Of a DNA stretch of 64,000 nt, positions 1 to 64,000 are shown in pieces. The DNA comes from Desulfosporosinus youngiae DSM 17734 (GTDB lineage: Bacteria; Bacillota; Desulfitobacteriia; Desulfitobacteriales; Desulfitobacteriaceae): contig NZ_CM001441.1 in NCBI RefSeq assembly GCF_000244895.1, positions 3,554,226-3,618,225 on the forward strand, given 5' to 3'. A model generated the notes under the pieces. That model was not told the origin of the DNA. It saw nothing but the letters and a program-made list of their open reading frames with translations, and made no database searches. Position numbers and translations under genes: made by a program. Numbering within the stretch: position 1 is the stretch's first letter; each line of letters begins with the position of its first letter.

Positions 1-101
1 AGTTAGTCTTCAACTTTATTTATCTCCAATTTCCTGCAAACCCATTATGCCCAAGACGTAATTGCTATTGAATAACTTACATTTCCAGGGAGGATTATCG
101 A

Positions 102-689
102 ATGTTAGCAGAGTTCAGAATTATTAATGACCCCCTGCGTCCTAGTATTTCTACGAATCTTTGTGCGGTTTGCTGCCGCAATAAGGAGAAGGACAGCAAA
201 CAAATCGGCTGCTGTTCTTATGAACCGGAATTTTGTCTCTTCGATTTAGTTTATTTATATCTTCATTATCCTGATATTTACCATTCAGTGTTGGAAAAAG
301 GTCAGATAATCGAGGGCTATAACGGAATCATGGTGGAAACAAAGGTCGGCTTAAACCATTGTCCCTTCGCAACGAATAGGGGTTGTATCTTACCAAAGGA
401 TGCTATGACTCCTCTTTGCCGGTTATATATCTGCCGGGAAGCGGCCATTTTTGGACCTGCAATCATTGAAGAAAGGTTTGATGAATACTTTTCGAGTGAA
501 GAATATCGCTTAAATAAGTATCTGAACAGCAAACTGGTCCATGATCAGAGCTTTACTAGTGCAAAACTACACAACTTTATAGTAGAATTCTCTCAACCTA
601 TAAATAGCATAATTGCAAAAATCGATAGAATCAACCCACCGATAGAAACGTTCCATAAGGAAATAACTATTGAGACATTCTCAATTTAA
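102..689 (+). CDS. Cysteine-rich hypothetical protein, distant YkgJ-like
   Basis: No function recognised. The 195-residue soluble protein has clustered cysteines: CAVCC and GCC in the first 40 residues, then CPF, GC and CRLYIC between about residues 87 and 111. The spacing CPF..GC..PLCR resembles YkgJ-type metal-binding cysteine clusters. A GGGAGG ribosome site lies 8 nt before the ATG. It is convergent with a clearer YkgJ-family gene and the two 3' ends overlap by 9 bp, so the pair may be functionally related (inference). No promoter was identified upstream, because only 101 bp are visible. Confidence 0.7.
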   Translation: MLAEFRIINDPLRPSISTNLCAVCCRNKEKDSKQIGCCSYEPEFCLFDLVYLYLHYPDIYHSVLEKGQIIEGYNGIMVETKVGLNHCPFATNRGCILPKDAMTPLCRLYICREAAIFGPAIIEERFDEYFSSEEYRLNKYLNSKLVHDQSFTSAKLHNFIVEFSQPINSIIAKIDRINPPIETFHKEITIETFSI

Positions 690-1412
690 TTCACCAGGCA
701 GCAGGGCTTTTAGCCGATCCGATCCTAAAGATAGGAGCTTAAAACCAAATTTCATCAGCTGAACATCATCTTGCTTAATCCGCTCAAACCCCTCTTCTTT
801 TATATTCATTTGTTCAATTAAGGAAGGATTGTTCATTAAAAAATTCCTGAATTGGTCCAGATCGTAGCAGGCCATAAAGGAAAGTTCAGTCATCCTTTCG
901 TCCGTTTCCTTGTCACCCGTAGGTTTTAAGTAGTTAGCTATCTCTGGAAAACCCTGTTCCATTTCTTCGTAAATCTCTAAACCTTGATCACAAACCCATT
1001 CCTTGATAGTTTGTGACTTTTCCTCATTTAGCCCATGGCAGCGGGAGCTTTCAAAAATAAAAGAATACTTTCCCCCGCCCAGCATGTCCACTGGCGCAAT
1101 CCGGCAGGACCAGGGCCGCTCAAGGTAAACCTGACATCCCTTGGGCGTAATGAACGGACATTTAAGGTCATCCTCCTCGGACATCTTAATATACACAACG
1201 GTGAAGCCTGTTTGAGGCACGTGTAATTTTAAAGTGTATTTTTCCAGAAATTCTCCTGAAGAAAGGCCCAGGAAATTTTTCATCCTTAGGACATCATAAG
1301 GCGTTAAATATATACTGATATCCCGGCAACATTTTTTAAAGCATTCCAGTCCATCATGGCAATGAAATTTAAACTCACTGTCTTCCTTCAGAACTAAACG
1401 TCTGTGATTCAT
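681..1412 (-). CDS. YkgJ-family cysteine cluster protein
   Basis: The protein has about 243 residues. The N-terminal third holds the family pattern: CHDGLECFKKCC followed about 60 residues later by CPF and GC, with RPWSCR after that. Such clusters are thought to bind zinc or an iron-sulfur centre; the reaction is unknown. An upstream in-frame ATG exists at 1442. I chose the ATG at 1412 because GGGGGA sits just before it. The C-terminal half has no recognised domain. The gene converges on the neighbouring Cys-rich gene, overlapping it by 9 bp. Confidence 0.75.
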   Translation of the reverse strand: MNHRRLVLKEDSEFKFHCHDGLECFKKCCRDISIYLTPYDVLRMKNFLGLSSGEFLEKYTLKLHVPQTGFTVVYIKMSEEDDLKCPFITPKGCQVYLERPWSCRIAPVDMLGGGKYSFIFESSRCHGLNEEKSQTIKEWVCDQGLEIYEEMEQGFPEIANYLKPTGDKETDERMTELSFMACYDLDQFRNFLMNNPSLIEQMNIKEEGFERIKQDDVQLMKFGFKLLSLGSDRLKALLPGELN

Positions 1413-1628
1413 AAAATTTCCCCCTTTTAAATCCCTTCTCATTATAAATTATCTTGCGGGGTTAAGATAGTTTAACCATAATTATTCGAAGATTGCAATA
1501 ACCAATAAGGCCGCTCATTCTACAATTATAGGGATGGCATTTTTTCAGACGTTGAGGTTTTTTGTTTTACCGGTTAGTCGAATAAAATAAAGGTAAATGC
1601 AGTTATTGGCAAGGAAGGGGAAACCACA

Positions 1629-1892
1629 GTGAATCAAGACGTTAATCTAGGGAAGTATAGCAGACTATGTCGTATCTGCGGAAAGGATTATCGGGTTTAT
1701 GAGAAAGATTATCATGCTAACGAAGAAGAACTCTGTCCATCCTGTGCAAAATTAAAGGAGTTAGAGGTTATCAGACAAGCCCTGATCCATAAACCTTCCC
1801 TTAATGTCTTAACGCTTTCCAAAGAAACAGGCATTCCAGTCTCACACATTTTAAACTATATTAAAGAGGAACATATTATAACACGAGAATAA
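1629..1892 (+). CDS. Small zinc-ribbon plus HTH protein (YvyF-like layout)
   Basis: An 87-residue protein starting with GTG behind the strong site AAGGAAGGGG. The first half carries CRIC and CPSC pairs (residues about 15-40), a four-cysteine zinc ribbon. The second half reads like a helix-turn-helix (LTLSKETGIPVSHILNYIKE). The layout resembles the small flagellar-operon zinc ribbon/HTH protein YvyF, but no flagellar genes are nearby. A role as a small DNA-binding or adaptor protein is inference. Confidence 0.65.
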   Translation: MNQDVNLGKYSRLCRICGKDYRVYEKDYHANEEELCPSCAKLKELEVIRQALIHKPSLNVLTLSKETGIPVSHILNYIKEEHIITRE

Positions 1893-1929
1893 TGTTACAA
1901 GCCTTCTTAAATACTTATAGGTTTTCTTC

Positions 1930-3141
1930 CTATACCAACGCTCTTAGCTCCTGAATACGATTTTGAGCTTGCTGTTTCATTCGCTCATTTCCGCCGTTGA
2001 CAATAATGGACTGGCGGAAATAGTTTCTTGCCTCCTTAATGTTCCCGATCTTGAGGCTTAATTCCCCGACAAGCAGATAAAAATATTGATCTTCTGCATT
2101 TGTAGTCTTAGTCGTCGAATTATCTATTCGTTTTATGAAATAATCTAAGGCTTTCCGGGTGGCAGTCATAGTCATTTCTGCTTCTTGCCTATCCTGGTAC
2201 AGCCAAGAAAGCCTCAGCCAGAGTTTCCCAAGCTTTTCCGGGTCTGGTGCTGTCATTTGCTCAAGCCAGAATAACGTTAAATAATATCCAGTCAATACCT
2301 GGGTTAAGGTTGGATGGGCCGGCAACCTTCCGAACCTCTCTTTTACCTTACCTGATAGCTCCCTGATTCGGTTTTTATCCCGATCTGCTATATTTGAGAA
2401 ATCAGCACTGAAATTTGCATAGTAACAATGAGGGCAAACCCATATGATATACCATAAAGGTTCGAAATCCGTGTGAACATGACGATAATCCGGCTCAACC
2501 CTCTTCAGCTTAAGCTTTGAAGATCTAATAAGTTTTGAGTTGTTTGTTTGGCTGCAGACAGGGCAGACAATTTCCTTTTCATACAAATAGGCTGAATCAT
2601 TGAATGGTGATACCACATTAATATAGTTTCCGGCATGTAGTATAAGGTCACCTAGCCCATCACATTCCGTTGAGTCATCCGGCTTATGTTCTTCTCTGAT
2701 TTCCGCTGTATACTGCGGAGGGCTCACATCCGATTTAGGGAAAACAAGGCTTAATTGCTCCTTGTAACTGGCTAATTCAAGATTTTGCTTTCTTATACGT
2801 TCACTTAAGCTTCTCATTATTCTTAAGGCCAAAGAAGGTTCCTGACCAATAACGCTTTCAAAGTTGCACTCATTAACCGCAACCGTGGTTGTTTCTTCAA
2901 CTGCCTGGACCGTGGCACTGCGCTGCAGCCCTTCTAATAGTGCCATTTCCCCGAAGATATCCCCTGCTTTGAGCTGGGAAACCACCATCTTATTGCCATT
3001 TGGGGCTGAAATCAGTACTTTAACGCTCCCTGTTAGAATAATAAACATTTCCGACCCAGGGTCGCCTTCTTGGAAGATTATATCATTTGCTCTAAACCTT
3101 TGAACCGTACATACTTTTGCCAGCTTTTTGATATCTAACAA
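1930..3141 (-). CDS. Cyclic-nucleotide-binding domain / DUF2225 protein
   Basis: A two-part protein of 403 residues. Residues about 5-120 form a Crp-type cyclic-nucleotide-binding fold (EGDPGSEMFIILTGSVKV, then GDIFGEMALLEG and RSATVQA). Residues about 185-400 match the DUF2225 layout, with two zinc-like pairs (CPVC and CPHC) and a helical TPR-like tail. There is no Crp-type HTH at the C-terminus, so it is probably not a direct DNA-binding Crp; a ligand-gated sensor is more likely (inference). The start is TTG behind AGGAGGAG. The gene is monocistronic. Confidence 0.75.
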   Translation of the reverse strand: MLDIKKLAKVCTVQRFRANDIIFQEGDPGSEMFIILTGSVKVLISAPNGNKMVVSQLKAGDIFGEMALLEGLQRSATVQAVEETTTVAVNECNFESVIGQEPSLALRIMRSLSERIRKQNLELASYKEQLSLVFPKSDVSPPQYTAEIREEHKPDDSTECDGLGDLILHAGNYINVVSPFNDSAYLYEKEIVCPVCSQTNNSKLIRSSKLKLKRVEPDYRHVHTDFEPLWYIIWVCPHCYYANFSADFSNIADRDKNRIRELSGKVKERFGRLPAHPTLTQVLTGYYLTLFWLEQMTAPDPEKLGKLWLRLSWLYQDRQEAEMTMTATRKALDYFIKRIDNSTTKTTNAEDQYFYLLVGELSLKIGNIKEARNYFRQSIIVNGGNERMKQQAQNRIQELRALV

Positions 3142-3226
3142 CAGATTCTCTCCTCCTGTCTATAGATGTCATTATCCTAATTAGAATTCTTTACGATATG
3201 CTGAATTCCTCCAAAACTAAATTTAT

Positions 3227-3331
3227 GTGAAACAAAAAGTCTACGAACTTTTCAATTTATTAAAGCAGTATTTTGAGTTAAACCCGGATGAAGCTAAACA
3301 CCTTAAGTTTATTCACAGCATACGTTTTTAG
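3227..3331 (+). CDS. Possible 34-residue small ORF or gene remnant
   Basis: Starting at a GTG, a frame of 34 codons reads like ordinary protein (KVYELFNLLKQYFELNPDEA) and is followed 55 bp later by a terminator hairpin. There is no clear ribosome site, so it may be the tail of a lost gene. It is the only coding-like content in the 300-bp gap between the DUF2225 and TetR genes. Confidence 0.25.
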   Translation: MKQKVYELFNLLKQYFELNPDEAKHLKFIHSIRF

Positions 3332-3385
3332 ATCCATTTTCATTCTGAAATCTAACGATTGAGTTCCATCTGCACAACAAAACAC

Positions 3386-3427
3386 AAGCGTCCTCTCCAC
3401 TTTTATAGTGAAAGGAGGACGCTTTTT
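3386..3427. terminator. Terminator hairpin downstream of the tetR gene
   Basis: The arms AAGCGTCCT and AGGACGCTT enclose a second small stem (CCACT/AGTG). A run of five T follows on the plus strand and a T-rich tract follows on the minus strand. It sits 15 bp beyond the tetR stop and can serve both strands. Confidence 0.75.
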
Positions 3428-3441
3428 GATTGCTGCAACTA

Positions 3442-4092
3442 TCAATTATTACTCTCTTCCCGATCATTAAGGATTGTTTTGTCAAATATCTCCACGAGTT
3501 CGGCGCTATAAGATTCCAAGTCGACTTTAGAAGTAAGATTAGGGTTGGCGACAAACATATACTCCCCGATCGCTCCATTGATGGCGCTAGCCATGACATG
3601 AACATTGAACCGGCGAAATTCACCTTTGCTTTGACCATCGAGCAGAATTTGCTTCAGTTCCAACAAGAGAAGTTCTTCTTCGTCTTCATCATCACCCAGC
3701 TTATAATAGGGGATGTTGTCGGGAGTCCGGGCATTAAATATAATCTCCAGCAAGGCAGTATTATGCTTAGGGTGAGTACCCTGGTAGGCGAGGCTGGAAG
3801 AAATGTAGGCGTGAAGCTTCTCCCGGACGGTCGTTTCCGCATTGGTTCTTTCCAGCACATATGATGTAGAGCCTGCTAAGAGCGCCATAAGGGTATGATC
3901 CATTAAATCATTCTTATCTTTGAAATGATAAGAAATTAAAGCCGTGCTGATACCAGCCCTTTTAGCTATTTGGGCAAGACTAGCGTTTACGTATCCTATT
4001 TCATCCAAGGTAGTAATTGCTGCTTCAATTATCTGGGAACGCCGTGCCTCTGCAATGAAGGATTGCTTTTCCTCTGACTTTTTACCGCTCAT
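3442..4092 (-). CDS. TetR/AcrR family transcriptional regulator
   Basis: A 216-residue protein with the TetR HTH at residues about 17-62 (RSQIIEAAITTLDEIGY, then IAKRAGISTALISYHFKDKNDL). The C-terminal ligand-binding region is helical with an acidic stretch DDEDEEE. Its ATG overlaps the TAA of the upstream membrane-protein gene (TAATG), so the two are translationally coupled. The likely operators are the tandem palindromes upstream of the operon (4688-4728), which would make this an autoregulated local repressor. The ligand is unknown; the partner membrane protein is the probable target. Confidence 0.85.
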   Translation of the reverse strand: MSGKKSEEKQSFIAEARRSQIIEAAITTLDEIGYVNASLAQIAKRAGISTALISYHFKDKNDLMDHTLMALLAGSTSYVLERTNAETTVREKLHAYISSSLAYQGTHPKHNTALLEIIFNARTPDNIPYYKLGDDEDEEELLLLELKQILLDGQSKGEFRRFNVHVMASAINGAIGEYMFVANPNLTSKVDLESYSAELVEIFDKTILNDREESNN

Positions 4093-4598
4093 TATTTCTT
4101 CTCCTTCGGTTTTCTGGCATAGTTATTGGACCTGTTCAGCAATGAGATTATAACAATAGCGACCACAACAACAATGTTGGCGATATTAAGAGGAGTCAAA
4201 CTAATCTGGTCAAAAAAAGTTCCGTCTGCCAGATGTCCGGCATTATCGCCAATCCAATTGATCATAAAGCCAACGAATCTGACTATGACGATCACCAGCC
4301 GTAAGGCTAAAATCAGCGGAATTATGGAAATTGCCGCCCAGAGCACTTCCCAACCGGCCGAGCTGCGGATGGCCAATAAAGCCGAGGCAATGAAACACAG
4401 GACGCCGGCAAGAATCATCAGGGCTGGCTGCAGCCAATTATACCATTGGAAGTTAGGGCCGGCATAGATCTCTTGGTAGAAAAACCAGGTTACCCACAGA
4501 ATCAGAACTCCGGCTAGTACACTAATCATTGGCAGGACGTCTATGACCCAGCTTGGTGCTTTTTCGCCTAACAGCTGCAATTTGTTCTTCTTATTCAT
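4092..4598 (-). CDS. Four-helix membrane protein, TetR operon partner
   Basis: About 168 residues with four hydrophobic segments (roughly residues 22-42, 55-77, 85-110 and 140-160) and a basic C-terminus ending KPKEKK. The family is not recognised. The ATG at 4598 is preferred over one at 4604, because AAGGAG lies 8 nt from the former and only 2 nt from the latter. It is the first gene of a two-gene operon with tetR, so it is probably induced when TetR binds its ligand (inference). Confidence 0.75.
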   Translation of the reverse strand: MNKKNKLQLLGEKAPSWVIDVLPMISVLAGVLILWVTWFFYQEIYAGPNFQWYNWLQPALMILAGVLCFIASALLAIRSSAGWEVLWAAISIIPLILALRLVIVIVRFVGFMINWIGDNAGHLADGTFFDQISLTPLNIANIVVVVAIVIISLLNRSNNYARKPKEKK

Positions 4599-4687
4599 TG
4601 GCATTGCTCCTTATCCTTTTCAATTTTTGCTTAGTTCCTCCCTTTTTTATCGTCGCTTCTGTCTGTGTTTTAATGTTTAATCAAACT

Positions 4688-4728
4688 ATTGATTTATCAA
4701 ATCAATTATTGATTGATCGATTAATCAA
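4688..4728. promoter_or_regulatory. Tandem palindromic operators, probable TetR sites
   Basis: Two inverted repeats lie side by side upstream of the membrane protein/tetR operon. The first has 8-bp perfect arms ATTGATTT/AAATCAAT separated by 3 bp (4688-4706). The second is a 20-bp palindrome with arms TTGATTGATC/GATTAATCAA, 9 of 10 paired (4709-4728). Size and position fit TetR-family operators; binding is inference. Confidence 0.6.
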
Positions 4729-4853
4729 ATTTTAGCATAAGCGATCAAACGTGTCAATTCATTTTCACTCATTCCCCTACAATTTATGAGATCGTAAGTT
4801 TCCGTCCTGCTAAAACGGTGATTGTATTGACAAAATTACCCGGCATTAAACCC

Positions 4854-4882
4854 TTGACCGCCCAATTAGTTTTGTTTAAAAT
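4854..4882 (+). promoter_or_regulatory. Sigma-A promoter of tRNA-Thr
   Basis: TTGACC, a 17-bp spacer, then TAAAAT. This predicts a transcript starting about 15 bp before the tRNA. Confidence 0.7.
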
Positions 4883-4903
4883 AACTATTGTCCCATTAAT
4901 CAT

Positions 4904-4979
4904 GCCGATGTAGCTCAATTGGTAGAGCAGCTGATTTGTAATCAGCAGGTTACAGGTTCGAGTCCTGCCATCGGCTCCA
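4904..4979 (+). tRNA. tRNA-Thr (anticodon TGT)
   Basis: A full cloverleaf. Acceptor GCCGATG pairs with CATCGGC. The D arm is GCTC/GAGC, and anticodon stem GCTGA/TCAGC holds loop TTTGTAA with anticodon TGT. The T loop is TTCGAGT, and CCA is encoded. The outermost T-stem pair is an A-C mismatch, a small irregularity. Confidence 0.95.
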
Positions 4980-5032
4980 TACCTTTATTTTCAATGATTA
5001 AGACCATATCTTGCAGCTTAAATCCATACAAA

Positions 5033-5064
5033 ACAGCCATTCATTTGGAATGGCTGTCTTTTTT
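5033..5064 (+). terminator. Intrinsic terminator of tRNA-Thr
   Basis: Perfect 10-bp arms ACAGCCATTC/GAATGGCTGT around a 5-nt loop, followed by CTTTTTT. Confidence 0.9.
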
Positions 5065-5173
5065 CTAAATATTGAAGAGTTACCAGTATATCCCCAGTAA
5101 ATGTCTAAAATTATTGCCTGTTGAGAAACATGATTACTGTATGAGTTGATTTTTAAATACTAGAGACCTTGGC

Positions 5174-5758
5174 CTAAGCTATCACTAATTCGTGCAAATC
5201 TGTAATCAGAATTACAGGCTTTGGGTTGCAAGAATGTTCTCCAATCATTTTCTCCATCCAAATCATATCGTACCAAGTTTCAAATTTATATCCGCATTTG
5301 GAAAAATGCCCTACTTTCTTATACCCTAATTGATTATGAAAATAGGTACTTGCATTGGTCAGATAAACATCCTCGGCCGAGGCATAGGCAATGCAGGCAT
5401 TTAGGTTAAGAATATTTTGCTTCTTTAGTATTTTTTCCAAAGCTAAATACAATTTCTTACCGACACCTTTGCCCCGCGAATCCTGACCTAGATATATGGT
5501 AGTTTCAACAGCCCAGTCGTATGCTGCCCGCTCTTTAAATGCTGAGGCATATGCATAGCCAATAATCCGATTATTTTCTATGGCAACTATGTATGGGTAT
5601 TTTTTTGCTATATTGTTAATTCTCTCCGAAAATTCTTCAATAGAAGGAACATTATACTCAAACGTGATTGCGGTATCTGTAACATAAGGCGCATATAGTT
5701 TCAAGATTTCTTCCGCATCTTCTTTAGTCGCCATACGCATTATAATGTCTGTCTCCAC
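5174..5758 (-). CDS. GNAT N-acetyltransferase (phosphinothricin-acetyltransferase type)
   Basis: A 194-residue GNAT fold. The acetyl-CoA loop is at residues about 95-105 (QDSRGKGVGKKLY). The sections EYNVPSIEEF and YAYASAFKERAAYDWAVETTIY are typical of the Pat/YwnH group, which acetylates small amines or amino-acid analogues such as phosphinothricin or methionine sulfoximine. The start is GTG with GAAGGT 6 nt upstream. The C-terminus is about 20-25 residues longer than usual (after WMEKMI) and includes a hydrophobic VILIT segment. The substrate cannot be told from sequence. Confidence 0.85.
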   Translation of the reverse strand: METDIIMRMATKEDAEEILKLYAPYVTDTAITFEYNVPSIEEFSERINNIAKKYPYIVAIENNRIIGYAYASAFKERAAYDWAVETTIYLGQDSRGKGVGKKLYLALEKILKKQNILNLNACIAYASAEDVYLTNASTYFHNQLGYKKVGHFSKCGYKFETWYDMIWMEKMIGEHSCNPKPVILITDLHELVIA

Positions 5759-5868
5759 TGTTTGACCTTCTTTCTTGAAAATAACATAATCATCTTATTA
5801 ATTTTGTGAATGTCCGATCAGGCATTATGGCATTAAGTTGTGCCGGTATATCCATCCTTTGGGATAAA

Positions 5869-6897
5869 TTAACTATTCTCTGCAATAAAGTAGATAAGCT
5901 TTTCGGTACTCTCCCAACCCAGACATGAATCTGTAATGGATTTTCCGTAGATATTTTCATCGATGCCTTGCCTGCCCTCAACAAGATAGCTTTCAATCAT
6001 CAAACCTTTAATCATTTTCTTAAGCAACCCATCGTACTTTCTGCTTAATAAAACTTCTCTGGCGATTCTTGGCTGTTCATAAAAGCGTTTCATTGAATTA
6101 GAATGGTTTACATCGACAATGATAGCTCGATTTTTTAGTTCTAGTTTTTCATACTCGGCGGCAGCATTAATCAGATCTTCAAAATGATAATTGGGGATAT
6201 TTCGTCCCGAGGAGTCAACTGCACCTCTTAAAATGGCATGAGAGTAGGTATTTCCTCCGGTTTCAACTTCCCAGCCGTTATAGATAAAGGTATGTCTGCT
6301 CTGAGCAGCAATAATCGAGTTTAACATAACTGTTAGATCTCCGCTGGTCGGATTTTTCATACCAATCGGTAAGTCAATTCCGCTAACAGTGAGGCGATGC
6401 TGCTGATTTTCCACCGACCGTGCCCCTATAGCGATATAGCCTAAAACATCTGAAAGATAACTATAGTTTTCCGGATATAGCATTTCATCGGCCGCCGGCA
6501 TACTAAATTCCGATAATGCTCTGATATGCAGTCTGCGAATGGCTTTAATCCCTTCGCATAAATCAGGCTTTTTACCGGGGTCGGGTTGGTGAACCATACC
6601 CTTATAACCCTCGCCGGTGGTACGAGGCTTGTTTGTATAAATTCTCGGAATGATCAATAGCCGGTCTTTCACTTTTTCCTGAACTTCAGCCAATTTCCCG
6701 ATATATTCACAGACCGAATCCTCATTATCTGCCGAGCAAGGGCCGATAATGAGGATAAACCGATCATTTTCATTGGCAAAAACCTTTTTCATTTCGTCAA
6801 CTCGTATGTTTCGAAGCTTACTTATATGTTCCGGTAAGGGTAACTGCTCAATGATTTCTTCTGCAGTCGGTATCCGTTTAATGAATTTCATGCTCAT
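5869..6897 (-). CDS. 3-deoxy-7-phosphoheptulonate synthase, class I (AroG/F type)
   Basis: Condenses phosphoenolpyruvate and erythrose 4-phosphate, the first step of the shikimate pathway. Family blocks are visible: GPCSADNE, PRIYTNKPRTTGEGYKG, GARSVENQQHR, GMKNPTSGD and DVNHSNS. The length (342 residues) matches E. coli AroG. I chose the ATG at 6897, with GAGGAG 7 nt upstream; an 18-residue upstream extension is unlikely. The substrate loop reads KNPTSGD where AroG has KNGTDG, a variant to note. It lies 72 bp downstream of trmB on the same strand. Confidence 0.9.
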   Translation of the reverse strand: MSMKFIKRIPTAEEIIEQLPLPEHISKLRNIRVDEMKKVFANENDRFILIIGPCSADNEDSVCEYIGKLAEVQEKVKDRLLIIPRIYTNKPRTTGEGYKGMVHQPDPGKKPDLCEGIKAIRRLHIRALSEFSMPAADEMLYPENYSYLSDVLGYIAIGARSVENQQHRLTVSGIDLPIGMKNPTSGDLTVMLNSIIAAQSRHTFIYNGWEVETGGNTYSHAILRGAVDSSGRNIPNYHFEDLINAAAEYEKLELKNRAIIVDVNHSNSMKRFYEQPRIAREVLLSRKYDGLLKKMIKGLMIESYLVEGRQGIDENIYGKSITDSCLGWESTEKLIYFIAENS

Positions 6898-6969
6898 GCC
6901 GGTGCTCCTCGCCACATTTAATACTATATTTAATACAAAAGTATAGATCAAATCTAAAAAAACGCAACA

Positions 6970-7620
6970 TCACTTTAGACCATGACCGGAGTTTCTGAGC
7001 TTAACGAACTTTATTTTGATACTTTGATGGCAGAACTTCTCTTCGTATTCAGTCATGATATTTCCCTGGAAATCACTCTGATGTAAATTATACGTTCTAT
7101 ATAGTTCATTGTAGCCTGCCTCTTGGAAATACTCCAAACTGTCTGTGAAAAGTGCGTCATCATCCGTTTTGAACCATATTTCTGATTCGGGTTTCAGAAA
7201 GGTTTGATACAGCCTGAGAAAATTCGGATGAGTCAGCCTTCGTTTATGATGTTTTTTCTTGGGCCAAGGCGTACAAAAGTTAATGTATAGCTTCTCAATC
7301 TCATCTTGAGCAAAGAGGTCTCCGATGTTTTCAATATTTATGGGAATAACTCTGATATTATTCAGGTGGTTTTCATTAGCACTTCTCAAGACATGAACTA
7401 ACAGTTCATCATAGACATCAAGCGCAAGATAGTTGATGGTTGTATTGGCACCGGCCAGCTGGTTAATAAAACGACCTCGCCCGCATCCCAATTCCAGATG
7501 GATCGGATAATTATTGCCGAATACCTCCTTCCATCTTCCTTTGTGCTCTATAGGTGTAAAAATAACTTTGTAATCCTTTTCTAATTCGGGCTTAGCCCAT
7601 CCCTTTTTTCGAAGACGCAT
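6970..7620 (-). CDS. trmB: tRNA (guanine-N7-)-methyltransferase
   Basis: Makes m7G46 in the tRNA variable loop using S-adenosylmethionine. The 216-residue protein shows the SAM-binding motif LELGCGRGRF at about residue 42, the TrmB signature INFCTPWPKKKHHKRRL near residue 118, and a TDD motif near residue 152. AAGGAG precedes the ATG. A likely single-function housekeeping gene, with the DAHP synthase gene following. Confidence 0.93.
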   Translation of the reverse strand: MRLRKKGWAKPELEKDYKVIFTPIEHKGRWKEVFGNNYPIHLELGCGRGRFINQLAGANTTINYLALDVYDELLVHVLRSANENHLNNIRVIPINIENIGDLFAQDEIEKLYINFCTPWPKKKHHKRRLTHPNFLRLYQTFLKPESEIWFKTDDDALFTDSLEYFQEAGYNELYRTYNLHQSDFQGNIMTEYEEKFCHQSIKIKFVKLRNSGHGLK

Positions 7621-7857
7621 TTGAACTTTCTCCTTTTGATTTATAAAACCCTCAAACTATTCGTCATGGGTCTGTTTTTCCCTTCTTAACTTATAAAAAA
7701 CTCAATTGAACCATCTTTATATTTTCTTTATGTTCTCCACTATAATCTTTATGTCTTTTATATGGCTCATCGATTTATAATAGGGCTGCATTCCGTATGA
7801 AAGGTCAGGTTTAATAGATACTAAACTAAGTCCGCAAAATAACGAGGGTGATGCTAA

Positions 7858-9420
7858 ATGGAAACGAAACTAATACCCTATTTGGCGTCAAGCCTGATGG
7901 TAATTGGCATGACGCTGCTATTTACGATGATCCATCCATTCTTAGGATTGGTGAATATGTCCTTGCTGACTATTATCCCGATCCTGATCAGCGCAGCCCG
8001 CTGGGGAACCTTTCCTGCCATGGCAACTGCATTAATGGGAACGATTGCCTTCGATCTCTTCTATGTTCCTCCGATTTTTAAATTTATGGTTGCTGATCTC
8101 CGCTATCTAATCAGCTTTGCTATTTTCATGCTGGTAGGTTTTATTACCGGAACCCTATCCGACCGGTTAAAAAAACAGGTAAGTTATTCCCGGCAGAGGG
8201 AGAATAGCATTTCGGCACTTTATTCTCTTAGCCGGGATATCTCGGCGGCCGATAACCTGGACGCTGTGTTAGATTGTATTGTCCGGAATATCTCCAACAC
8301 GCTGGAGGGTCAGGTCCTGCTGTTTTTACCCGACGAAAAGGCTCAATTGGTGCTATGCAAGGCCTCTGATGGTACTATTTCCTTAGATAAGGATGACCTT
8401 TCCGCTGCCAAATGGGTCTATGAACATGGAGAAAAAGCGGGTCATGGCATGGAGACTTTAGGGACTGCTAAGGCCTTATATTTACCATTAAGCACCGAAC
8501 AGGGAACTCAGGGGGTTCTTGGCATTAACATCAAAGAGAGTGACGCACAGTCTGACTCTGAGCGGATTCGCTTATCGGAAGCCTTTACCGGATTAGCTGC
8601 CATGGCCATTAATCGAGTCAAATTAGCGGAACAAGCCAGAGAGTCCCTTTCCTTAGTGGAGTCTGAACATTTACGCACGGCACTTTTTAATTCCCTGTCT
8701 CATGATTTGCGGACACCCCTTGCTTCCATCATTGGGGCAGTCACGGGACTTCTTGAGGATAAGAATGTCGTCTATAGCCCTGAGGTCCGCAAAGAATTGC
8801 TCAATACAATTTTACATGGTGCTGAACGAATGAATCGATTTATCAGCAACTTATTAGATATGGCCAGATTAGAAAGCGGCATGCTGAGACTGAACAAAGA
8901 ATGGTGTGATCTTCAGGATATTATTGGCGTTGCGGTTAATAGACTCGGAAACACTTTAACCCGGCGGCCTTTGGAGATTACTATCCAGGAAGACTTACCC
9001 CTGGTACAAGCCGATGGGATTTTGATTGAGCAGGTACTGATTAATTTGCTGGATAATGCACTTAAGTACTCCGCAGCCGCCAGCAAAATAACAATATTAA
9101 TTTCTCAACATGCCCGACAAATAGAAGTCGTGGTCGCGAATTGCGGACAAGGCATACCTGAGGCTGATCTGAGTAAAGTCTTTGATAAGTTTTACCGGCT
9201 CAGTTCCTCTCTTCAAGTAAGCGGAACCGGGCTTGGCCTGGCTATTTGCAAAGGGTTTATTGAAGCGCATGGCGGGAATATTTGGGCTGAAAATAATAAA
9301 CTCGGCGGTGTGACAATCACATTTACCTTGCCGTTAACTGACCAATTTTTAGGGATAGTACCAGAAATGAATGAAGGAGAGAACGATGGAAAACAAAGGT
9401 CAGCGGATATTGATAATTGA
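7858..9420 (+). CDS. KdpD-like sensor histidine kinase lacking the N-terminal KdpD/USP domains
   Basis: A 520-residue membrane kinase. Residues about 8-105 are the four-helix DUF4118 domain of KdpD; about 115-255 look like a GAF-type sensor. The H-box SHDLRTPL (His about 282), N-box NLLDNALKYS, NCGQGIP, FDKFYRLSS and GTGLGLAIC follow. Full-length KdpD has some 370 extra N-terminal residues (Walker KdpD domain plus USP domain, the latter binding c-di-AMP in Firmicutes); these are absent here. The gene overlaps the response-regulator gene by 35 bp and heads an operon with trkA and trkH, so potassium or osmotic signalling is inferred. Confidence 0.9.
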   Translation: METKLIPYLASSLMVIGMTLLFTMIHPFLGLVNMSLLTIIPILISAARWGTFPAMATALMGTIAFDLFYVPPIFKFMVADLRYLISFAIFMLVGFITGTLSDRLKKQVSYSRQRENSISALYSLSRDISAADNLDAVLDCIVRNISNTLEGQVLLFLPDEKAQLVLCKASDGTISLDKDDLSAAKWVYEHGEKAGHGMETLGTAKALYLPLSTEQGTQGVLGINIKESDAQSDSERIRLSEAFTGLAAMAINRVKLAEQARESLSLVESEHLRTALFNSLSHDLRTPLASIIGAVTGLLEDKNVVYSPEVRKELLNTILHGAERMNRFISNLLDMARLESGMLRLNKEWCDLQDIIGVAVNRLGNTLTRRPLEITIQEDLPLVQADGILIEQVLINLLDNALKYSAAASKITILISQHARQIEVVVANCGQGIPEADLSKVFDKFYRLSSSLQVSGTGLGLAICKGFIEAHGGNIWAENNKLGGVTITFTLPLTDQFLGIVPEMNEGENDGKQRSADIDN

Positions 9421-10069
9421 TGACGATACACAAATCCGGCGATTTTTGCGCGTGGCCTTAACCAGCCACGGGTATATCGTAAAAGATGCTAAGACGGGCA
9501 GAGAGGGTCTTGAGGCGGTCGCGATGTTCAGCCCGGATTTAGTCGTCTTGGATTTAGGTTTGCCCGATCTCGATGGATTAGACGTCGTGCGTCAGTTACG
9601 GGAATGGACCAGGGTGCCCATTATCATTCTTTCGGTCAAAGAACAGGAGAGTGATAAAATAACGGCCTTGGACTCTGGGGCAGATGACTATGTGACGAAA
9701 CCCTTTGGTATGGGCGAATTGTTAGCTCGAATTCGAGCAGCAATGCGTCACATAGTCGGGATTGAGGAACAGCCGATCCTGCATTTTGAGGACTTAACCC
9801 TTGATTTATTACATCGCCGGGTCTCAAGGGATGATCATGAGATCAAACTTACTTTAACGGAATATGAAATCGTCAAAAATCTGGCGATCAACGCGGGAAA
9901 AGTGTTAACCCATAGTTATTTACTTCGTACTGTATGGGGCCCTTCTTATGAGAAAGAAGTCCAGTACTTGCGGGTTTATATCGGCCAAATCAGGCGAAAG
10001 CTGGAGCGGGACCCTTCCCGCCCACGCCATATTATTACCGAACCCGGGGTCGGTTATCGTTTGCTATAA
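9386..10069 (+). CDS. KdpE-like OmpR-family response regulator
   Basis: A 227-residue regulator. The receiver domain has acidic pocket IDDD near residue 12, phospho-acceptor Asp at about 56 (LVVLDLGLPD) and the switch Lys in TKPFG. The C-terminal winged helix ends YLRVYIGQIRRKLERDPSRP and RHIITEPGVGYRLL, very KdpE-like. The ATG at 9386 has AAGGAG 6 nt upstream, which lies inside the kinase gene. It probably controls the downstream trk genes and perhaps a distant kdp operon (inference). Confidence 0.9.
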   Translation: MENKGQRILIIDDDTQIRRFLRVALTSHGYIVKDAKTGREGLEAVAMFSPDLVVLDLGLPDLDGLDVVRQLREWTRVPIIILSVKEQESDKITALDSGADDYVTKPFGMGELLARIRAAMRHIVGIEEQPILHFEDLTLDLLHRRVSRDDHEIKLTLTEYEIVKNLAINAGKVLTHSYLLRTVWGPSYEKEVQYLRVYIGQIRRKLERDPSRPRHIITEPGVGYRLL

Positions 10070-10109
10070 GCAATCTGCTCAGATCATAATTTTGGGGAGG
10101 TTTATTAAT

Positions 10110-11453
10110 ATGCGCGTTGCCATTGTAGGGGCAGGCAAATTGGGCTTCAGCCTTGCTGATCGCTTGGCCAAAGAGGAGCACGAGGTCATTGTCATCGAAC
10201 AGGACGAAGACCGCCGTTTGACCGCACAAAAAAGCCTGGATGTTATAACTGTCCTCGGAAATGGAGCAAACCCTCAATTTCTAAGCAGCACTGAAGCCAG
10301 AAATGCAGACCTGCTCATCGCTGTTACCGACAGTGACGAAGTTAATATGATTGCCTGCATGGCTGCTAAAAAAATAGGAATACGACAGACCATTGCGAGG
10401 GTTCGAAACCAAGAGTATGCCGGCCCGGACCGATTTACCTTCAATGAGTCCCTGGGTATCGATTTGGCGATTAATCCAGAAATGACAACTGCTGTTGAAA
10501 TCAGCCGGATCCTCCTGACACCGGCAGCTTTAGCGGTAGAGGACTTGGCTGATGGAAAAGTTCGCCTTTTGGAAGTGAAAATCGGCCCGGAATCAGAGCT
10601 TGTAAATATTCCTTTACTAAAACTAACCCTTCCTCCTAATATTCTGGTTGCCGGTATCTTGCGCCAAAACATTATGATCATTCCCCAAGGCGAAGATTTT
10701 CTCTGCCCTCAGGATAATGTCTTCTTCGTTGGGGAAGCAGGTGCTATAGAAAAATTCGGGACCCAGTTTGCGAATAAACGCTCAAAGCTAGAGCGGATTA
10801 TGATCATTGGCGCCGGCAGAATAGGGCGTCATCTGGCCAAGATTTTGGTTAAAGCGGGCTTGTCTGTAAAAGTGATCGACAAGAACCGAGAACGCTGCCG
10901 GGAATTGGCTGACCGTTTGGGTAAGGGATTGGTTCTCTGCGGTGAAGGAACCGATGTGGATCTTTTGATTGAAGAAGGAGTTAGAGAGGCTGATGCCGTT
11001 GTTTGTCTCACAGATGACGATAAACTTAATTTACTCTTAGCGCTTTTAGCTAAGAACTTTGGCACTCAGAAAACCATTGTCCGAGTGGGACGCTCCGACT
11101 ATATGTCCTTAATGGGCAAGGTTGGCGTGGATGTGGTCCTATCTCCCAGACTTCTGACCGCAGGCGTCATTTTGCGCCAAGTACGCCGGGGCAATATTGT
11201 CGGTGTCACTCTTCTGGAAGGTGCTAAAGCGGAGGCCATGGAAATTTTAATTTCCGACAATCGCCAAATCGACGGCCAAAAACTCAAGGACCTTAACATC
11301 CCTCCCAATTCTTTGGTCGGAACCATAATCCATGGTGAAGAAGTTAGGGTTCCTCATGGCGAAACCATCCTTCACAGGGGTGACAGAATCGTGGTCTTCA
11401 CCCTCGCCGACATGGTTAAAAAAGTTGAAAAATACTTCGAAAGCAGGTCCTAA
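10110..11453 (+). CDS. trkA: Trk potassium uptake regulatory NAD-binding protein TrkA
   Basis: The cytoplasmic gating subunit of the Trk/Ktr potassium channel. The 447 residues contain two RCK modules. The first begins MRVAIVGAGKLGFSLADRL and the second about residue 230 (RIMIIGAGRIGRHLAKIL); each is a GxGxxG Rossmann fold followed by a C-terminal RCK_C lobe. GGGGAGG lies 9 nt before the ATG. It is followed 2 bp later by trkH, which encodes the membrane subunit, and follows the KdpDE-like genes in the same direction. Confidence 0.93.
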   Translation: MRVAIVGAGKLGFSLADRLAKEEHEVIVIEQDEDRRLTAQKSLDVITVLGNGANPQFLSSTEARNADLLIAVTDSDEVNMIACMAAKKIGIRQTIARVRNQEYAGPDRFTFNESLGIDLAINPEMTTAVEISRILLTPAALAVEDLADGKVRLLEVKIGPESELVNIPLLKLTLPPNILVAGILRQNIMIIPQGEDFLCPQDNVFFVGEAGAIEKFGTQFANKRSKLERIMIIGAGRIGRHLAKILVKAGLSVKVIDKNRERCRELADRLGKGLVLCGEGTDVDLLIEEGVREADAVVCLTDDDKLNLLLALLAKNFGTQKTIVRVGRSDYMSLMGKVGVDVVLSPRLLTAGVILRQVRRGNIVGVTLLEGAKAEAMEILISDNRQIDGQKLKDLNIPPNSLVGTIIHGEEVRVPHGETILHRGDRIVVFTLADMVKKVEKYFESRS

Positions 11454-11455
11454 AA

Positions 11456-12907
11456 ATGAATTTCCGCTTGATAGAGAACGTCTTAGGAAGGTTATTGTTA
11501 GGTTACGCTGCATTTATGGGCATTCCTTTCCTGTATGCCCTATTAAGGAATGAGCCCACCTCTTGGCCTTTTCTCATTACCATTTTACTCACTCTTGTTA
11601 TTAGTCTTGTTTTTATCAGTCATGGCCAAGAAGACCGCCTAGGGATCCGGGAAGGTTTTACCATCGTATCCGGGGCTTGGATTCTGACCTCGCTTTTGGG
11701 TGCGCTTCCTTTTTACCTGTCCAATTCCGTCCCTACTTACCTGGACGGGCTGTTCGAGACTGTCTCCGGCCTAACCACCACAGGCTCCAGTGTCATTGAC
11801 AATCTTGAAGTTCTCTCACAAAGTCTATTGCTGTGGCGGAGTTTAACCCATTGGCTTGGAGGTATGGGAATTATTGTTCTGTTCATCGTTTTCCTGCCCA
11901 AAATCGGAGCAGGGGCAGTCCACATGTTTAACGCCGAAGTCCCCGGCCCGACAGCGGAAAAAGTATTGCCCAGGATTAGGGATAACGCGGCAAGGCTCTG
12001 GCAGATGTATGTCGGATTTACTCTATTGCAGATCATCTTATTATGGCTTGCCGGAATGTCATGGTTTGACTCCGTTAACCATTCCTTCGCCACTATGGCG
12101 ACAGGCGGCTTCTCCACCAAAAATACCAGCATTATGTTTTACAACAGCCCTCTGATCGAATTCATTCTTATCGTTTTTATGATTCTTGCCGGAGGAAACT
12201 TTGGACTGTATTTCATAGCTTGGGGCCGGGGCTTGAAGCATATCTGGAAGGATACGGAATTTCGCGTTTACTTATCGATTATTGCAGCCTCCACCCTGGT
12301 CATTGCCTTAAGTTTATGGCTTCAAGGAGGAAAGGAGATCCTTTTCTCAGTGCGTCACGCCCTTTTTCAGGTCTCTACGATTATTACGACGACTGGTTTC
12401 GCATCTGATAATTTCGACCAATGGCCTTCAGTAACGAAAATGGTCCTGCTGCTCTTAATGCTGATAGGCGGGAGCGCCGGCTCAACAGCCGGCGGTATTA
12501 AAGTCGCCCGGATTATGCTGCTGATGAAGCTTGTGCGGGCTGAACTAAGACGGGCTATCCACCCGCGGGCTGTGACAGCTATCAGCTCCGGCGGCAAACA
12601 ACTCGACCCGCTCATGCTTAATACGGTAGCTGTGTTTTTTTTCCTCTTTATTGCGATTTTTACAGCTGCGACAATTCTGCTCTCAGCCACAGGCCTGCCG
12701 CCCTTTGACGCTATGAGCGCTGTAGCGGCTACTCTTGGTAATGTGGGTCCGGGCTTTGGGTTGGTTGGACCGACTACCACGTTTTCCTCGATCAACGCTT
12801 TTGGTGAATTGGTTTTAATTCTTTGTATGCTGCTTGGCCGGCTGGAACTTTTCACACTATTGGTAGTGCTCCAACCAGAGTTCTGGCGTTCCCGCAAGAG
12901 CTGGTAG
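11456..12907 (+). CDS. trkH: Trk potassium transporter membrane subunit TrkH
   Basis: A 483-residue polytopic membrane protein with four pore-loop repeats. Characteristic pieces are GLTTTGSSVI, HWLGGMGI, ATGGFSTKN, STIITTTGFASDNF and GGSAGSTAGGIKVAR; the selectivity-filter glycines are present in each loop. It starts 2 bp after the trkA stop and is the last gene of the operon. A strong terminator follows within 40 bp. Confidence 0.93.
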   Translation: MNFRLIENVLGRLLLGYAAFMGIPFLYALLRNEPTSWPFLITILLTLVISLVFISHGQEDRLGIREGFTIVSGAWILTSLLGALPFYLSNSVPTYLDGLFETVSGLTTTGSSVIDNLEVLSQSLLLWRSLTHWLGGMGIIVLFIVFLPKIGAGAVHMFNAEVPGPTAEKVLPRIRDNAARLWQMYVGFTLLQIILLWLAGMSWFDSVNHSFATMATGGFSTKNTSIMFYNSPLIEFILIVFMILAGGNFGLYFIAWGRGLKHIWKDTEFRVYLSIIAASTLVIALSLWLQGGKEILFSVRHALFQVSTIITTTGFASDNFDQWPSVTKMVLLLLMLIGGSAGSTAGGIKVARIMLLMKLVRAELRRAIHPRAVTAISSGGKQLDPLMLNTVAVFFFLFIAIFTAATILLSATGLPPFDAMSAVAATLGNVGPGFGLVGPTTTFSSINAFGELVLILCMLLGRLELFTLLVVLQPEFWRSRKSW

Positions 12908-12940
12908 ACAATTTTAAGAACCTTGAGGACTCCATAAAAA

Positions 12941-12987
12941 GGCTCTTCCTTATCAGAAGAAATCTATCTGTTAAGGAAGAGCTTTTA
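12941..12987 (+). terminator. Terminator of the kdp-like/trk operon
   Basis: Perfect 11-bp arms GCTCTTCCTTA/TAAGGAAGAGC around a 19-nt loop, followed by TTTT. Confidence 0.85.
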
Positions 12988-13140
12988 AGTTTACTTTTTG
13001 CAAATTTCGGCAAATACCCTTTAGAGTATTCTTCGGCTTCAGAGTGTTATTTAGATTATCTATAGCAAGATAATCTTTAAATCCTGATATAAGGCTATTA
13101 TAATCCGTAACAATTTGTAAGAACTTTGTGCCTGCAACAT

Positions 13141-14859
13141 TCACTCTTGGCCAGGCTGCTTTGCAGCTCTTTCTCCGTCTAAAACCCCCGGCTTTGGATA
13201 TATGCCCTGTTTTTCAAGAAGTTTGCGCAGTTTTTCTATGTCCCGAACAATCACTGCCGTTGGGCTGTATAAACCAAGGACATACTGCCGGTATTTACGC
13301 GCCGAGGAGATCGATGCCGCTTGTTCCGGTGAGGAACATTCCAAGAGGCTGAGCTGCAGGAAAGTGACCTGGCCAAAGGAGTCAACCCATTGCTGAACCG
13401 TCAGAACCAGATTATCAGGCAAAGGATATGTGCTAAGATTTTTAAGGGCTGGGAGAACATCTTCTGCAGGCATACCCCGTTTCAGAGCGTTCAGTAAATA
13501 CGTCTTATCCAGGCGGTATTTAAGCATCTGATCCGGCTGCTCAAGCACGGCAATCTGGCTTAGTTTCCAGCGGGCGGCCCAAGAAGCGGAACGTGGCAGC
13601 AGGATTTCGAAATTAGGCTGAACATACGCTGTATCAGGGCCGCTCATCGGATAGATTTGGTCTGCAAGGCTCTTGATCTCAGCCATGTCGTCTTCAAGTC
13701 CGCGGCCATGCAACAGTTTAGATAGTACCAACTGACCCAGCGGAGTGACTCGGACCAAAATATCTGTCTCATACTTGCCCCAATCCAGTAAGCCCAGAAA
13801 ACGCAGTGGATCGAGAAAGCTGATGACGGTATCCCGGGTTAAGAGACGACACACGTCGTCATCTGAAATCAGCTTACTAAGCATATGCCCCCAGCTAGTC
13901 CACTCCGTACAGCGGCTCAATACGGGCAGCACCAGGAAAAGACCTTTATTCTGAATAGATTGAAAGTGCACCGTATAAATTACACAAAGTAATTCTTCGA
14001 CCTTAATACTCTCCGGCAATTCTTGTCCCTTTGTCGTCAGCGCCAACCGATCTCCTCTTCTTCCAAGCAGCTGAAAAAGCCAGGCAATGTCCAAGAGCCA
14101 GAAGAAATAACTCTCCGGGCTAAATTCCCCGTCAGACCCCGCCGGCTCAGTTAAGGCGGCCAGAATGCGCTTCAAAGAGTGTTTGTTGATCTCGTGACTC
14201 AGGGTGACCAGAACTTCTCCCTGCTCTACCAAAACGAGAAACTTAAAAAGGTTATCCAAGGTGTTCGGTAAATCTGCCCGATAGGATTTTTGCGGTTCAA
14301 GCTTATAATCACATTGAATCTGATCGTTAATAAACCGCCAAAAGGATCTGGCGGCCTCTTCCTTAAAACTAAACGTATTGGGATAACGACCTTGCGCCAA
14401 AAAGCCTATTTTAAACCATTTCGTAAACAGCCTTATAACCCCTTGATAGCTTAGCCCTGCCAGATTCCTATCCAAAAAGCGAAAACTGGCATTATCCTCG
14501 TCATCATAATGGCAAAAATAATCGATACTCCTATCCTCCGGCTGGGTATAGGCCATGTAAGCAAAGAGAATCCGCTCCACAGAGTCCATCTTGGCATAAT
14601 AGTCCGGCCAGGCTTTTGGCTTAAGCCTCTTTACAGGAGCAGTATTCGTTTTCGGTGCAGATTTGGAACTTGGCTGTTTGGGACTTGCTTTTGCCGTGAA
14701 TTGATTGGCTGAAGACTCATCTGCGTATGTGGGCGGTTTAAAACCCGGCGGTAATTTTTCGCCAAAAACCGGCCGCCATTTTTGGGGTTTAGGCTGATCA
14801 GACGGAGCTTGCGGATTCTGATCGGCGTTTTGTTTTGAACCGGCAGCTGGCTTTTTCAT
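13141..14859 (-). CDS. Helicase-associated protein, partner of XPB-type helicase
   Basis: A 572-residue protein encoded with an XPB helicase; its ATG overlaps the helicase stop (ATGA), so the pair is coupled. The first 70 residues are Pro/Lys-rich and low complexity. Near residue 465 it has YRLDKTYLLNALKRGMPAED followed by LSTYPLPDN, the same domain that opens the helicase. This matches the Helicase_C_3/XPB-N accessory domain. The pairing recalls archaeal Bax1-XPB, although homology to Bax1 is not shown. A role as nuclease or processivity partner in DNA repair is inference. Confidence 0.7.
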   Translation of the reverse strand: MKKPAAGSKQNADQNPQAPSDQPKPQKWRPVFGEKLPPGFKPPTYADESSANQFTAKASPKQPSSKSAPKTNTAPVKRLKPKAWPDYYAKMDSVERILFAYMAYTQPEDRSIDYFCHYDDEDNASFRFLDRNLAGLSYQGVIRLFTKWFKIGFLAQGRYPNTFSFKEEAARSFWRFINDQIQCDYKLEPQKSYRADLPNTLDNLFKFLVLVEQGEVLVTLSHEINKHSLKRILAALTEPAGSDGEFSPESYFFWLLDIAWLFQLLGRRGDRLALTTKGQELPESIKVEELLCVIYTVHFQSIQNKGLFLVLPVLSRCTEWTSWGHMLSKLISDDDVCRLLTRDTVISFLDPLRFLGLLDWGKYETDILVRVTPLGQLVLSKLLHGRGLEDDMAEIKSLADQIYPMSGPDTAYVQPNFEILLPRSASWAARWKLSQIAVLEQPDQMLKYRLDKTYLLNALKRGMPAEDVLPALKNLSTYPLPDNLVLTVQQWVDSFGQVTFLQLSLLECSSPEQAASISSARKYRQYVLGLYSPTAVIVRDIEKLRKLLEKQGIYPKPGVLDGERAAKQPGQE

Positions 14860-16565
14860 GGTTCAAAATCCTCCTCGATCATGATTTTGTAGGCATACCC
14901 TTGTTCTGTTAAAAACAGTTGCCGGTGCATTGCAAATTCCTGTTCTTTGGTATCTTTCGAAACCAAACTATAGAAATAGGCCTTGCCTTCTCCCTGCTTG
15001 GGCCGCAGTATGCGTCCGAGCCTTTGGGCCTCTTCCTGCCGGGACCCGAAGGTTCCGGAGACCTGAACCGCTACATTGGCATCCGGCAAATCAATGGCAA
15101 AATTGGCCACTTTAGAGACCACTAAACAGTGCAGACGGCCGCTTCGGAACTCTTCATACAGACGTTCCCGCTCCCGTTGCGGAGTTTTACCGGTAATTAA
15201 AGGGGCATCTAACTCACGGGCAAGCATTTCGAGCTGACGCACATACTGCCCAATCACCAACACCAGGTCATCTCTATGACGCTCCATCAGCTCTGACACC
15301 TTGTTCAACTTCCGTGGATTCTCTGCTGCCAAGCGGAATTTTCCTTTTTCCTCGGCTAAAGCATAATCCATACGGCGGTCTTTACTCATGGAGATGCGCC
15401 ACTCCATACACTCGGCAGTAGCGATCCAGCCTTGGGACTCCAGGACCTTCCAGGGAACGTCCATTTTCTTCGGCCCAATCAGAGTAAAGACTTCGTCTTC
15501 TTTGCCATCTTCCCGTACAAGCGTGGCGGTCAGACCCAAGCGGCGTTTCGCCTGCAATTCAGCCGTGGCCCGAAAGACCGGCGCCGGTAAGAGATGAACC
15601 TCATCATAGATAATCAGACCCCAATTCTTTTCATTGAACAGACCAAAATGGTCAAAGCCGCCTCCCGCTTGCGTACGGTGAGTGAGAATCTGGTAAGTGG
15701 CTACGGTCACCGGACAGATCTCTTTTTTCTCCCCAGTGTACTCCCCCATTTGGGACGCTTCTAAGGTCGTTTTATCCCTTAACTCGCGCAGCCATTGTTT
15801 GACGGCACTGTTATTCGTCGTAAGAATCAGCGTTTCGCACTGTAATTCCATCATCACGCCCATACCAATAACGGTCTTGCCCGCACCGCAGGGCAGAACC
15901 AATACACCGCTCCCGCCGCGCACCGAACCTTGTTGATGAAAGGTCGCCACAGCCCCTTGCTGATAGGAACGCAGGGCAAAGGATTCTCCCTTAGGATTTT
16001 CGGTGCGCCAAGCCATCGGTAAAGGGTTGCCCTCGCTATAACCTGCCAAATCTTCAACCGGGTAGGAGAGTTTCATTAGGAGCTGTTTCAATTGCCCCCG
16101 TGCTTCCGGGTTGATCTCCGCTTGAGTTATCCCTAAATCTGGTAAATCGGCGCTCCTGGCAGGTTCATCGAAGGCCAGTAATAGTTTGACCTCTTTATGA
16201 CGAATGATTTCCAAGAGGATGACCGGATCTTTGGCCGCCAGAAGGAGCTTATCCCCCTCCCGGACCAGCTTTACCAAGCCGTAGCGGCCCATAAGCTGTT
16301 GAATTTCCGTACGCACGGAATCAGGCAACGGAAATTTGCTGTAATTCTCCAGCCCGTTTAAGACATCTGCGACGCTAACCCCGCTGGAGGCAGCGTTCCA
16401 TAAGGATAAAGGAGTAATCCGATACGTGTGGATATACTCCGGGCTTTTTTCCAGTTCGGCAAAGATGGCTAAGGTATCCCGAGCTTCTTCGTAAAGTGGA
16501 TTATGGACTTCTAAGAGAACGGATCGATCACTTTGAACGATGACAGGATTTGCAGCGGATGGCAT
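14856..16565 (-). CDS. XPB-type superfamily 2 DNA helicase
   Basis: About 569 residues. The N-terminal accessory domain (residues about 30-105) contains YRITPLSLWNAASSGVSVAD and FPLPDS. The helicase core follows: LRSYQQGAV Q-motif, PCGAGKTVIGMG Walker A, IIYDEVHLLPA (DEVH), LGLTATLVREDG motif III, and RLGRILRPK motif VI. I chose the ATG at 16565, with GGGAGA upstream, over a start 38 codons earlier whose leader looks non-coding. XPB helicases unwind or melt DNA in repair and transcription. The downstream partner shares the accessory domain. Confidence 0.88.
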   Translation of the reverse strand: MPSAANPVIVQSDRSVLLEVHNPLYEEARDTLAIFAELEKSPEYIHTYRITPLSLWNAASSGVSVADVLNGLENYSKFPLPDSVRTEIQQLMGRYGLVKLVREGDKLLLAAKDPVILLEIIRHKEVKLLLAFDEPARSADLPDLGITQAEINPEARGQLKQLLMKLSYPVEDLAGYSEGNPLPMAWRTENPKGESFALRSYQQGAVATFHQQGSVRGGSGVLVLPCGAGKTVIGMGVMMELQCETLILTTNNSAVKQWLRELRDKTTLEASQMGEYTGEKKEICPVTVATYQILTHRTQAGGGFDHFGLFNEKNWGLIIYDEVHLLPAPVFRATAELQAKRRLGLTATLVREDGKEDEVFTLIGPKKMDVPWKVLESQGWIATAECMEWRISMSKDRRMDYALAEEKGKFRLAAENPRKLNKVSELMERHRDDLVLVIGQYVRQLEMLARELDAPLITGKTPQRERERLYEEFRSGRLHCLVVSKVANFAIDLPDANVAVQVSGTFGSRQEEAQRLGRILRPKQGEGKAYFYSLVSKDTKEQEFAMHRQLFLTEQGYAYKIMIEEDFEP

Positions 16566-16872
16566 GTGTGTCTCCCTTTCCGAATAATTTGCAATAATTA
16601 TAGCATAAAAAGCCGCACCAAAGGAGAACATCAGACAACAGTCTACCCTTATCGGGGCAGCCATGGACATGAACATCACACTAAGCCCACTACAGCCATG
16701 GCTTTTGGTGGTATCATCTAACTTCTTAAATGAAGTTAATGGAAAAAAACGTTTTTTTTAAACTTGAAAGAATATATAATAACGTAAGAAAGTTAAGAAC
16801 GTTTTCCAGGGGATAGCCGTAAGGGTACACGCTAAAAGAAGACTATTTTTGGATTTGGGAGGTAAAAAGAGG
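16566..16872. other. Divergent intergenic region without a recognised gene
   Basis: Between the divergent helicase and methyltransferase genes there are AT-rich promoter-like stretches, including AAAAAACGTTTTTT (palindromic) and TATAATAA. I see no coding frame beyond the 5' region of the neighbours and no convincing RNA structure. Confidence 0.4.
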
Positions 16873-17475
16873 ATGATAGAAGAACAATTCAAGAAACTCT
16901 ATAAAGCAGGCAATACTCCTTGGGATATTGGCAAACCTGATTTTAACCTTATTCAGACTGTAACTGCCATGGCCATAAAACCCTGCAAAGCACTGGAAAT
17001 CGGCTGTGGAACGGGCAGTAACTCCATATGGCTTGCTCAAAATAGCTTTGATGTTATTGGGGTCGATACTTCGGAGATTGCAACTCAGAAGGCTTCAGAG
17101 GAAGCTTTAAACGCCAATCTCAAATGTACCTTTAAGGTGATTAACTTCCGGACACACAAAATTGAAGAAGCACCCTTTGGCTTTGCCTTTGACAGAGGCT
17201 GCTTTCATACATTAACTTCGGATGAAGAACGAAAGAACTTTGCAGAAAATGTAGCTGCCCATTTGGAAGAAGACGGCCTGTGGCTAAGTATCATTGGCAA
17301 CGCTGATGAACAGCGTGATAACCCCGGTCCGCCCCAGCGCACTGCCAGAGATATTGTTAACTCCGTAGAGCCCTGCTTTGAAATTCTCTCTCTTGTTTCA
17401 AGCCGGTTTGAATCTAACCGTCCCAACCCGCCAAGAGCATGGGTTTGCCTAATGCGGAAAAGACGTTTTGCCTAA
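16873..17475 (+). CDS. Class I SAM-dependent methyltransferase (TehB/thiopurine type)
   Basis: A 200-residue soluble methyltransferase. It opens with the family-typical GNTPWDIGKPD, then motif I LEIGCGTGSNSIWLA (residues about 39-53), motif II GVDTSEIA, and FDRGCFHTL. This layout is seen in tellurite-resistance TehB and thiopurine-type methyltransferases. I chose the ATG at 16873; a TTG 8 codons upstream lies before the GGGAGG site. The substrate is unknown. Confidence 0.82.
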   Translation: MIEEQFKKLYKAGNTPWDIGKPDFNLIQTVTAMAIKPCKALEIGCGTGSNSIWLAQNSFDVIGVDTSEIATQKASEEALNANLKCTFKVINFRTHKIEEAPFGFAFDRGCFHTLTSDEERKNFAENVAAHLEEDGLWLSIIGNADEQRDNPGPPQRTARDIVNSVEPCFEILSLVSSRFESNRPNPPRAWVCLMRKRRFA

Positions 17476-17492
17476 ACAATCTGCATCAAGAT

Positions 17493-17531
17493 CTTGCAAA
17501 AGCCACCCGTCGCTGGGTGGCTTTTTGCAAG
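17493..17531 (+). terminator. Terminator after the methyltransferase gene
   Basis: Long stem: arms AAAAGCCACCC/GGGTGGCTTTTT, extended by CTTG/CAAG, around a 6-nt loop. The T-run lies within the descending arm. Confidence 0.75.
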
Positions 17532-17624
17532 GGCTGTGAAGGCCGGAATTTAACAGTCACCAACAGGATCATTCCGGCGTACAAATAAGGTATACTTACC
17601 AAAGAGTAAACGAGGGAAAAGCTA

Positions 17625-18614
17625 ATGTGTACCGCAATGACGCTGAAAACTCAACAGGGTGAGATCTTTCTTGGACGCACCATGGATTTTTCCTATGTAC
17701 TGAACCCACATCTTTATACGATGCCGCGCAATTACCAGTGGTCCAATGCCCTCGGGACGGTTTGTGTCCGCAATCGCTACAGTTATATAGGGGTTGGACA
17801 GACCATTCCTAAAATTACCTTTGCGGACGGCGTCAATGAAATGGGGCTTGCGGCGGCGGCGTTATATTTCTCTGGATATGCCAAGTATAGAGAGCCTGAA
17901 TGTGGGGCACAGACATCCCAATTTGCAGCCACCGAACTTGTCAACTTTTTGCTCGGTATGTGCGGGTCGGTGGAAGAAGCGGCTTTTGCCCTGCAGTCTG
18001 TGCGGATCGTGGGAGTACCTGATGCGGTGACCAATTCCGTCGCTCCGCTGCATTGGATTGTCTGTGATAAAAAAGGACAGTGCCTGACCGTAGAACAGAC
18101 AAAAAACGGCATGCATTTGCTGGCCAACCATGTCGGGGTTCTGTCCAACAGTCCTACTTTTGAGTGGCATATGGAAAATCTGCGCAATTATATGCGGGCT
18201 GCACCGCACCAACCGGAAGGAATAACCTGGGGAGAGCTTGTGCTGACGCCCTTTGGCCAGGGCGGCGGCACAGAGGTGCTTCCAGGCGGTTATACGCCTC
18301 CTGCCCGGTTTGTGCGGACTGTTTTTCAGAAAACCCATGTCCCAATTCCTCAAAACCGGCAGGAAGCAGTCGTGACAGGATTTCATATTCTGGAGGGTGT
18401 CTCCATTCCCCAGGGAGTTGTCCTGACGTCGCGGGGCACGTACGATTACACCCAGTACACGGTTTTTATGAATACCGCAACCTGCGAATACTTTGTCCGA
18501 ACCTACGAAAACAGTCAGGTTTTTACCGCTAAGCTTTCCAGGGCTGAAGCCGAAGCCAAGGTTCCTGTGTCCCTCGGAAAGCTGGTGCGCCCGGCTACCT
18601 TCGAAAAGCTGTAA
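17625..18614 (+). CDS. Choloylglycine hydrolase / penicillin V acylase family protein
   Basis: An Ntn hydrolase of 329 residues. The mature nucleophile Cys2 follows the initiator Met (MCTAMTLKT), and GRTMDFS supplies the Arg/Asp pair around residues 18-21. The family pieces NEMGLAAAALYF and DYTQYTVFMNT (near residue 270) are present. Members hydrolyse linear amides such as conjugated bile salts, penicillin V or acyl-homoserine lactones; which one cannot be told here. There is no signal peptide. GAGGG precedes the ATG. The 3' end overlaps the convergent radical SAM gene by 20 bp. Confidence 0.88.
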   Translation: MCTAMTLKTQQGEIFLGRTMDFSYVLNPHLYTMPRNYQWSNALGTVCVRNRYSYIGVGQTIPKITFADGVNEMGLAAAALYFSGYAKYREPECGAQTSQFAATELVNFLLGMCGSVEEAAFALQSVRIVGVPDAVTNSVAPLHWIVCDKKGQCLTVEQTKNGMHLLANHVGVLSNSPTFEWHMENLRNYMRAAPHQPEGITWGELVLTPFGQGGGTEVLPGGYTPPARFVRTVFQKTHVPIPQNRQEAVVTGFHILEGVSIPQGVVLTSRGTYDYTQYTVFMNTATCEYFVRTYENSQVFTAKLSRAEAEAKVPVSLGKLVRPATFEKL

Positions 18615-19599
18615 CCTCCAGATTCATCCCTGCCAACACCCTTTCTATCTGCCTGCGCTTATCCACTACATAAGCGCCTTCACCGATCTCATAAATATCT
18701 ATATCCGAAGCCCTTGGCGGTGCTTTTCGGGCAATGGATACCCCAAGCAATTGATTGCCACCCCCCGCCAGATACCAAAGAGGTATGTCATCCGTGCTGT
18801 TGCCTGCCGCCAGGCAGATCTCCGTATTGGGCAGCAGAATACGCGCCATAGCTGTGATCAAAGCAGTTTCCCAAGGTGAACAGCGGGGTCTGTCCTGATA
18901 CGGAGTTCCCGGGAAGGGCATAAAGCGGGATAGACGCAGCTGATAGAGATTTCGGAACTGCTTCATAAAAAACAGATGGTCAATTCGGTCTTCATCCGTT
19001 TCGCCAAGGCCCAGCAGCATCATTGAGCGGCTGGGTATATCCGCCTCTTCACAGAATTGCAGCAGTTCACGCCACCGCCCCAGACTGTCTCCGGGCTTGG
19101 CGGCGGCGAAGACCTCCGGAGCGTTGGATTCCAAAGAGCTGGTAATGCTGTCAATACCCAGTTTCTTTAATTCCAGGATCGTTTCTTTCTGAAAGGAGGG
19201 TCCCAGATTGATTTCCAGCTTCAGTCCCGAATGGGCTTTAATCTTCCGCACCAGCTCCAGCAGCTGTTCGTCGTACCCTTCCTTCAGGTCTGTTCCCCCG
19301 CTGATATGGAACTGCTGAATCCCCAGGCCTTCAATGCACTCCAGGCCCTTAAGCAAAACATCCGTGGGAAACATAGTTTCCGTATAAAAGGTACAATAGG
19401 AACAGCGGGGTTTGACCCGGCAGGGAAAAATTCCCCCTGATCCCGAGGACCACCACAGGGCTTTGCCGGATACCCTGTCCCGGATTTGCGAGGCCAAAGC
19501 AAATAATTCATAGGCCTGCTCCGGATTCCGGGCCTTTTCCAAAACAAAAAGAGCTTGCTCCCGGGTTAACTCCTGCTCTCCTGTTAACTTAAAATCCAT
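18595..19599 (-). CDS. Radical SAM enzyme with CX5CX2C motif (HmdB-like)
   Basis: A 334-residue BioB/HydE-type radical SAM protein. The cluster-binding cysteines are C60, C66 and C69 (CRVKPRCSYC), i.e. CX5CX2C rather than the usual CX3CX2C. That spacing is known from HmdB, an enzyme linked to the iron-guanylylpyridinol cofactor of [Fe]-hydrogenase in methanogens. FHISGGTDL and the C-terminal AAGNSTDDIPLWYL and GGGNQLLG follow the same fold. No hmd gene is visible and this is not a methanogen, so its product is unknown. A GAGGG site precedes the ATG. Confidence 0.75.
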   Translation of the reverse strand: MDFKLTGEQELTREQALFVLEKARNPEQAYELFALASQIRDRVSGKALWWSSGSGGIFPCRVKPRCSYCTFYTETMFPTDVLLKGLECIEGLGIQQFHISGGTDLKEGYDEQLLELVRKIKAHSGLKLEINLGPSFQKETILELKKLGIDSITSSLESNAPEVFAAAKPGDSLGRWRELLQFCEEADIPSRSMMLLGLGETDEDRIDHLFFMKQFRNLYQLRLSRFMPFPGTPYQDRPRCSPWETALITAMARILLPNTEICLAAGNSTDDIPLWYLAGGGNQLLGVSIARKAPPRASDIDIYEIGEGAYVVDKRRQIERVLAGMNLEVTAFRR

Positions 19600-19691
19600 C
19601 TTTTTCCCTCTTTTCCTAAAGAAATCTTAACCTAAAATCCCGCATTTTTTATACCTACAAGAAGAAACGCCTTGGGGAATTCTGACCGGGG

Positions 19692-19946
19692 AACCACAGA
19701 TTACACATAAAAAGAACGATAAGAGAAACCACAGATTAACACAGATTTCACAGATTAAGAAGGATTAAGTATAAAAAAATGGCGAAGATGCGAGTCAATG
19801 AAAGCGATAATTATTAATTATCTCAAAGCTACAGGATCAAATCGGCCTTTTATCAGCTTTGGCGAATATCAATTGCGTTACAAGCAATTTGTAGTTTAGA
19901 GCCAAAATATATTTATTCTGTGTTAATCTGTGTAATCTGTGGTTAA
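19692..19946. repeat. Inverted-repeat element of the ACCACAGATTAACACAGATT type
   Basis: A partial copy (AACCACAGATTACACA) at 19692 and a longer one at 19727-19760 face an inverted copy at 19916-19946 (TGTTAATCTGTGTAATCTG). The 470-bp gap between the radical SAM and MoeA-like genes holds this element. The 155 bp between the repeats contains no sustained reading frame. It looks like a small non-coding repeat or the remains of an insertion. Confidence 0.65.
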
Positions 19947-20070
19947 TTAACTGAGTACCTGATTAGTCACAAAAATAATGATTTACAATTCAATTTGGGT
20001 ATAATTTTTCACGGGTATCAAGGATCTTAATATTTCCGCCGGCTTCCCGGTCACGCCCGGAAAGAAGCCT

Positions 20071-21366
20071 TTAATCGGATTGGCGGCTGCGCCGGCGGAC
20101 CGTCTTCTCCCCCCAGAGCAATTGCACCGTGGCCGGCTCCCCTTTTTTCATCAGGCGGTCTTCCGCCTCCTCTATCAGAATCCCCGTGGCATTGACAAAA
20201 CAATCTACCGTGTCCCCCATCCGAACAGGGACAATCTCATAGCCCTCCTCCGTCCAGCTGAGAGCTACATGAGGATGATAACCGGAACGGACTCCGCTCT
20301 GGTAATCTGTGTGCAAGCGGGCTTTGATCTCCGGCCGCTCATAGCAGGGGCAGTGAAGAAAGCGTTCCATAATCGCCGGCAGGTATTGCTCGGACTGAGT
20401 CAGGGCCGCATGAGGAGGTGCCGGAATCCCCACTACGCATTTTTCCTGGATTTCCCCCAGCAGCATGGCTTTCCCGCCAGGTCCAAAGCCCATGCCCTGA
20501 GCCAGAATTCTGCCCAGCTTCTCAACGGCCTGGGCGGTATAGTCCCCATACTTGGCTCCGCTGCGGCCCAAGCCGCCGATCAAAATCAGAAAATCACAGT
20601 GGGGAAGGGCCCGGAGAATCGCCTGACAGATCAGCTCTTCGCTATCCCCTGCCACCGGTTCTGTCCAGGCTTCCCCGCCGCATTCCCGGAGAATCCCTTC
20701 CACGAGAATGCTGTCCGCTTCCACTACCTGTCCCGGACCCGGCCGACAGCCGGGCCCCACCAAGTCGCCGCCCACGGGAATCACGGCAGCTTTGGGTTTT
20801 TTCCAGACCGGCACCCTCTCCACTCCGGCAAAACGCAGGATAGCCAGATTAGCCGGGGTCAGGCGGTAATTGGCGGGGACAACCCGCTCTCCCTCCCGGA
20901 TACTGGCCCCGGCCCGTCCTATACCTTGTCCCTGGTAGGGCAAGGCCCTGATTTCCGCTCTGCCGTCAGCCAAATGGCTGACCTGTTCCAGGGGAATCAC
21001 GGTGTCAAAGGGCTCTTCCAGCACCGACCCCATAACCCGAAGGCGAAATTGATTTTCCGACAGCACCCGGCAGCCGCCGGCAAGCAGCTCTTTAACCTCT
21101 TCCCAATTCACCATGATTCCATCATGCTGGGCGGTATCAGCAGGAGGTACAGAGAAGGCCGCATAGGTTGGTTCCGCCGTCACCCGACCCAAAGCCTGAC
21201 TCAGCGGCACAAACTCCTTGGCCAGATCAAACCTGACCCGTTCAAAGAGAATGGTCAGAGCCTCATCCCGGGAAAGGGGGGCTTTCTGCTGCCGGTGACA
21301 GCGTGTAGCACAGCCGGTACAGGTTGCGGAGGAACAGATAATTTTGTCTTGCTGATGGTTTTCCAT
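20071..21366 (-). CDS. MoeA-like molybdopterin-binding protein with Cys-rich N-terminus
   Basis: A 431-residue MoeA-type architecture: residues about 30-190 resemble MoeA domains I/II (SRDEALTILFERV, FSVPPADTAQHDGIMV). Residues about 195-340 form the MoCF-type molybdopterin-binding domain (AVIPVGGDLVG, LILIGGLGRSGAKYGDY, GPGGKAMLLGEI). A unique N-terminal segment has C11, C16, C19 and C23 (CX4CX2CX3C), suggesting a metal or Fe-S site. The usual PGKP loop is altered to PGGKA. MoeA inserts molybdate into molybdopterin; here the exact role is unclear. GGAGAGG precedes the ATG and a structured leader lies upstream. Confidence 0.75.
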   Translation of the reverse strand: MENHQQDKIICSSATCTGCATRCHRQQKAPLSRDEALTILFERVRFDLAKEFVPLSQALGRVTAEPTYAAFSVPPADTAQHDGIMVNWEEVKELLAGGCRVLSENQFRLRVMGSVLEEPFDTVIPLEQVSHLADGRAEIRALPYQGQGIGRAGASIREGERVVPANYRLTPANLAILRFAGVERVPVWKKPKAAVIPVGGDLVGPGCRPGPGQVVEADSILVEGILRECGGEAWTEPVAGDSEELICQAILRALPHCDFLILIGGLGRSGAKYGDYTAQAVEKLGRILAQGMGFGPGGKAMLLGEIQEKCVVGIPAPPHAALTQSEQYLPAIMERFLHCPCYERPEIKARLHTDYQSGVRSGYHPHVALSWTEEGYEIVPVRMGDTVDCFVNATGILIEEAEDRLMKKGEPATVQLLWGEKTVRRRSRQSD

Positions 21367-21494
21367 AATTCCTCTCCTTTTAGCAAATAGTCTCTTACTT
21401 TTATCCGGCTTTCCCGCACTGTCTGGGCAATCCCATCCGACAGTCCGGGAGCGCCCAGGGAACTCACCTGCTCTTGTTCAGGCAGGATACGCAA

Positions 21495-21533
21495 TAGAAA
21501 AACCGGCTGGATCAGGAACTAAACCAGCCGGTT
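21495..21533 (-). terminator. Terminator inside the leader of the MoeA-like gene
   Basis: On the minus strand the 10-bp arms AACCGGCTGG/CCAGCCGGTT are followed by TTTCTATT. It lies about 130 bp before the MoeA-like start codon, the position expected for an attenuator. Confidence 0.75.
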
Positions 21534-21539
21534 AAAGAG

Positions 21540-21700
21540 CATGCTTTTTAAAAACAGATTTCTCTGTTTTTAAGCATCATCCTTCTCACAAGTGAAGGCC
21601 AGACTGTTTCCTGTCTAACCCCGTAAACCCTCCGGTTTAGGCTTAGTATTCATGGGAAGCTTCCTTTAGAATAAAAAGCTCGGATTCAATATTTAATTAT
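21540..21700 (-). promoter_or_regulatory. Structured 5' leader, candidate riboswitch of unknown class
   Basis: Read on the minus strand, successive hairpins precede the terminator. TAAACC-GGAG-GGTTTA extends into CTAAGCC/GGGGTTAG. AGACAG-GAAA-CAGTCT carries a GNRA loop. CCTTC-GAAGG is a short stem. A long stem ATGCTT..ACAGA-GAAA-TCTGT..AAGCAT follows. The order of hairpins and then terminator suggests ligand-controlled attenuation. The gene suggests a molybdenum-cofactor ligand, but I could not align it to the Moco RNA consensus from memory. Confidence 0.45.
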
Positions 21701-21764
21701 TAAGACTTCCTTCCGCGTATCTCCAAACAGTAAGACTTTGCTCTCCTAAGGTTTATCTTGATTG

Positions 21765-21838
21765 ACTACACTACATAACATAACATAAACTAATAAAAAT
21801 ATAAATAGCGTGATTTTTGTTTTATGTTATATTACCAC
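21765..21838. promoter_or_regulatory. Inverted ATAACATAA repeats upstream of the leader
   Basis: CATAACATAACATAAAC (about 21774-21790) faces GTTTTATGTTATAT (about 21818-21831) across an AT-rich stretch upstream of the MoeA-like leader. They could form a repressor site or flank the promoter. ModE-type sites are also AT-rich inverted repeats, but this match is only suggestive. Confidence 0.3.
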
Positions 21839-21882
21839 ATGAATCCTAAAGTCGCCTCGGGCGAGGGACTGCCCCGCCAGAA

Positions 21883-21924
21883 AAAATATCCTCCTTGCGT
21901 TTAATCCGCGCAGAAGGATATTTT
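21883..21924. terminator. Bidirectional terminator hairpin
   Basis: Arms AAAATATCCTCCTTGCG/CGCGCAGAAGGATATTTT with a T/A run on both sides. It would end minus-strand transcription from the ABC transporter genes, which stop at 22193. Confidence 0.65.
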
Positions 21925-22074
21925 CATGCTATTTGATGGTCACACTCATCTCTTTAAATGTTCACTGTACATTCGCACCAGATTAATCAGGTTATCTTCA
22001 ACAGGCCTTGCTTCCAACTATATTATAACTCTGTCCCTCCTATATTTGGTCAGGAATTTAAATAGTATTTTCCG

Positions 22075-22098
22075 AAATTCGTCACTAGTGACGAATTT
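22075..22098. repeat. 24-bp perfect palindrome
   Basis: AAATTCGTCACT followed by its exact reverse complement, with no loop. It lies in the non-coding stretch between the ABC permease 3' end and the MoeA-like leader. No T-run follows, so an operator is as likely as a terminator. Confidence 0.5.
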
Positions 22099-22192
22099 GA
22101 CTCATAGTTGACTTATTTAAGATGTCTATAAAATGCTGTATAGGACATGTTCCTTGCATTCTGTTAAAAAACCGTAATTGCTTAAGGTCGGC

Positions 22193-22993
22193 TCAGATAT
22201 GTAAATCCTTTTTGGAAAAAATAACGATCGCTGCGGTAAACAACACAACCGCCCCGGCAAACAACACGATCATCCCCGCAATCGCCCCGGCTTCTCCCGC
22301 GATTATCCCATTAGTGTCAAATAACGTGAAGAAGGTGGCGTACTTTATATTTTCAAGTTTTTCGTTAAAATTTGATAGCATCTGCAAGATATAGGCCAGC
22401 GCCGGAATTCCCGCGCCCAAGCCCACAGCGTATCGGTTGTCGCTGAAAATACAGGAACACAGGAAGCATATCCCGCCGATGAACAACTGCAAACTTAAAA
22501 GACCGGCGTTGAGCGCCAGCAGCTTCCCGATTTCAAGCTCTCCCGGGAAGGATGCCTCACAGATGATAATTTCCAGCACCGTGACAAACAGGACAAGGGC
22601 AAAAATTCCGGTCGCGATTACTTTCATCTGCGTAAATACGACCGTCCGGCGTTTTACCGGCGCGGCCAGAAGATAGGTCATGGAGCCCCTGTCCACATGG
22701 CGGGCGATTAGCCTGTTGGCGCAAAGTATGGAAAAAACCATAGGAAATATCAACAAAATAAAACCGTACAAATACGAGGACATAAATCCGATCATGGTGG
22801 CGGCACCCGCCGTCATGCCGACCGCAGCCATAATTTCCGGCATTGCTTTGGCATAATCATCCAAGAGGCTCATCATTTCCGGGTCAAACATTGAAATGAT
22901 TATGGAAACATACATGGTTAACACAGCCGCAAAGATCAGCAGCATTTTCCAGCTGCCTTTCATCCCATATTTGTATAATGTAAAATTCAACAT
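22193..22993 (-). CDS. ABC-2 type transporter permease
   Basis: A 266-residue membrane protein with six hydrophobic segments, the topology of ABC-2 permeases. It begins MLNFTLYKYGMKGSWKMLLI. The central RHVDRGSMTYLLAAPVKRRT is the conserved cytoplasmic loop of this class. Its start overlaps the stop of the ATPase gene upstream, so both subunits are co-translated. The substrate is unknown; similar pairs export peptides, antibiotics or lipids. Confidence 0.85.
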   Translation of the reverse strand: MLNFTLYKYGMKGSWKMLLIFAAVLTMYVSIIISMFDPEMMSLLDDYAKAMPEIMAAVGMTAGAATMIGFMSSYLYGFILLIFPMVFSILCANRLIARHVDRGSMTYLLAAPVKRRTVVFTQMKVIATGIFALVLFVTVLEIIICEASFPGELEIGKLLALNAGLLSLQLFIGGICFLCSCIFSDNRYAVGLGAGIPALAYILQMLSNFNEKLENIKYATFFTLFDTNGIIAGEAGAIAGMIVLFAGAVVLFTAAIVIFSKKDLHI

Positions 22994-23877
22994 TATTGGA
23001 CACCTCCGTAATACTGCATAAAGATTTCCTCAAGGCTCTGACTGGAAGCGGACAGGTTGACGACGGGATAACGGTTCAATACCGCAATAAATTCGCGGAT
23101 ATTGTGCTGCACCGTGACGGCGGCGCGGTGATGGGTCAACAGCTCGGTTGTGAGATTTTCCGCACAAAACTCCTCCGCAGCTTTAGCGTTTGCAAAGGTT
23201 ACAATATATTTTTTGACCTGCGCCGCTTTCAGTGTCTCCACGCTGTCCACGGCGGCCAAACGACCGTCTTTGATGATCGATACCCGGTGGCAGGTACGTT
23301 CTACTTCCTCAAACATATGCGAGGACATGAGGATGGTTTTGCCCTTCGCCTTCTCCTCCAGGATCAGTTCTATGAATCGGTTTTGCATGAGCGGATCAAG
23401 GCCGCTGGTCGGTTCGTCGAGAATCAGGACCTCCGGGTCGTGCATAAAAGCGGCGACAATGCCCACTTTCTGCTTCATCCCTTTACTCATTTTTTTGAGC
23501 TTGCCGCGCGCGTCAAGCTCAAAACGGTCGAGCAGTTCTTTTATGCGATCGCTCTTCTTCAACCCCCGGTATTTTTCGGTAAATCGCAAAAAATCCGTAC
23601 CGCTCATATCTTCAAAAAAATTGATCTCCCCAGGAATATAGCCAAGATTTTTCTGAATGGCCGCACTGTCATGCCAACAGTCCAAACCGTTAATGGCGCA
23701 GCTTCCTTTTTCCGGCTGCAAAAATCCCATCAGATGCCGGATTGTTGAGGTTTTTCCGGCTCCGTTGGGACCGAGAAAGCCGAACACCTCGCCTTTTTCC
23801 ACAGAGAAAGAGAGGTCGAACACACCTCGCCCGTTCCCATAGTCTCTTGTCAGGTTTTTGATTTCAATTATGCCCAT
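22993..23877 (-). CDS. ABC transporter ATP-binding protein
   Basis: A 294-residue ATPase. It has Walker A GPNGAGKTST (residues about 34-43), signature MSKGMKQKV, Walker B VLILDEPTSGLD and H-loop MSSHMFEEVE. The C-terminal extension of about 80 residues is typical of the drug/bacteriocin (CcmA-like) subfamily. AGGAGG precedes the ATG. It forms a two-gene operon with the permease gene; no regulator is adjacent. Confidence 0.9.
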   Translation of the reverse strand: MGIIEIKNLTRDYGNGRGVFDLSFSVEKGEVFGFLGPNGAGKTSTIRHLMGFLQPEKGSCAINGLDCWHDSAAIQKNLGYIPGEINFFEDMSGTDFLRFTEKYRGLKKSDRIKELLDRFELDARGKLKKMSKGMKQKVGIVAAFMHDPEVLILDEPTSGLDPLMQNRFIELILEEKAKGKTILMSSHMFEEVERTCHRVSIIKDGRLAAVDSVETLKAAQVKKYIVTFANAKAAEEFCAENLTTELLTHHRAAVTVQHNIREFIAVLNRYPVVNLSASSQSLEEIFMQYYGGVQ

Positions 23878-24141
23878 TGCCCATCTTCCTCCTTGTGAAA
23901 TGCGCTTTTCAACAGTTTAAACTGAGCCATTTTCATAGCCCTTGGCACCTATATGTTGATGCCGTCGGCATTCAGATTTCAGTAGACCGTGCCGTCGCCG
24001 GAGGTCGGAGCGGAACCGGCCGATTTTCTTTTTCCGTACTTGTGTCCCTATCCTTTATAGTTATTCCACATTTATTTCCTTTGATTCTGTTATCCGCATT
24101 AGAAAACAGATACCAAGCACCAATCATTTTCCAAAAACAGA

Positions 24142-24192
24142 AAAGCCGAACACCGCCGGCAATTCTTTGTTGTCGGCAGTGTTCGGCCTTTC
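24142..24192. terminator. Long hairpin, probable terminator
   Basis: Arms GCCGAACACCGCCGGCAA/TTGTCGGCAGTGTTCGGC with two mismatches, flanked by A- and T-rich ends on both strands. It occupies the 464-bp gap between the divergent ABC ATPase and membrane-protein genes. Otherwise I see no gene there. Confidence 0.6.
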
Positions 24193-24341
24193 CAGCCTTG
24201 CCAATTAAAGGCAATAGATTCTTCTTCCGGCAGGCCAACTATATCTCGATAATTCTGGAATACTGAGGGACGTACCCCAGATCTGGGAAGATTTATATTG
24301 CTATGGTATAATAATACAATAATCTTTGCTTGAGGTGCATA

Positions 24342-24911
24342 ATGGCTATCTCTATATCGCCAGTTGCAATAGTAGTAATAATCATTGTCATAAGCAATTG
24401 TCTTATGAGTTTCGGAAAAAGTAATGTGCTGAATAAGTGTTATATCCTGCTATCATCAGTTCTTTCTCTCGTGGGGATAGCAGGTATAATAACAACCCGG
24501 CCACGCTTCATTGCAAGTTTAAATAAAACGGCAAGCAGGCGGGAATTTGATTCCGACTTTGTAACATGGGCTATTGAGAAGTTCGATTCTTTCGCGATGA
24601 TTTCTATTATAGCAACTTGCTTAATTATTATATTTTTACTAATTCATTTGTTCTTAACTAGGAATAAAAGAGGTTTTGTCTGGACTAATATTACGGGTAT
24701 CGTTATTTTTCTTATGATCATTAATTTTCTCGCTGGAGTTTGGTATAGCTTAGGAACCATGAACAAATTCTTCGATGTAGCTGGTTATATTTCAAATCTG
24801 TCTGTTTCTGAATTTTTTGCTCTCCATATTCCTTTAATCGTTAAAAGAATGCTCATGCGTAAAAATGAGCATTTCAGGCCAAAGCATCCGCAAATTTCAA
24901 ACTATTCCTGA
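24342..24911 (+). CDS. Hypothetical membrane protein
   Basis: About 189 residues with four hydrophobic segments (near residues 5-20, 35-52, 88-108 and 118-140). The family is not recognised. The ATG at 24342 is preferred over an in-frame TTG 12 nt earlier, because GAGGTG lies between them. A short inverted repeat near the 3' end (ATGCTCATGCG/AATGAGCAT) may be part of a hairpin. It is followed on the same strand, 49 bp later, by an Uma2 nuclease gene. Confidence 0.6.
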   Translation: MAISISPVAIVVIIIVISNCLMSFGKSNVLNKCYILLSSVLSLVGIAGIITTRPRFIASLNKTASRREFDSDFVTWAIEKFDSFAMISIIATCLIIIFLLIHLFLTRNKRGFVWTNITGIVIFLMIINFLAGVWYSLGTMNKFFDVAGYISNLSVSEFFALHIPLIVKRMLMRKNEHFRPKHPQISNYS

Positions 24912-24960
24912 TCGGCAGAAAATGGTATAATCAAATGGATACATAAGGAGCGTGTTTAAT

Positions 24961-25527
24961 ATGCCATTGCCACGACAAGAGCGAAATTATTCATACGCCG
25001 ATTACTTGACCTGGAATGAGGACGAAAGATGGGAGGTTCTTGACGGTATAGCTTATATGCAATCTGCACCTTCAAGAATTCATCAAGAAATTTCCGGCGA
25101 ACTGTACAGGCAGTTTGCAAATTATCTGCAAGGTAAATCTTGTAAAGTTTATCATGCCCCGTTCTGCGTGAGACTTGATGTTGAAGATAATGATAATGAT
25201 GTTAAAAATGTCGTTGAACCGGATATTACCATTGTCTGCGATAGCTCTAAGCTTGATAAAAGGGGTTGTAAAGGAACTCCTGACTTGATAATAGAAATAT
25301 TGTCCCCGTCAACTGCAAAGATAGACAAAGTATTTAAATTTAACAAGTATGAAGAAGCAGGCGTTAAAGAATACTGGATATTAGAACCGGATCAGAAGAT
25401 TGTAAGCGTATTTTTATTGCAACCGAACGCCCGATATGGCAGACCTGAAATGTATACGGACGAAGATAAACCAACACTATCGATCTTTCCTGACCTCGAA
25501 ATCGATTTGAATTCAGTGTTTGCTTAA
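24961..25527 (+). CDS. Uma2 family endonuclease (DUF820), copy 1
   Basis: A PD-(D/E)XK-fold protein of 188 residues. It opens YSYADYLTWNEDERWEVLDG; the catalytic region reads EPDITIVCD..DLIIEILSPST, followed by KYEEAGVKEYWI. These are the blocks of the Uma2 family, whose biological role is unsettled. I chose the ATG at 24961, with AAGGAG 10 nt upstream. A second Uma2 gene at 25839 points toward it. The two proteins are similar throughout and look like paralogues. Confidence 0.85.
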   Translation: MPLPRQERNYSYADYLTWNEDERWEVLDGIAYMQSAPSRIHQEISGELYRQFANYLQGKSCKVYHAPFCVRLDVEDNDNDVKNVVEPDITIVCDSSKLDKRGCKGTPDLIIEILSPSTAKIDKVFKFNKYEEAGVKEYWILEPDQKIVSVFLLQPNARYGRPEMYTDEDKPTLSIFPDLEIDLNSVFA

Positions 25528-25546
25528 CAATGAGATCTTTCTCCCA

Positions 25547-25598
25547 GGCTCGTACCAAGAATCTTACGCGCGTAAGATTCTTGGTACGAGCCCTTTTG
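25547..25598 (+). terminator. 46-bp perfect palindrome acting as terminator
   Basis: From 25547 to 25592 the DNA is an exact palindrome with 23-bp arms (GGCTCGTACCAAGAATCTTA.. outward) and no loop, followed by CTTTTG. It sits 20 bp after the Uma2 stop. Terminators rarely have arms this long and perfect. Confidence 0.75.
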
Positions 25599-25838
25599 TT
25601 AACCCCCTCTCTTTCCTTCGGCCTCCCAGAAGCGCCTGATCGGTTCTTCCATCGGTTCCTGCCCTAATCGCCCCCCCCCAATGCATCTTATGAACTTCTT
25701 AAGTTTTTCTTATATTTATGGGAAACTTGACTGTAAAAGTAATATTTTCCGCATCAACTTGGCAAGATAAATACCCGTCCCACTTTGAACCGCATGCCAA
25801 GTGGAACGGGCTGATGACCGCGCTGTATGGGACTCTTC
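25593..25838. other. Intergenic stretch between convergent Uma2 genes
   Basis: Contains an eight-C run at 25672-25679 and a hairpin at 25774-25810 (CCCGTCCCACTT/AAGTGGAACGGG) that may terminate the minus-strand Uma2 transcript. A 60-codon frame across it has no ribosome site and is not called. Confidence 0.35.
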
Positions 25839-26417
25839 CTAATCCTTCGAAAACACCAAACCTAAATCAATGTCCAAGTCAGTTAATATTCCAACCTTGA
25901 TTTTATCGGGATATTGATAAAGTCCGGTTCGTTCATATTTGTTATTCTCATTAAGCGCATATACATCGATAACCCTATCCGAGGGAAATACCAGCCAGTA
26001 TTCTTTTACACCGCTGCGTTCATACACTAAGAATTTTTCCTGCATATCCTTTTTGGCAGTTGCCGGCGATATTATTTCTATTATCAAATCGGGCGCACCT
26101 TTACACCCTCTTTTGTCCAATTTACTCCGATCACAAATAATCGCCAAATCGGGTTGTACCACCGTTTCAATTTCTTCATCGTTTTCTTGAGTCAGAGGAA
26201 GCCTCACATCAAAAGGAGAATAGAAAACTTCGCAGGTTTTACCTGCTAAATATCTGGCGAATTGCAGGACCAGTTCACGAGAAATTCTTTGGTGCTCAGT
26301 AGAAGGAGCCGGGGTCATATCATAAGGTAAACCATTGATAAGCTCCCAACGCCCGTTCTCCGGCCAAGTTAAATAGTCAGCGTAGGTATGCTTTTTAATT
26401 ATATTTGGTAATGACAT
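25839..26417 (-). CDS. Uma2 family endonuclease (DUF820), copy 2
   Basis: A 192-residue paralogue of the protein encoded at 24961, convergent with it. It has YADYLTWPENGRWELING near the start, then VQPDLAIICDRSKLDKRGC and DLIIEIISPATAKKD, then YERSGVKEYWL. AAGGAG lies 11 nt before the ATG. The two copies share the SKLDKRGCKG segment exactly, so duplication is likely but old. Confidence 0.85.
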   Translation of the reverse strand: MSLPNIIKKHTYADYLTWPENGRWELINGLPYDMTPAPSTEHQRISRELVLQFARYLAGKTCEVFYSPFDVRLPLTQENDEEIETVVQPDLAIICDRSKLDKRGCKGAPDLIIEIISPATAKKDMQEKFLVYERSGVKEYWLVFPSDRVIDVYALNENNKYERTGLYQYPDKIKVGILTDLDIDLGLVFSKD

Positions 26418-26646
26418 AACACACTCCGCTCCTTTTGCCTTTTCTGTATATTACCATAAAAATATGTATGCTCAAACTGTTTAAGGCGTAGGGATTACCT
26501 ATTTGAGATACTGACCGCAGTAAATAGTTATTGAAGGTAATCCCATTCAATTAATGTGTCCGGGCAATTAACTGTACTTCCTGTAAATTCACAGCCTTCC
26601 CTTCGTATTGCCTCAGATTACTATGTTTTTTCGATATTCCCGTTTA

Positions 26647-26708
26647 AAAATCCGGCGGTTTTAAGATTGACTAATCCAGATTAGCCAGACTCAAAACCGC
26701 CGGATTTT
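26647..26708. repeat. Dispersed long hairpin, copy 1 (terminator of the hyd operon)
   Basis: 30-nt arms (AAATCCGGCGGTTTT.. / ..AAAACCGCCGGATTT) with four mismatches and a 2-nt loop, T-runs on both sides, 3 bp past the aspA stop. The inner part GAGTCTGGCTAATC (minus strand) is shared with hairpins at 32738 and 54737. Confidence 0.8.
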
Positions 26709-26710
26709 AA

Positions 26711-28021
26711 TCATTTCCCCGGTCCGCCTTTATGTAAATCCAGCATTTCCTTAGCCCGCCGGGGATCACCGCCGGATTTAGCAATAATTTCACTCACTTG
26801 ATCATAGCCTAAGGCGGGAGTATAGGCGGCGGCAAAGGCCCAGGATGACTCCAGAAGCTCCCTGCACCTTTCGGCATTGGGCTTGATCAGCTCAATGCAC
26901 CTGGTGCGAAACAGCTCCGCGGCATTGAGCAAAAGCCCCAGGCTTTCCAGGAGGGAATCGGCAATCAAGGGCAGGAAAGGATTCAGCTCAAATTCCCCGT
27001 GAGAAGCGGCGGCTGAAATGGCCCCGTCGTTGGCCATAACCCTCATGGCCACCTGCATCACCATTTCGGGAAGCACGGGATTTACCTTGCCGGGCATAAT
27101 GGTGCTGCCCATTTGCAGGGGGGCCAGGGTTATTTCCCCCAGTCCCCCCCTGGGTCCCGAATTCATGAGGCGCAGATCATTGGCTATCTTCATGAGATTC
27201 ACGGCCAGAGCCTTGAGCAGCCCCGATACCTCCACGAAAACATCGTTGTTCTGAGTCATATCCATGGGATACTCGGCCTGGGCCAGGCCGATTCCCGTTA
27301 ATTCCCTGAGGACTTCAATCACTCCGAAGCGGTATTTCCGTTCTGCGTTGCTGCCGCTGCCCACGGCTGTTCCGCCCATGTTAACCAGCCGCAGCCTCTC
27401 TTCCACTTTGTACAAACGCCAGCGGTCCCTGGCCACGGCCTGGGCATAGGCGCCGAATTCCTGACCCAGGGTAATGGGCACCGCGTCCATCAGCTCCGTC
27501 CGGCCCAGCTTCACAATCCCGTCAAATTCATTCTCTTTGGCCTGGAGGGCCTGCTGGAGCCGGGCACAGGCTTCGCTGAGCTTTCTCAGCATCTCAATGG
27601 CCGCTATGCGCAGGGCTGTGGGGTAGACATCGTTAGTGGACTGGCCCCGGTTCACATCGTCCAGGGGATGGACAATGTCATAACGGCCCTCCACAAAGCC
27701 CAGCTCCCGGAGGGTGAGATTGGCAATCACTTCATTGACATTCATATGGGCGGAGGTCCCGGCCCCGCCCTGGAGGGCTTCCGTTACGAAGGAGTCATCG
27801 GCTTTGCCCTGGAGAATCAGGTCGCAGGCCCGGACCATCCCCTCATACACTCCCTCCCGGCCCACCCCCAGCTTCCGATAGGTCAGGGCCGCCGCCTTTT
27901 TGACGGTGACAAGGGCATAGACCAGCTGCAAATTCGTTTTTCGATGCTCAAGCTTAAAATTCTCCAGGGCCAGAGCGGTTTGGCTGCCGTAGAGTTTGCC
28001 CGCTTCACTGTCCATCGCCAT
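26711..28021 (-). CDS. aspA: Aspartate ammonia-lyase family protein in the hyd operon
   Basis: An aspartase/fumarase superfamily lyase of about 436 residues: aspartate to fumarate plus ammonia. The signature GSTIMPGKVNP is at about residue 306, with TELMDAVPITLGQE and STNDVYPTA earlier. The substrate could differ from aspartate. Two ATGs are possible (28021 and 28015), both next to GGAGGTGGAGG. The start overlaps the hydF stop, so translation is coupled. Several Clostridia have such a lyase among the hyd maturation genes; a supply of ammonia for the dithiomethylamine bridge is a plausible inference. Confidence 0.88.
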   Translation of the reverse strand: MAMDSEAGKLYGSQTALALENFKLEHRKTNLQLVYALVTVKKAAALTYRKLGVGREGVYEGMVRACDLILQGKADDSFVTEALQGGAGTSAHMNVNEVIANLTLRELGFVEGRYDIVHPLDDVNRGQSTNDVYPTALRIAAIEMLRKLSEACARLQQALQAKENEFDGIVKLGRTELMDAVPITLGQEFGAYAQAVARDRWRLYKVEERLRLVNMGGTAVGSGSNAERKYRFGVIEVLRELTGIGLAQAEYPMDMTQNNDVFVEVSGLLKALAVNLMKIANDLRLMNSGPRGGLGEITLAPLQMGSTIMPGKVNPVLPEMVMQVAMRVMANDGAISAAASHGEFELNPFLPLIADSLLESLGLLLNAAELFRTRCIELIKPNAERCRELLESSWAFAAAYTPALGYDQVSEIIAKSGGDPRRAKEMLDLHKGGPGK

Positions 28022-29222
28022 CCTCCACCTCCGCCAGGATATGCGGGAACATGGCAATGCTTCGCTTTAAAATTCCCTGCATATAGGCAATGAGAATCCC
28101 GTAATTGGTGAAGGGCACTCCCTGGTCGGCGGCACACTGGCGGCGGTAATGCATTTCCCGCTCGTTGAGCATGCAGCCGCCGCAGTGCACGATCAGCCCG
28201 TAAGGGGAGAGATCGTCGGGGAATTCCGTCCCTGAGGTGAACCGGATATCCACTTGCTTTTGGGTGTAATTTTTTATCCAGCGGGGCAGCTTCACCGTGC
28301 CGATATCGTCGCACTGCCGGTGATGGGTGCAGCCCTCGGCAATGAGAATCCGCTCCCCCTCTGCCAGGGCGTCCAGGGCTTTGGCTCCCTTAACGGCAGC
28401 CTCCAGGGTCCCCTTGTACCTGGCGAAAAGAATGGAAAAGGAGGTCAGGAAAATATCCTGGGGTGTGTCTGCCGCCACCTTGGCAAAGACCTGGCTGTCG
28501 GTAATCACCAGCTTCGGCTTTTTGCCCAGGCCGGCCAGAGTTTCCCGCAGCTCAAACTCTTTAACGACAATGGCCGCGGCGTCGGCTTCCAGAATATCCC
28601 GGATGGTCTGCTGCTGGGGCAGGATCAGCCTGCCCTTGGGGGCCGCCTTGTCAATAGGGGTAACCAGCACCACAAAATCCCCGGGATTCAGCAGGTCTCC
28701 CACAATTTTCAGCTTGGCTTCCTCGCTGACCGCCAAGGCCCCGATTTTCTCCTTCAGTTTTTCTATATTATAGCCCGTCACCGCACTGACCCAGAGTTCA
28801 TGCTCATTTCCGGGCTTTTCTTCTCCCATCAGGTCCGCTTTATTGTAGGCCACCACATAATTGATCTTTTTCCTGCCAAACAGAGCCAGCAGTTCTTCAT
28901 CCTCCCGGCTTTTGCCGGCAACTGCGTCGATAACCAGCACCGCCACATCGGTTTTGTTAAGGACCTGACGGCTTTTCCGGACCCGCAGCTCCCCCAGGTC
29001 CCCTTCGTCGTCAATGCCGGGGGTATCGATAATCATGACCGGACCCAGGGGCAGAAGTTCCATGGCTTTAGAGACGGGGTCCGTGGTCGTGCCCCTGACC
29101 TGGGAAACCACAGCCAGGTCCTGGCCCGTGACGGCATTGACCAGGCTGGATTTGCCGGCGTTTCTCCTGCCGAAAAAGCCGATGTGAACCCGGTTGGCCG
29201 AAGGTGTTTCATTCAATCCCAT
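28005..29222 (-). CDS. hydF: [FeFe]-hydrogenase maturation GTPase HydF
   Basis: The scaffold that assembles the 2Fe subcluster and passes it to the hydrogenase. The GTPase domain shows GRRNAGKSSL (G1), DTPG (G3) and NKAD (G4). The C-terminal cluster-binding region shows EGCTHHRQCDD and HCGGC, the family CxH...HCxxC ligand set. Length is about 405 residues. I chose the ATG at 29222, 9 nt after AGGAGG; one at 29228 is too close to that site. It follows hydG by 13 bp and overlaps aspA. Confidence 0.95.
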   Translation of the reverse strand: MGLNETPSANRVHIGFFGRRNAGKSSLVNAVTGQDLAVVSQVRGTTTDPVSKAMELLPLGPVMIIDTPGIDDEGDLGELRVRKSRQVLNKTDVAVLVIDAVAGKSREDEELLALFGRKKINYVVAYNKADLMGEEKPGNEHELWVSAVTGYNIEKLKEKIGALAVSEEAKLKIVGDLLNPGDFVVLVTPIDKAAPKGRLILPQQQTIRDILEADAAAIVVKEFELRETLAGLGKKPKLVITDSQVFAKVAADTPQDIFLTSFSILFARYKGTLEAAVKGAKALDALAEGERILIAEGCTHHRQCDDIGTVKLPRWIKNYTQKQVDIRFTSGTEFPDDLSPYGLIVHCGGCMLNEREMHYRRQCAADQGVPFTNYGILIAYMQGILKRSIAMFPHILAEVEDGDGQ

Positions 29223-29235
29223 GTTCATCAGCCTC

Positions 29236-30654
29236 CTAAAACCGGAAATCCCGGCTGCCACTCGCTATTTTCAGCAGGTTCTCCCGGGCGATCTCCCGGA
29301 CCTTGTCCTTGGGAATGGCCGGAATTTCCTTTTGGATCAGGACTTCCCCGGTGGTTTTGGTGGCCTCTGAAGCGTAATCCTCCAGATATTCCTTGAGGGT
29401 CATCAGGGCATTGGGATGGCAGCAGTTCTGAATCTGCCCGCTTTTCAAAAGACTCATAAAGCGGTCGCCGGTTCGGCCCTCCCTGTAGCAGGCGGTGCAG
29501 AAGCTGGGAATAAAGCCTAAGTCCATCAGCCATTTCACCACCTCATCCAGGGTTCTGGTGTCGCTGACCTCAAACTGCCGGGAATCGTCGTCTTCCGCTT
29601 CCGGCTGGGCATAGCCCCCCACGCTGGTTTTGGAGCCGCCGCTGATTTGAGAAATCCCCAGCTTAAGGACCCGTTCCCGACATTCCTTGCTTTCCCGGGT
29701 GGAGACGATCATGCCGGTGTAGGGCACAGCCACCCGGATACAGGCTACCAGCTTGGCAAAGATATCGTCATTAATGCCGTTGGCAAAGGAGGAGGGGTCG
29801 ATATCGTCAGCCTGGCGGATTCTGGGGACGCTGATGGTATGAGGACCGACGCCGAAAACCTCCTCCAGGTGCTCGGCATGCATAAGCAGGGCCGCGAATT
29901 CGTAGCGGTAGCCTTCAAGGCCGAACAATACCCCCAGGCCCACGTCATCAATGCCTCCCTGCATAGCTCTGTCCATGGCTTCCGTATGATAGGCATAATT
30001 GTGTTTAGGTCCTGTGGGATGCAGTTGTTCATAGCTTTCCTTGTGGTAGGTTTCCTGAAATAAAATATAAGTTCCGATCCCGGCGTCCCTGAGCTTTTGA
30101 TAGTTTTCCACCGTAGTGGCCGCGATATTGACATTCACCCGGCGGATGGCCCCGTTTTTATGTTTTATGCTGTAAATGGTGTCGATGCACTCCAGTATGT
30201 ATTCAATGGGATTGTGGACCGGGTCTTCACCGGCTTCCAGAGCCAGACGTTTATGACCCATATCCTGGAGGGCTATCACTTCCCTGCGGATTTCCTCCTG
30301 AGTCATTTTCTTCCTGGGGATGTGCTTATTTTTCAGGTGATAGGGACAGTACAGGCAGCCGTTGATACAGTAATTGGAGAGGTAGAGGGGGGCAAACATG
30401 ACAATACGGTTCCCGTAAAAATCCTTTTTAATCTGCTCCGCCAAAGCGTAGATTTCCCGGTTTTTTTCCTCGTTCTCACAGTCCAGCAGAACGGCGGCCT
30501 CCCGGTGGGAAAGCCCCTGGCGCAATTTGGCTTTGGCGATGATCCTGTCGATGAGTTCCAGATTGTTTTTGTTCTTTTCCGCGTACTCCAGGGTGCTGAG
30601 GACTTCTTCATGGGCTATAAATTCTTCTGCTTGGGCTGATTTTGGATTATACAT
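29236..30654 (-). CDS. hydG: [FeFe]-hydrogenase maturation radical SAM tyrosine lyase HydG
   Basis: Cleaves tyrosine to give the CO and cyanide ligands of the H-cluster. It has 472 residues, with the radical SAM motif CINGCLYC (C96, C100, C103) and the C-terminal auxiliary cluster motif CTACYREGRTGDRF followed by QNCCHP. The ATG at 30654 is preferred to an in-frame TTG two codons earlier, with AAGGAA 8 nt upstream. It lies between hydE and hydF in the operon. Confidence 0.96.
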   Translation of the reverse strand: MYNPKSAQAEEFIAHEEVLSTLEYAEKNKNNLELIDRIIAKAKLRQGLSHREAAVLLDCENEEKNREIYALAEQIKKDFYGNRIVMFAPLYLSNYCINGCLYCPYHLKNKHIPRKKMTQEEIRREVIALQDMGHKRLALEAGEDPVHNPIEYILECIDTIYSIKHKNGAIRRVNVNIAATTVENYQKLRDAGIGTYILFQETYHKESYEQLHPTGPKHNYAYHTEAMDRAMQGGIDDVGLGVLFGLEGYRYEFAALLMHAEHLEEVFGVGPHTISVPRIRQADDIDPSSFANGINDDIFAKLVACIRVAVPYTGMIVSTRESKECRERVLKLGISQISGGSKTSVGGYAQPEAEDDDSRQFEVSDTRTLDEVVKWLMDLGFIPSFCTACYREGRTGDRFMSLLKSGQIQNCCHPNALMTLKEYLEDYASEATKTTGEVLIQKEIPAIPKDKVREIARENLLKIASGSRDFRF

Positions 30655-30710
30655 ATTCAAAATTCCTTTCTTAGCGGGTCAGACAGGTCTTCCCCTTCAG
30701 TATTTGTTAT

Positions 30711-31754
30711 TCAGAGGATGGATTTATGGTCGCCGCGGCTGACGGCTATTTTGTAGCCGATTCCCTCGATCCGCCCCTCCAGGCAATGCCGGCATTCCGC
30801 AGCTTCATCCCCGGTGCAGATTTTATTGTCATAGAGCAGGTATTTTCCCCTGACATCCCGGGGCGAGAGATTAGGCATGACCACATTTCCCCCGGCCCGG
30901 ATGCCCAGTTCCCGCCCTTCAGGATGAATGGTGCCCAGGGCGGTGGTGGCCGGCAGTAGCACTGTGGGCAGGAGCAAGCGGATCAGGCCCATTAAAAATA
31001 AGACTAGCTCCAGGTCCCCCGCTTTTTCCCGGGCCAGGGGCGTGTCATGGTGAGGAATAAAGGGACCGATACCCACCATGTGGGGATTGAGTTCTTTGAT
31101 GAACAACAGATCCTCAACCAGGCAATCCGTGGTCTGAAAGGGCGACCCTACCATAAAGCCGCAGCCCACCTGATAGCCGATCTCCTTCAAATCCCACAAA
31201 CACTGTTTTCTGTTTTTGAGCAGCATTTTCGGAGGGTGCAGTCTGGCATAATGCTCCCCATTGGCCGTTTCATGCCGGAGCAGGTAGCGGTCCGCTCCCG
31301 CTTCAAAAAAAGCCCGGTAAGTTTCATAGCTTTTTTCGCCAAGGGAAAGGGTGAGAGCGCAATCGGGGTGATTCCTTTTAATGGAGCGAATAATATCCGT
31401 CATCCTCTCCTCCGTATAGTACCCGTCTTCCCCGCCCTGGAGAACAAAGGTGCGAAAACCCAGTTCATAGCCCGCCTCACAGCAGCCGAGGATTTCCTCC
31501 TTGCTTAAACGGTAGCGCTCCGCCTTAGCGTTGCTTTTCCGGATACCGCAATAGTAGCAGTCGTTTTTACAGTAATTCGTGAATTCTATCAGACCCCGGA
31601 TATACACATCTTGGCCGTAGTTTTCAGCTTGTACCGCTCTCGCTTTGGCAAAAAGATAGTCGGAGAGCTGAGGCGAGCGGTTTTCCAGGAGTTCTTTTAA
31701 TTCGGCGGCTTCCAATTCCCTTGTCTTATGCAGCTTATCGATCAGTTTTTTCAT
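30711..31754 (-). CDS. hydE: [FeFe]-hydrogenase maturation radical SAM enzyme HydE
   Basis: A radical SAM enzyme acting on the iron-cysteine synthon during H-cluster assembly. Radical SAM cysteines CKNDCYYC fall at about 62, 66 and 69, matching Thermotoga HydE. The optional auxiliary set CTGDEAAECRHC (CX7CX2C) is also present. Length is about 347 residues. There are two possible ATGs (31754 and 31766); GAGGG favours the inner one. The start region overlaps the TM1266-family gene end. Confidence 0.95.
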   Translation of the reverse strand: MKKLIDKLHKTRELEAAELKELLENRSPQLSDYLFAKARAVQAENYGQDVYIRGLIEFTNYCKNDCYYCGIRKSNAKAERYRLSKEEILGCCEAGYELGFRTFVLQGGEDGYYTEERMTDIIRSIKRNHPDCALTLSLGEKSYETYRAFFEAGADRYLLRHETANGEHYARLHPPKMLLKNRKQCLWDLKEIGYQVGCGFMVGSPFQTTDCLVEDLLFIKELNPHMVGIGPFIPHHDTPLAREKAGDLELVLFLMGLIRLLLPTVLLPATTALGTIHPEGRELGIRAGGNVVMPNLSPRDVRGKYLLYDNKICTGDEAAECRHCLEGRIEGIGYKIAVSRGDHKSIL

Positions 31755-32025
31755 GAGATCCCTCATTTTCCCCCTTACCTGTTACTTTGGAATAGACCGC
31801 TTTGGTGCTGACTCCCGGCAGTCTGCCCAGCTTTCCCGACAGAGCGCTGATAACATCCTGGGGGGCGTCAACAGCCAGGCTGATGATACTGATGGCTTTT
31901 TCACGGTAGGGAATCCCCATTCTGCCGATAATGTACTGCCCGTAATTATGTAGAATCCCATTCAATTTTTCCACAGAGTCAATGTCCTCAACAATAATTC
32001 CGATAATAGCCACTCTTGTCTCCAT
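31735..32025 (-). CDS. TM1266 family iron-only hydrogenase system regulator
   Basis: A small 96-residue ACT-like (NikR C-terminal-like) protein: RVAIIGIIVEDIDSVEKLN, then YGQYIIGRMGIPYRE and ISIISLAVDAP. The family almost always accompanies hydE, hydG and hydF, but its mode of action is unproven. It has no DNA-binding segment of its own. AAGGAGG precedes the ATG, and it is first in the operon. Confidence 0.9.
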   Translation of the reverse strand: METRVAIIGIIVEDIDSVEKLNGILHNYGQYIIGRMGIPYREKAISIISLAVDAPQDVISALSGKLGRLPGVSTKAVYSKVTGKGENEGSHEKTDR

Positions 32026-32039
32026 ACAATACCTCCTTC

Positions 32040-32142
32040 TGATTTAAAAATAACTTTTAAAAATAAAAAATACGCCGGAAAGGCGCAAAAAATCTCATAA
32101 AAGTTATGAAGCTTGCTCTGCCTTTCGCCTCATAACTTGTAT
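32040..32142 (-). promoter_or_regulatory. Hairpin-rich leader of the hyd operon
   Basis: On the minus strand, AAGTTATGA/TCATAACTT encloses GGCGAAAGGC. A second small stem CGCC/GGCG follows and is trailed by TATTTTTTATTTTT. This looks like a structured element plus weak terminator just before the first hyd gene, so attenuation is possible. No known riboswitch class was recognised. The rest of the 790-bp gap upstream holds only a gene remnant and a repeat hairpin. Confidence 0.4.
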
Positions 32143-32495
32143 TCAGCGTCAGTAAGATTTATAGTTTTCACTTTGCCGCAGGAAGATGCCTTTGGCTTAG
32201 ATAATATTTATCATAATACCTTTTCAGATATTTTTCAATCTTTAGTTTATACTTATTTATTGAGAATTTCTTAGTTAATTTCAAATTGAGCTGCAAGTTC
32301 TCGCTTATAATAGGTCTTAAAAACACTTTGGATCTTTGGTCGATCTTCCACTGCACAGAAAAATGAATCTGTGGTCATATTATGCTTTGTTTTCTGGCCT
32401 TGGTTGTCCAAATTAAGTTTCAAAAACTACTTGAAGAAGCCAGAAGCGACTAAGGCTATACGGAAGCGATTCGATCTTTACGAAAGGTTAACATC

Positions 32496-32621
32496 GTAAA
32501 ACTGAAAGTTAAAGATCATGAACACCTTGTGAGAACCGAAATCCACGGTGTAGCTAATATTGCTTTCAGAGCCGTAGGAGCGAAAATTCCAGAGAGAGTA
32601 CAAACTGTACAAATCGTTTAG
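32496..32621 (+). pseudogene. Possible C-terminal remnant of an unidentified gene
   Basis: A 41-codon open stretch ending in TAG reads like protein (VKLKVKDHEHLVRTEIHG, then NIAFRAVGAKIPERVQ). It has no start or ribosome site, and the sequence before it has stops. The source family was not recognised. Confidence 0.25.
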
Positions 32622-32737
32622 TATATTCCCGTAAAAAGGGAATTGTTCTCTATTAAATACCCCCTCTTGTGGCCGCGGAAGAAGATCGGCAATCATGATC
32701 CTTGGCAAGATTTTTACTGAAATTATCAATGAGATTA

Positions 32738-32800
32738 GAAATTCGATGATTTTGAGTCTGGTTAATCACCAGATTCACCAGACTCAAATCGCCGAATTTC
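32738..32800. repeat. Dispersed long hairpin, copy 2
   Basis: Arms GAAATTCGATGATTTTGAG.. and ..CTCAAATCGCCGAATTTC meet at a CTGGTTAATC/GATTCACCAG stem with loop ACCA. It shares the TTTTGAGTCTGGTTAATC core with copies at 26647 and 54737. It lies just downstream of the lipoprotein gene and may terminate it. Confidence 0.75.
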
Positions 32801-32814
32801 TATTTTCTCTTAAA

Positions 32815-33444
32815 TTAATGTTGTCTTTCAGCAATAATTACAAAAATATCATCGACCCATTCTTTATCATTCCAAATATTAGGGTCATCAATCTTGCTAA
32901 TATCTCCTCTAACAATCCCATCAAGATAACTTGCATTACCTGCACTTTTAGAATACCAATCAGAAATTGATAGCTTTCCCTCTCTATTACTTATAATAAA
33001 TTGATGTAACTCTCCAAACCCTCCAATATCTTGTTTAACACTTGCGATCATATCAATGAATGCATAGCTCTCATTTAAATGCCATTCTATATCCTTTAAT
33101 CCAAAATTCAACTTTTTAACTCTATTAATAGATGCTTTTGATCCTGTTTCAATTTTTTGCAAAATGTACCTTTTAAAATTAGCATTATCTATATATGGCT
33201 CTAGATTCATTGTTTCCCTGCCAGTGGTAGCAAAATAGAATTCTTCTAAAAAAGATTCACACATTAAGTAAATTTCACCAAAATCCAAGTAAGTAAGTCC
33301 TATGTTTTCATCATTAATATGAAATTCTATTGGTGTATCTTTATCGTTATCTACAGAATACATCGAACTATCATTGACATTGCAGGATGTCAATAATAGC
33401 AACAACAATATTATTATTGGAAGTCTACGTATTATTCTCCTCAC
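32815..33444 (-). CDS. Predicted lipoprotein of unknown function
   Basis: A 209-residue protein with a lipoprotein signal (RRIIRRLPIIILLLLLLTSC), so lipidation at the Cys near residue 21 is expected. The mature part is acidic, with no recognised domain. The only in-frame start before the signal is a GTG right after AAGGA; a more distant GAAGGTGAG may be the true ribosome site. Base composition is more AT-rich than its neighbours, suggesting transfer. Confidence 0.65.
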   Translation of the reverse strand: MRRIIRRLPIIILLLLLLTSCNVNDSSMYSVDNDKDTPIEFHINDENIGLTYLDFGEIYLMCESFLEEFYFATTGRETMNLEPYIDNANFKRYILQKIETGSKASINRVKKLNFGLKDIEWHLNESYAFIDMIASVKQDIGGFGELHQFIISNREGKLSISDWYSKSAGNASYLDGIVRGDISKIDDPNIWNDKEWVDDIFVIIAERQH

Positions 33445-33667
33445 TCCTTAGCAACTCACCTTCACAGAAATCGAGTAGAAGCAAGCTTTTCTCCAACTGG
33501 CAATACGCCTAGAGTAGAGATCATGACTGGACCTGATCGAACAAATTACTCTATTCTAACAGTTAAATTAAACATTATACAGTTATGTAATACATGCTTA
33601 TATCATATTATGAATGTGTGAGTATGTTAATATATAACTTAATTATTTTTTGCTTTACAATCTATTA

Positions 33668-33966
33668 CTCGGCGAAACATGCTAACAGTCCGTCATTTTT
33701 TGTCGTTTTGTGTAGAATCCAGAAACCTTCCCGAAACGACAAGTTTCGCCGAGCATGGAGAATGGGGCAAGTGGCTGGAAGAGCCGGTGGATTTCTCCAA
33801 GCGCAGGGCCAATAAACTGATGCGTATCTTCATAGAGTACGGGGCAGGATAGCTTGTCTCCTCAAATTCGGATTCGAATCCGAATTTGAGGAGACAAGCT
33901 ATCCTGCTTTTAGGTGTCCTAAAAGAGAAACGGGCGCAATTCATTCTCGATATGGATATTGAGGGA
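33668..33966 (+). repeat. Direct repeat block, copy 1 (flanks collagen-like gene)
   Basis: About 300 bp closely similar to 37331-37636. It starts with a hairpin whose outer arms are CTCGGCGAAAC/GTTTCGCCGAG (33668-33753) and whose inner arms are TTGTCGTTT/AAACGACAA. It contains the broken DUF3102 gene and the 64-bp palindrome. Confidence 0.85.
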
Positions 33967-34083
33967 ATGACAATCAGGAACTCAGGCAAGTGATCAATGA
34001 ACGAACGCAGACCCGGCAGGGAAAAGACCGGACCCTGCAGGAGAATGAGGGCCTCCAGAAGACAGTGGCAAACCAATATACTT
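33748..34083 (+). pseudogene. Broken DUF3102 gene, copy 1
   Basis: A frame reads EHGEWGKWLEEPVDFSKRRA and then LMRIFIEYGAG, the core of DUF3102 proteins of Firmicute mobile regions. A TAG inside the palindrome ends it. After the palindrome the frame resumes (QAILLLGVLKEKRAQFILD), then a 1-nt deletion near 33975 shifts it. The rest reads RELRQVINERTQTRQGKD and ends QKTVANQYT-stop at 34083. The N-terminus is missing, replaced by the hairpin at 33668. Confidence 0.7.
33844..33907. repeat. 64-bp perfect palindrome, copy 1
   Basis: 32-bp arms with no loop and no mismatch (GCAGGATAGCTTGTCTCCTC outward, centre GGATTC/GAATCC). It sits in the linker of the DUF3102 remnant. Compared with the copy at 37508, one base pair is changed symmetrically in both arms (GGATAG/CTATCC here, GGACAG/CTGTCC there). 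Confidence 0.95.
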
Positions 34084-34089
34084 AGTTCT

Positions 34090-34146
34090 GCAAAAGGAGA
34101 AAAGACGGCTTCCGGCACTGCCAGTCGACGTCTTCTCTCCTTTTGC
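34090..34146. other. Long imperfect hairpin
   Basis: GCAAAAGGAGAAAAGAC pairs with GTCTTCTCTCCTTTTGC. It lies just after the DUF3102 remnant stop and ends in a T-rich arm, so it may be that gene's former terminator. Confidence 0.45.
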
Positions 34147-34227
34147 TGGCTGTGTTACTGCGACAGCCCCTTGAATCAGGTGCGGAACATTCCGAGCACT
34201 TTAAAAAATCATATACGATTATAAAGA

Positions 34228-34264
34228 GGGAAAGGTTCCAACATAATTCCTTGTTACCTTTCCC
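34228..34264 (-). terminator. Terminator of the collagen-like gene
   Basis: Arms GGGAAAGGT/ACCTTTCCC around an imperfect inner stem, followed on the minus strand by TCTTTAT. It is 31 bp past the stop codon. Confidence 0.6.
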
Positions 34265-34294
34265 GATTCTCTATGATTTCTTAACGATTCTAGT

Positions 34295-36594
<2,300 letters not shown>

Positions 36595-37330
36595 AGAAAA
36601 TTCTCCTCATATTTATAAATTTATTACCTAAAGTTTTGCACTCCTCTAAACGCCTGATCGAATAACCATAATTTTGGAGCATGTTTCCAATTTACTTTGA
36701 CGAGTTTCCCCATGCCAACGCTCCATTTTATTTGATTTTTTTAGTTTTTTTATTACTTTTTTAACTGAGATTTTCAGGTGTTTTGATAAGTGCAAAACTT
36801 CAGCAAAATATTGGCATTTTACATATACTATTAAACTTGTTCACCATTTGTTAAGTTGGTGAATTGATTGCTATTTTCTTGATGATAAGCTTATTCACAA
36901 TAGAGAGAGGACTTCCTAGCAGAAGTTAAGTTGGCTTGTAACCCCAAAGGCCATGGCTTTCGTTCCAGGCGGGCGAAACCATGGCCTTTTTGAATAGCCA
37001 AAACAAACTATATACTTCACCATCTGCAGTCAGAGATACACAGAAGGAACGAGATTAAGACCCTGGGTTCAAAAACGTAGACACACGTTGATTTGTTCAC
37101 TAGAGCCTCTAGCCCTTGAGTCGCAAGGATTTGAGGCTTTGCGGGAATTCCGATCCGGGTAGAGCAGACCAACTTCGGAGGAGAGTTAATTCAGTGGATT
37201 TATAGTATGGGGCCGGATTACTTTTTAATTATTAATCCTGGCACATGGACTCATCACAGCTATGCTGTTCAGGATGCTATAATCAGTGTTCAGGTGCCAG
37301 CTATCAAGGTTCATTTATCCAATATCCATA
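36595..37330. other. AT-rich non-coding region upstream of the collagen-like gene
   Basis: Holds the 5' leader of the collagen-like gene, long T-tracts near 36735-36765, an orphan terminator (36946-36991) and no convincing reading frame. The segment 37030-37330 has no sustained frame with a ribosome site. Confidence 0.4.
36946..36991 (+). terminator. Orphan intrinsic terminator
   Basis: Arms AAAGGCCATGG..TTTCG and CGAAA.CCATGGCCTTT around an 11-nt loop, then TTTTTG. No plus-strand gene precedes it within 2 kb except the broken DUF3102 copy, so it may end a small RNA or a lost gene. Confidence 0.6.
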
Positions 37331-37636
37331 CTCAGCGAAACATGCTAACGGACTGTAATTTTTTGTCGTTTCGCGTAGGATCCAGGAATCTTCACAAAAC
37401 GACAAGTTGTGCCGAGCATGGAGAATGGAGCAAGTGGCTGGAAGAGCCGGTGGATTTCTCCGAGAGCAGGGCCACAATAAACTGATGCGTATCTTCATAG
37501 AGTACGGAGCAGGACAGCTTGTCTCCTCAAATTCGGATTCGAATCCGAATTTGAGGAGACAAGCTGTCCTGCTTTTAGGTGTCCCAAAAGAGGAACGGGC
37601 GCAATTCATTCTCGATATGGATATTGAGACAATGAA
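37331..37636 (+). repeat. Direct repeat block, copy 2 (flanks collagen-like gene)
   Basis: Closely similar to 33668-33966, same orientation. The opening hairpin arms have decayed (CTCAGCGAAAC versus GTTGTGCCGAG) while the inner TTGTCGTTT/AAACGACAA arms are kept. Confidence 0.85.
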
Positions 37637-37658
37637 AATCAAGGGAAACTCTCACTGA
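37411..37658 (+). pseudogene. Broken DUF3102 gene, copy 2
   Basis: Reads EHGEWSKWLEEPVDFSESRA, then a 2-nt insertion (CA) shifts the frame. It continues NKLMRIFIEYGAG, runs through the palindrome as coding sequence, and ends AVLLLGVPKEERAQFILDMD..GNSH-stop. It is broken differently from copy 1, so the two decayed independently after duplication. Confidence 0.7.
37508..37573. repeat. 66-bp perfect palindrome, copy 2
   Basis: 33-bp arms, no loop, no mismatch (AGCAGGACAGCTTGTCTCCT outward). One base pair longer than copy 1, with a compensated difference from it. Confidence 0.95.
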
Positions 37659-37831
37659 AAAAGGTATAGTTGCTCTGCCCTACATAGACGCCGGGACTGA
37701 CCCTTTTCAGCCCTTCTCTCCCTGCGGTTCCCTGAGCGAAATCTACGTCAAGGGCGCTGTTCAGGCAGGGATTCTTCCCAATAAAAAACCAGCTGAAAAA
37801 CCGGCTATTTGTCACCGTAATGGTTGCGGCA

Positions 37832-38068
37832 TTAGGCTATTTCTAATTGTCCGCCTTTGATGCGATATACAAGCCGGTTTGTTTCGTCAATCCTCCGGCT
37901 CCAAAAACCCGCAAGGCTGTAGGACAGAGCTTCCGGCTTTCCTATACCGTTGTTGCCGTTGCGGTCAATGTCCTGTATTAGCTGGTTAATCCGCTTCAAC
38001 GTCTTTTTGTCCTGCGTTTGCCAATAAAGGTAGTCTTCCCATGCTTCATCAGTCCATATCTTATTCAT
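37832..38068 (-). CDS. yoeB: YoeB-family toxin, truncated before the catalytic His-Tyr
   Basis: A ribosome-dependent mRNA endonuclease family. Residues align position for position with E. coli YoeB: Glu46 (GKPEALS) and Arg65 (ETNRLVY) are present. Codon 79 is TAA, and the next codons in frame read CRNHYGDK-stop (to 37805), which supplies the expected His83 and Tyr84. So a single nonsense change removes the active-site C-terminus and the toxin is probably dead unless the stop is read through. It overlaps the antitoxin gene by 8 bp. Confidence 0.88.
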   Translation of the reverse strand: MNKIWTDEAWEDYLYWQTQDKKTLKRINQLIQDIDRNGNNGIGKPEALSYSLAGFWSRRIDETNRLVYRIKGGQLEIA

Positions 38069-38324
38069 CGTCTGTCTCTATCAACTCATGCGCCGTACCT
38101 TTACCGGCCTCAAGCTGGACGATAGACTTCATTAACCGCGCTTGGTTTGCTTCTCCGTAAAACGGGTCGGCGGTGATTTCGAAAGGTATTTTCCCCTGCC
38201 GAACAACCGCCTTTGTGAAAATAGTAAAGGCTGTGGTCATATTCAAGCCCATGGATTCAAAAAGTATTTCCGCTTGCTTTTTTAGGTTTTCATCCATGCG
38301 AATAGTAATGCTCGTTGTTGCCAT
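38061..38324 (-). CDS. RelB/DinJ-family antitoxin
   Basis: About 87 residues. The N-terminal ribbon-helix-helix reads TSITIRMDENLKKQAEILFE, then GLNMTTAFTIFTKAVVRQGKIPFEI. The acidic C-terminus (LIETDDE) would wrap the toxin. The ATG at 38324 has AAGGGGG 7 nt upstream; an upstream in-frame ATG lies before that site. It overlaps the toxin gene by 8 bp, the usual coupled arrangement. RelB-type antitoxins normally repress their own promoter. Confidence 0.88.
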   Translation of the reverse strand: MATTSITIRMDENLKKQAEILFESMGLNMTTAFTIFTKAVVRQGKIPFEITADPFYGEANQARLMKSIVQLEAGKGTAHELIETDDE

Positions 38325-38610
38325 AGTAACGCCCCCTTTCCGCACTAACATTGTGCGCATATTCGTTTACATTGTCAATACATAGTATGCATAATCTGCA
38401 AATACTATACTGCTGGGGCAAATATTTTTTCTAAGCTGTAGAGGTGCTATTCTTTTTCAAACCTCCATTTCGTTTGTTACAGGAATTCCTTCTGATATTC
38501 AAAAAAGCCTTTTGCAAAAAACTTCCACCCCATGAGAGATACAGACATCTACGATCCCGGAGCCATTGCCATAAAAAAGGCAATCACAACCAAATCTATC
38601 ACTTCCAGGT

Positions 38611-39711
38611 TCAATATCTTCTTCCTGTTTGCAATTGCCCCGTTCTTACTCTTATTTCAGCAATAACAAGGAGGATTACAGGTAAAATCACCTGAAACGG
38701 AAGGGCATAATAAGGATATAGCGAAGCAAAAAAGACCATGTCCATAATATTTTCATAAATGATATAGGCAAAGAAAACCATTAAAAGACCGGTCTGAACC
38801 ACAACTGACCTGTAACTTTTCAGCCCAAATAACTTGCTGATTCCTATACAGGTGACATACAAACATACACTCACTTTTATAAATGCAGTAATTATAAATG
38901 TGGTAGCAACAGAAACTTCAATTCTCTGGATAAACTCACCAATACTTATCCGGCCTACTTCAACATAAAGGGGAAAATAAATCTCGCCCACAATATCACC
39001 GCCTAGAACCAGCAGATTCCTTAGGGTAAGCAGAACACCAATTGCCCCGAAGATAAACAGTCCCGAAAAATAAACCCTGTAAATTGACTTATCGGTCTTC
39101 AAAGCGGAAAAAACAGCCAGGAAAAGTACCGTTTCCGCAAGGGGAAAGGAAAAAATATTAAAACCACTGTTTAGGACAGGAGAAATCCCGTCATACATTA
39201 CCGGTTTGAGATAGGCAAAATTCAAATATGGAATGACAAGCAAGGTCGTTATCAACATGATAATAATAACGATTGGGAAGAAAACCTTGCTGCAGCGCCC
39301 CAGAAGCTCCACTCCTGCCATGACCACCCAAATACATAAGAAACCAACAAACAGCATGGGCAAAAGCATTGGCGTGTCCGGTATGGCCACCGTGTTCATG
39401 AATTCGCCAAGATTTCTGATAACCATTGCTCCCAGATGCAGCGGATACCAAATATACACCAGCGCTGCTATTTTTCCTAAAACATTGCCAAAAACCATTT
39501 TCAGAATATCAAATATATCCATTCCTTTAAAAAGCGAGAGCAGCCTGGCGTAGATAAAGATCATGGGCACCGCCATAGTCATTCCAACAATAACGGCAAT
39601 CCAGGCATCACTCTTGGCCCCTGGGGCCAATCCCATAAACAGATTGCTGCCGATCATAAACAAGATTAACAGGTAAACCCCTTGTTTATGGGTAATCATT
39701 TCCTTATTCAT
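38611..39711 (-). CDS. Spore germination protein, GerB family (amino-acid permease fold)
   Basis: The membrane subunit of a germinant receptor, with about ten hydrophobic segments across 366 residues. It begins MNKEMITHKQGVYLLILFMIG, the standard opening of GerAB/GerBB/GerKB. The ATG at 39711 overlaps the preceding small gene by 8 bp (ATGAATAA). It probably binds the amino-acid germinant. It is last in the operon gerA-gerC-small-gerB. Confidence 0.9.
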   Translation of the reverse strand: MNKEMITHKQGVYLLILFMIGSNLFMGLAPGAKSDAWIAVIVGMTMAVPMIFIYARLLSLFKGMDIFDILKMVFGNVLGKIAALVYIWYPLHLGAMVIRNLGEFMNTVAIPDTPMLLPMLFVGFLCIWVVMAGVELLGRCSKVFFPIVIIIMLITTLLVIPYLNFAYLKPVMYDGISPVLNSGFNIFSFPLAETVLFLAVFSALKTDKSIYRVYFSGLFIFGAIGVLLTLRNLLVLGGDIVGEIYFPLYVEVGRISIGEFIQRIEVSVATTFIITAFIKVSVCLYVTCIGISKLFGLKSYRSVVVQTGLLMVFFAYIIYENIMDMVFFASLYPYYALPFQVILPVILLVIAEIRVRTGQLQTGRRY

Positions 39712-39928
39712 AACTAACCTGCTTCCCAATGATTAAAGTTATTAAATTCTTGATTGGATAGGCCGGGCTGGGTATGGACACATCAAAGCTGATTAAGAGG
39801 GCGATCCCCAAGGTAAACAGGGTAAGGGCCATATTCACCCCAAAATCCCGCCAATGCTTTTTCCTGTATAAAGGAATCAAGTCCAAGTAGATAATCACTG
39901 CGTAGGCCAAAATGACTATAGCAACCAT
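39704..39928 (-). CDS. Small two-helix membrane protein, candidate germinant receptor D subunit
   Basis: A 74-residue protein with two hydrophobic helices (residues about 2-17 and 33-50) separated by the basic loop YRKKHWRDF. Some Bacillus ger operons encode such small two-helix D proteins that modulate germination. GGAG lies 8 nt before the ATG. It sits between gerC and gerB, overlapping gerB. Confidence 0.75.
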   Translation of the reverse strand: MVAIVILAYAVIIYLDLIPLYRKKHWRDFGVNMALTLFTLGIALLISFDVSIPSPAYPIKNLITLIIGKQVSYE

Positions 39929-39931
39929 ATC

Positions 39932-41086
39932 TTAATCTCCAATTCTCAGGGGTTGAGAGAATGTGGAACTGTTTTTGATGGTAATTTCCGGATAGACGGA
40001 AACCTTCACATCCTTAAATTTATCGTCCCACATTGTCCCGACTTTTTTCCAGGTACCTGGCATATCCTCTTTAACTTTAGCTCCAAACCCGAAGATATCG
40101 CTGTTGTATTTCGTTTGTACTGCTTTGACTACATTTTCAATACTCTTTCTCATAGTCTCTTCGGCACTTTGCTCCAGCCTAAGTCTCCCGGGTTCATCGA
40201 TATAGTTTTCCGTGCCTTCGATCTCATCCAGGGCAACCGTAGTTTTAATATCGATGGTGATTTCCACATTGCCATCCTTCTCAACAGGTTTTAGCTTCGT
40301 CGTATTATCGAATATTTTTAACGAAACTTTTGGGCTGTTTGCACCGTCCCCATTCTGGACCAGTGACCCGCCAAACACCTTGTTTTGAATAAAAAGCAAA
40401 TCTTTCGTGTCATCGTCATTTAATAAGCCAACCAGCTTATCTTTTTTAAATACAGCCGTTCCCATCACCGAAGGCAAGGTTCTGCTATTTACTTTCTTAA
40501 GCGACACCACCGGAAGGACCGCCGAAATCCCGTCTCCGCCTAACTCGCTGATCAACTTCCATAACTCTTTCTCCGGGGCATTGGCTATCCTTTTTTCATT
40601 TTTCAACACCTTATCCAGTTCAAAGGAAATGATTTGATCCGTTTTGCTTCCGGTTTCCAGTATTTCTTGGGCAGTGCTTTCCTTGGATACCAGAACTTCA
40701 ATATCCTCCCTGAGCTCCACATTCCTGGCTAACCAATCAATAACTTTTACTGCCCCCTCTTTCGCTACATCTTGGCTTAAAATAGCGACCCTGGCATGAG
40801 CAACATACAATTCTTTCCCGGAAATAGAATCCATATTCTTTTTGGCGTCAGACAGCGTATCGCCTGCCACGGTAATAGTATTGGAAACCATGTTTGCTTC
40901 TCTGCCACCCTTAATATCTACGGTTTCGACGGTTAACAGATATTGATCACCGGTCTCGCTTTTGTCGATGGCCAGCCCTGCCACAACCCTCAGCATATCG
41001 ATCTCCCGGTAGTTCCAGCAACCCGCTAAAAGCAGGGCATTAGTTAAAATCAAGATCAAAAATAGAATTTTACACCTATGTTTCAT
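39932..41086 (-). CDS. Spore germination lipoprotein, Ger(x)C family
   Basis: A 384-residue lipoprotein. The signal MKHRCKILFLILILTNALLL ends with lipobox LLAGC, then WNYREIDMLRVVAGLAIDK, typical of GerAC/GerBC/GerKC. The C-terminal domain (EIEGTENYIDEPG..EETMRKSIENVVK) is the conserved one. It is anchored to the outer face of the spore inner membrane. It follows gerA by 8 bp and precedes the small membrane protein by 3 bp. Confidence 0.92.
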   Translation of the reverse strand: MKHRCKILFLILILTNALLLAGCWNYREIDMLRVVAGLAIDKSETGDQYLLTVETVDIKGGREANMVSNTITVAGDTLSDAKKNMDSISGKELYVAHARVAILSQDVAKEGAVKVIDWLARNVELREDIEVLVSKESTAQEILETGSKTDQIISFELDKVLKNEKRIANAPEKELWKLISELGGDGISAVLPVVSLKKVNSRTLPSVMGTAVFKKDKLVGLLNDDDTKDLLFIQNKVFGGSLVQNGDGANSPKVSLKIFDNTTKLKPVEKDGNVEITIDIKTTVALDEIEGTENYIDEPGRLRLEQSAEETMRKSIENVVKAVQTKYNSDIFGFGAKVKEDMPGTWKKVGTMWDDKFKDVKVSVYPEITIKNSSTFSQPLRIGD

Positions 41087-41094
41087 GGATCTGC

Positions 41095-42591
41095 TTACCT
41101 CTGTTTTCTATGATCTGCGTCATGATTCTCCGCGACCGAGACCCTGGGGCGAAAATACACTTGCCGCCAGGGTACTCTGATAACCGTATCTTTGATGTTA
41201 GCCTCATCAAAGGAAGTAGTCCCCAGCAGATAGGGGACGCCATAAGAGCGCATCCCCATAAAATATATAACCAGTCCGATCAAACCGAAGATAACTCCGT
41301 ACAAACCCATAAGAAAGGCCAGAAGTAAAAATACCATCCTGAGAATTATAGGAAAGCTTTTAAACTTTACGGTCAAGAGCGCCGTAATTCCGGTCAAGCC
41401 GCTGACGATAACCATGGGGGCGCTGATAAATCTTGATTCAATTGCTGCTTCCCCCAGGATCAATGCCCCCACAATAACTACGGTCTGTCCGATTGGCGCA
41501 GGCATTCTCGTCCCGGTTTCCCTCAGTATTTCGAACAAAAAACCCATGATCACAGCTTCCACGATGGTCGGAAAAGGCGTGCCTTGCCTGGCAGCTGTAA
41601 TACTTAATAAAAGGGGTGTCGGGATCATCTCCTGGTGAAAGGTTGTCAGGGATACATAAATTGCCGGGAGAAGAATTGCTAAAAACATACCAATCATCCT
41701 AAAGCTCCTGCTGACCGACGCAAACAGGGATTCGTTATAGTAATCTTCATCGGCATGAAAATATTCAACAAACAAAAACGGCAGGGTAAGCACAAAGGGG
41801 CTTCCGTCAACGACAACTGCAATCCTTCCTTCCAGCAGTTTTCCGGCCACATTATCCGGACGTTCAGTGGAAGCTACAGTTTCCAAAAGCGACAAGGGAG
41901 CATCTTTGATGAGTTCCTGGATATAGCCGGAATCCAGAATTCCATCAATTTTGATCTTATCCAGCCGGTGCATCAATTCCTGAAGAACTTTTTCGGAGGC
42001 CAACCCTTCAACATAGCAAATGCAAATTTTGGTCTTGGTGGTCAAGCCTAATTCTTTAAACTGAAACTTCAAATTTGGATTTTTGATTTTCCGGCGGATT
42101 AAAGACAGGTTTGTGATTAAAGACTCGACGAAACCTTCTCTCGGTCCGCGCACGACCCGCTCAGCCAGCGGTTCATCGATGGGCCTGGTCTGCCAGCCTT
42201 TGCTGCTGACAATCAGGGCCTTCTTGTAACCCTCCACCAATAAAACAGTATCCCCATTGATTGCGGAACCCACCAGATCGTAAATATCGGCGGATTCTTT
42301 GACATCACTGGAGGGGATCACTTTATACTGTAATTCTTCCAGCAGGTTGCCGTTCGAAATCTCTTCCTTTAAATTCCCGCCCAAAATAGGCTGAATAATA
42401 TTCTCATGGATCACTTCAGTATTGACCATGCCATCAATGTAGATAACGCAGCAGGCTGCAGCCTTTAAATACTTATTCTGAAACTTCCTGACAATCAACG
42501 TATCATCATTCGTAAAAATGTCTTTGAATAGTTTGATGTTTGCCTCAAGGTCTGGGGTTAATTTTTTCTCATCTTTCTTGCGAAAGAACAT
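41095..42591 (-). CDS. Spore germination protein, GerA family
   Basis: 498 residues. The large soluble N-terminal domain contains NLSLIRRKIKNPNLKF and GILDSGYIQELIKDAP. Five membrane segments follow from about residue 285, with the signatures EGRIAVVVDGSPFVLTLPF, RQGTPFPTIVEA and ETGTRMPAPIGQTVVIVGAL. GerA subunits form the oligomeric channel of the germinant receptor. AGGAAG precedes the ATG, and a sigma-G-type promoter lies just upstream. Confidence 0.93.
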   Translation of the reverse strand: MFFRKKDEKKLTPDLEANIKLFKDIFTNDDTLIVRKFQNKYLKAAACCVIYIDGMVNTEVIHENIIQPILGGNLKEEISNGNLLEELQYKVIPSSDVKESADIYDLVGSAINGDTVLLVEGYKKALIVSSKGWQTRPIDEPLAERVVRGPREGFVESLITNLSLIRRKIKNPNLKFQFKELGLTTKTKICICYVEGLASEKVLQELMHRLDKIKIDGILDSGYIQELIKDAPLSLLETVASTERPDNVAGKLLEGRIAVVVDGSPFVLTLPFLFVEYFHADEDYYNESLFASVSRSFRMIGMFLAILLPAIYVSLTTFHQEMIPTPLLLSITAARQGTPFPTIVEAVIMGFLFEILRETGTRMPAPIGQTVVIVGALILGEAAIESRFISAPMVIVSGLTGITALLTVKFKSFPIILRMVFLLLAFLMGLYGVIFGLIGLVIYFMGMRSYGVPYLLGTTSFDEANIKDTVIRVPWRQVYFRPRVSVAENHDADHRKQR

Positions 42592-42624
42592 AGCTTAACA
42601 CTTCCTAATTTGGATTAGACACCT

Positions 42625-42654
42625 TATTATGTGATATTATGTATTTTGTTATGC
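42625..42654 (-). promoter_or_regulatory. Sigma-G-type forespore promoter of the ger operon
   Basis: On the minus strand GCATA, an 18-bp spacer, then CATAATA. This fits the sigma-G consensus gHATR-N17/18-CATnHTA. The predicted start is about 25 bp before the gerA ATG. Confidence 0.65.
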
Positions 42655-42700
42655 GTGAGCCCCATCTCCGGGGAAATTGAGCAAGCATTATCCTCATAAG

Positions 42701-42731
42701 AAAAAATCCCGTGAACCACTCGTCCACGGGA
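42701..42731 (-). terminator. Terminator downstream of the methyltransferase gene
   Basis: Minus strand: TCCCGTG/CACGGGA around an 11-nt loop, then TTTTTTC. It separates this gene from the ger promoter. Confidence 0.75.
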
Positions 42732-42792
42732 ATAACCAAGTTCAAAAGCATTTTTCATCAGTTCAAGATTCAACCAAGCAGCGCCAATGAGT

Positions 42793-42829
42793 ACGGACAA
42801 GTCCAAGCCAAAAGACTGGACTTGTCCGT
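42793..42829. other. Perfect 13-bp inverted repeat
   Basis: ACGGACAAGTCCA/TGGACTTGTCCGT around an 11-nt loop, 9 bp past the methyltransferase stop. There is no T-run, so it may stabilise the mRNA end rather than terminate. Confidence 0.5.
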
Positions 42830-42837
42830 CTTAAAAC

Positions 42838-43440
42838 TTATTTCTGTGAATTAAGTATAAATAATGATGCATCATGATTCATGAATAGTTTACTTCCAGT
42901 ATAAAAAGTCTTGGATTGAATTTCTTTAAATCCTATTTTAGTCATAAGCTCCCTAAGTTCTGCCTGATCAAAGCCGTTATGAACCATATCTGAGACTACT
43001 TCTTCATTTTTATTAAAATCGACGATTATTAAATGCCCTCCTGCATTTAAAACATCATATAATCTCGATAAAATTAACTCCACATCATTAATATGCAGCA
43101 AAACCTGAGCCATAAAAATATAATCTGCCTGTAAATCCAATAAACTTTCTTTTTCGAAATCGAAACATAAGGTATCTACATTTTGAAGATTAAAGTCAAT
43201 AATCTTTTGTTTTATCTGATCAATCATATTCTGAGATGTATCCAAAAAAAGCATAGACTTGAAATCCTTTAACAAGTTCATTCCAACAAGACCGGTTCCA
43301 CATCCAAAATCAATAGCACTCTTATGATCAGCGTCGACCGAGTATTCACGAATAGCATCTGACATTAACTTGGCCATTTGAATTCTTTCCAAGGTGTCAT
43401 ATCTATCAGCCATCCTATCAAAGATATCGGTATTCCCCAT
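42838..43440 (-). CDS. Class I SAM-dependent methyltransferase
   Basis: A 200-residue protein (DIFDRMADRYDTLERIQMAK, then motif I AIDFGCGTGLVGMNLL, motif II LDTSQNMID, and ADYIFMAQVLLHI). Small-molecule methyltransferase of the type with an N-terminal helical cap. I chose the ATG at 43440, with GGGAGAA 5-6 nt upstream; 22 further in-frame residues upstream look non-coding. The substrate is unknown. Confidence 0.82.
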   Translation of the reverse strand: MGNTDIFDRMADRYDTLERIQMAKLMSDAIREYSVDADHKSAIDFGCGTGLVGMNLLKDFKSMLFLDTSQNMIDQIKQKIIDFNLQNVDTLCFDFEKESLLDLQADYIFMAQVLLHINDVELILSRLYDVLNAGGHLIIVDFNKNEEVVSDMVHNGFDQAELRELMTKIGFKEIQSKTFYTGSKLFMNHDASLFILNSQK

Positions 43441-43580
43441 CTTTAATTCTCCCATCTGTTTTATAGTTGCTTTTTTATTTTGGCCATCTCCTTCAGCAAC
43501 AGACACGAAAATGGAATTGCTCTAATGAAAAGGCTGCCATTGAGACTGCCGCACAAGGGGGGTAAAGCAGGTACGTCTCT

Positions 43581-44447
43581 TTATCGATATTGTAAATAAT
43601 CCATAAACCGTTTGACAGCTAAGGATGCGGTTTTTTTATCCCGCAGAGCAAGACCGATCTGGCGATAAGCGGGTGTATCCAGTTCTTTTGCCACAATGCG
43701 ATAAGGGACTCGCTTTAAGATAAGCTGCGGCAGTATGCTAATGCCCAGACCACTTTCTACCATAGACATAATGGCGTAATCGTCCCAAGTGGTGAAATGT
43801 ACCTTTGGGGTTACATTGCAGCGCTCAAAAATCTCTGAGACTTCAGCCTTCGCACCCTTTTCCAGCAGCATAAACGGGTCGTTGCACAGGGCTGTAACCG
43901 GGAATCGTTCACAATTCGCCAAAAGATGGTTCTCCGGTAAAATGACCAGCAACTTATCCTGTTCTAAAAAAATGGTTTCTAAATCCGGGTGGGTAGGCAA
44001 CCGCAGGAAACCGCAATCCACACGCCCCTCCAAAATCCAATCTTCAATTTCCGTATAATCGCCTAAAAGCAATTCATAGTCGATGTTTGGGTAAACCTTT
44101 TGAAATTCTTTGATGATGTTCGGCAGCCAGTGTGTTGCCACACTGGAGAAGGTGCCGATGCGAATCAGACCGGATTGCAGCCCGTTTAGTTCGTCTACTT
44201 GCATTTGCAGCTTCTGATATTCACTACAGACGCTTTGGGCGTAGGGCAGCAGCTTCAAACCATCGGAGGTCAGGCGCACCCCGGCACGTCCGCGTTCCAA
44301 TAGAGATACTCTCCATTCCTTTTCCAAATCGTTAATCATGCGGCTGATGCCGGATTGTGAATAAGACAACGCTTCGGCGGCCTTTGTAAAACTGCCATAC
44401 TCAACGGTTTTGATAAACGCCATATATTTTTGAATGTTCATATCCAT
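43581..44447 (-). CDS. LysR family transcriptional regulator
   Basis: 288 residues with the winged HTH at residues 4-63 (MAFIKTVEYGSFTKAAEALS, YSQSGISRMINDLE) and a periplasmic-binding-like co-inducer domain (LIRIGTFSSVATHWLPNI, GLGISILPQ). It is divergent from an EamA transporter gene 120 bp away, the classic LysR arrangement, so it probably regulates that gene and itself. The inducer is unknown. Confidence 0.92.
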   Translation of the reverse strand: MDMNIQKYMAFIKTVEYGSFTKAAEALSYSQSGISRMINDLEKEWRVSLLERGRAGVRLTSDGLKLLPYAQSVCSEYQKLQMQVDELNGLQSGLIRIGTFSSVATHWLPNIIKEFQKVYPNIDYELLLGDYTEIEDWILEGRVDCGFLRLPTHPDLETIFLEQDKLLVILPENHLLANCERFPVTALCNDPFMLLEKGAKAEVSEIFERCNVTPKVHFTTWDDYAIMSMVESGLGISILPQLILKRVPYRIVAKELDTPAYRQIGLALRDKKTASLAVKRFMDYLQYR

Positions 44448-44567
44448 ACAGCGCCACCCTCTTAGTATCTGTTTTAATCATCTTATCTATGCTAAATATT
44501 CGTTTTTGTGATTGATGGAGATATGGTACACTATATTCACAAATAGTTCAAGAAAAAGAGTATGCTT

Positions 44568-45440
44568 ATGAAATATACATATTTGAAGTACCTTCTTGCG
44601 CTGTTGCTATTTGGTTCCAACGGAATCGTAGCCAGCCACATTTCGCTTACCAGTTATGAAATCGTATTGCTGCGGACGCTGATTGGCAGTCTTTTGTTGA
44701 TTGCGATTTTTATGCTGACGAGAGGAAAACTGACGTTTTGGCAACACAAGCGGCAATTCTTATTTCTGGCCATATCCGGCATAGCGATGGGCGCAAGTTG
44801 GGTATTTCTCTACGAAGCCTATCAACAAATCGGTGTCAGTATCGCATCTTTGGCTTACTACTGCGGACCGGTTATTGTAATGGTGCTTTCTCCGCTTCTG
44901 TTCCGTGAAAAATTGACCCCGCCGAAAGTGGCAGGATTTATAGTGGTCTTATGCGGGATATTTCTCGTCAATGGTCAGGCGTTTCAGGGGGACAAAACCG
45001 GATGGGGATTGTTCTGCGGGGGAATGTCTGCTGTAATGTATGCATTTATGGTAATTTTTAATAAGAAGGCTAAGAATATCACAGGCTTGGAAAACTCTAT
45101 GCTTCAACTTTTCATCAGCTTTTTGACCGTTGCGACATTTGTTGGATTAAAGCAGGGGTTTGTATTAACGGTGGCGAGCAGGGATTGGGTGTCAATTTTG
45201 ATTCTCGGTCTTCTCAACACAGGTATCGGCTGCTATTTCTATTTTTCTTCGATTGGTCATTTGCCGGTGCAGACAGTGGCAATCTGCGGCTACTTGGAAC
45301 CGCTGTCGGCTGTTATCTTTTCTGTCCTGCTTTTGCAGGAGACGATGCAGGCTATTCAAATCCTTGGTGCTGTCCTGATTATCGGCGGAGCGGTATTGGG
45401 AGAATATGCAGCTCATAAGACTGTGCTGCGTAAATATTAA
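44568..45440 (+). CDS. EamA/DMT family transporter
   Basis: About 290 residues and ten membrane helices in two EamA repeats. Typical segments are LLFGSNGIVASHISL, IAMGASWVFLYEAYQQIGVS, VIVMVLSPLLF and the second-repeat GLLNTGIGCYFYFSSIGHLP followed by YLEPLSAVIFSVLLLQE. It is likely an exporter of amino acids or metabolites, controlled by the divergent LysR protein (inference). The ATG at 44568 has AAGAG 7 nt upstream. Confidence 0.9.
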   Translation: MKYTYLKYLLALLLFGSNGIVASHISLTSYEIVLLRTLIGSLLLIAIFMLTRGKLTFWQHKRQFLFLAISGIAMGASWVFLYEAYQQIGVSIASLAYYCGPVIVMVLSPLLFREKLTPPKVAGFIVVLCGIFLVNGQAFQGDKTGWGLFCGGMSAVMYAFMVIFNKKAKNITGLENSMLQLFISFLTVATFVGLKQGFVLTVASRDWVSILILGLLNTGIGCYFYFSSIGHLPVQTVAICGYLEPLSAVIFSVLLLQETMQAIQILGAVLIIGGAVLGEYAAHKTVLRKY

Positions 45441-45482
45441 AATATCGCTTTTCTTAACCATATGAACCGTGGATATGTTGAC

Positions 45483-45520
45483 GAGTCAGACAGCAGAATA
45501 AGCTGTCTGACTCTGTTTTT
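45483..45520 (+). terminator. Terminator of the EamA transporter gene
   Basis: Perfect 11-bp arms GAGTCAGACAG/CTGTCTGACTC, 9-nt loop, then TGTTTTT. Confidence 0.88.
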
Positions 45521-45592
45521 GCCCGGATCTTTTTCAGCCGAATTTAGTTTAAGCTCTCTATTCGTCGTTTCCTTAACTGCGTCTTTTCTCTT

Positions 45593-55693: not shown

Positions 55694-55957
55694 TCATTTT
55701 GTTTGATTGAGAATATCTTTAATTTGCGGAACGGTTTTGCCTTCCTCTCTCAAATTTTTGATGTAGAAAATACGCTGTATCGTATCGACACGTTTGTATC
55801 TTCTCGTTAAGTTTTCTTCTGCTTGTTCAAAATCCAGCATGCCTTCTTCGGTATAAAATTTAAGCGTGCTGTATCTCATTCCTGTTAATCTTACCAACTC
55901 TCCAATCGTAACGTATAGAGAGTTCTCTATTACTTCCATACTTCTTTGCCTTGACAT
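55694..55957 (-). CDS. MerR-family transcriptional regulator, short
   Basis: 87 residues: a MerR winged HTH (YVTIGELVRLTGMRYSTLKF, YTEEGMLDFEQ, YKRVDTIQRIFYIKNLREEG) with no effector-binding domain beyond a short helix. It could be a small MerR such as those that heterodimerise or sense through a partner. AAGGAG precedes the ATG at 55957 (a GTG at 55966 is possible). It follows a GPP34-like gene by 28 bp in the same operon. Confidence 0.75.
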   Translation of the reverse strand: MSRQRSMEVIENSLYVTIGELVRLTGMRYSTLKFYTEEGMLDFEQAEENLTRRYKRVDTIQRIFYIKNLREEGKTVPQIKDILNQTK

Positions 55958-55985
55958 TATGCACAACTCTCCTTATATAAAAGAG

Positions 55986-56627
55986 TTAACCTAATCCAAT
56001 CATAAAAGAATCAACATAATCCAGCATTTGCTTTAGCAATTGATTGGAAGGAGCTTTCTTAATTTCTTTCAGACGAACCTTTAACTGTTCAGATTCATAT
56101 TTGGAAAAATAGTTCTTGATCTGCCCGCCCTCTTCCAGCAGACTAACCAATGCTATTGTTTCATCAGACACAGTTCCGCTTTCAAGCAGCTCCGCTCTTA
56201 TTTTTTGTATCACACGGTCAACTTCGTCCGGATTGGGGATAAAATAAAATCCATTGCCAAAAATACCGCCCTTTTCAGGGGTCACGCAATCTCTGTCAGC
56301 CAAAGAATTGCCAATATCAGCGACCAATACATTCAGCTTCTTACTGGTAAATGACAAGTTATACTCCAGGGCTATTTCTTGGATTTTTATTGGTTTTGGC
56401 TTATTGAGCGAGTCATAAAGAGATTTCAAATAGACTTGTTCCGCGCCTAAATCGCTTATCACACAAAGCTTCTTATTCTCGTCTATTTTAATACAATTAT
56501 TCAGCAACAACTCAATTAACCCGCTTGCTACAACGCAAACCGGAATTTTTATACTAAGCGTAGGGAAATTCCCTTTTTTGTTTAAAGAGCACAATACGTA
56601 TTCTTGAGTGATGGACAAATTTTTCAT
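55986..56627 (-). CDS. GPP34 (GOLPH3-like) family protein
   Basis: 213 residues. The layout follows GPP34/GOLPH3 proteins: LSITQEYVLCSLNKKGNFP at the start, a SGLIELLLNNCIKIDENKKL helix-strand unit, and a TIALVSLLEEGGQIKNYF block near the end. In eukaryotes GOLPH3 binds PI4P; bacterial members have no settled role. The motif match is moderate. It is the first gene of an operon with the small MerR regulator. Confidence 0.6.
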   Translation of the reverse strand: MKNLSITQEYVLCSLNKKGNFPTLSIKIPVCVVASGLIELLLNNCIKIDENKKLCVISDLGAEQVYLKSLYDSLNKPKPIKIQEIALEYNLSFTSKKLNVLVADIGNSLADRDCVTPEKGGIFGNGFYFIPNPDEVDRVIQKIRAELLESGTVSDETIALVSLLEEGGQIKNYFSKYESEQLKVRLKEIKKAPSNQLLKQMLDYVDSFMIGLG

Positions 56628-56647
56628 TGCTTTATCCCCCTTTATTT

Positions 56648-56712
56648 TAGTACTTAATACTTATCACTTACTACTTATGATTTGATTATAGCATAAAAAA
56701 TCAAGCTGTCAA
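56648..56712 (-). promoter_or_regulatory. Promoter and repeat-rich leader of the GPP34/merR operon
   Basis: Minus strand: TTGACA (56707-56712), a 16-bp spacer with an extended TGC, then TATAAT (56685-56690). Just downstream, 56648-56680 holds a tandem 14-bp repeat (ATAAGTAGTAAGTG and ATAAGTATTAAGTA), which could be a regulator site. Confidence 0.6.
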
Positions 56713-56826
56713 TAGTGCATTTTCTGTAAGCCTAGCCGGGTTTCCACTCCTTCCAGAGTGTCCAAAAACTCCAATTTTATCTCCGATTTTAAAGTGTAAA
56801 AACGGGGTTATTACCCCCAAAATGCT

Positions 56827-56861
56827 GATGCCATGCGAGTTCGAGCGCATGGCATCTTTTT
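56827..56861 (+). terminator. Orphan intrinsic terminator
   Basis: Perfect 11-bp arms GATGCCATGCG/CGCATGGCATC, 8-nt loop, then TTTTT. No plus-strand gene precedes it, as the upstream operon runs the other way. Confidence 0.75.
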
Positions 56862-57279
56862 GCCTAAAATCGTGGCCAGACCGTGTAAAAAGTATCTGAA
56901 CCAGTATCTCTATCAGTTTCTATCACTTCTAACACAACGAGTGATAGAAAGCAAGAATAACCTTCTGACAGCTTACGACAAAGGAATAATCTCATTATCC
57001 TTTATAATAGTACAATCTTTAATGCAATAAATATGAGCACCGCAACTTTTAATGGACTCTTCCATACCTTTTATCCTGCTTCATATCGGTACATAAAAAA
57101 GCTAAGTTGTAGATTATTAAATGATCCACCTCTTAGCCTTAATATACTGAATTTTCTTTGACCCTCCATGTCATCTATGAAATGCCCCAAAAAAACGGCT
57201 TAAAAAATGGACTTTTTTGCCTCGATTTTGGCTCATTTTTTGCTCCAAACCACTATATGTTGTGGTTAAAACGTCTTAT

Positions 57280-57360
57280 TTATCTCTTTTGACCACAATA
57301 CGTCATCATTATTATACACTCCACATGCACCGCCCACGGAAACATATCCACCACCACAGC
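57280..57360 (-). pseudogene. C-terminal remnant of a 23S rRNA uracil-5-methyltransferase (RlmD/RumA type)
   Basis: Minus strand reads VDMFPWAVHVECIIMMTY and ends QKR-stop, the conserved end of RumA/RlmD proteins (VDMFPHT.HVE). A TAG about 24 codons before the end cuts it off and nothing upstream in any frame restores the enzyme. Confidence 0.55.
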
Positions 57361-57504
57361 CACCCACTATCCCTCGCTCCCGCACCAGCGGGTTGGTCAT
57401 AGGCTACCCCCTTGACAGTCCTGCCTACTGATTTCCTTCTGCCAAACCTTTGCCCAGCTGACATAAGTCACTATATAGAGCCAGCACACTTCACCTTAAT
57501 TTAC

Positions 57505-58065
57505 TCATCTGTTCCTGGAATGGTAAGAGCATGTTCTTATGTGATCGTCCACCATGCCGATTGCCTGCATAAATGAATAGATTATTACAGGCCCGACAAA
57601 TTTAAAGCCTCTTTTCTTCAGATCTTTACTAATTTGTTCCGACAAAGGAGTCTGAGCAGGTATTTGCCCCTCGGATACCCAACTGTTTATCACTGGCTGA
57701 CCATCGACGTAATTCCATAAGAAGGTTGAAAAGCTTCCAAATTCCTTCTGCAGGTTGAGGACAGCTATAGCATTGCTTCTGACAGCATTTATCTTAGTTC
57801 GATTTTTTATAATATTATATTGGTCTTTGATTGTCTCCAATTCTTCATCCGTCAGTTTGGCGCAATAGTCAATGTCAAAATGTCGAAACGCTTTTTGATA
57901 CTCTTCTCTTTTGGAGAGAACGATATTCCAGGATAATCCGGCTTGAGCCCCTTCTAAGATAAGCATTTCAAATATATAAACATCGTCATAACTTGGCACA
58001 CACCACTCGTTGTCATGATATTGCTGCATTGTTTGATTTTTTCCGGGCCATGAACAAGAACTCAT
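57505..58065 (-). CDS. tag: DNA-3-methyladenine glycosylase I
   Basis: Removes 3-methyladenine from alkylated DNA. The 186-residue protein keeps the Tag zinc ligands Cys4 and His17 and the C-terminal His/Cys pair in DDHIRTC, together with YHDNEWCVPSYDD, FEMLILEGAQAGLSW and FVGPVIIYSFMQAIG. The initiator overlaps the stop of the EIIC-EAL gene (ATGA), so the two are co-translated, an odd pairing functionally. Confidence 0.93.
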   Translation of the reverse strand: MSSCSWPGKNQTMQQYHDNEWCVPSYDDVYIFEMLILEGAQAGLSWNIVLSKREEYQKAFRHFDIDYCAKLTDEELETIKDQYNIIKNRTKINAVRSNAIAVLNLQKEFGSFSTFLWNYVDGQPVINSWVSEGQIPAQTPLSEQISKDLKKRGFKFVGPVIIYSFMQAIGMVDDHIRTCSYHSRNR

Positions 58066-60269
58066 AAACGTTTCCCCCAGTCATTTTCCTTTATCATCGC
58101 ACTCTTCTTATAATGCCCTTTGCTGCCCTCAATATAGGCCAGAAGTTCTTCCAACGGAATCGCCGGGCTGTACAGATAGCCCTGATAGCGGTCACAGCCC
58201 AGGTCATGAAGGATCTGGCGCTGTTCCTCAGTTTCCACAAATTCAGCCAGAACCGCATAATTCAGCGATCTGCTCAGATAGATGATGGAAGAGATGATAT
58301 CACGGCAGTTGACATTGGCAGAGATTTCGCGCACCAGGGAGCCGTCCAGCTTAATCGTATCAAAGTTGTATTCCTTCAGGTACATCAGGGAACTATGGCC
58401 CATCCCGAAATCGTCCATCTCCAGCTCCATTCCCATATCTTTGATGGCGCCCAGCGCATCCTTGATCCTCTTGTCATTTTCCAAGGCCACCTGTTCCGTA
58501 ATCTCAATCTTCAGGGCCTTAGGGCTGATCTGATATTTTTTAATGAGCTGCCTAAGCTTAGGGGGAAATTCTTCGTTTTCAAGCTGAGAAGCGGTTATAT
58601 TCACTGAAATGGCCATATCCCGGAACCCCAGGGCCTTCATTTGCCCAAGGGTGCTGCAGGCCTGCTCAATGATCTCCAAACCCAGTCCATCAATAAGCTG
58701 ATACTCCTCGGCCAGGGCAATGACGAGGGGAGGGTAAACATAGCCATAATTGGTGTGTTTCCATCTCAGCAGCGCTTCGGCACAGAATACATTGCCCTCA
58801 TAATCCACCTGAGGCTGATAAAACAGCACCATCCTTTTTTTCCGGATATCATTTTTCAGATCCTCTGCCAGGGCTTTGGCCAAGCTTCCGATCACATCCT
58901 GACGGTCCAAAAGATTATGCCGTTTGTTGCTTCTTTCGATCTTCTTGAATTCCGCACACACACCCTCGAAGTTCTTTTTCATCTTGGAGGCCGAAACGGC
59001 CTGGGACAGCTTAACGAAAGGAATATAGCATAAAGTCCCCAGAATCAGGTTGAAGAGCTGCAATAAGCAGCCGCTCACAGAACCCGTTGCATAATATCCG
59101 TTGATAAAAACCGGCGTGGTCCATTCCACCGTCTGCACTGTGAAGGGGACCAGCCCCAGACTTAGAGCGGCAAATGAGGTCACCGTCAGAAGCAGCGGAA
59201 CCAGAATAAAGGGAATCAAATAAATCGGGTTCAGCACCAGCGGAAAGCCAAAGACAATCAGCTCGTTGATATTGAAGATAAGGGGAAAAAGCGAAAATTT
59301 AGCGATCCGGCGCTGGTTTCTGTTTTTTTTGAGCATGAAAACAGCAATGATCAGGCATATGGTGCTGCCGCAGCCCCCCATCAGCACAAAGGTATCAAAA
59401 AACGTCTTGGTGAAAATCTGGCTGGGCGCGTCTCCGGCGTTAATCAGATTCTGATTGACGGCAAGGGCCGGAACATAAATGCTCTGGGCCACATGTTCCA
59501 GCATATTGCTGCCATGAATGCCTAAAAACCACAGGAAGTGAATCAAAAAGATAAACAGCAACGCCCGCAGGAATGAATTGCCGATGTTGGAAAACCAATT
59601 ATACAGCACTTCAGCAAGGAAATCGTTGATATCCGATATGTTCAAAAAGGCGAATAAACTTTGATTGGCGGCGGCGAAAAGAGCGATGGTGATTGCCGCG
59701 GGTATAATGGCGGCTACGGCGTTGCTGAAGCTAAGGGAATCCCCGTCCGCAAAGGGCCTGATCCTCAGTGCCTTGATCGAACTGAGCTTGTAGAACAAGA
59801 GGGTGGCGGTGACCGCCGCCAGTATGGCCACAAACACGCCTGTAACCCCGTAATTGGTGATTTCAAACTCGTCTTTGCTGATTCCAAAGAGCGCGATAAA
59901 GGAGCACAGCGCTACTGAGGAAACGATGATGGGGTTGATTCTGAGTTTGTCCCTGTTCTCCAACTCGGTGACCAAAGAATAGCTGATGCAGATGACCGTG
60001 GCCAGGGATAAAATGCCGATCGTACCATCATGCACATAAGTAAAGAAGTTTTCCCAGTCCAATCCGAACACCTTTGCCATCAGATCCCGGTACTGGGGTA
60101 TGGGGAAACTGGTAAACAACAGCGCGATCGAACCGATCAACACGATGGGGATCATTAAAATCAGCCCCCGCCTGACGGAGGCAAGCAACAGGTTTTCTCC
60201 GGCTCTTTCCATCAATTTCGTGTAATGGCTGATCATTTCGGTAAAATCAATCCATCTGCGCTTGTGCAC
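58062..60269 (-). CDS. PTS EIIC-like membrane domain fused to an EAL c-di-GMP phosphodiesterase
   Basis: 735 residues. Residues about 15-430 form a lactose/cellobiose-type PTS EIIC domain with some ten helices, retaining FLGIHGSNM and FNINELIVFGFPLVLNP. Residues about 480-715 are an EAL domain with the catalytic pieces AEALLRW (EAL), SVNITASQLE, EITEQ, MDDFGMGHSS and EFVETEEQ, so likely active in degrading c-di-GMP. The EIIC part probably acts as a sugar sensor rather than transporter, as no EIIA or EIIB is near (inference). Co-translated with tag. Confidence 0.88.
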   Translation of the reverse strand: MHKRRWIDFTEMISHYTKLMERAGENLLLASVRRGLILMIPIVLIGSIALLFTSFPIPQYRDLMAKVFGLDWENFFTYVHDGTIGILSLATVICISYSLVTELENRDKLRINPIIVSSVALCSFIALFGISKDEFEITNYGVTGVFVAILAAVTATLLFYKLSSIKALRIRPFADGDSLSFSNAVAAIIPAAITIALFAAANQSLFAFLNISDINDFLAEVLYNWFSNIGNSFLRALLFIFLIHFLWFLGIHGSNMLEHVAQSIYVPALAVNQNLINAGDAPSQIFTKTFFDTFVLMGGCGSTICLIIAVFMLKKNRNQRRIAKFSLFPLIFNINELIVFGFPLVLNPIYLIPFILVPLLLTVTSFAALSLGLVPFTVQTVEWTTPVFINGYYATGSVSGCLLQLFNLILGTLCYIPFVKLSQAVSASKMKKNFEGVCAEFKKIERSNKRHNLLDRQDVIGSLAKALAEDLKNDIRKKRMVLFYQPQVDYEGNVFCAEALLRWKHTNYGYVYPPLVIALAEEYQLIDGLGLEIIEQACSTLGQMKALGFRDMAISVNITASQLENEEFPPKLRQLIKKYQISPKALKIEITEQVALENDKRIKDALGAIKDMGMELEMDDFGMGHSSLMYLKEYNFDTIKLDGSLVREISANVNCRDIISSIIYLSRSLNYAVLAEFVETEEQRQILHDLGCDRYQGYLYSPAIPLEELLAYIEGSKGHYKKSAMIKENDWGKRL

Positions 60270-60503
60270 TTTTTATCATCTCCGGTAACAATGAATCGTC
60301 CCTGACATTTGAACTAACGGTGAAACTCATCTCTAGTTAATTCTTTTTCCGGGGGAATGTCAAGGCTATTTGGGTTCGTTCATGATTCAAACCCAGTCCA
60401 CCCTCAAGAAACCAAAAAAGCGAATGCAATTTCTCTCCGGAACTGTACTCGCTTCTCTATATTATCGGCCGGCTAAAACACCTTCCCCTCAGGGCTATCC
60501 TCT

Positions 60504-60637
60504 CTAATCTTTAGCACTTGGTTTTGGAGCTTTCACAACGGAAGTGGACGAAGGCGAAGTTGCAGACAGCTGCCCTTCCTCTGCCACTTTGTAAAACATT
60601 GAGTCACCGGACTTGTCGTTTGTGCTCCATTTAACAT
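60504..60637 (-). pseudogene. Small ORF with apparent 1-nt frameshift after the start codon
   Basis: A strong GGGGAGG site leads to an ATG at 60637, but the coding-like sequence lies in the next frame: VKWSTNDKSGDSMFYKVAEE then SSTSVVKAPKPSAKD and TAG. Adding one G after the ATG would give a clean 44-residue protein. Family unknown. This is the only gene-like content of the 427-bp gap here. Confidence 0.4.
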
Positions 60638-60696
60638 TTTCCCACCTCCCCTATAAGGTATGTTTATAGGGAAATATGGGTTCGGCAGACGCTAAT

Positions 60697-61287
60697 TTAA
60701 ATTGAATAATAAATGACCATATTAGCCCGGGTTAATTGATCAGATCTATTGAAATATGCATGGGGCCTATCCGCCATGAATTTAATCGAGTCCCCTGCTT
60801 TTATAACATATTCTTCATCATCCACCCGAATGGTTAAAACACCTTCGTAGACCGTAATCAATTCCTGAGTCTTTTCTCCATGAGTATTTGAAGAAAATGA
60901 ACCGTTTTTTTCAAGTTCGATCCTATAGATTTCCACTTTTCGTCCGTCTTCCGAGGGAAAGATCGAGTATACCTTATATCTCCCCTCGTCCTCAACTTGG
61001 GGTTCGATATCCTCTCCCAGGACAAGGAAGGTATCCGGCTGGGGAATGTTAATGATTGAGGTATAAGGTATTTTCAAACCCGAGGCAATCTTCCAGATGG
61101 TTTTAATGGTGGGGCTGGACTCACCTGCCTCGATTTGTCTTAACATCCCTTTACTGACATCGGTCATATCAGATACCTTATCCAAGCTTAATTTCATTTC
61201 TTCCCGGATTCGTTTCAAGTTATTGGCAACAATCTGATTCAAATCTCTCAAGTAGGTCTTCCCCCTTGTATCTTCTCCCCCGGTCAT
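60697..61287 (-). CDS. XRE-family regulator with C-terminal cupin domain
   Basis: 196 residues with an N-terminal XRE HTH (NNLKRIREEMKLSLDKVSDM, TDVSKGMLRQIEAGESSPT) and a C-terminal cupin (THGEKTQELITVYEGVLTIR, AGDSIKFMADRPHAY). Such regulators often sense small metabolites and control divergent transporters. The ATG at 61287 is chosen; AGGAA of the left operator arm doubles as its ribosome site. The divergent genes azlC and azlD are likely targets. Confidence 0.88.
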   Translation of the reverse strand: MTGGEDTRGKTYLRDLNQIVANNLKRIREEMKLSLDKVSDMTDVSKGMLRQIEAGESSPTIKTIWKIASGLKIPYTSIINIPQPDTFLVLGEDIEPQVEDEGRYKVYSIFPSEDGRKVEIYRIELEKNGSFSSNTHGEKTQELITVYEGVLTIRVDDEEYVIKAGDSIKFMADRPHAYFNRSDQLTRANMVIYYSI

Positions 61288-61293
61288 ATATAA

Positions 61294-61341
61294 TTCCTGT
61301 ATGTTATATTGTACACAAAAAGCCATTATAACATACAGGAA
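61294..61341. promoter_or_regulatory. Perfect 15-bp inverted-repeat operator between cupin regulator and azlC
   Basis: TTCCTGTATGTTATA (61294-61308) and its exact complement TATAACATACAGGAA (61327-61341) are 18 bp apart. Each arm contains an extended -10-like TGTTATA sequence: TGTTATATT on the plus strand, TGTTATAAT on the minus strand. So the two promoters would face each other inside the operator. Confidence 0.7.
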
Positions 61342-61413
61342 AGTGGGATATATGCTTTTTCATTATACCATTGTGGTTTATAAAAGATAACCACAGAGCA
61401 TCGGAGGGAGAAA

Positions 61414-62118
61414 ATGGACAGAAATCAGATTACAGGCAGTATCAAAGAAGGAATCATCTCTGCTCTTCCCCTTATCTTTGGTTTTTTCCCCGTGGCTATG
61501 GCCTTCGGACTTCTTGCCAAAAATGTTGGTATTTCGCTGCAGGACAGCAGTTTGTTTTCCCTGATGGTTTTTGCCGGGGCCAGTCAGTTCATGGCCTTGG
61601 ATATGATTAAAGATGGCATTTCAGCGGGAAGCATTATCCTTTCCACCTTCCTGCTGAATTTACGGCATTTTATTATGAGCGCTTCCCTGTCGGTAAGACT
61701 GCAGGCAATTAAAAAACATTGGCTTTTTATCATTGCTTTTGGTATTACCGACGAAGCTTTCTCCTTGATCTCCTTAAGAAACAGAACATTAAACCTTCCA
61801 TTTTTGCTTACTCTGCAAATTGCACCCTACATATCCTGGGTGACTGGTACGATTGCCGGGTATCTTGTCGGCACCCTTCTGCCGGAGGCTGTTCAGCTCA
61901 GTCTGGGGGTAGGCCTTTACGCTATGTTTATGGCCTTATTGGCACCTGAGGTCAAGAAATCCTTTTCTGTTCTGTTTTTGGCGGTTATGTCCGGGATTTT
62001 TTACCTGACTGCATCATACTTTAAGCTCCTGCCCGCCTCCTGGTGTTTTATTGCGTCTGTCATCCTGGCGGCTGGAATCGGCGCTATTATTATAAAAGAT
62101 GAGGTGGTATCCCCATGA
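61414..62118 (+). CDS. azlC: AzlC family branched-chain amino acid permease
   Basis: A 234-residue membrane protein. It has GIISALPLIFGFFPVAMAFG near the start and MVFAGASQFMALDM, then NLRHFIMSASL, all typical of AzlC/YgaZ, the larger subunit of branched-chain amino acid exporters. GGAGGGAG precedes the ATG. The stop overlaps the azlD ATG (ATGA). Confidence 0.93.
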   Translation: MDRNQITGSIKEGIISALPLIFGFFPVAMAFGLLAKNVGISLQDSSLFSLMVFAGASQFMALDMIKDGISAGSIILSTFLLNLRHFIMSASLSVRLQAIKKHWLFIIAFGITDEAFSLISLRNRTLNLPFLLTLQIAPYISWVTGTIAGYLVGTLLPEAVQLSLGVGLYAMFMALLAPEVKKSFSVLFLAVMSGIFYLTASYFKLLPASWCFIASVILAAGIGAIIIKDEVVSP

Positions 62119-62417
62119 AAAGCTATCTCCTTTTAATTACCGGGATGATGGTTGTCACATATTTGCCCAGGTTACTGCCGCTGCTTATTATGACGGGAAG
62201 ACCTCTGCCCCCTGTTCTCAAGCGATTCCTGCAATATATACCCTATACAGCTTTAAGTGCTTTGATTGTACGGGGGATCATGCAATCTGCTCCGGACATG
62301 AGACTGGCTACGGTTGCCGGCATTATCGCAGCCGGTATCTGTTCCTGGCTGAAAGGCAGTTTAGTCTTATCCGTCTTGATTTCCATCATTGCAGCATATC
62401 TAATTCTGCAAGTATAA
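62115..62417 (+). CDS. azlD: AzlD family branched-chain amino acid transport protein
   Basis: The small partner subunit, 100 residues with four helices (MVVTYLPRLLPLLIMTGRPL, FLQYIPYTALSALIVRG, VAGIIAAGICSWLKGSLVLS). Together AzlC and AzlD export branched-chain amino acids and analogues such as azaleucine. Coupled to azlC by a 4-bp overlap. Regulation by the divergent cupin regulator is inferred. Confidence 0.92.
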   Translation: MKSYLLLITGMMVVTYLPRLLPLLIMTGRPLPPVLKRFLQYIPYTALSALIVRGIMQSAPDMRLATVAGIIAAGICSWLKGSLVLSVLISIIAAYLILQV

Positions 62418-62456
62418 CCGTCATTGAGTGAGTCAGGACGATTTTGGTTTATCGTT

Positions 62457-64000
62457 TTAGTCTGAGAGCAAAGCTTCGACCATCATTTCCCCGTAGGCTT
62501 CCACCCCGACCTGAGTCAGATGAACTCCGTCTGCATAAAAATAATCCTTATGGCCGCTGCTGGCTGAATGCCAATCGATCAGTCTGGTCTTGGGGTAAGA
62601 CTGGGCTGCTAGTCTCAGGGTCTCATTCACCTCTCCTTCCCAAGGCTTGGGGACCCGGGTATTGACCAGCAGGATCTTCGCACTTCCTTGCAGGGACTCC
62701 AGAGTCTCCTGTAGTTGTTTTTCGCTGAACGAACCGTTCGTTCCTAATTGAATAATCACGATTTTCCCCAGCTTACCTTCTTCCCGAAGCCTGGCAATGG
62801 CATCCGGGGCCTGATACATCTGTCTGCCGAGCTGGGCGTCGATGACAATCCCAGGCAGGCGTTCCTGGAAAACAGGCTCCACATTGATCATTACGGAATC
62901 ACCAATGACCGTAATGTCATCCCCCTTGAGCCCGCTCTGCTGATCTGTCCCGGTAAGTTTTCCCTTGGCGGCACTATCTTCTTTGTCCAACTCTTGATTT
63001 TGAGCTTGAGCTTGAGTTTGAGTCTGTTCTGCCGTCTCATAGCTCTGCGCTATAGCTTTTGCTGAAGTTTGCCTCCCTTCATTCGGCATCACAAACACCA
63101 GCAGAAACATCAATACCATACCCATCATAATTTTAGCACCGTGGGCCAATGGTCTCCGCCTCCGCACCGGTTTGCGCCGTCCGTAGCGGATCGGGTCTTC
63201 GATCAGGTAACGGGACAGGACAGCCAGGATAATGCTTAAGGCAATTTGCCAGAGTGTGCGGGAAAGGTTAAAGCCTTCCGTATTGACAACCGGACTAGTC
63301 AGGATGATGACCGGGTAATGCCACAGGTAAATTCCATAGGAACACCCTCCCAGCCAGCGCAAGGGGCCCCATCCGAAGAACCGCCCCAGATAGCTGGCCG
63401 GGTGAGCCAGAACCGCCACCAGACAAGCTCCCGCCACAGAGAAGAGCAAGAGTCCGCCCTGATAGAGAGAGGTCTGGTATTGGCTGGTTTTCCCGATCAT
63501 CAAAAGGACCACCAATAACCCCAGACTCCCCACCCCATCCAGCGCCAGTCTCTTTTTGCCGGACAAGTCCGGGTTCATCTTACTGCTGGGCCATACCATA
63601 GCCAGAACGGCCCCCGCCAGCAAAGCAAAAGCACGGGTATCCGTTCCATAATAGACCCGGCTGGGATCATGCCCCGGTATATAAAGCAGCGCCATTGCTG
63701 CAGCGGAAGTCAGAGCGACAGCAGTTGTGGCCCCGATCAGCCATTTGCGCTGCCGGAAACAGTGCAGTCCCCATCCCAAAAGCAAGGGCCAGAAGAGATA
63801 AAATTGTTCTTCTACCGCTAAAGACCAGAGATGCCCCAGCGGAGACGGCGGACCGAAACTTTCAAAATAGGATACCTGATGGAAGATCAGATACCAGTTA
63901 CTGGTATAGAATACCGCAGCCAGCGCTTCCTGCTTCAAGGCCGTCAGGCGTTCCGGAGCCCCAAGCATCATCCAGGACATCACGCCTGCCAGCATTAAAA
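62457..64000 (-). CDS. OatA-like acyltransferase with C-terminal SGNH domain, 5' end outside the window
   Basis: At least 514 residues are visible and the N-terminus lies beyond the right edge. The membrane acyltransferase-3 domain includes GHLWSLAVEEQFYLFWPLLL and SYGIYLWHYPVIIL with many helices. A Gln/Ala-rich linker (TQTQAQAQNQ) leads to an extracellular SGNH domain with IGDSVM, LGTNG and DGVHLT, the block I, III and V residues. OatA-type enzymes O-acetylate peptidoglycan and confer lysozyme resistance. An internal ATG at 63995 is not the true start. Confidence 0.9.
   Translation of the reverse strand, partial: LMLAGVMSWMMLGAPERLTALKQEALAAVFYTSNWYLIFHQVSYFESFGPPSPLGHLWSLAVEEQFYLFWPLLLGWGLHCFRQRKWLIGATTAVALTSAAAMALLYIPGHDPSRVYYGTDTRAFALLAGAVLAMVWPSSKMNPDLSGKKRLALDGVGSLGLLVVLLMIGKTSQYQTSLYQGGLLLFSVAGACLVAVLAHPASYLGRFFGWGPLRWLGGCSYGIYLWHYPVIILTSPVVNTEGFNLSRTLWQIALSIILAVLSRYLIEDPIRYGRRKPVRRRRPLAHGAKIMMGMVLMFLLVFVMPNEGRQTSAKAIAQSYETAEQTQTQAQAQNQELDKEDSAAKGKLTGTDQQSGLKGDDITVIGDSVMINVEPVFQERLPGIVIDAQLGRQMYQAPDAIARLREEGKLGKIVIIQLGTNGSFSEKQLQETLESLQGSAKILLVNTRVPKPWEGEVNETLRLAAQSYPKTRLIDWHSASSGHKDYFYADGVHLTQVGVEAYGEMMVEALLSD

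Follow-up and report, generated by a model that had tools for sequence, protein, structure and literature searches.

The gene considered here lies in a 64,000-nucleotide stretch of the Desulfosporosinus youngiae DSM 17734 genome (the window; NZ_CM001441.1, positions 3,554,226 to 3,618,225) and encodes a radical SAM enzyme resembling HmdB. Read along the minus strand, the locus begins with a molybdenum/tungsten cofactor riboswitch aptamer (RF01055), continues with a divergent MoeA-like gene and ends with the HmdB-like gene (Table 1). Neither the aptamer nor the intervening MoeA-like gene had been recorded in the initial annotation of this DNA, which had correctly described a convergent Ntn-hydrolase gene, here of the choloylglycine hydrolase type, as sharing the 3′ end of the HmdB-like gene; the overlap is 20 bp. 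No transporter gene was found at the HmdB-like locus in the window. Just upstream of the riboswitch, on the same strand, is a DrrAB-like pair of an ABC-2 permease and an ATPase, which is a possible exporter.

Table 1. Features of the window discussed in the text
Feature	Position	Strand	Basis
Choloylglycine-hydrolase-type gene	17625-18614	+	
HmdB-like CX5CX2C radical SAM enzyme, 334 aa	18595-19599	-	ORF, motif, profiles, fold
Spacer between the MoeA-like and HmdB-like genes, 471 bp, with inverted-repeat element	19600-20070		arms at about 19692-19773 and 19906-19944
Divergent MoeA-like protein, 431 aa	20071-21366	-	profile searches; N-terminal four-cysteine stretch CSSATCTGCATRC
Molybdenum/tungsten cofactor riboswitch aptamer RF01055, upstream of MoeA-like gene	21563-21697	-	71.5 bits
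DrrAB-like ABC-2 permease and ATPase pair	22193-23877	-	
Aspartate ammonia-lyase gene	26711-28057		
HydF	28005-29261		
HydG	29236-30660		
HydE	30711-31766		

Translation of the HmdB-like gene places C60, C66 and C69 in the stretch FPCRVKPRCSYCTF, confirming the CX5CX2C spacing that had been reported earlier. The protein belongs to the radical SAM superfamily by its Pfam Radical_SAM score (55.6 bits against a cut-off of 29.5, with a weak BATS match in addition), its three cluster cysteines and its barrel fold. An AlphaFold2 model (pLDDT 94.8) matched HydE, PylB and BioB over its full length with Z scores of 33.2, 31.6 and 31.6, respectively, and an rmsd of 2.7-3.0 over 304-313 residues, although those enzymes carry CX3CX2C and fall outside the CX5CX2C clade described below. 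Among NCBIfam models the best match was HmdB, TIGR03957 (E 2.2e-35, 122 bits), followed by BioB (69 bits). The TIGR03957 equivalog cut-off is 320.9 bits, far above the score of the window enzyme, so that by this model we class the protein as a relative of HmdB and not as a member. Like HmdB/HcgA, the family has a KPG motif and no additional invariant cysteines: in a 31-sequence family alignment the three motif cysteines were the only invariant ones, indicating that the HmdB-like family has no conserved auxiliary cluster. HmdB/HcgA is the pyridinol-forming radical SAM enzyme of the FeGP-cofactor (PMC10100467, PMC3087415), and HcgA carries out the SAM-dependent formation of 6-carboxymethyl-5-methyl-4-hydroxy-2-pyridinol from a small precursor (PMC10100467).

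We gathered family members by searching relatives, a phylum sample, genome contigs and an archaeal phylum sample. HmdB-like proteins were found in Bacillota, Thermodesulfobacteriota, Pseudomonadota, Acidobacteriota and methanogens. All 56 sequences of the HmdB-like clade and all three true HmdB sequences carry CX5CX2C, and PylB, HydE, HydG, BioB and Mqn sequences carry CX3CX2C. In a 49-sequence tree, from which long branches were excluded and which held only three HmdB sequences, the CX5CX2C clade, including HmdB/HcgA, separated from HydE and PylB with support of 100/99. True HmdB formed a single group (99/97), and 40 HmdB-like sequences formed its sister group (100/98). The window enzyme grouped with its orthologue in the relative G032, to which it is 76-78% identical, and with the Acetobacterium and Sporobacter proteins. 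The trees and the motif therefore reject membership in HydE or BioB, and the reading of the spacing as an isolated insertion is rejected as well, since an entire well-supported clade has it. The proposal that the enzyme is HmdB-like was thus borne out, with the spacing as a clade feature common to true HmdB/HcgA. On these sequences the family appears to be sister to HmdB and not nested within it, a placement that is not final because a quick 69-sequence tree grouped three HmdB-like sequences with HmdB (support 90). Further radical SAM proteins were also noted. A 279-aa protein at L027:19003-19839 (G014) also carries CX5CX2C and lies within an uptake cluster, outside the HmdB-like clade, and three PylB-like (methylornithine synthase-type) proteins, assigned by clade only, occur in a single genome (L052, L053 and L054 of G000).

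The aptamer upstream of the MoeA-like gene was detected by cmscan at full length, well above the gathering score of 36, and the folding energy of the region gave a z of -3.2. Its P3 stem is present; according to PMC2408646, P3-containing RNAs accompany Moco genes and P3-lacking RNAs accompany Tuco genes. The MoeA-like protein falls short of canonical MoeA (207 bits against 534 bits for the best NCBIfam model), and no MoeA_C domain was detected in it, but it retains D59, D228 and D259 of E. coli MoeA. The HmdB-like operons of relatives carry MoeA-like genes of this class. Its four-cysteine stretch, C-x4-C-x2-C-x3-C, could bind a metal or an Fe-S cluster; the same stretch occurs in L025 and a variant form in L061. 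The spacer that separates the MoeA-like and HmdB-like genes contains an inverted-repeat element (19692-19944) of the CACAGATTAACACAGATT type. Searches of the spacer gave no clear remnant of a transporter gene, the only convincing matches being the two flanking genes, and its minus strand gave no match resembling a terminator, which makes co-transcription of the two genes plausible.

The arrangement recurs elsewhere in the genome and in relatives. RF01055 occurs eight times in the window genome, and five of these aptamers lie at MoeA-like, FecCD or HmdB-like loci. Seven genes in the genome encode MoeA_N: three score 129-149 bits and are canonical, and four score 78-87 bits and are divergent. 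Each of the divergent genes is downstream of an RF01055; one is the gene in the window, and the other three are at FecCD loci. Counting the window, same-strand RF01055 precedes 19 HmdB-like genes in 16 loci that span several families and phyla, where pairs were defined by position and strand and by the lack of any intervening opposite-strand gene from the profiled families. In Sporobacter the aptamer lies directly before the HmdB-like gene (201 nt in L079; 51 nt in L128, measured to the open frame), and in L032 and L034 it is followed by a pair of genes for a binding protein and the HmdB-like enzyme. No RF01055 was found in the scanned loci of Acetobacterium, Pseudomonadota, Acidobacteriota and archaea, where some contigs stop short of the operon start. 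In G032 a single run comprises RF01055, MoeA1, NifHDK-like genes, MoeA2, FecCD, ATPase, SBP and the HmdB-like gene. The window genome has 61-87% identical parts of this run in dispersed form: the window keeps MoeA1 with the HmdB-like gene, MoeA2 (78% identical to that of G032) is at another riboswitch locus about 47 kb away, and FecCD, ATPase and SBP (77, 72 and 61% identical, respectively) are at a third locus.

An aptamer upstream of Mo-cofactor genes is the arrangement of known Moco/Tuco riboswitch regulons, and Regulski et al. 2008 (PMC2408646) count eight RF01055 RNAs in D. hafniense and no fewer than 15 in S. wolfei; in the accessible text, neither a radical SAM enzyme nor FecCD uptake genes were found among the targets. 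We conclude that the HmdB-like gene very probably belongs to a molybdenum/tungsten-cofactor-responsive regulon. As an alternative regulator, a cobalamin riboswitch was rejected: the single case lies downstream of XdhC in L062 and not at an HmdB-like operon. L062, together with L061 and L065 (all in the same genome, G000), is a further riboswitch-led locus with MoeA-like and FecCD uptake genes, and one of the three also carries DUF364, a methyltransferase and XdhC.

Genes near family members were counted by profile searches of six-frame segments, as longest-ORF calls misread GC-rich loci. Loci had been picked by similarity of the enzyme and not by their neighbors, and the count covers 53 family genes whose flanks add up to at least 4 kb. 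SBP, FecCD or TonB genes lie within 5 kb of 45 of them and of none of the three true HmdB genes. Peripla_BP_2 binding proteins, FecCD permeases and ATPases are beside most family genes, with TonB siderophore-type receptors near those of Gram-negative members. FecCD genes accompany 38/53, compared with about 2% expected by chance (estimated from 11 FecCD genes in 5.66 Mb); the 53 genes are related and not independent, though the pattern covers several phyla. Other neighbors were divergent MoeA (11/53), DUF364/DUF4213 (10/53, none in the window), methyltransferases (9/53), nitrogenase-like subunits, FmdE, a ModA-like SBP and a ModD-like QRPTase. The accessible part of PMC2954201 proposes that DUF364 (PF04016, Dhaf4260), found beside rare-metal uptake genes, acts in metal-chelator synthesis, and makes no mention of radical SAM partners. 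The SBPs of the family match HI_1472/MolA, of the MolBCA type (FecCD family) of molybdate or tungstate uptake, at an E of about 2e-11; other metal-chelate SBPs match equally well or better, and homology does not single out a transporter substrate. MolA binds molybdate and tungstate. We also observed NifH and NifD/NifK-like proteins in uptake operons (L064:5255-7851 of G000, L025:1700-4966, L128 and L081); for the NifK-like protein of L025 the nearest models are BchB and NifE.

Taken with the riboswitch, these neighborhoods suggest that the most likely role of the gene is in acquiring molybdenum or tungsten and not in hydrogen metabolism. Our preferred reading, to which we assign a probability of roughly 0.45 for the full mechanism, is that a shortage of Moco induces the enzyme, which then forms a small ligand for Mo/W acquisition. 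When Moco is scarce, the riboswitch would allow both the MoeA-like and the HmdB-like gene to be expressed. C60, C66 and C69 would hold one [4Fe-4S] cluster, and the enzyme would cleave SAM and take a hydrogen from a small soluble substrate. The product would most likely be a small HcgA-like ligand, perhaps, by analogy with HcgA, a heterocycle of the pyridinol type. Acting with FecCD-type transporters, DUF364 proteins, methyltransferases and divergent MoeA of the same regulon, this ligand would chelate molybdate or tungstate or pass it on; the genes for these partners lie in a single operon in relatives and are dispersed in the window genome. The suggestion in the initial annotation that the enzyme makes a different metallocofactor or modifies a heterocycle fits this evidence.

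We therefore regard these proteins as a sister family of HcgA within the radical SAM enzymes, with a biological setting that differs from that of HcgA. Earlier descriptions made the CX5CX2C type unique to the [Fe]-hydrogenase pathway; in our results it is one branch within a larger clade, and the remaining members are linked to Moco/Tuco riboswitches and to genes for high-affinity uptake. We found no earlier description of the HmdB-like family in the accessible literature. A broader and more doubtful proposal is that this widespread, unrecognised family makes a new class of Mo/W ligand, molybdophore-like, induced by Moco/Tuco riboswitches and retrieved through FecCD/TonB systems. If true, the [Fe]-hydrogenase cofactor pathway and metal acquisition would have ligand chemistry in common. 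The regulon also offers a defined regulatory signal for finding an HcgA-like product outside methanogens and a handle on the scavenging of molybdenum and tungsten by anaerobes.

The strongest competing explanation keeps the regulon and reverses the direction, with the enzyme dismantling or remodeling an imported Mo/W chelate or a scavenged cofactor in the cytosol and so freeing the metal. The main argument for it is that no conserved exporter was seen in HmdB-like clusters, as a secreted chelator would need one; the adjacency of uptake SBPs, reduced in L032 and L034 to minimal units of SBP and HmdB-like gene, also agrees with salvage. However, the sister enzyme HcgA is biosynthetic (PMC10100467), and synthesis is also suggested by the presence of methyltransferases and DUF364 in the clusters; we regard salvage as somewhat unlikely.

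Ligand formation for acquisition was also weighed against a purely internal role, in which the enzyme modifies molybdopterin or builds the organic part of an unknown intracellular Mo/W cofactor and the MoeA-like and nitrogenase-like proteins are its metal-handling partners. The recurrence of MoeA-like, FmdE and NifHDK-like neighbors and the three aspartates retained by the MoeA-like protein (P0002) are consistent with such a role, but the minimal units and the TonB receptors of Gram-negative members point to uptake, which makes it improbable. Less probable still is that the family takes part in importing some other metal or chelate (iron, cobalt, corrinoid or vanadium) and that the riboswitch is a lineage-specific overlay. 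The nearest NCBIfam models of the FecCD permeases are indeed of the BtuC and Fe types, a distant member adjoins CbiM (L039) and several loci lack RF01055; against this stand the spread of the 16 riboswitch-led loci over several families and phyla, the location of the lone cobalamin riboswitch away from HmdB-like operons, and the MoeA, FmdE, ModA-like and ModD-like neighbors.

The initial annotation had placed the enzyme in the setting of hydrogen metabolism, and this tie did not hold up. As it had stated, no [Fe]-hydrogenase gene is visible: the PF03201 (hmd) profile gave no match in the single-contig 5.66-Mb genome, with a positive M. jannaschii control. Of 27 genomes, HMD was present in exactly three, those with true HmdB, and the 24 that carry HmdB-like genes all lacked it; hcgG (PF10113) was likewise present in the three true-HmdB genomes and absent from the window genome and two relatives. 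The link to [Fe]-hydrogenase is rejected on the absence of both genes. The [FeFe]-hydrogenase maturation genes for HydF, HydG and HydE were confirmed, their operon beginning about 8.4 kb from the HmdB-like gene; this operon stands apart as a unit and includes a HydE gene of its own, and profile searches of the flanks of relatives' HmdB-like genes gave no HydE-like match, the context in the window genome and in others being the Moco/tungsten-cofactor riboswitch and FecCD/TonB uptake genes. A hydrogenase-cofactor enzyme, either an HmdB left after loss of hmd or an accessory of the nearby maturation operon, is therefore very improbable despite HmdB being the top NCBIfam match and the operon being close, given the hmd and hcgG distribution, the sister position to HmdB and the Moco riboswitch leader. 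The hydEGF operon ends with an aspartate ammonia-lyase gene, in line with the role of ammonia-lyases in [FeFe]-hydrogenase maturation reported in the accessible part of PMC11736057.
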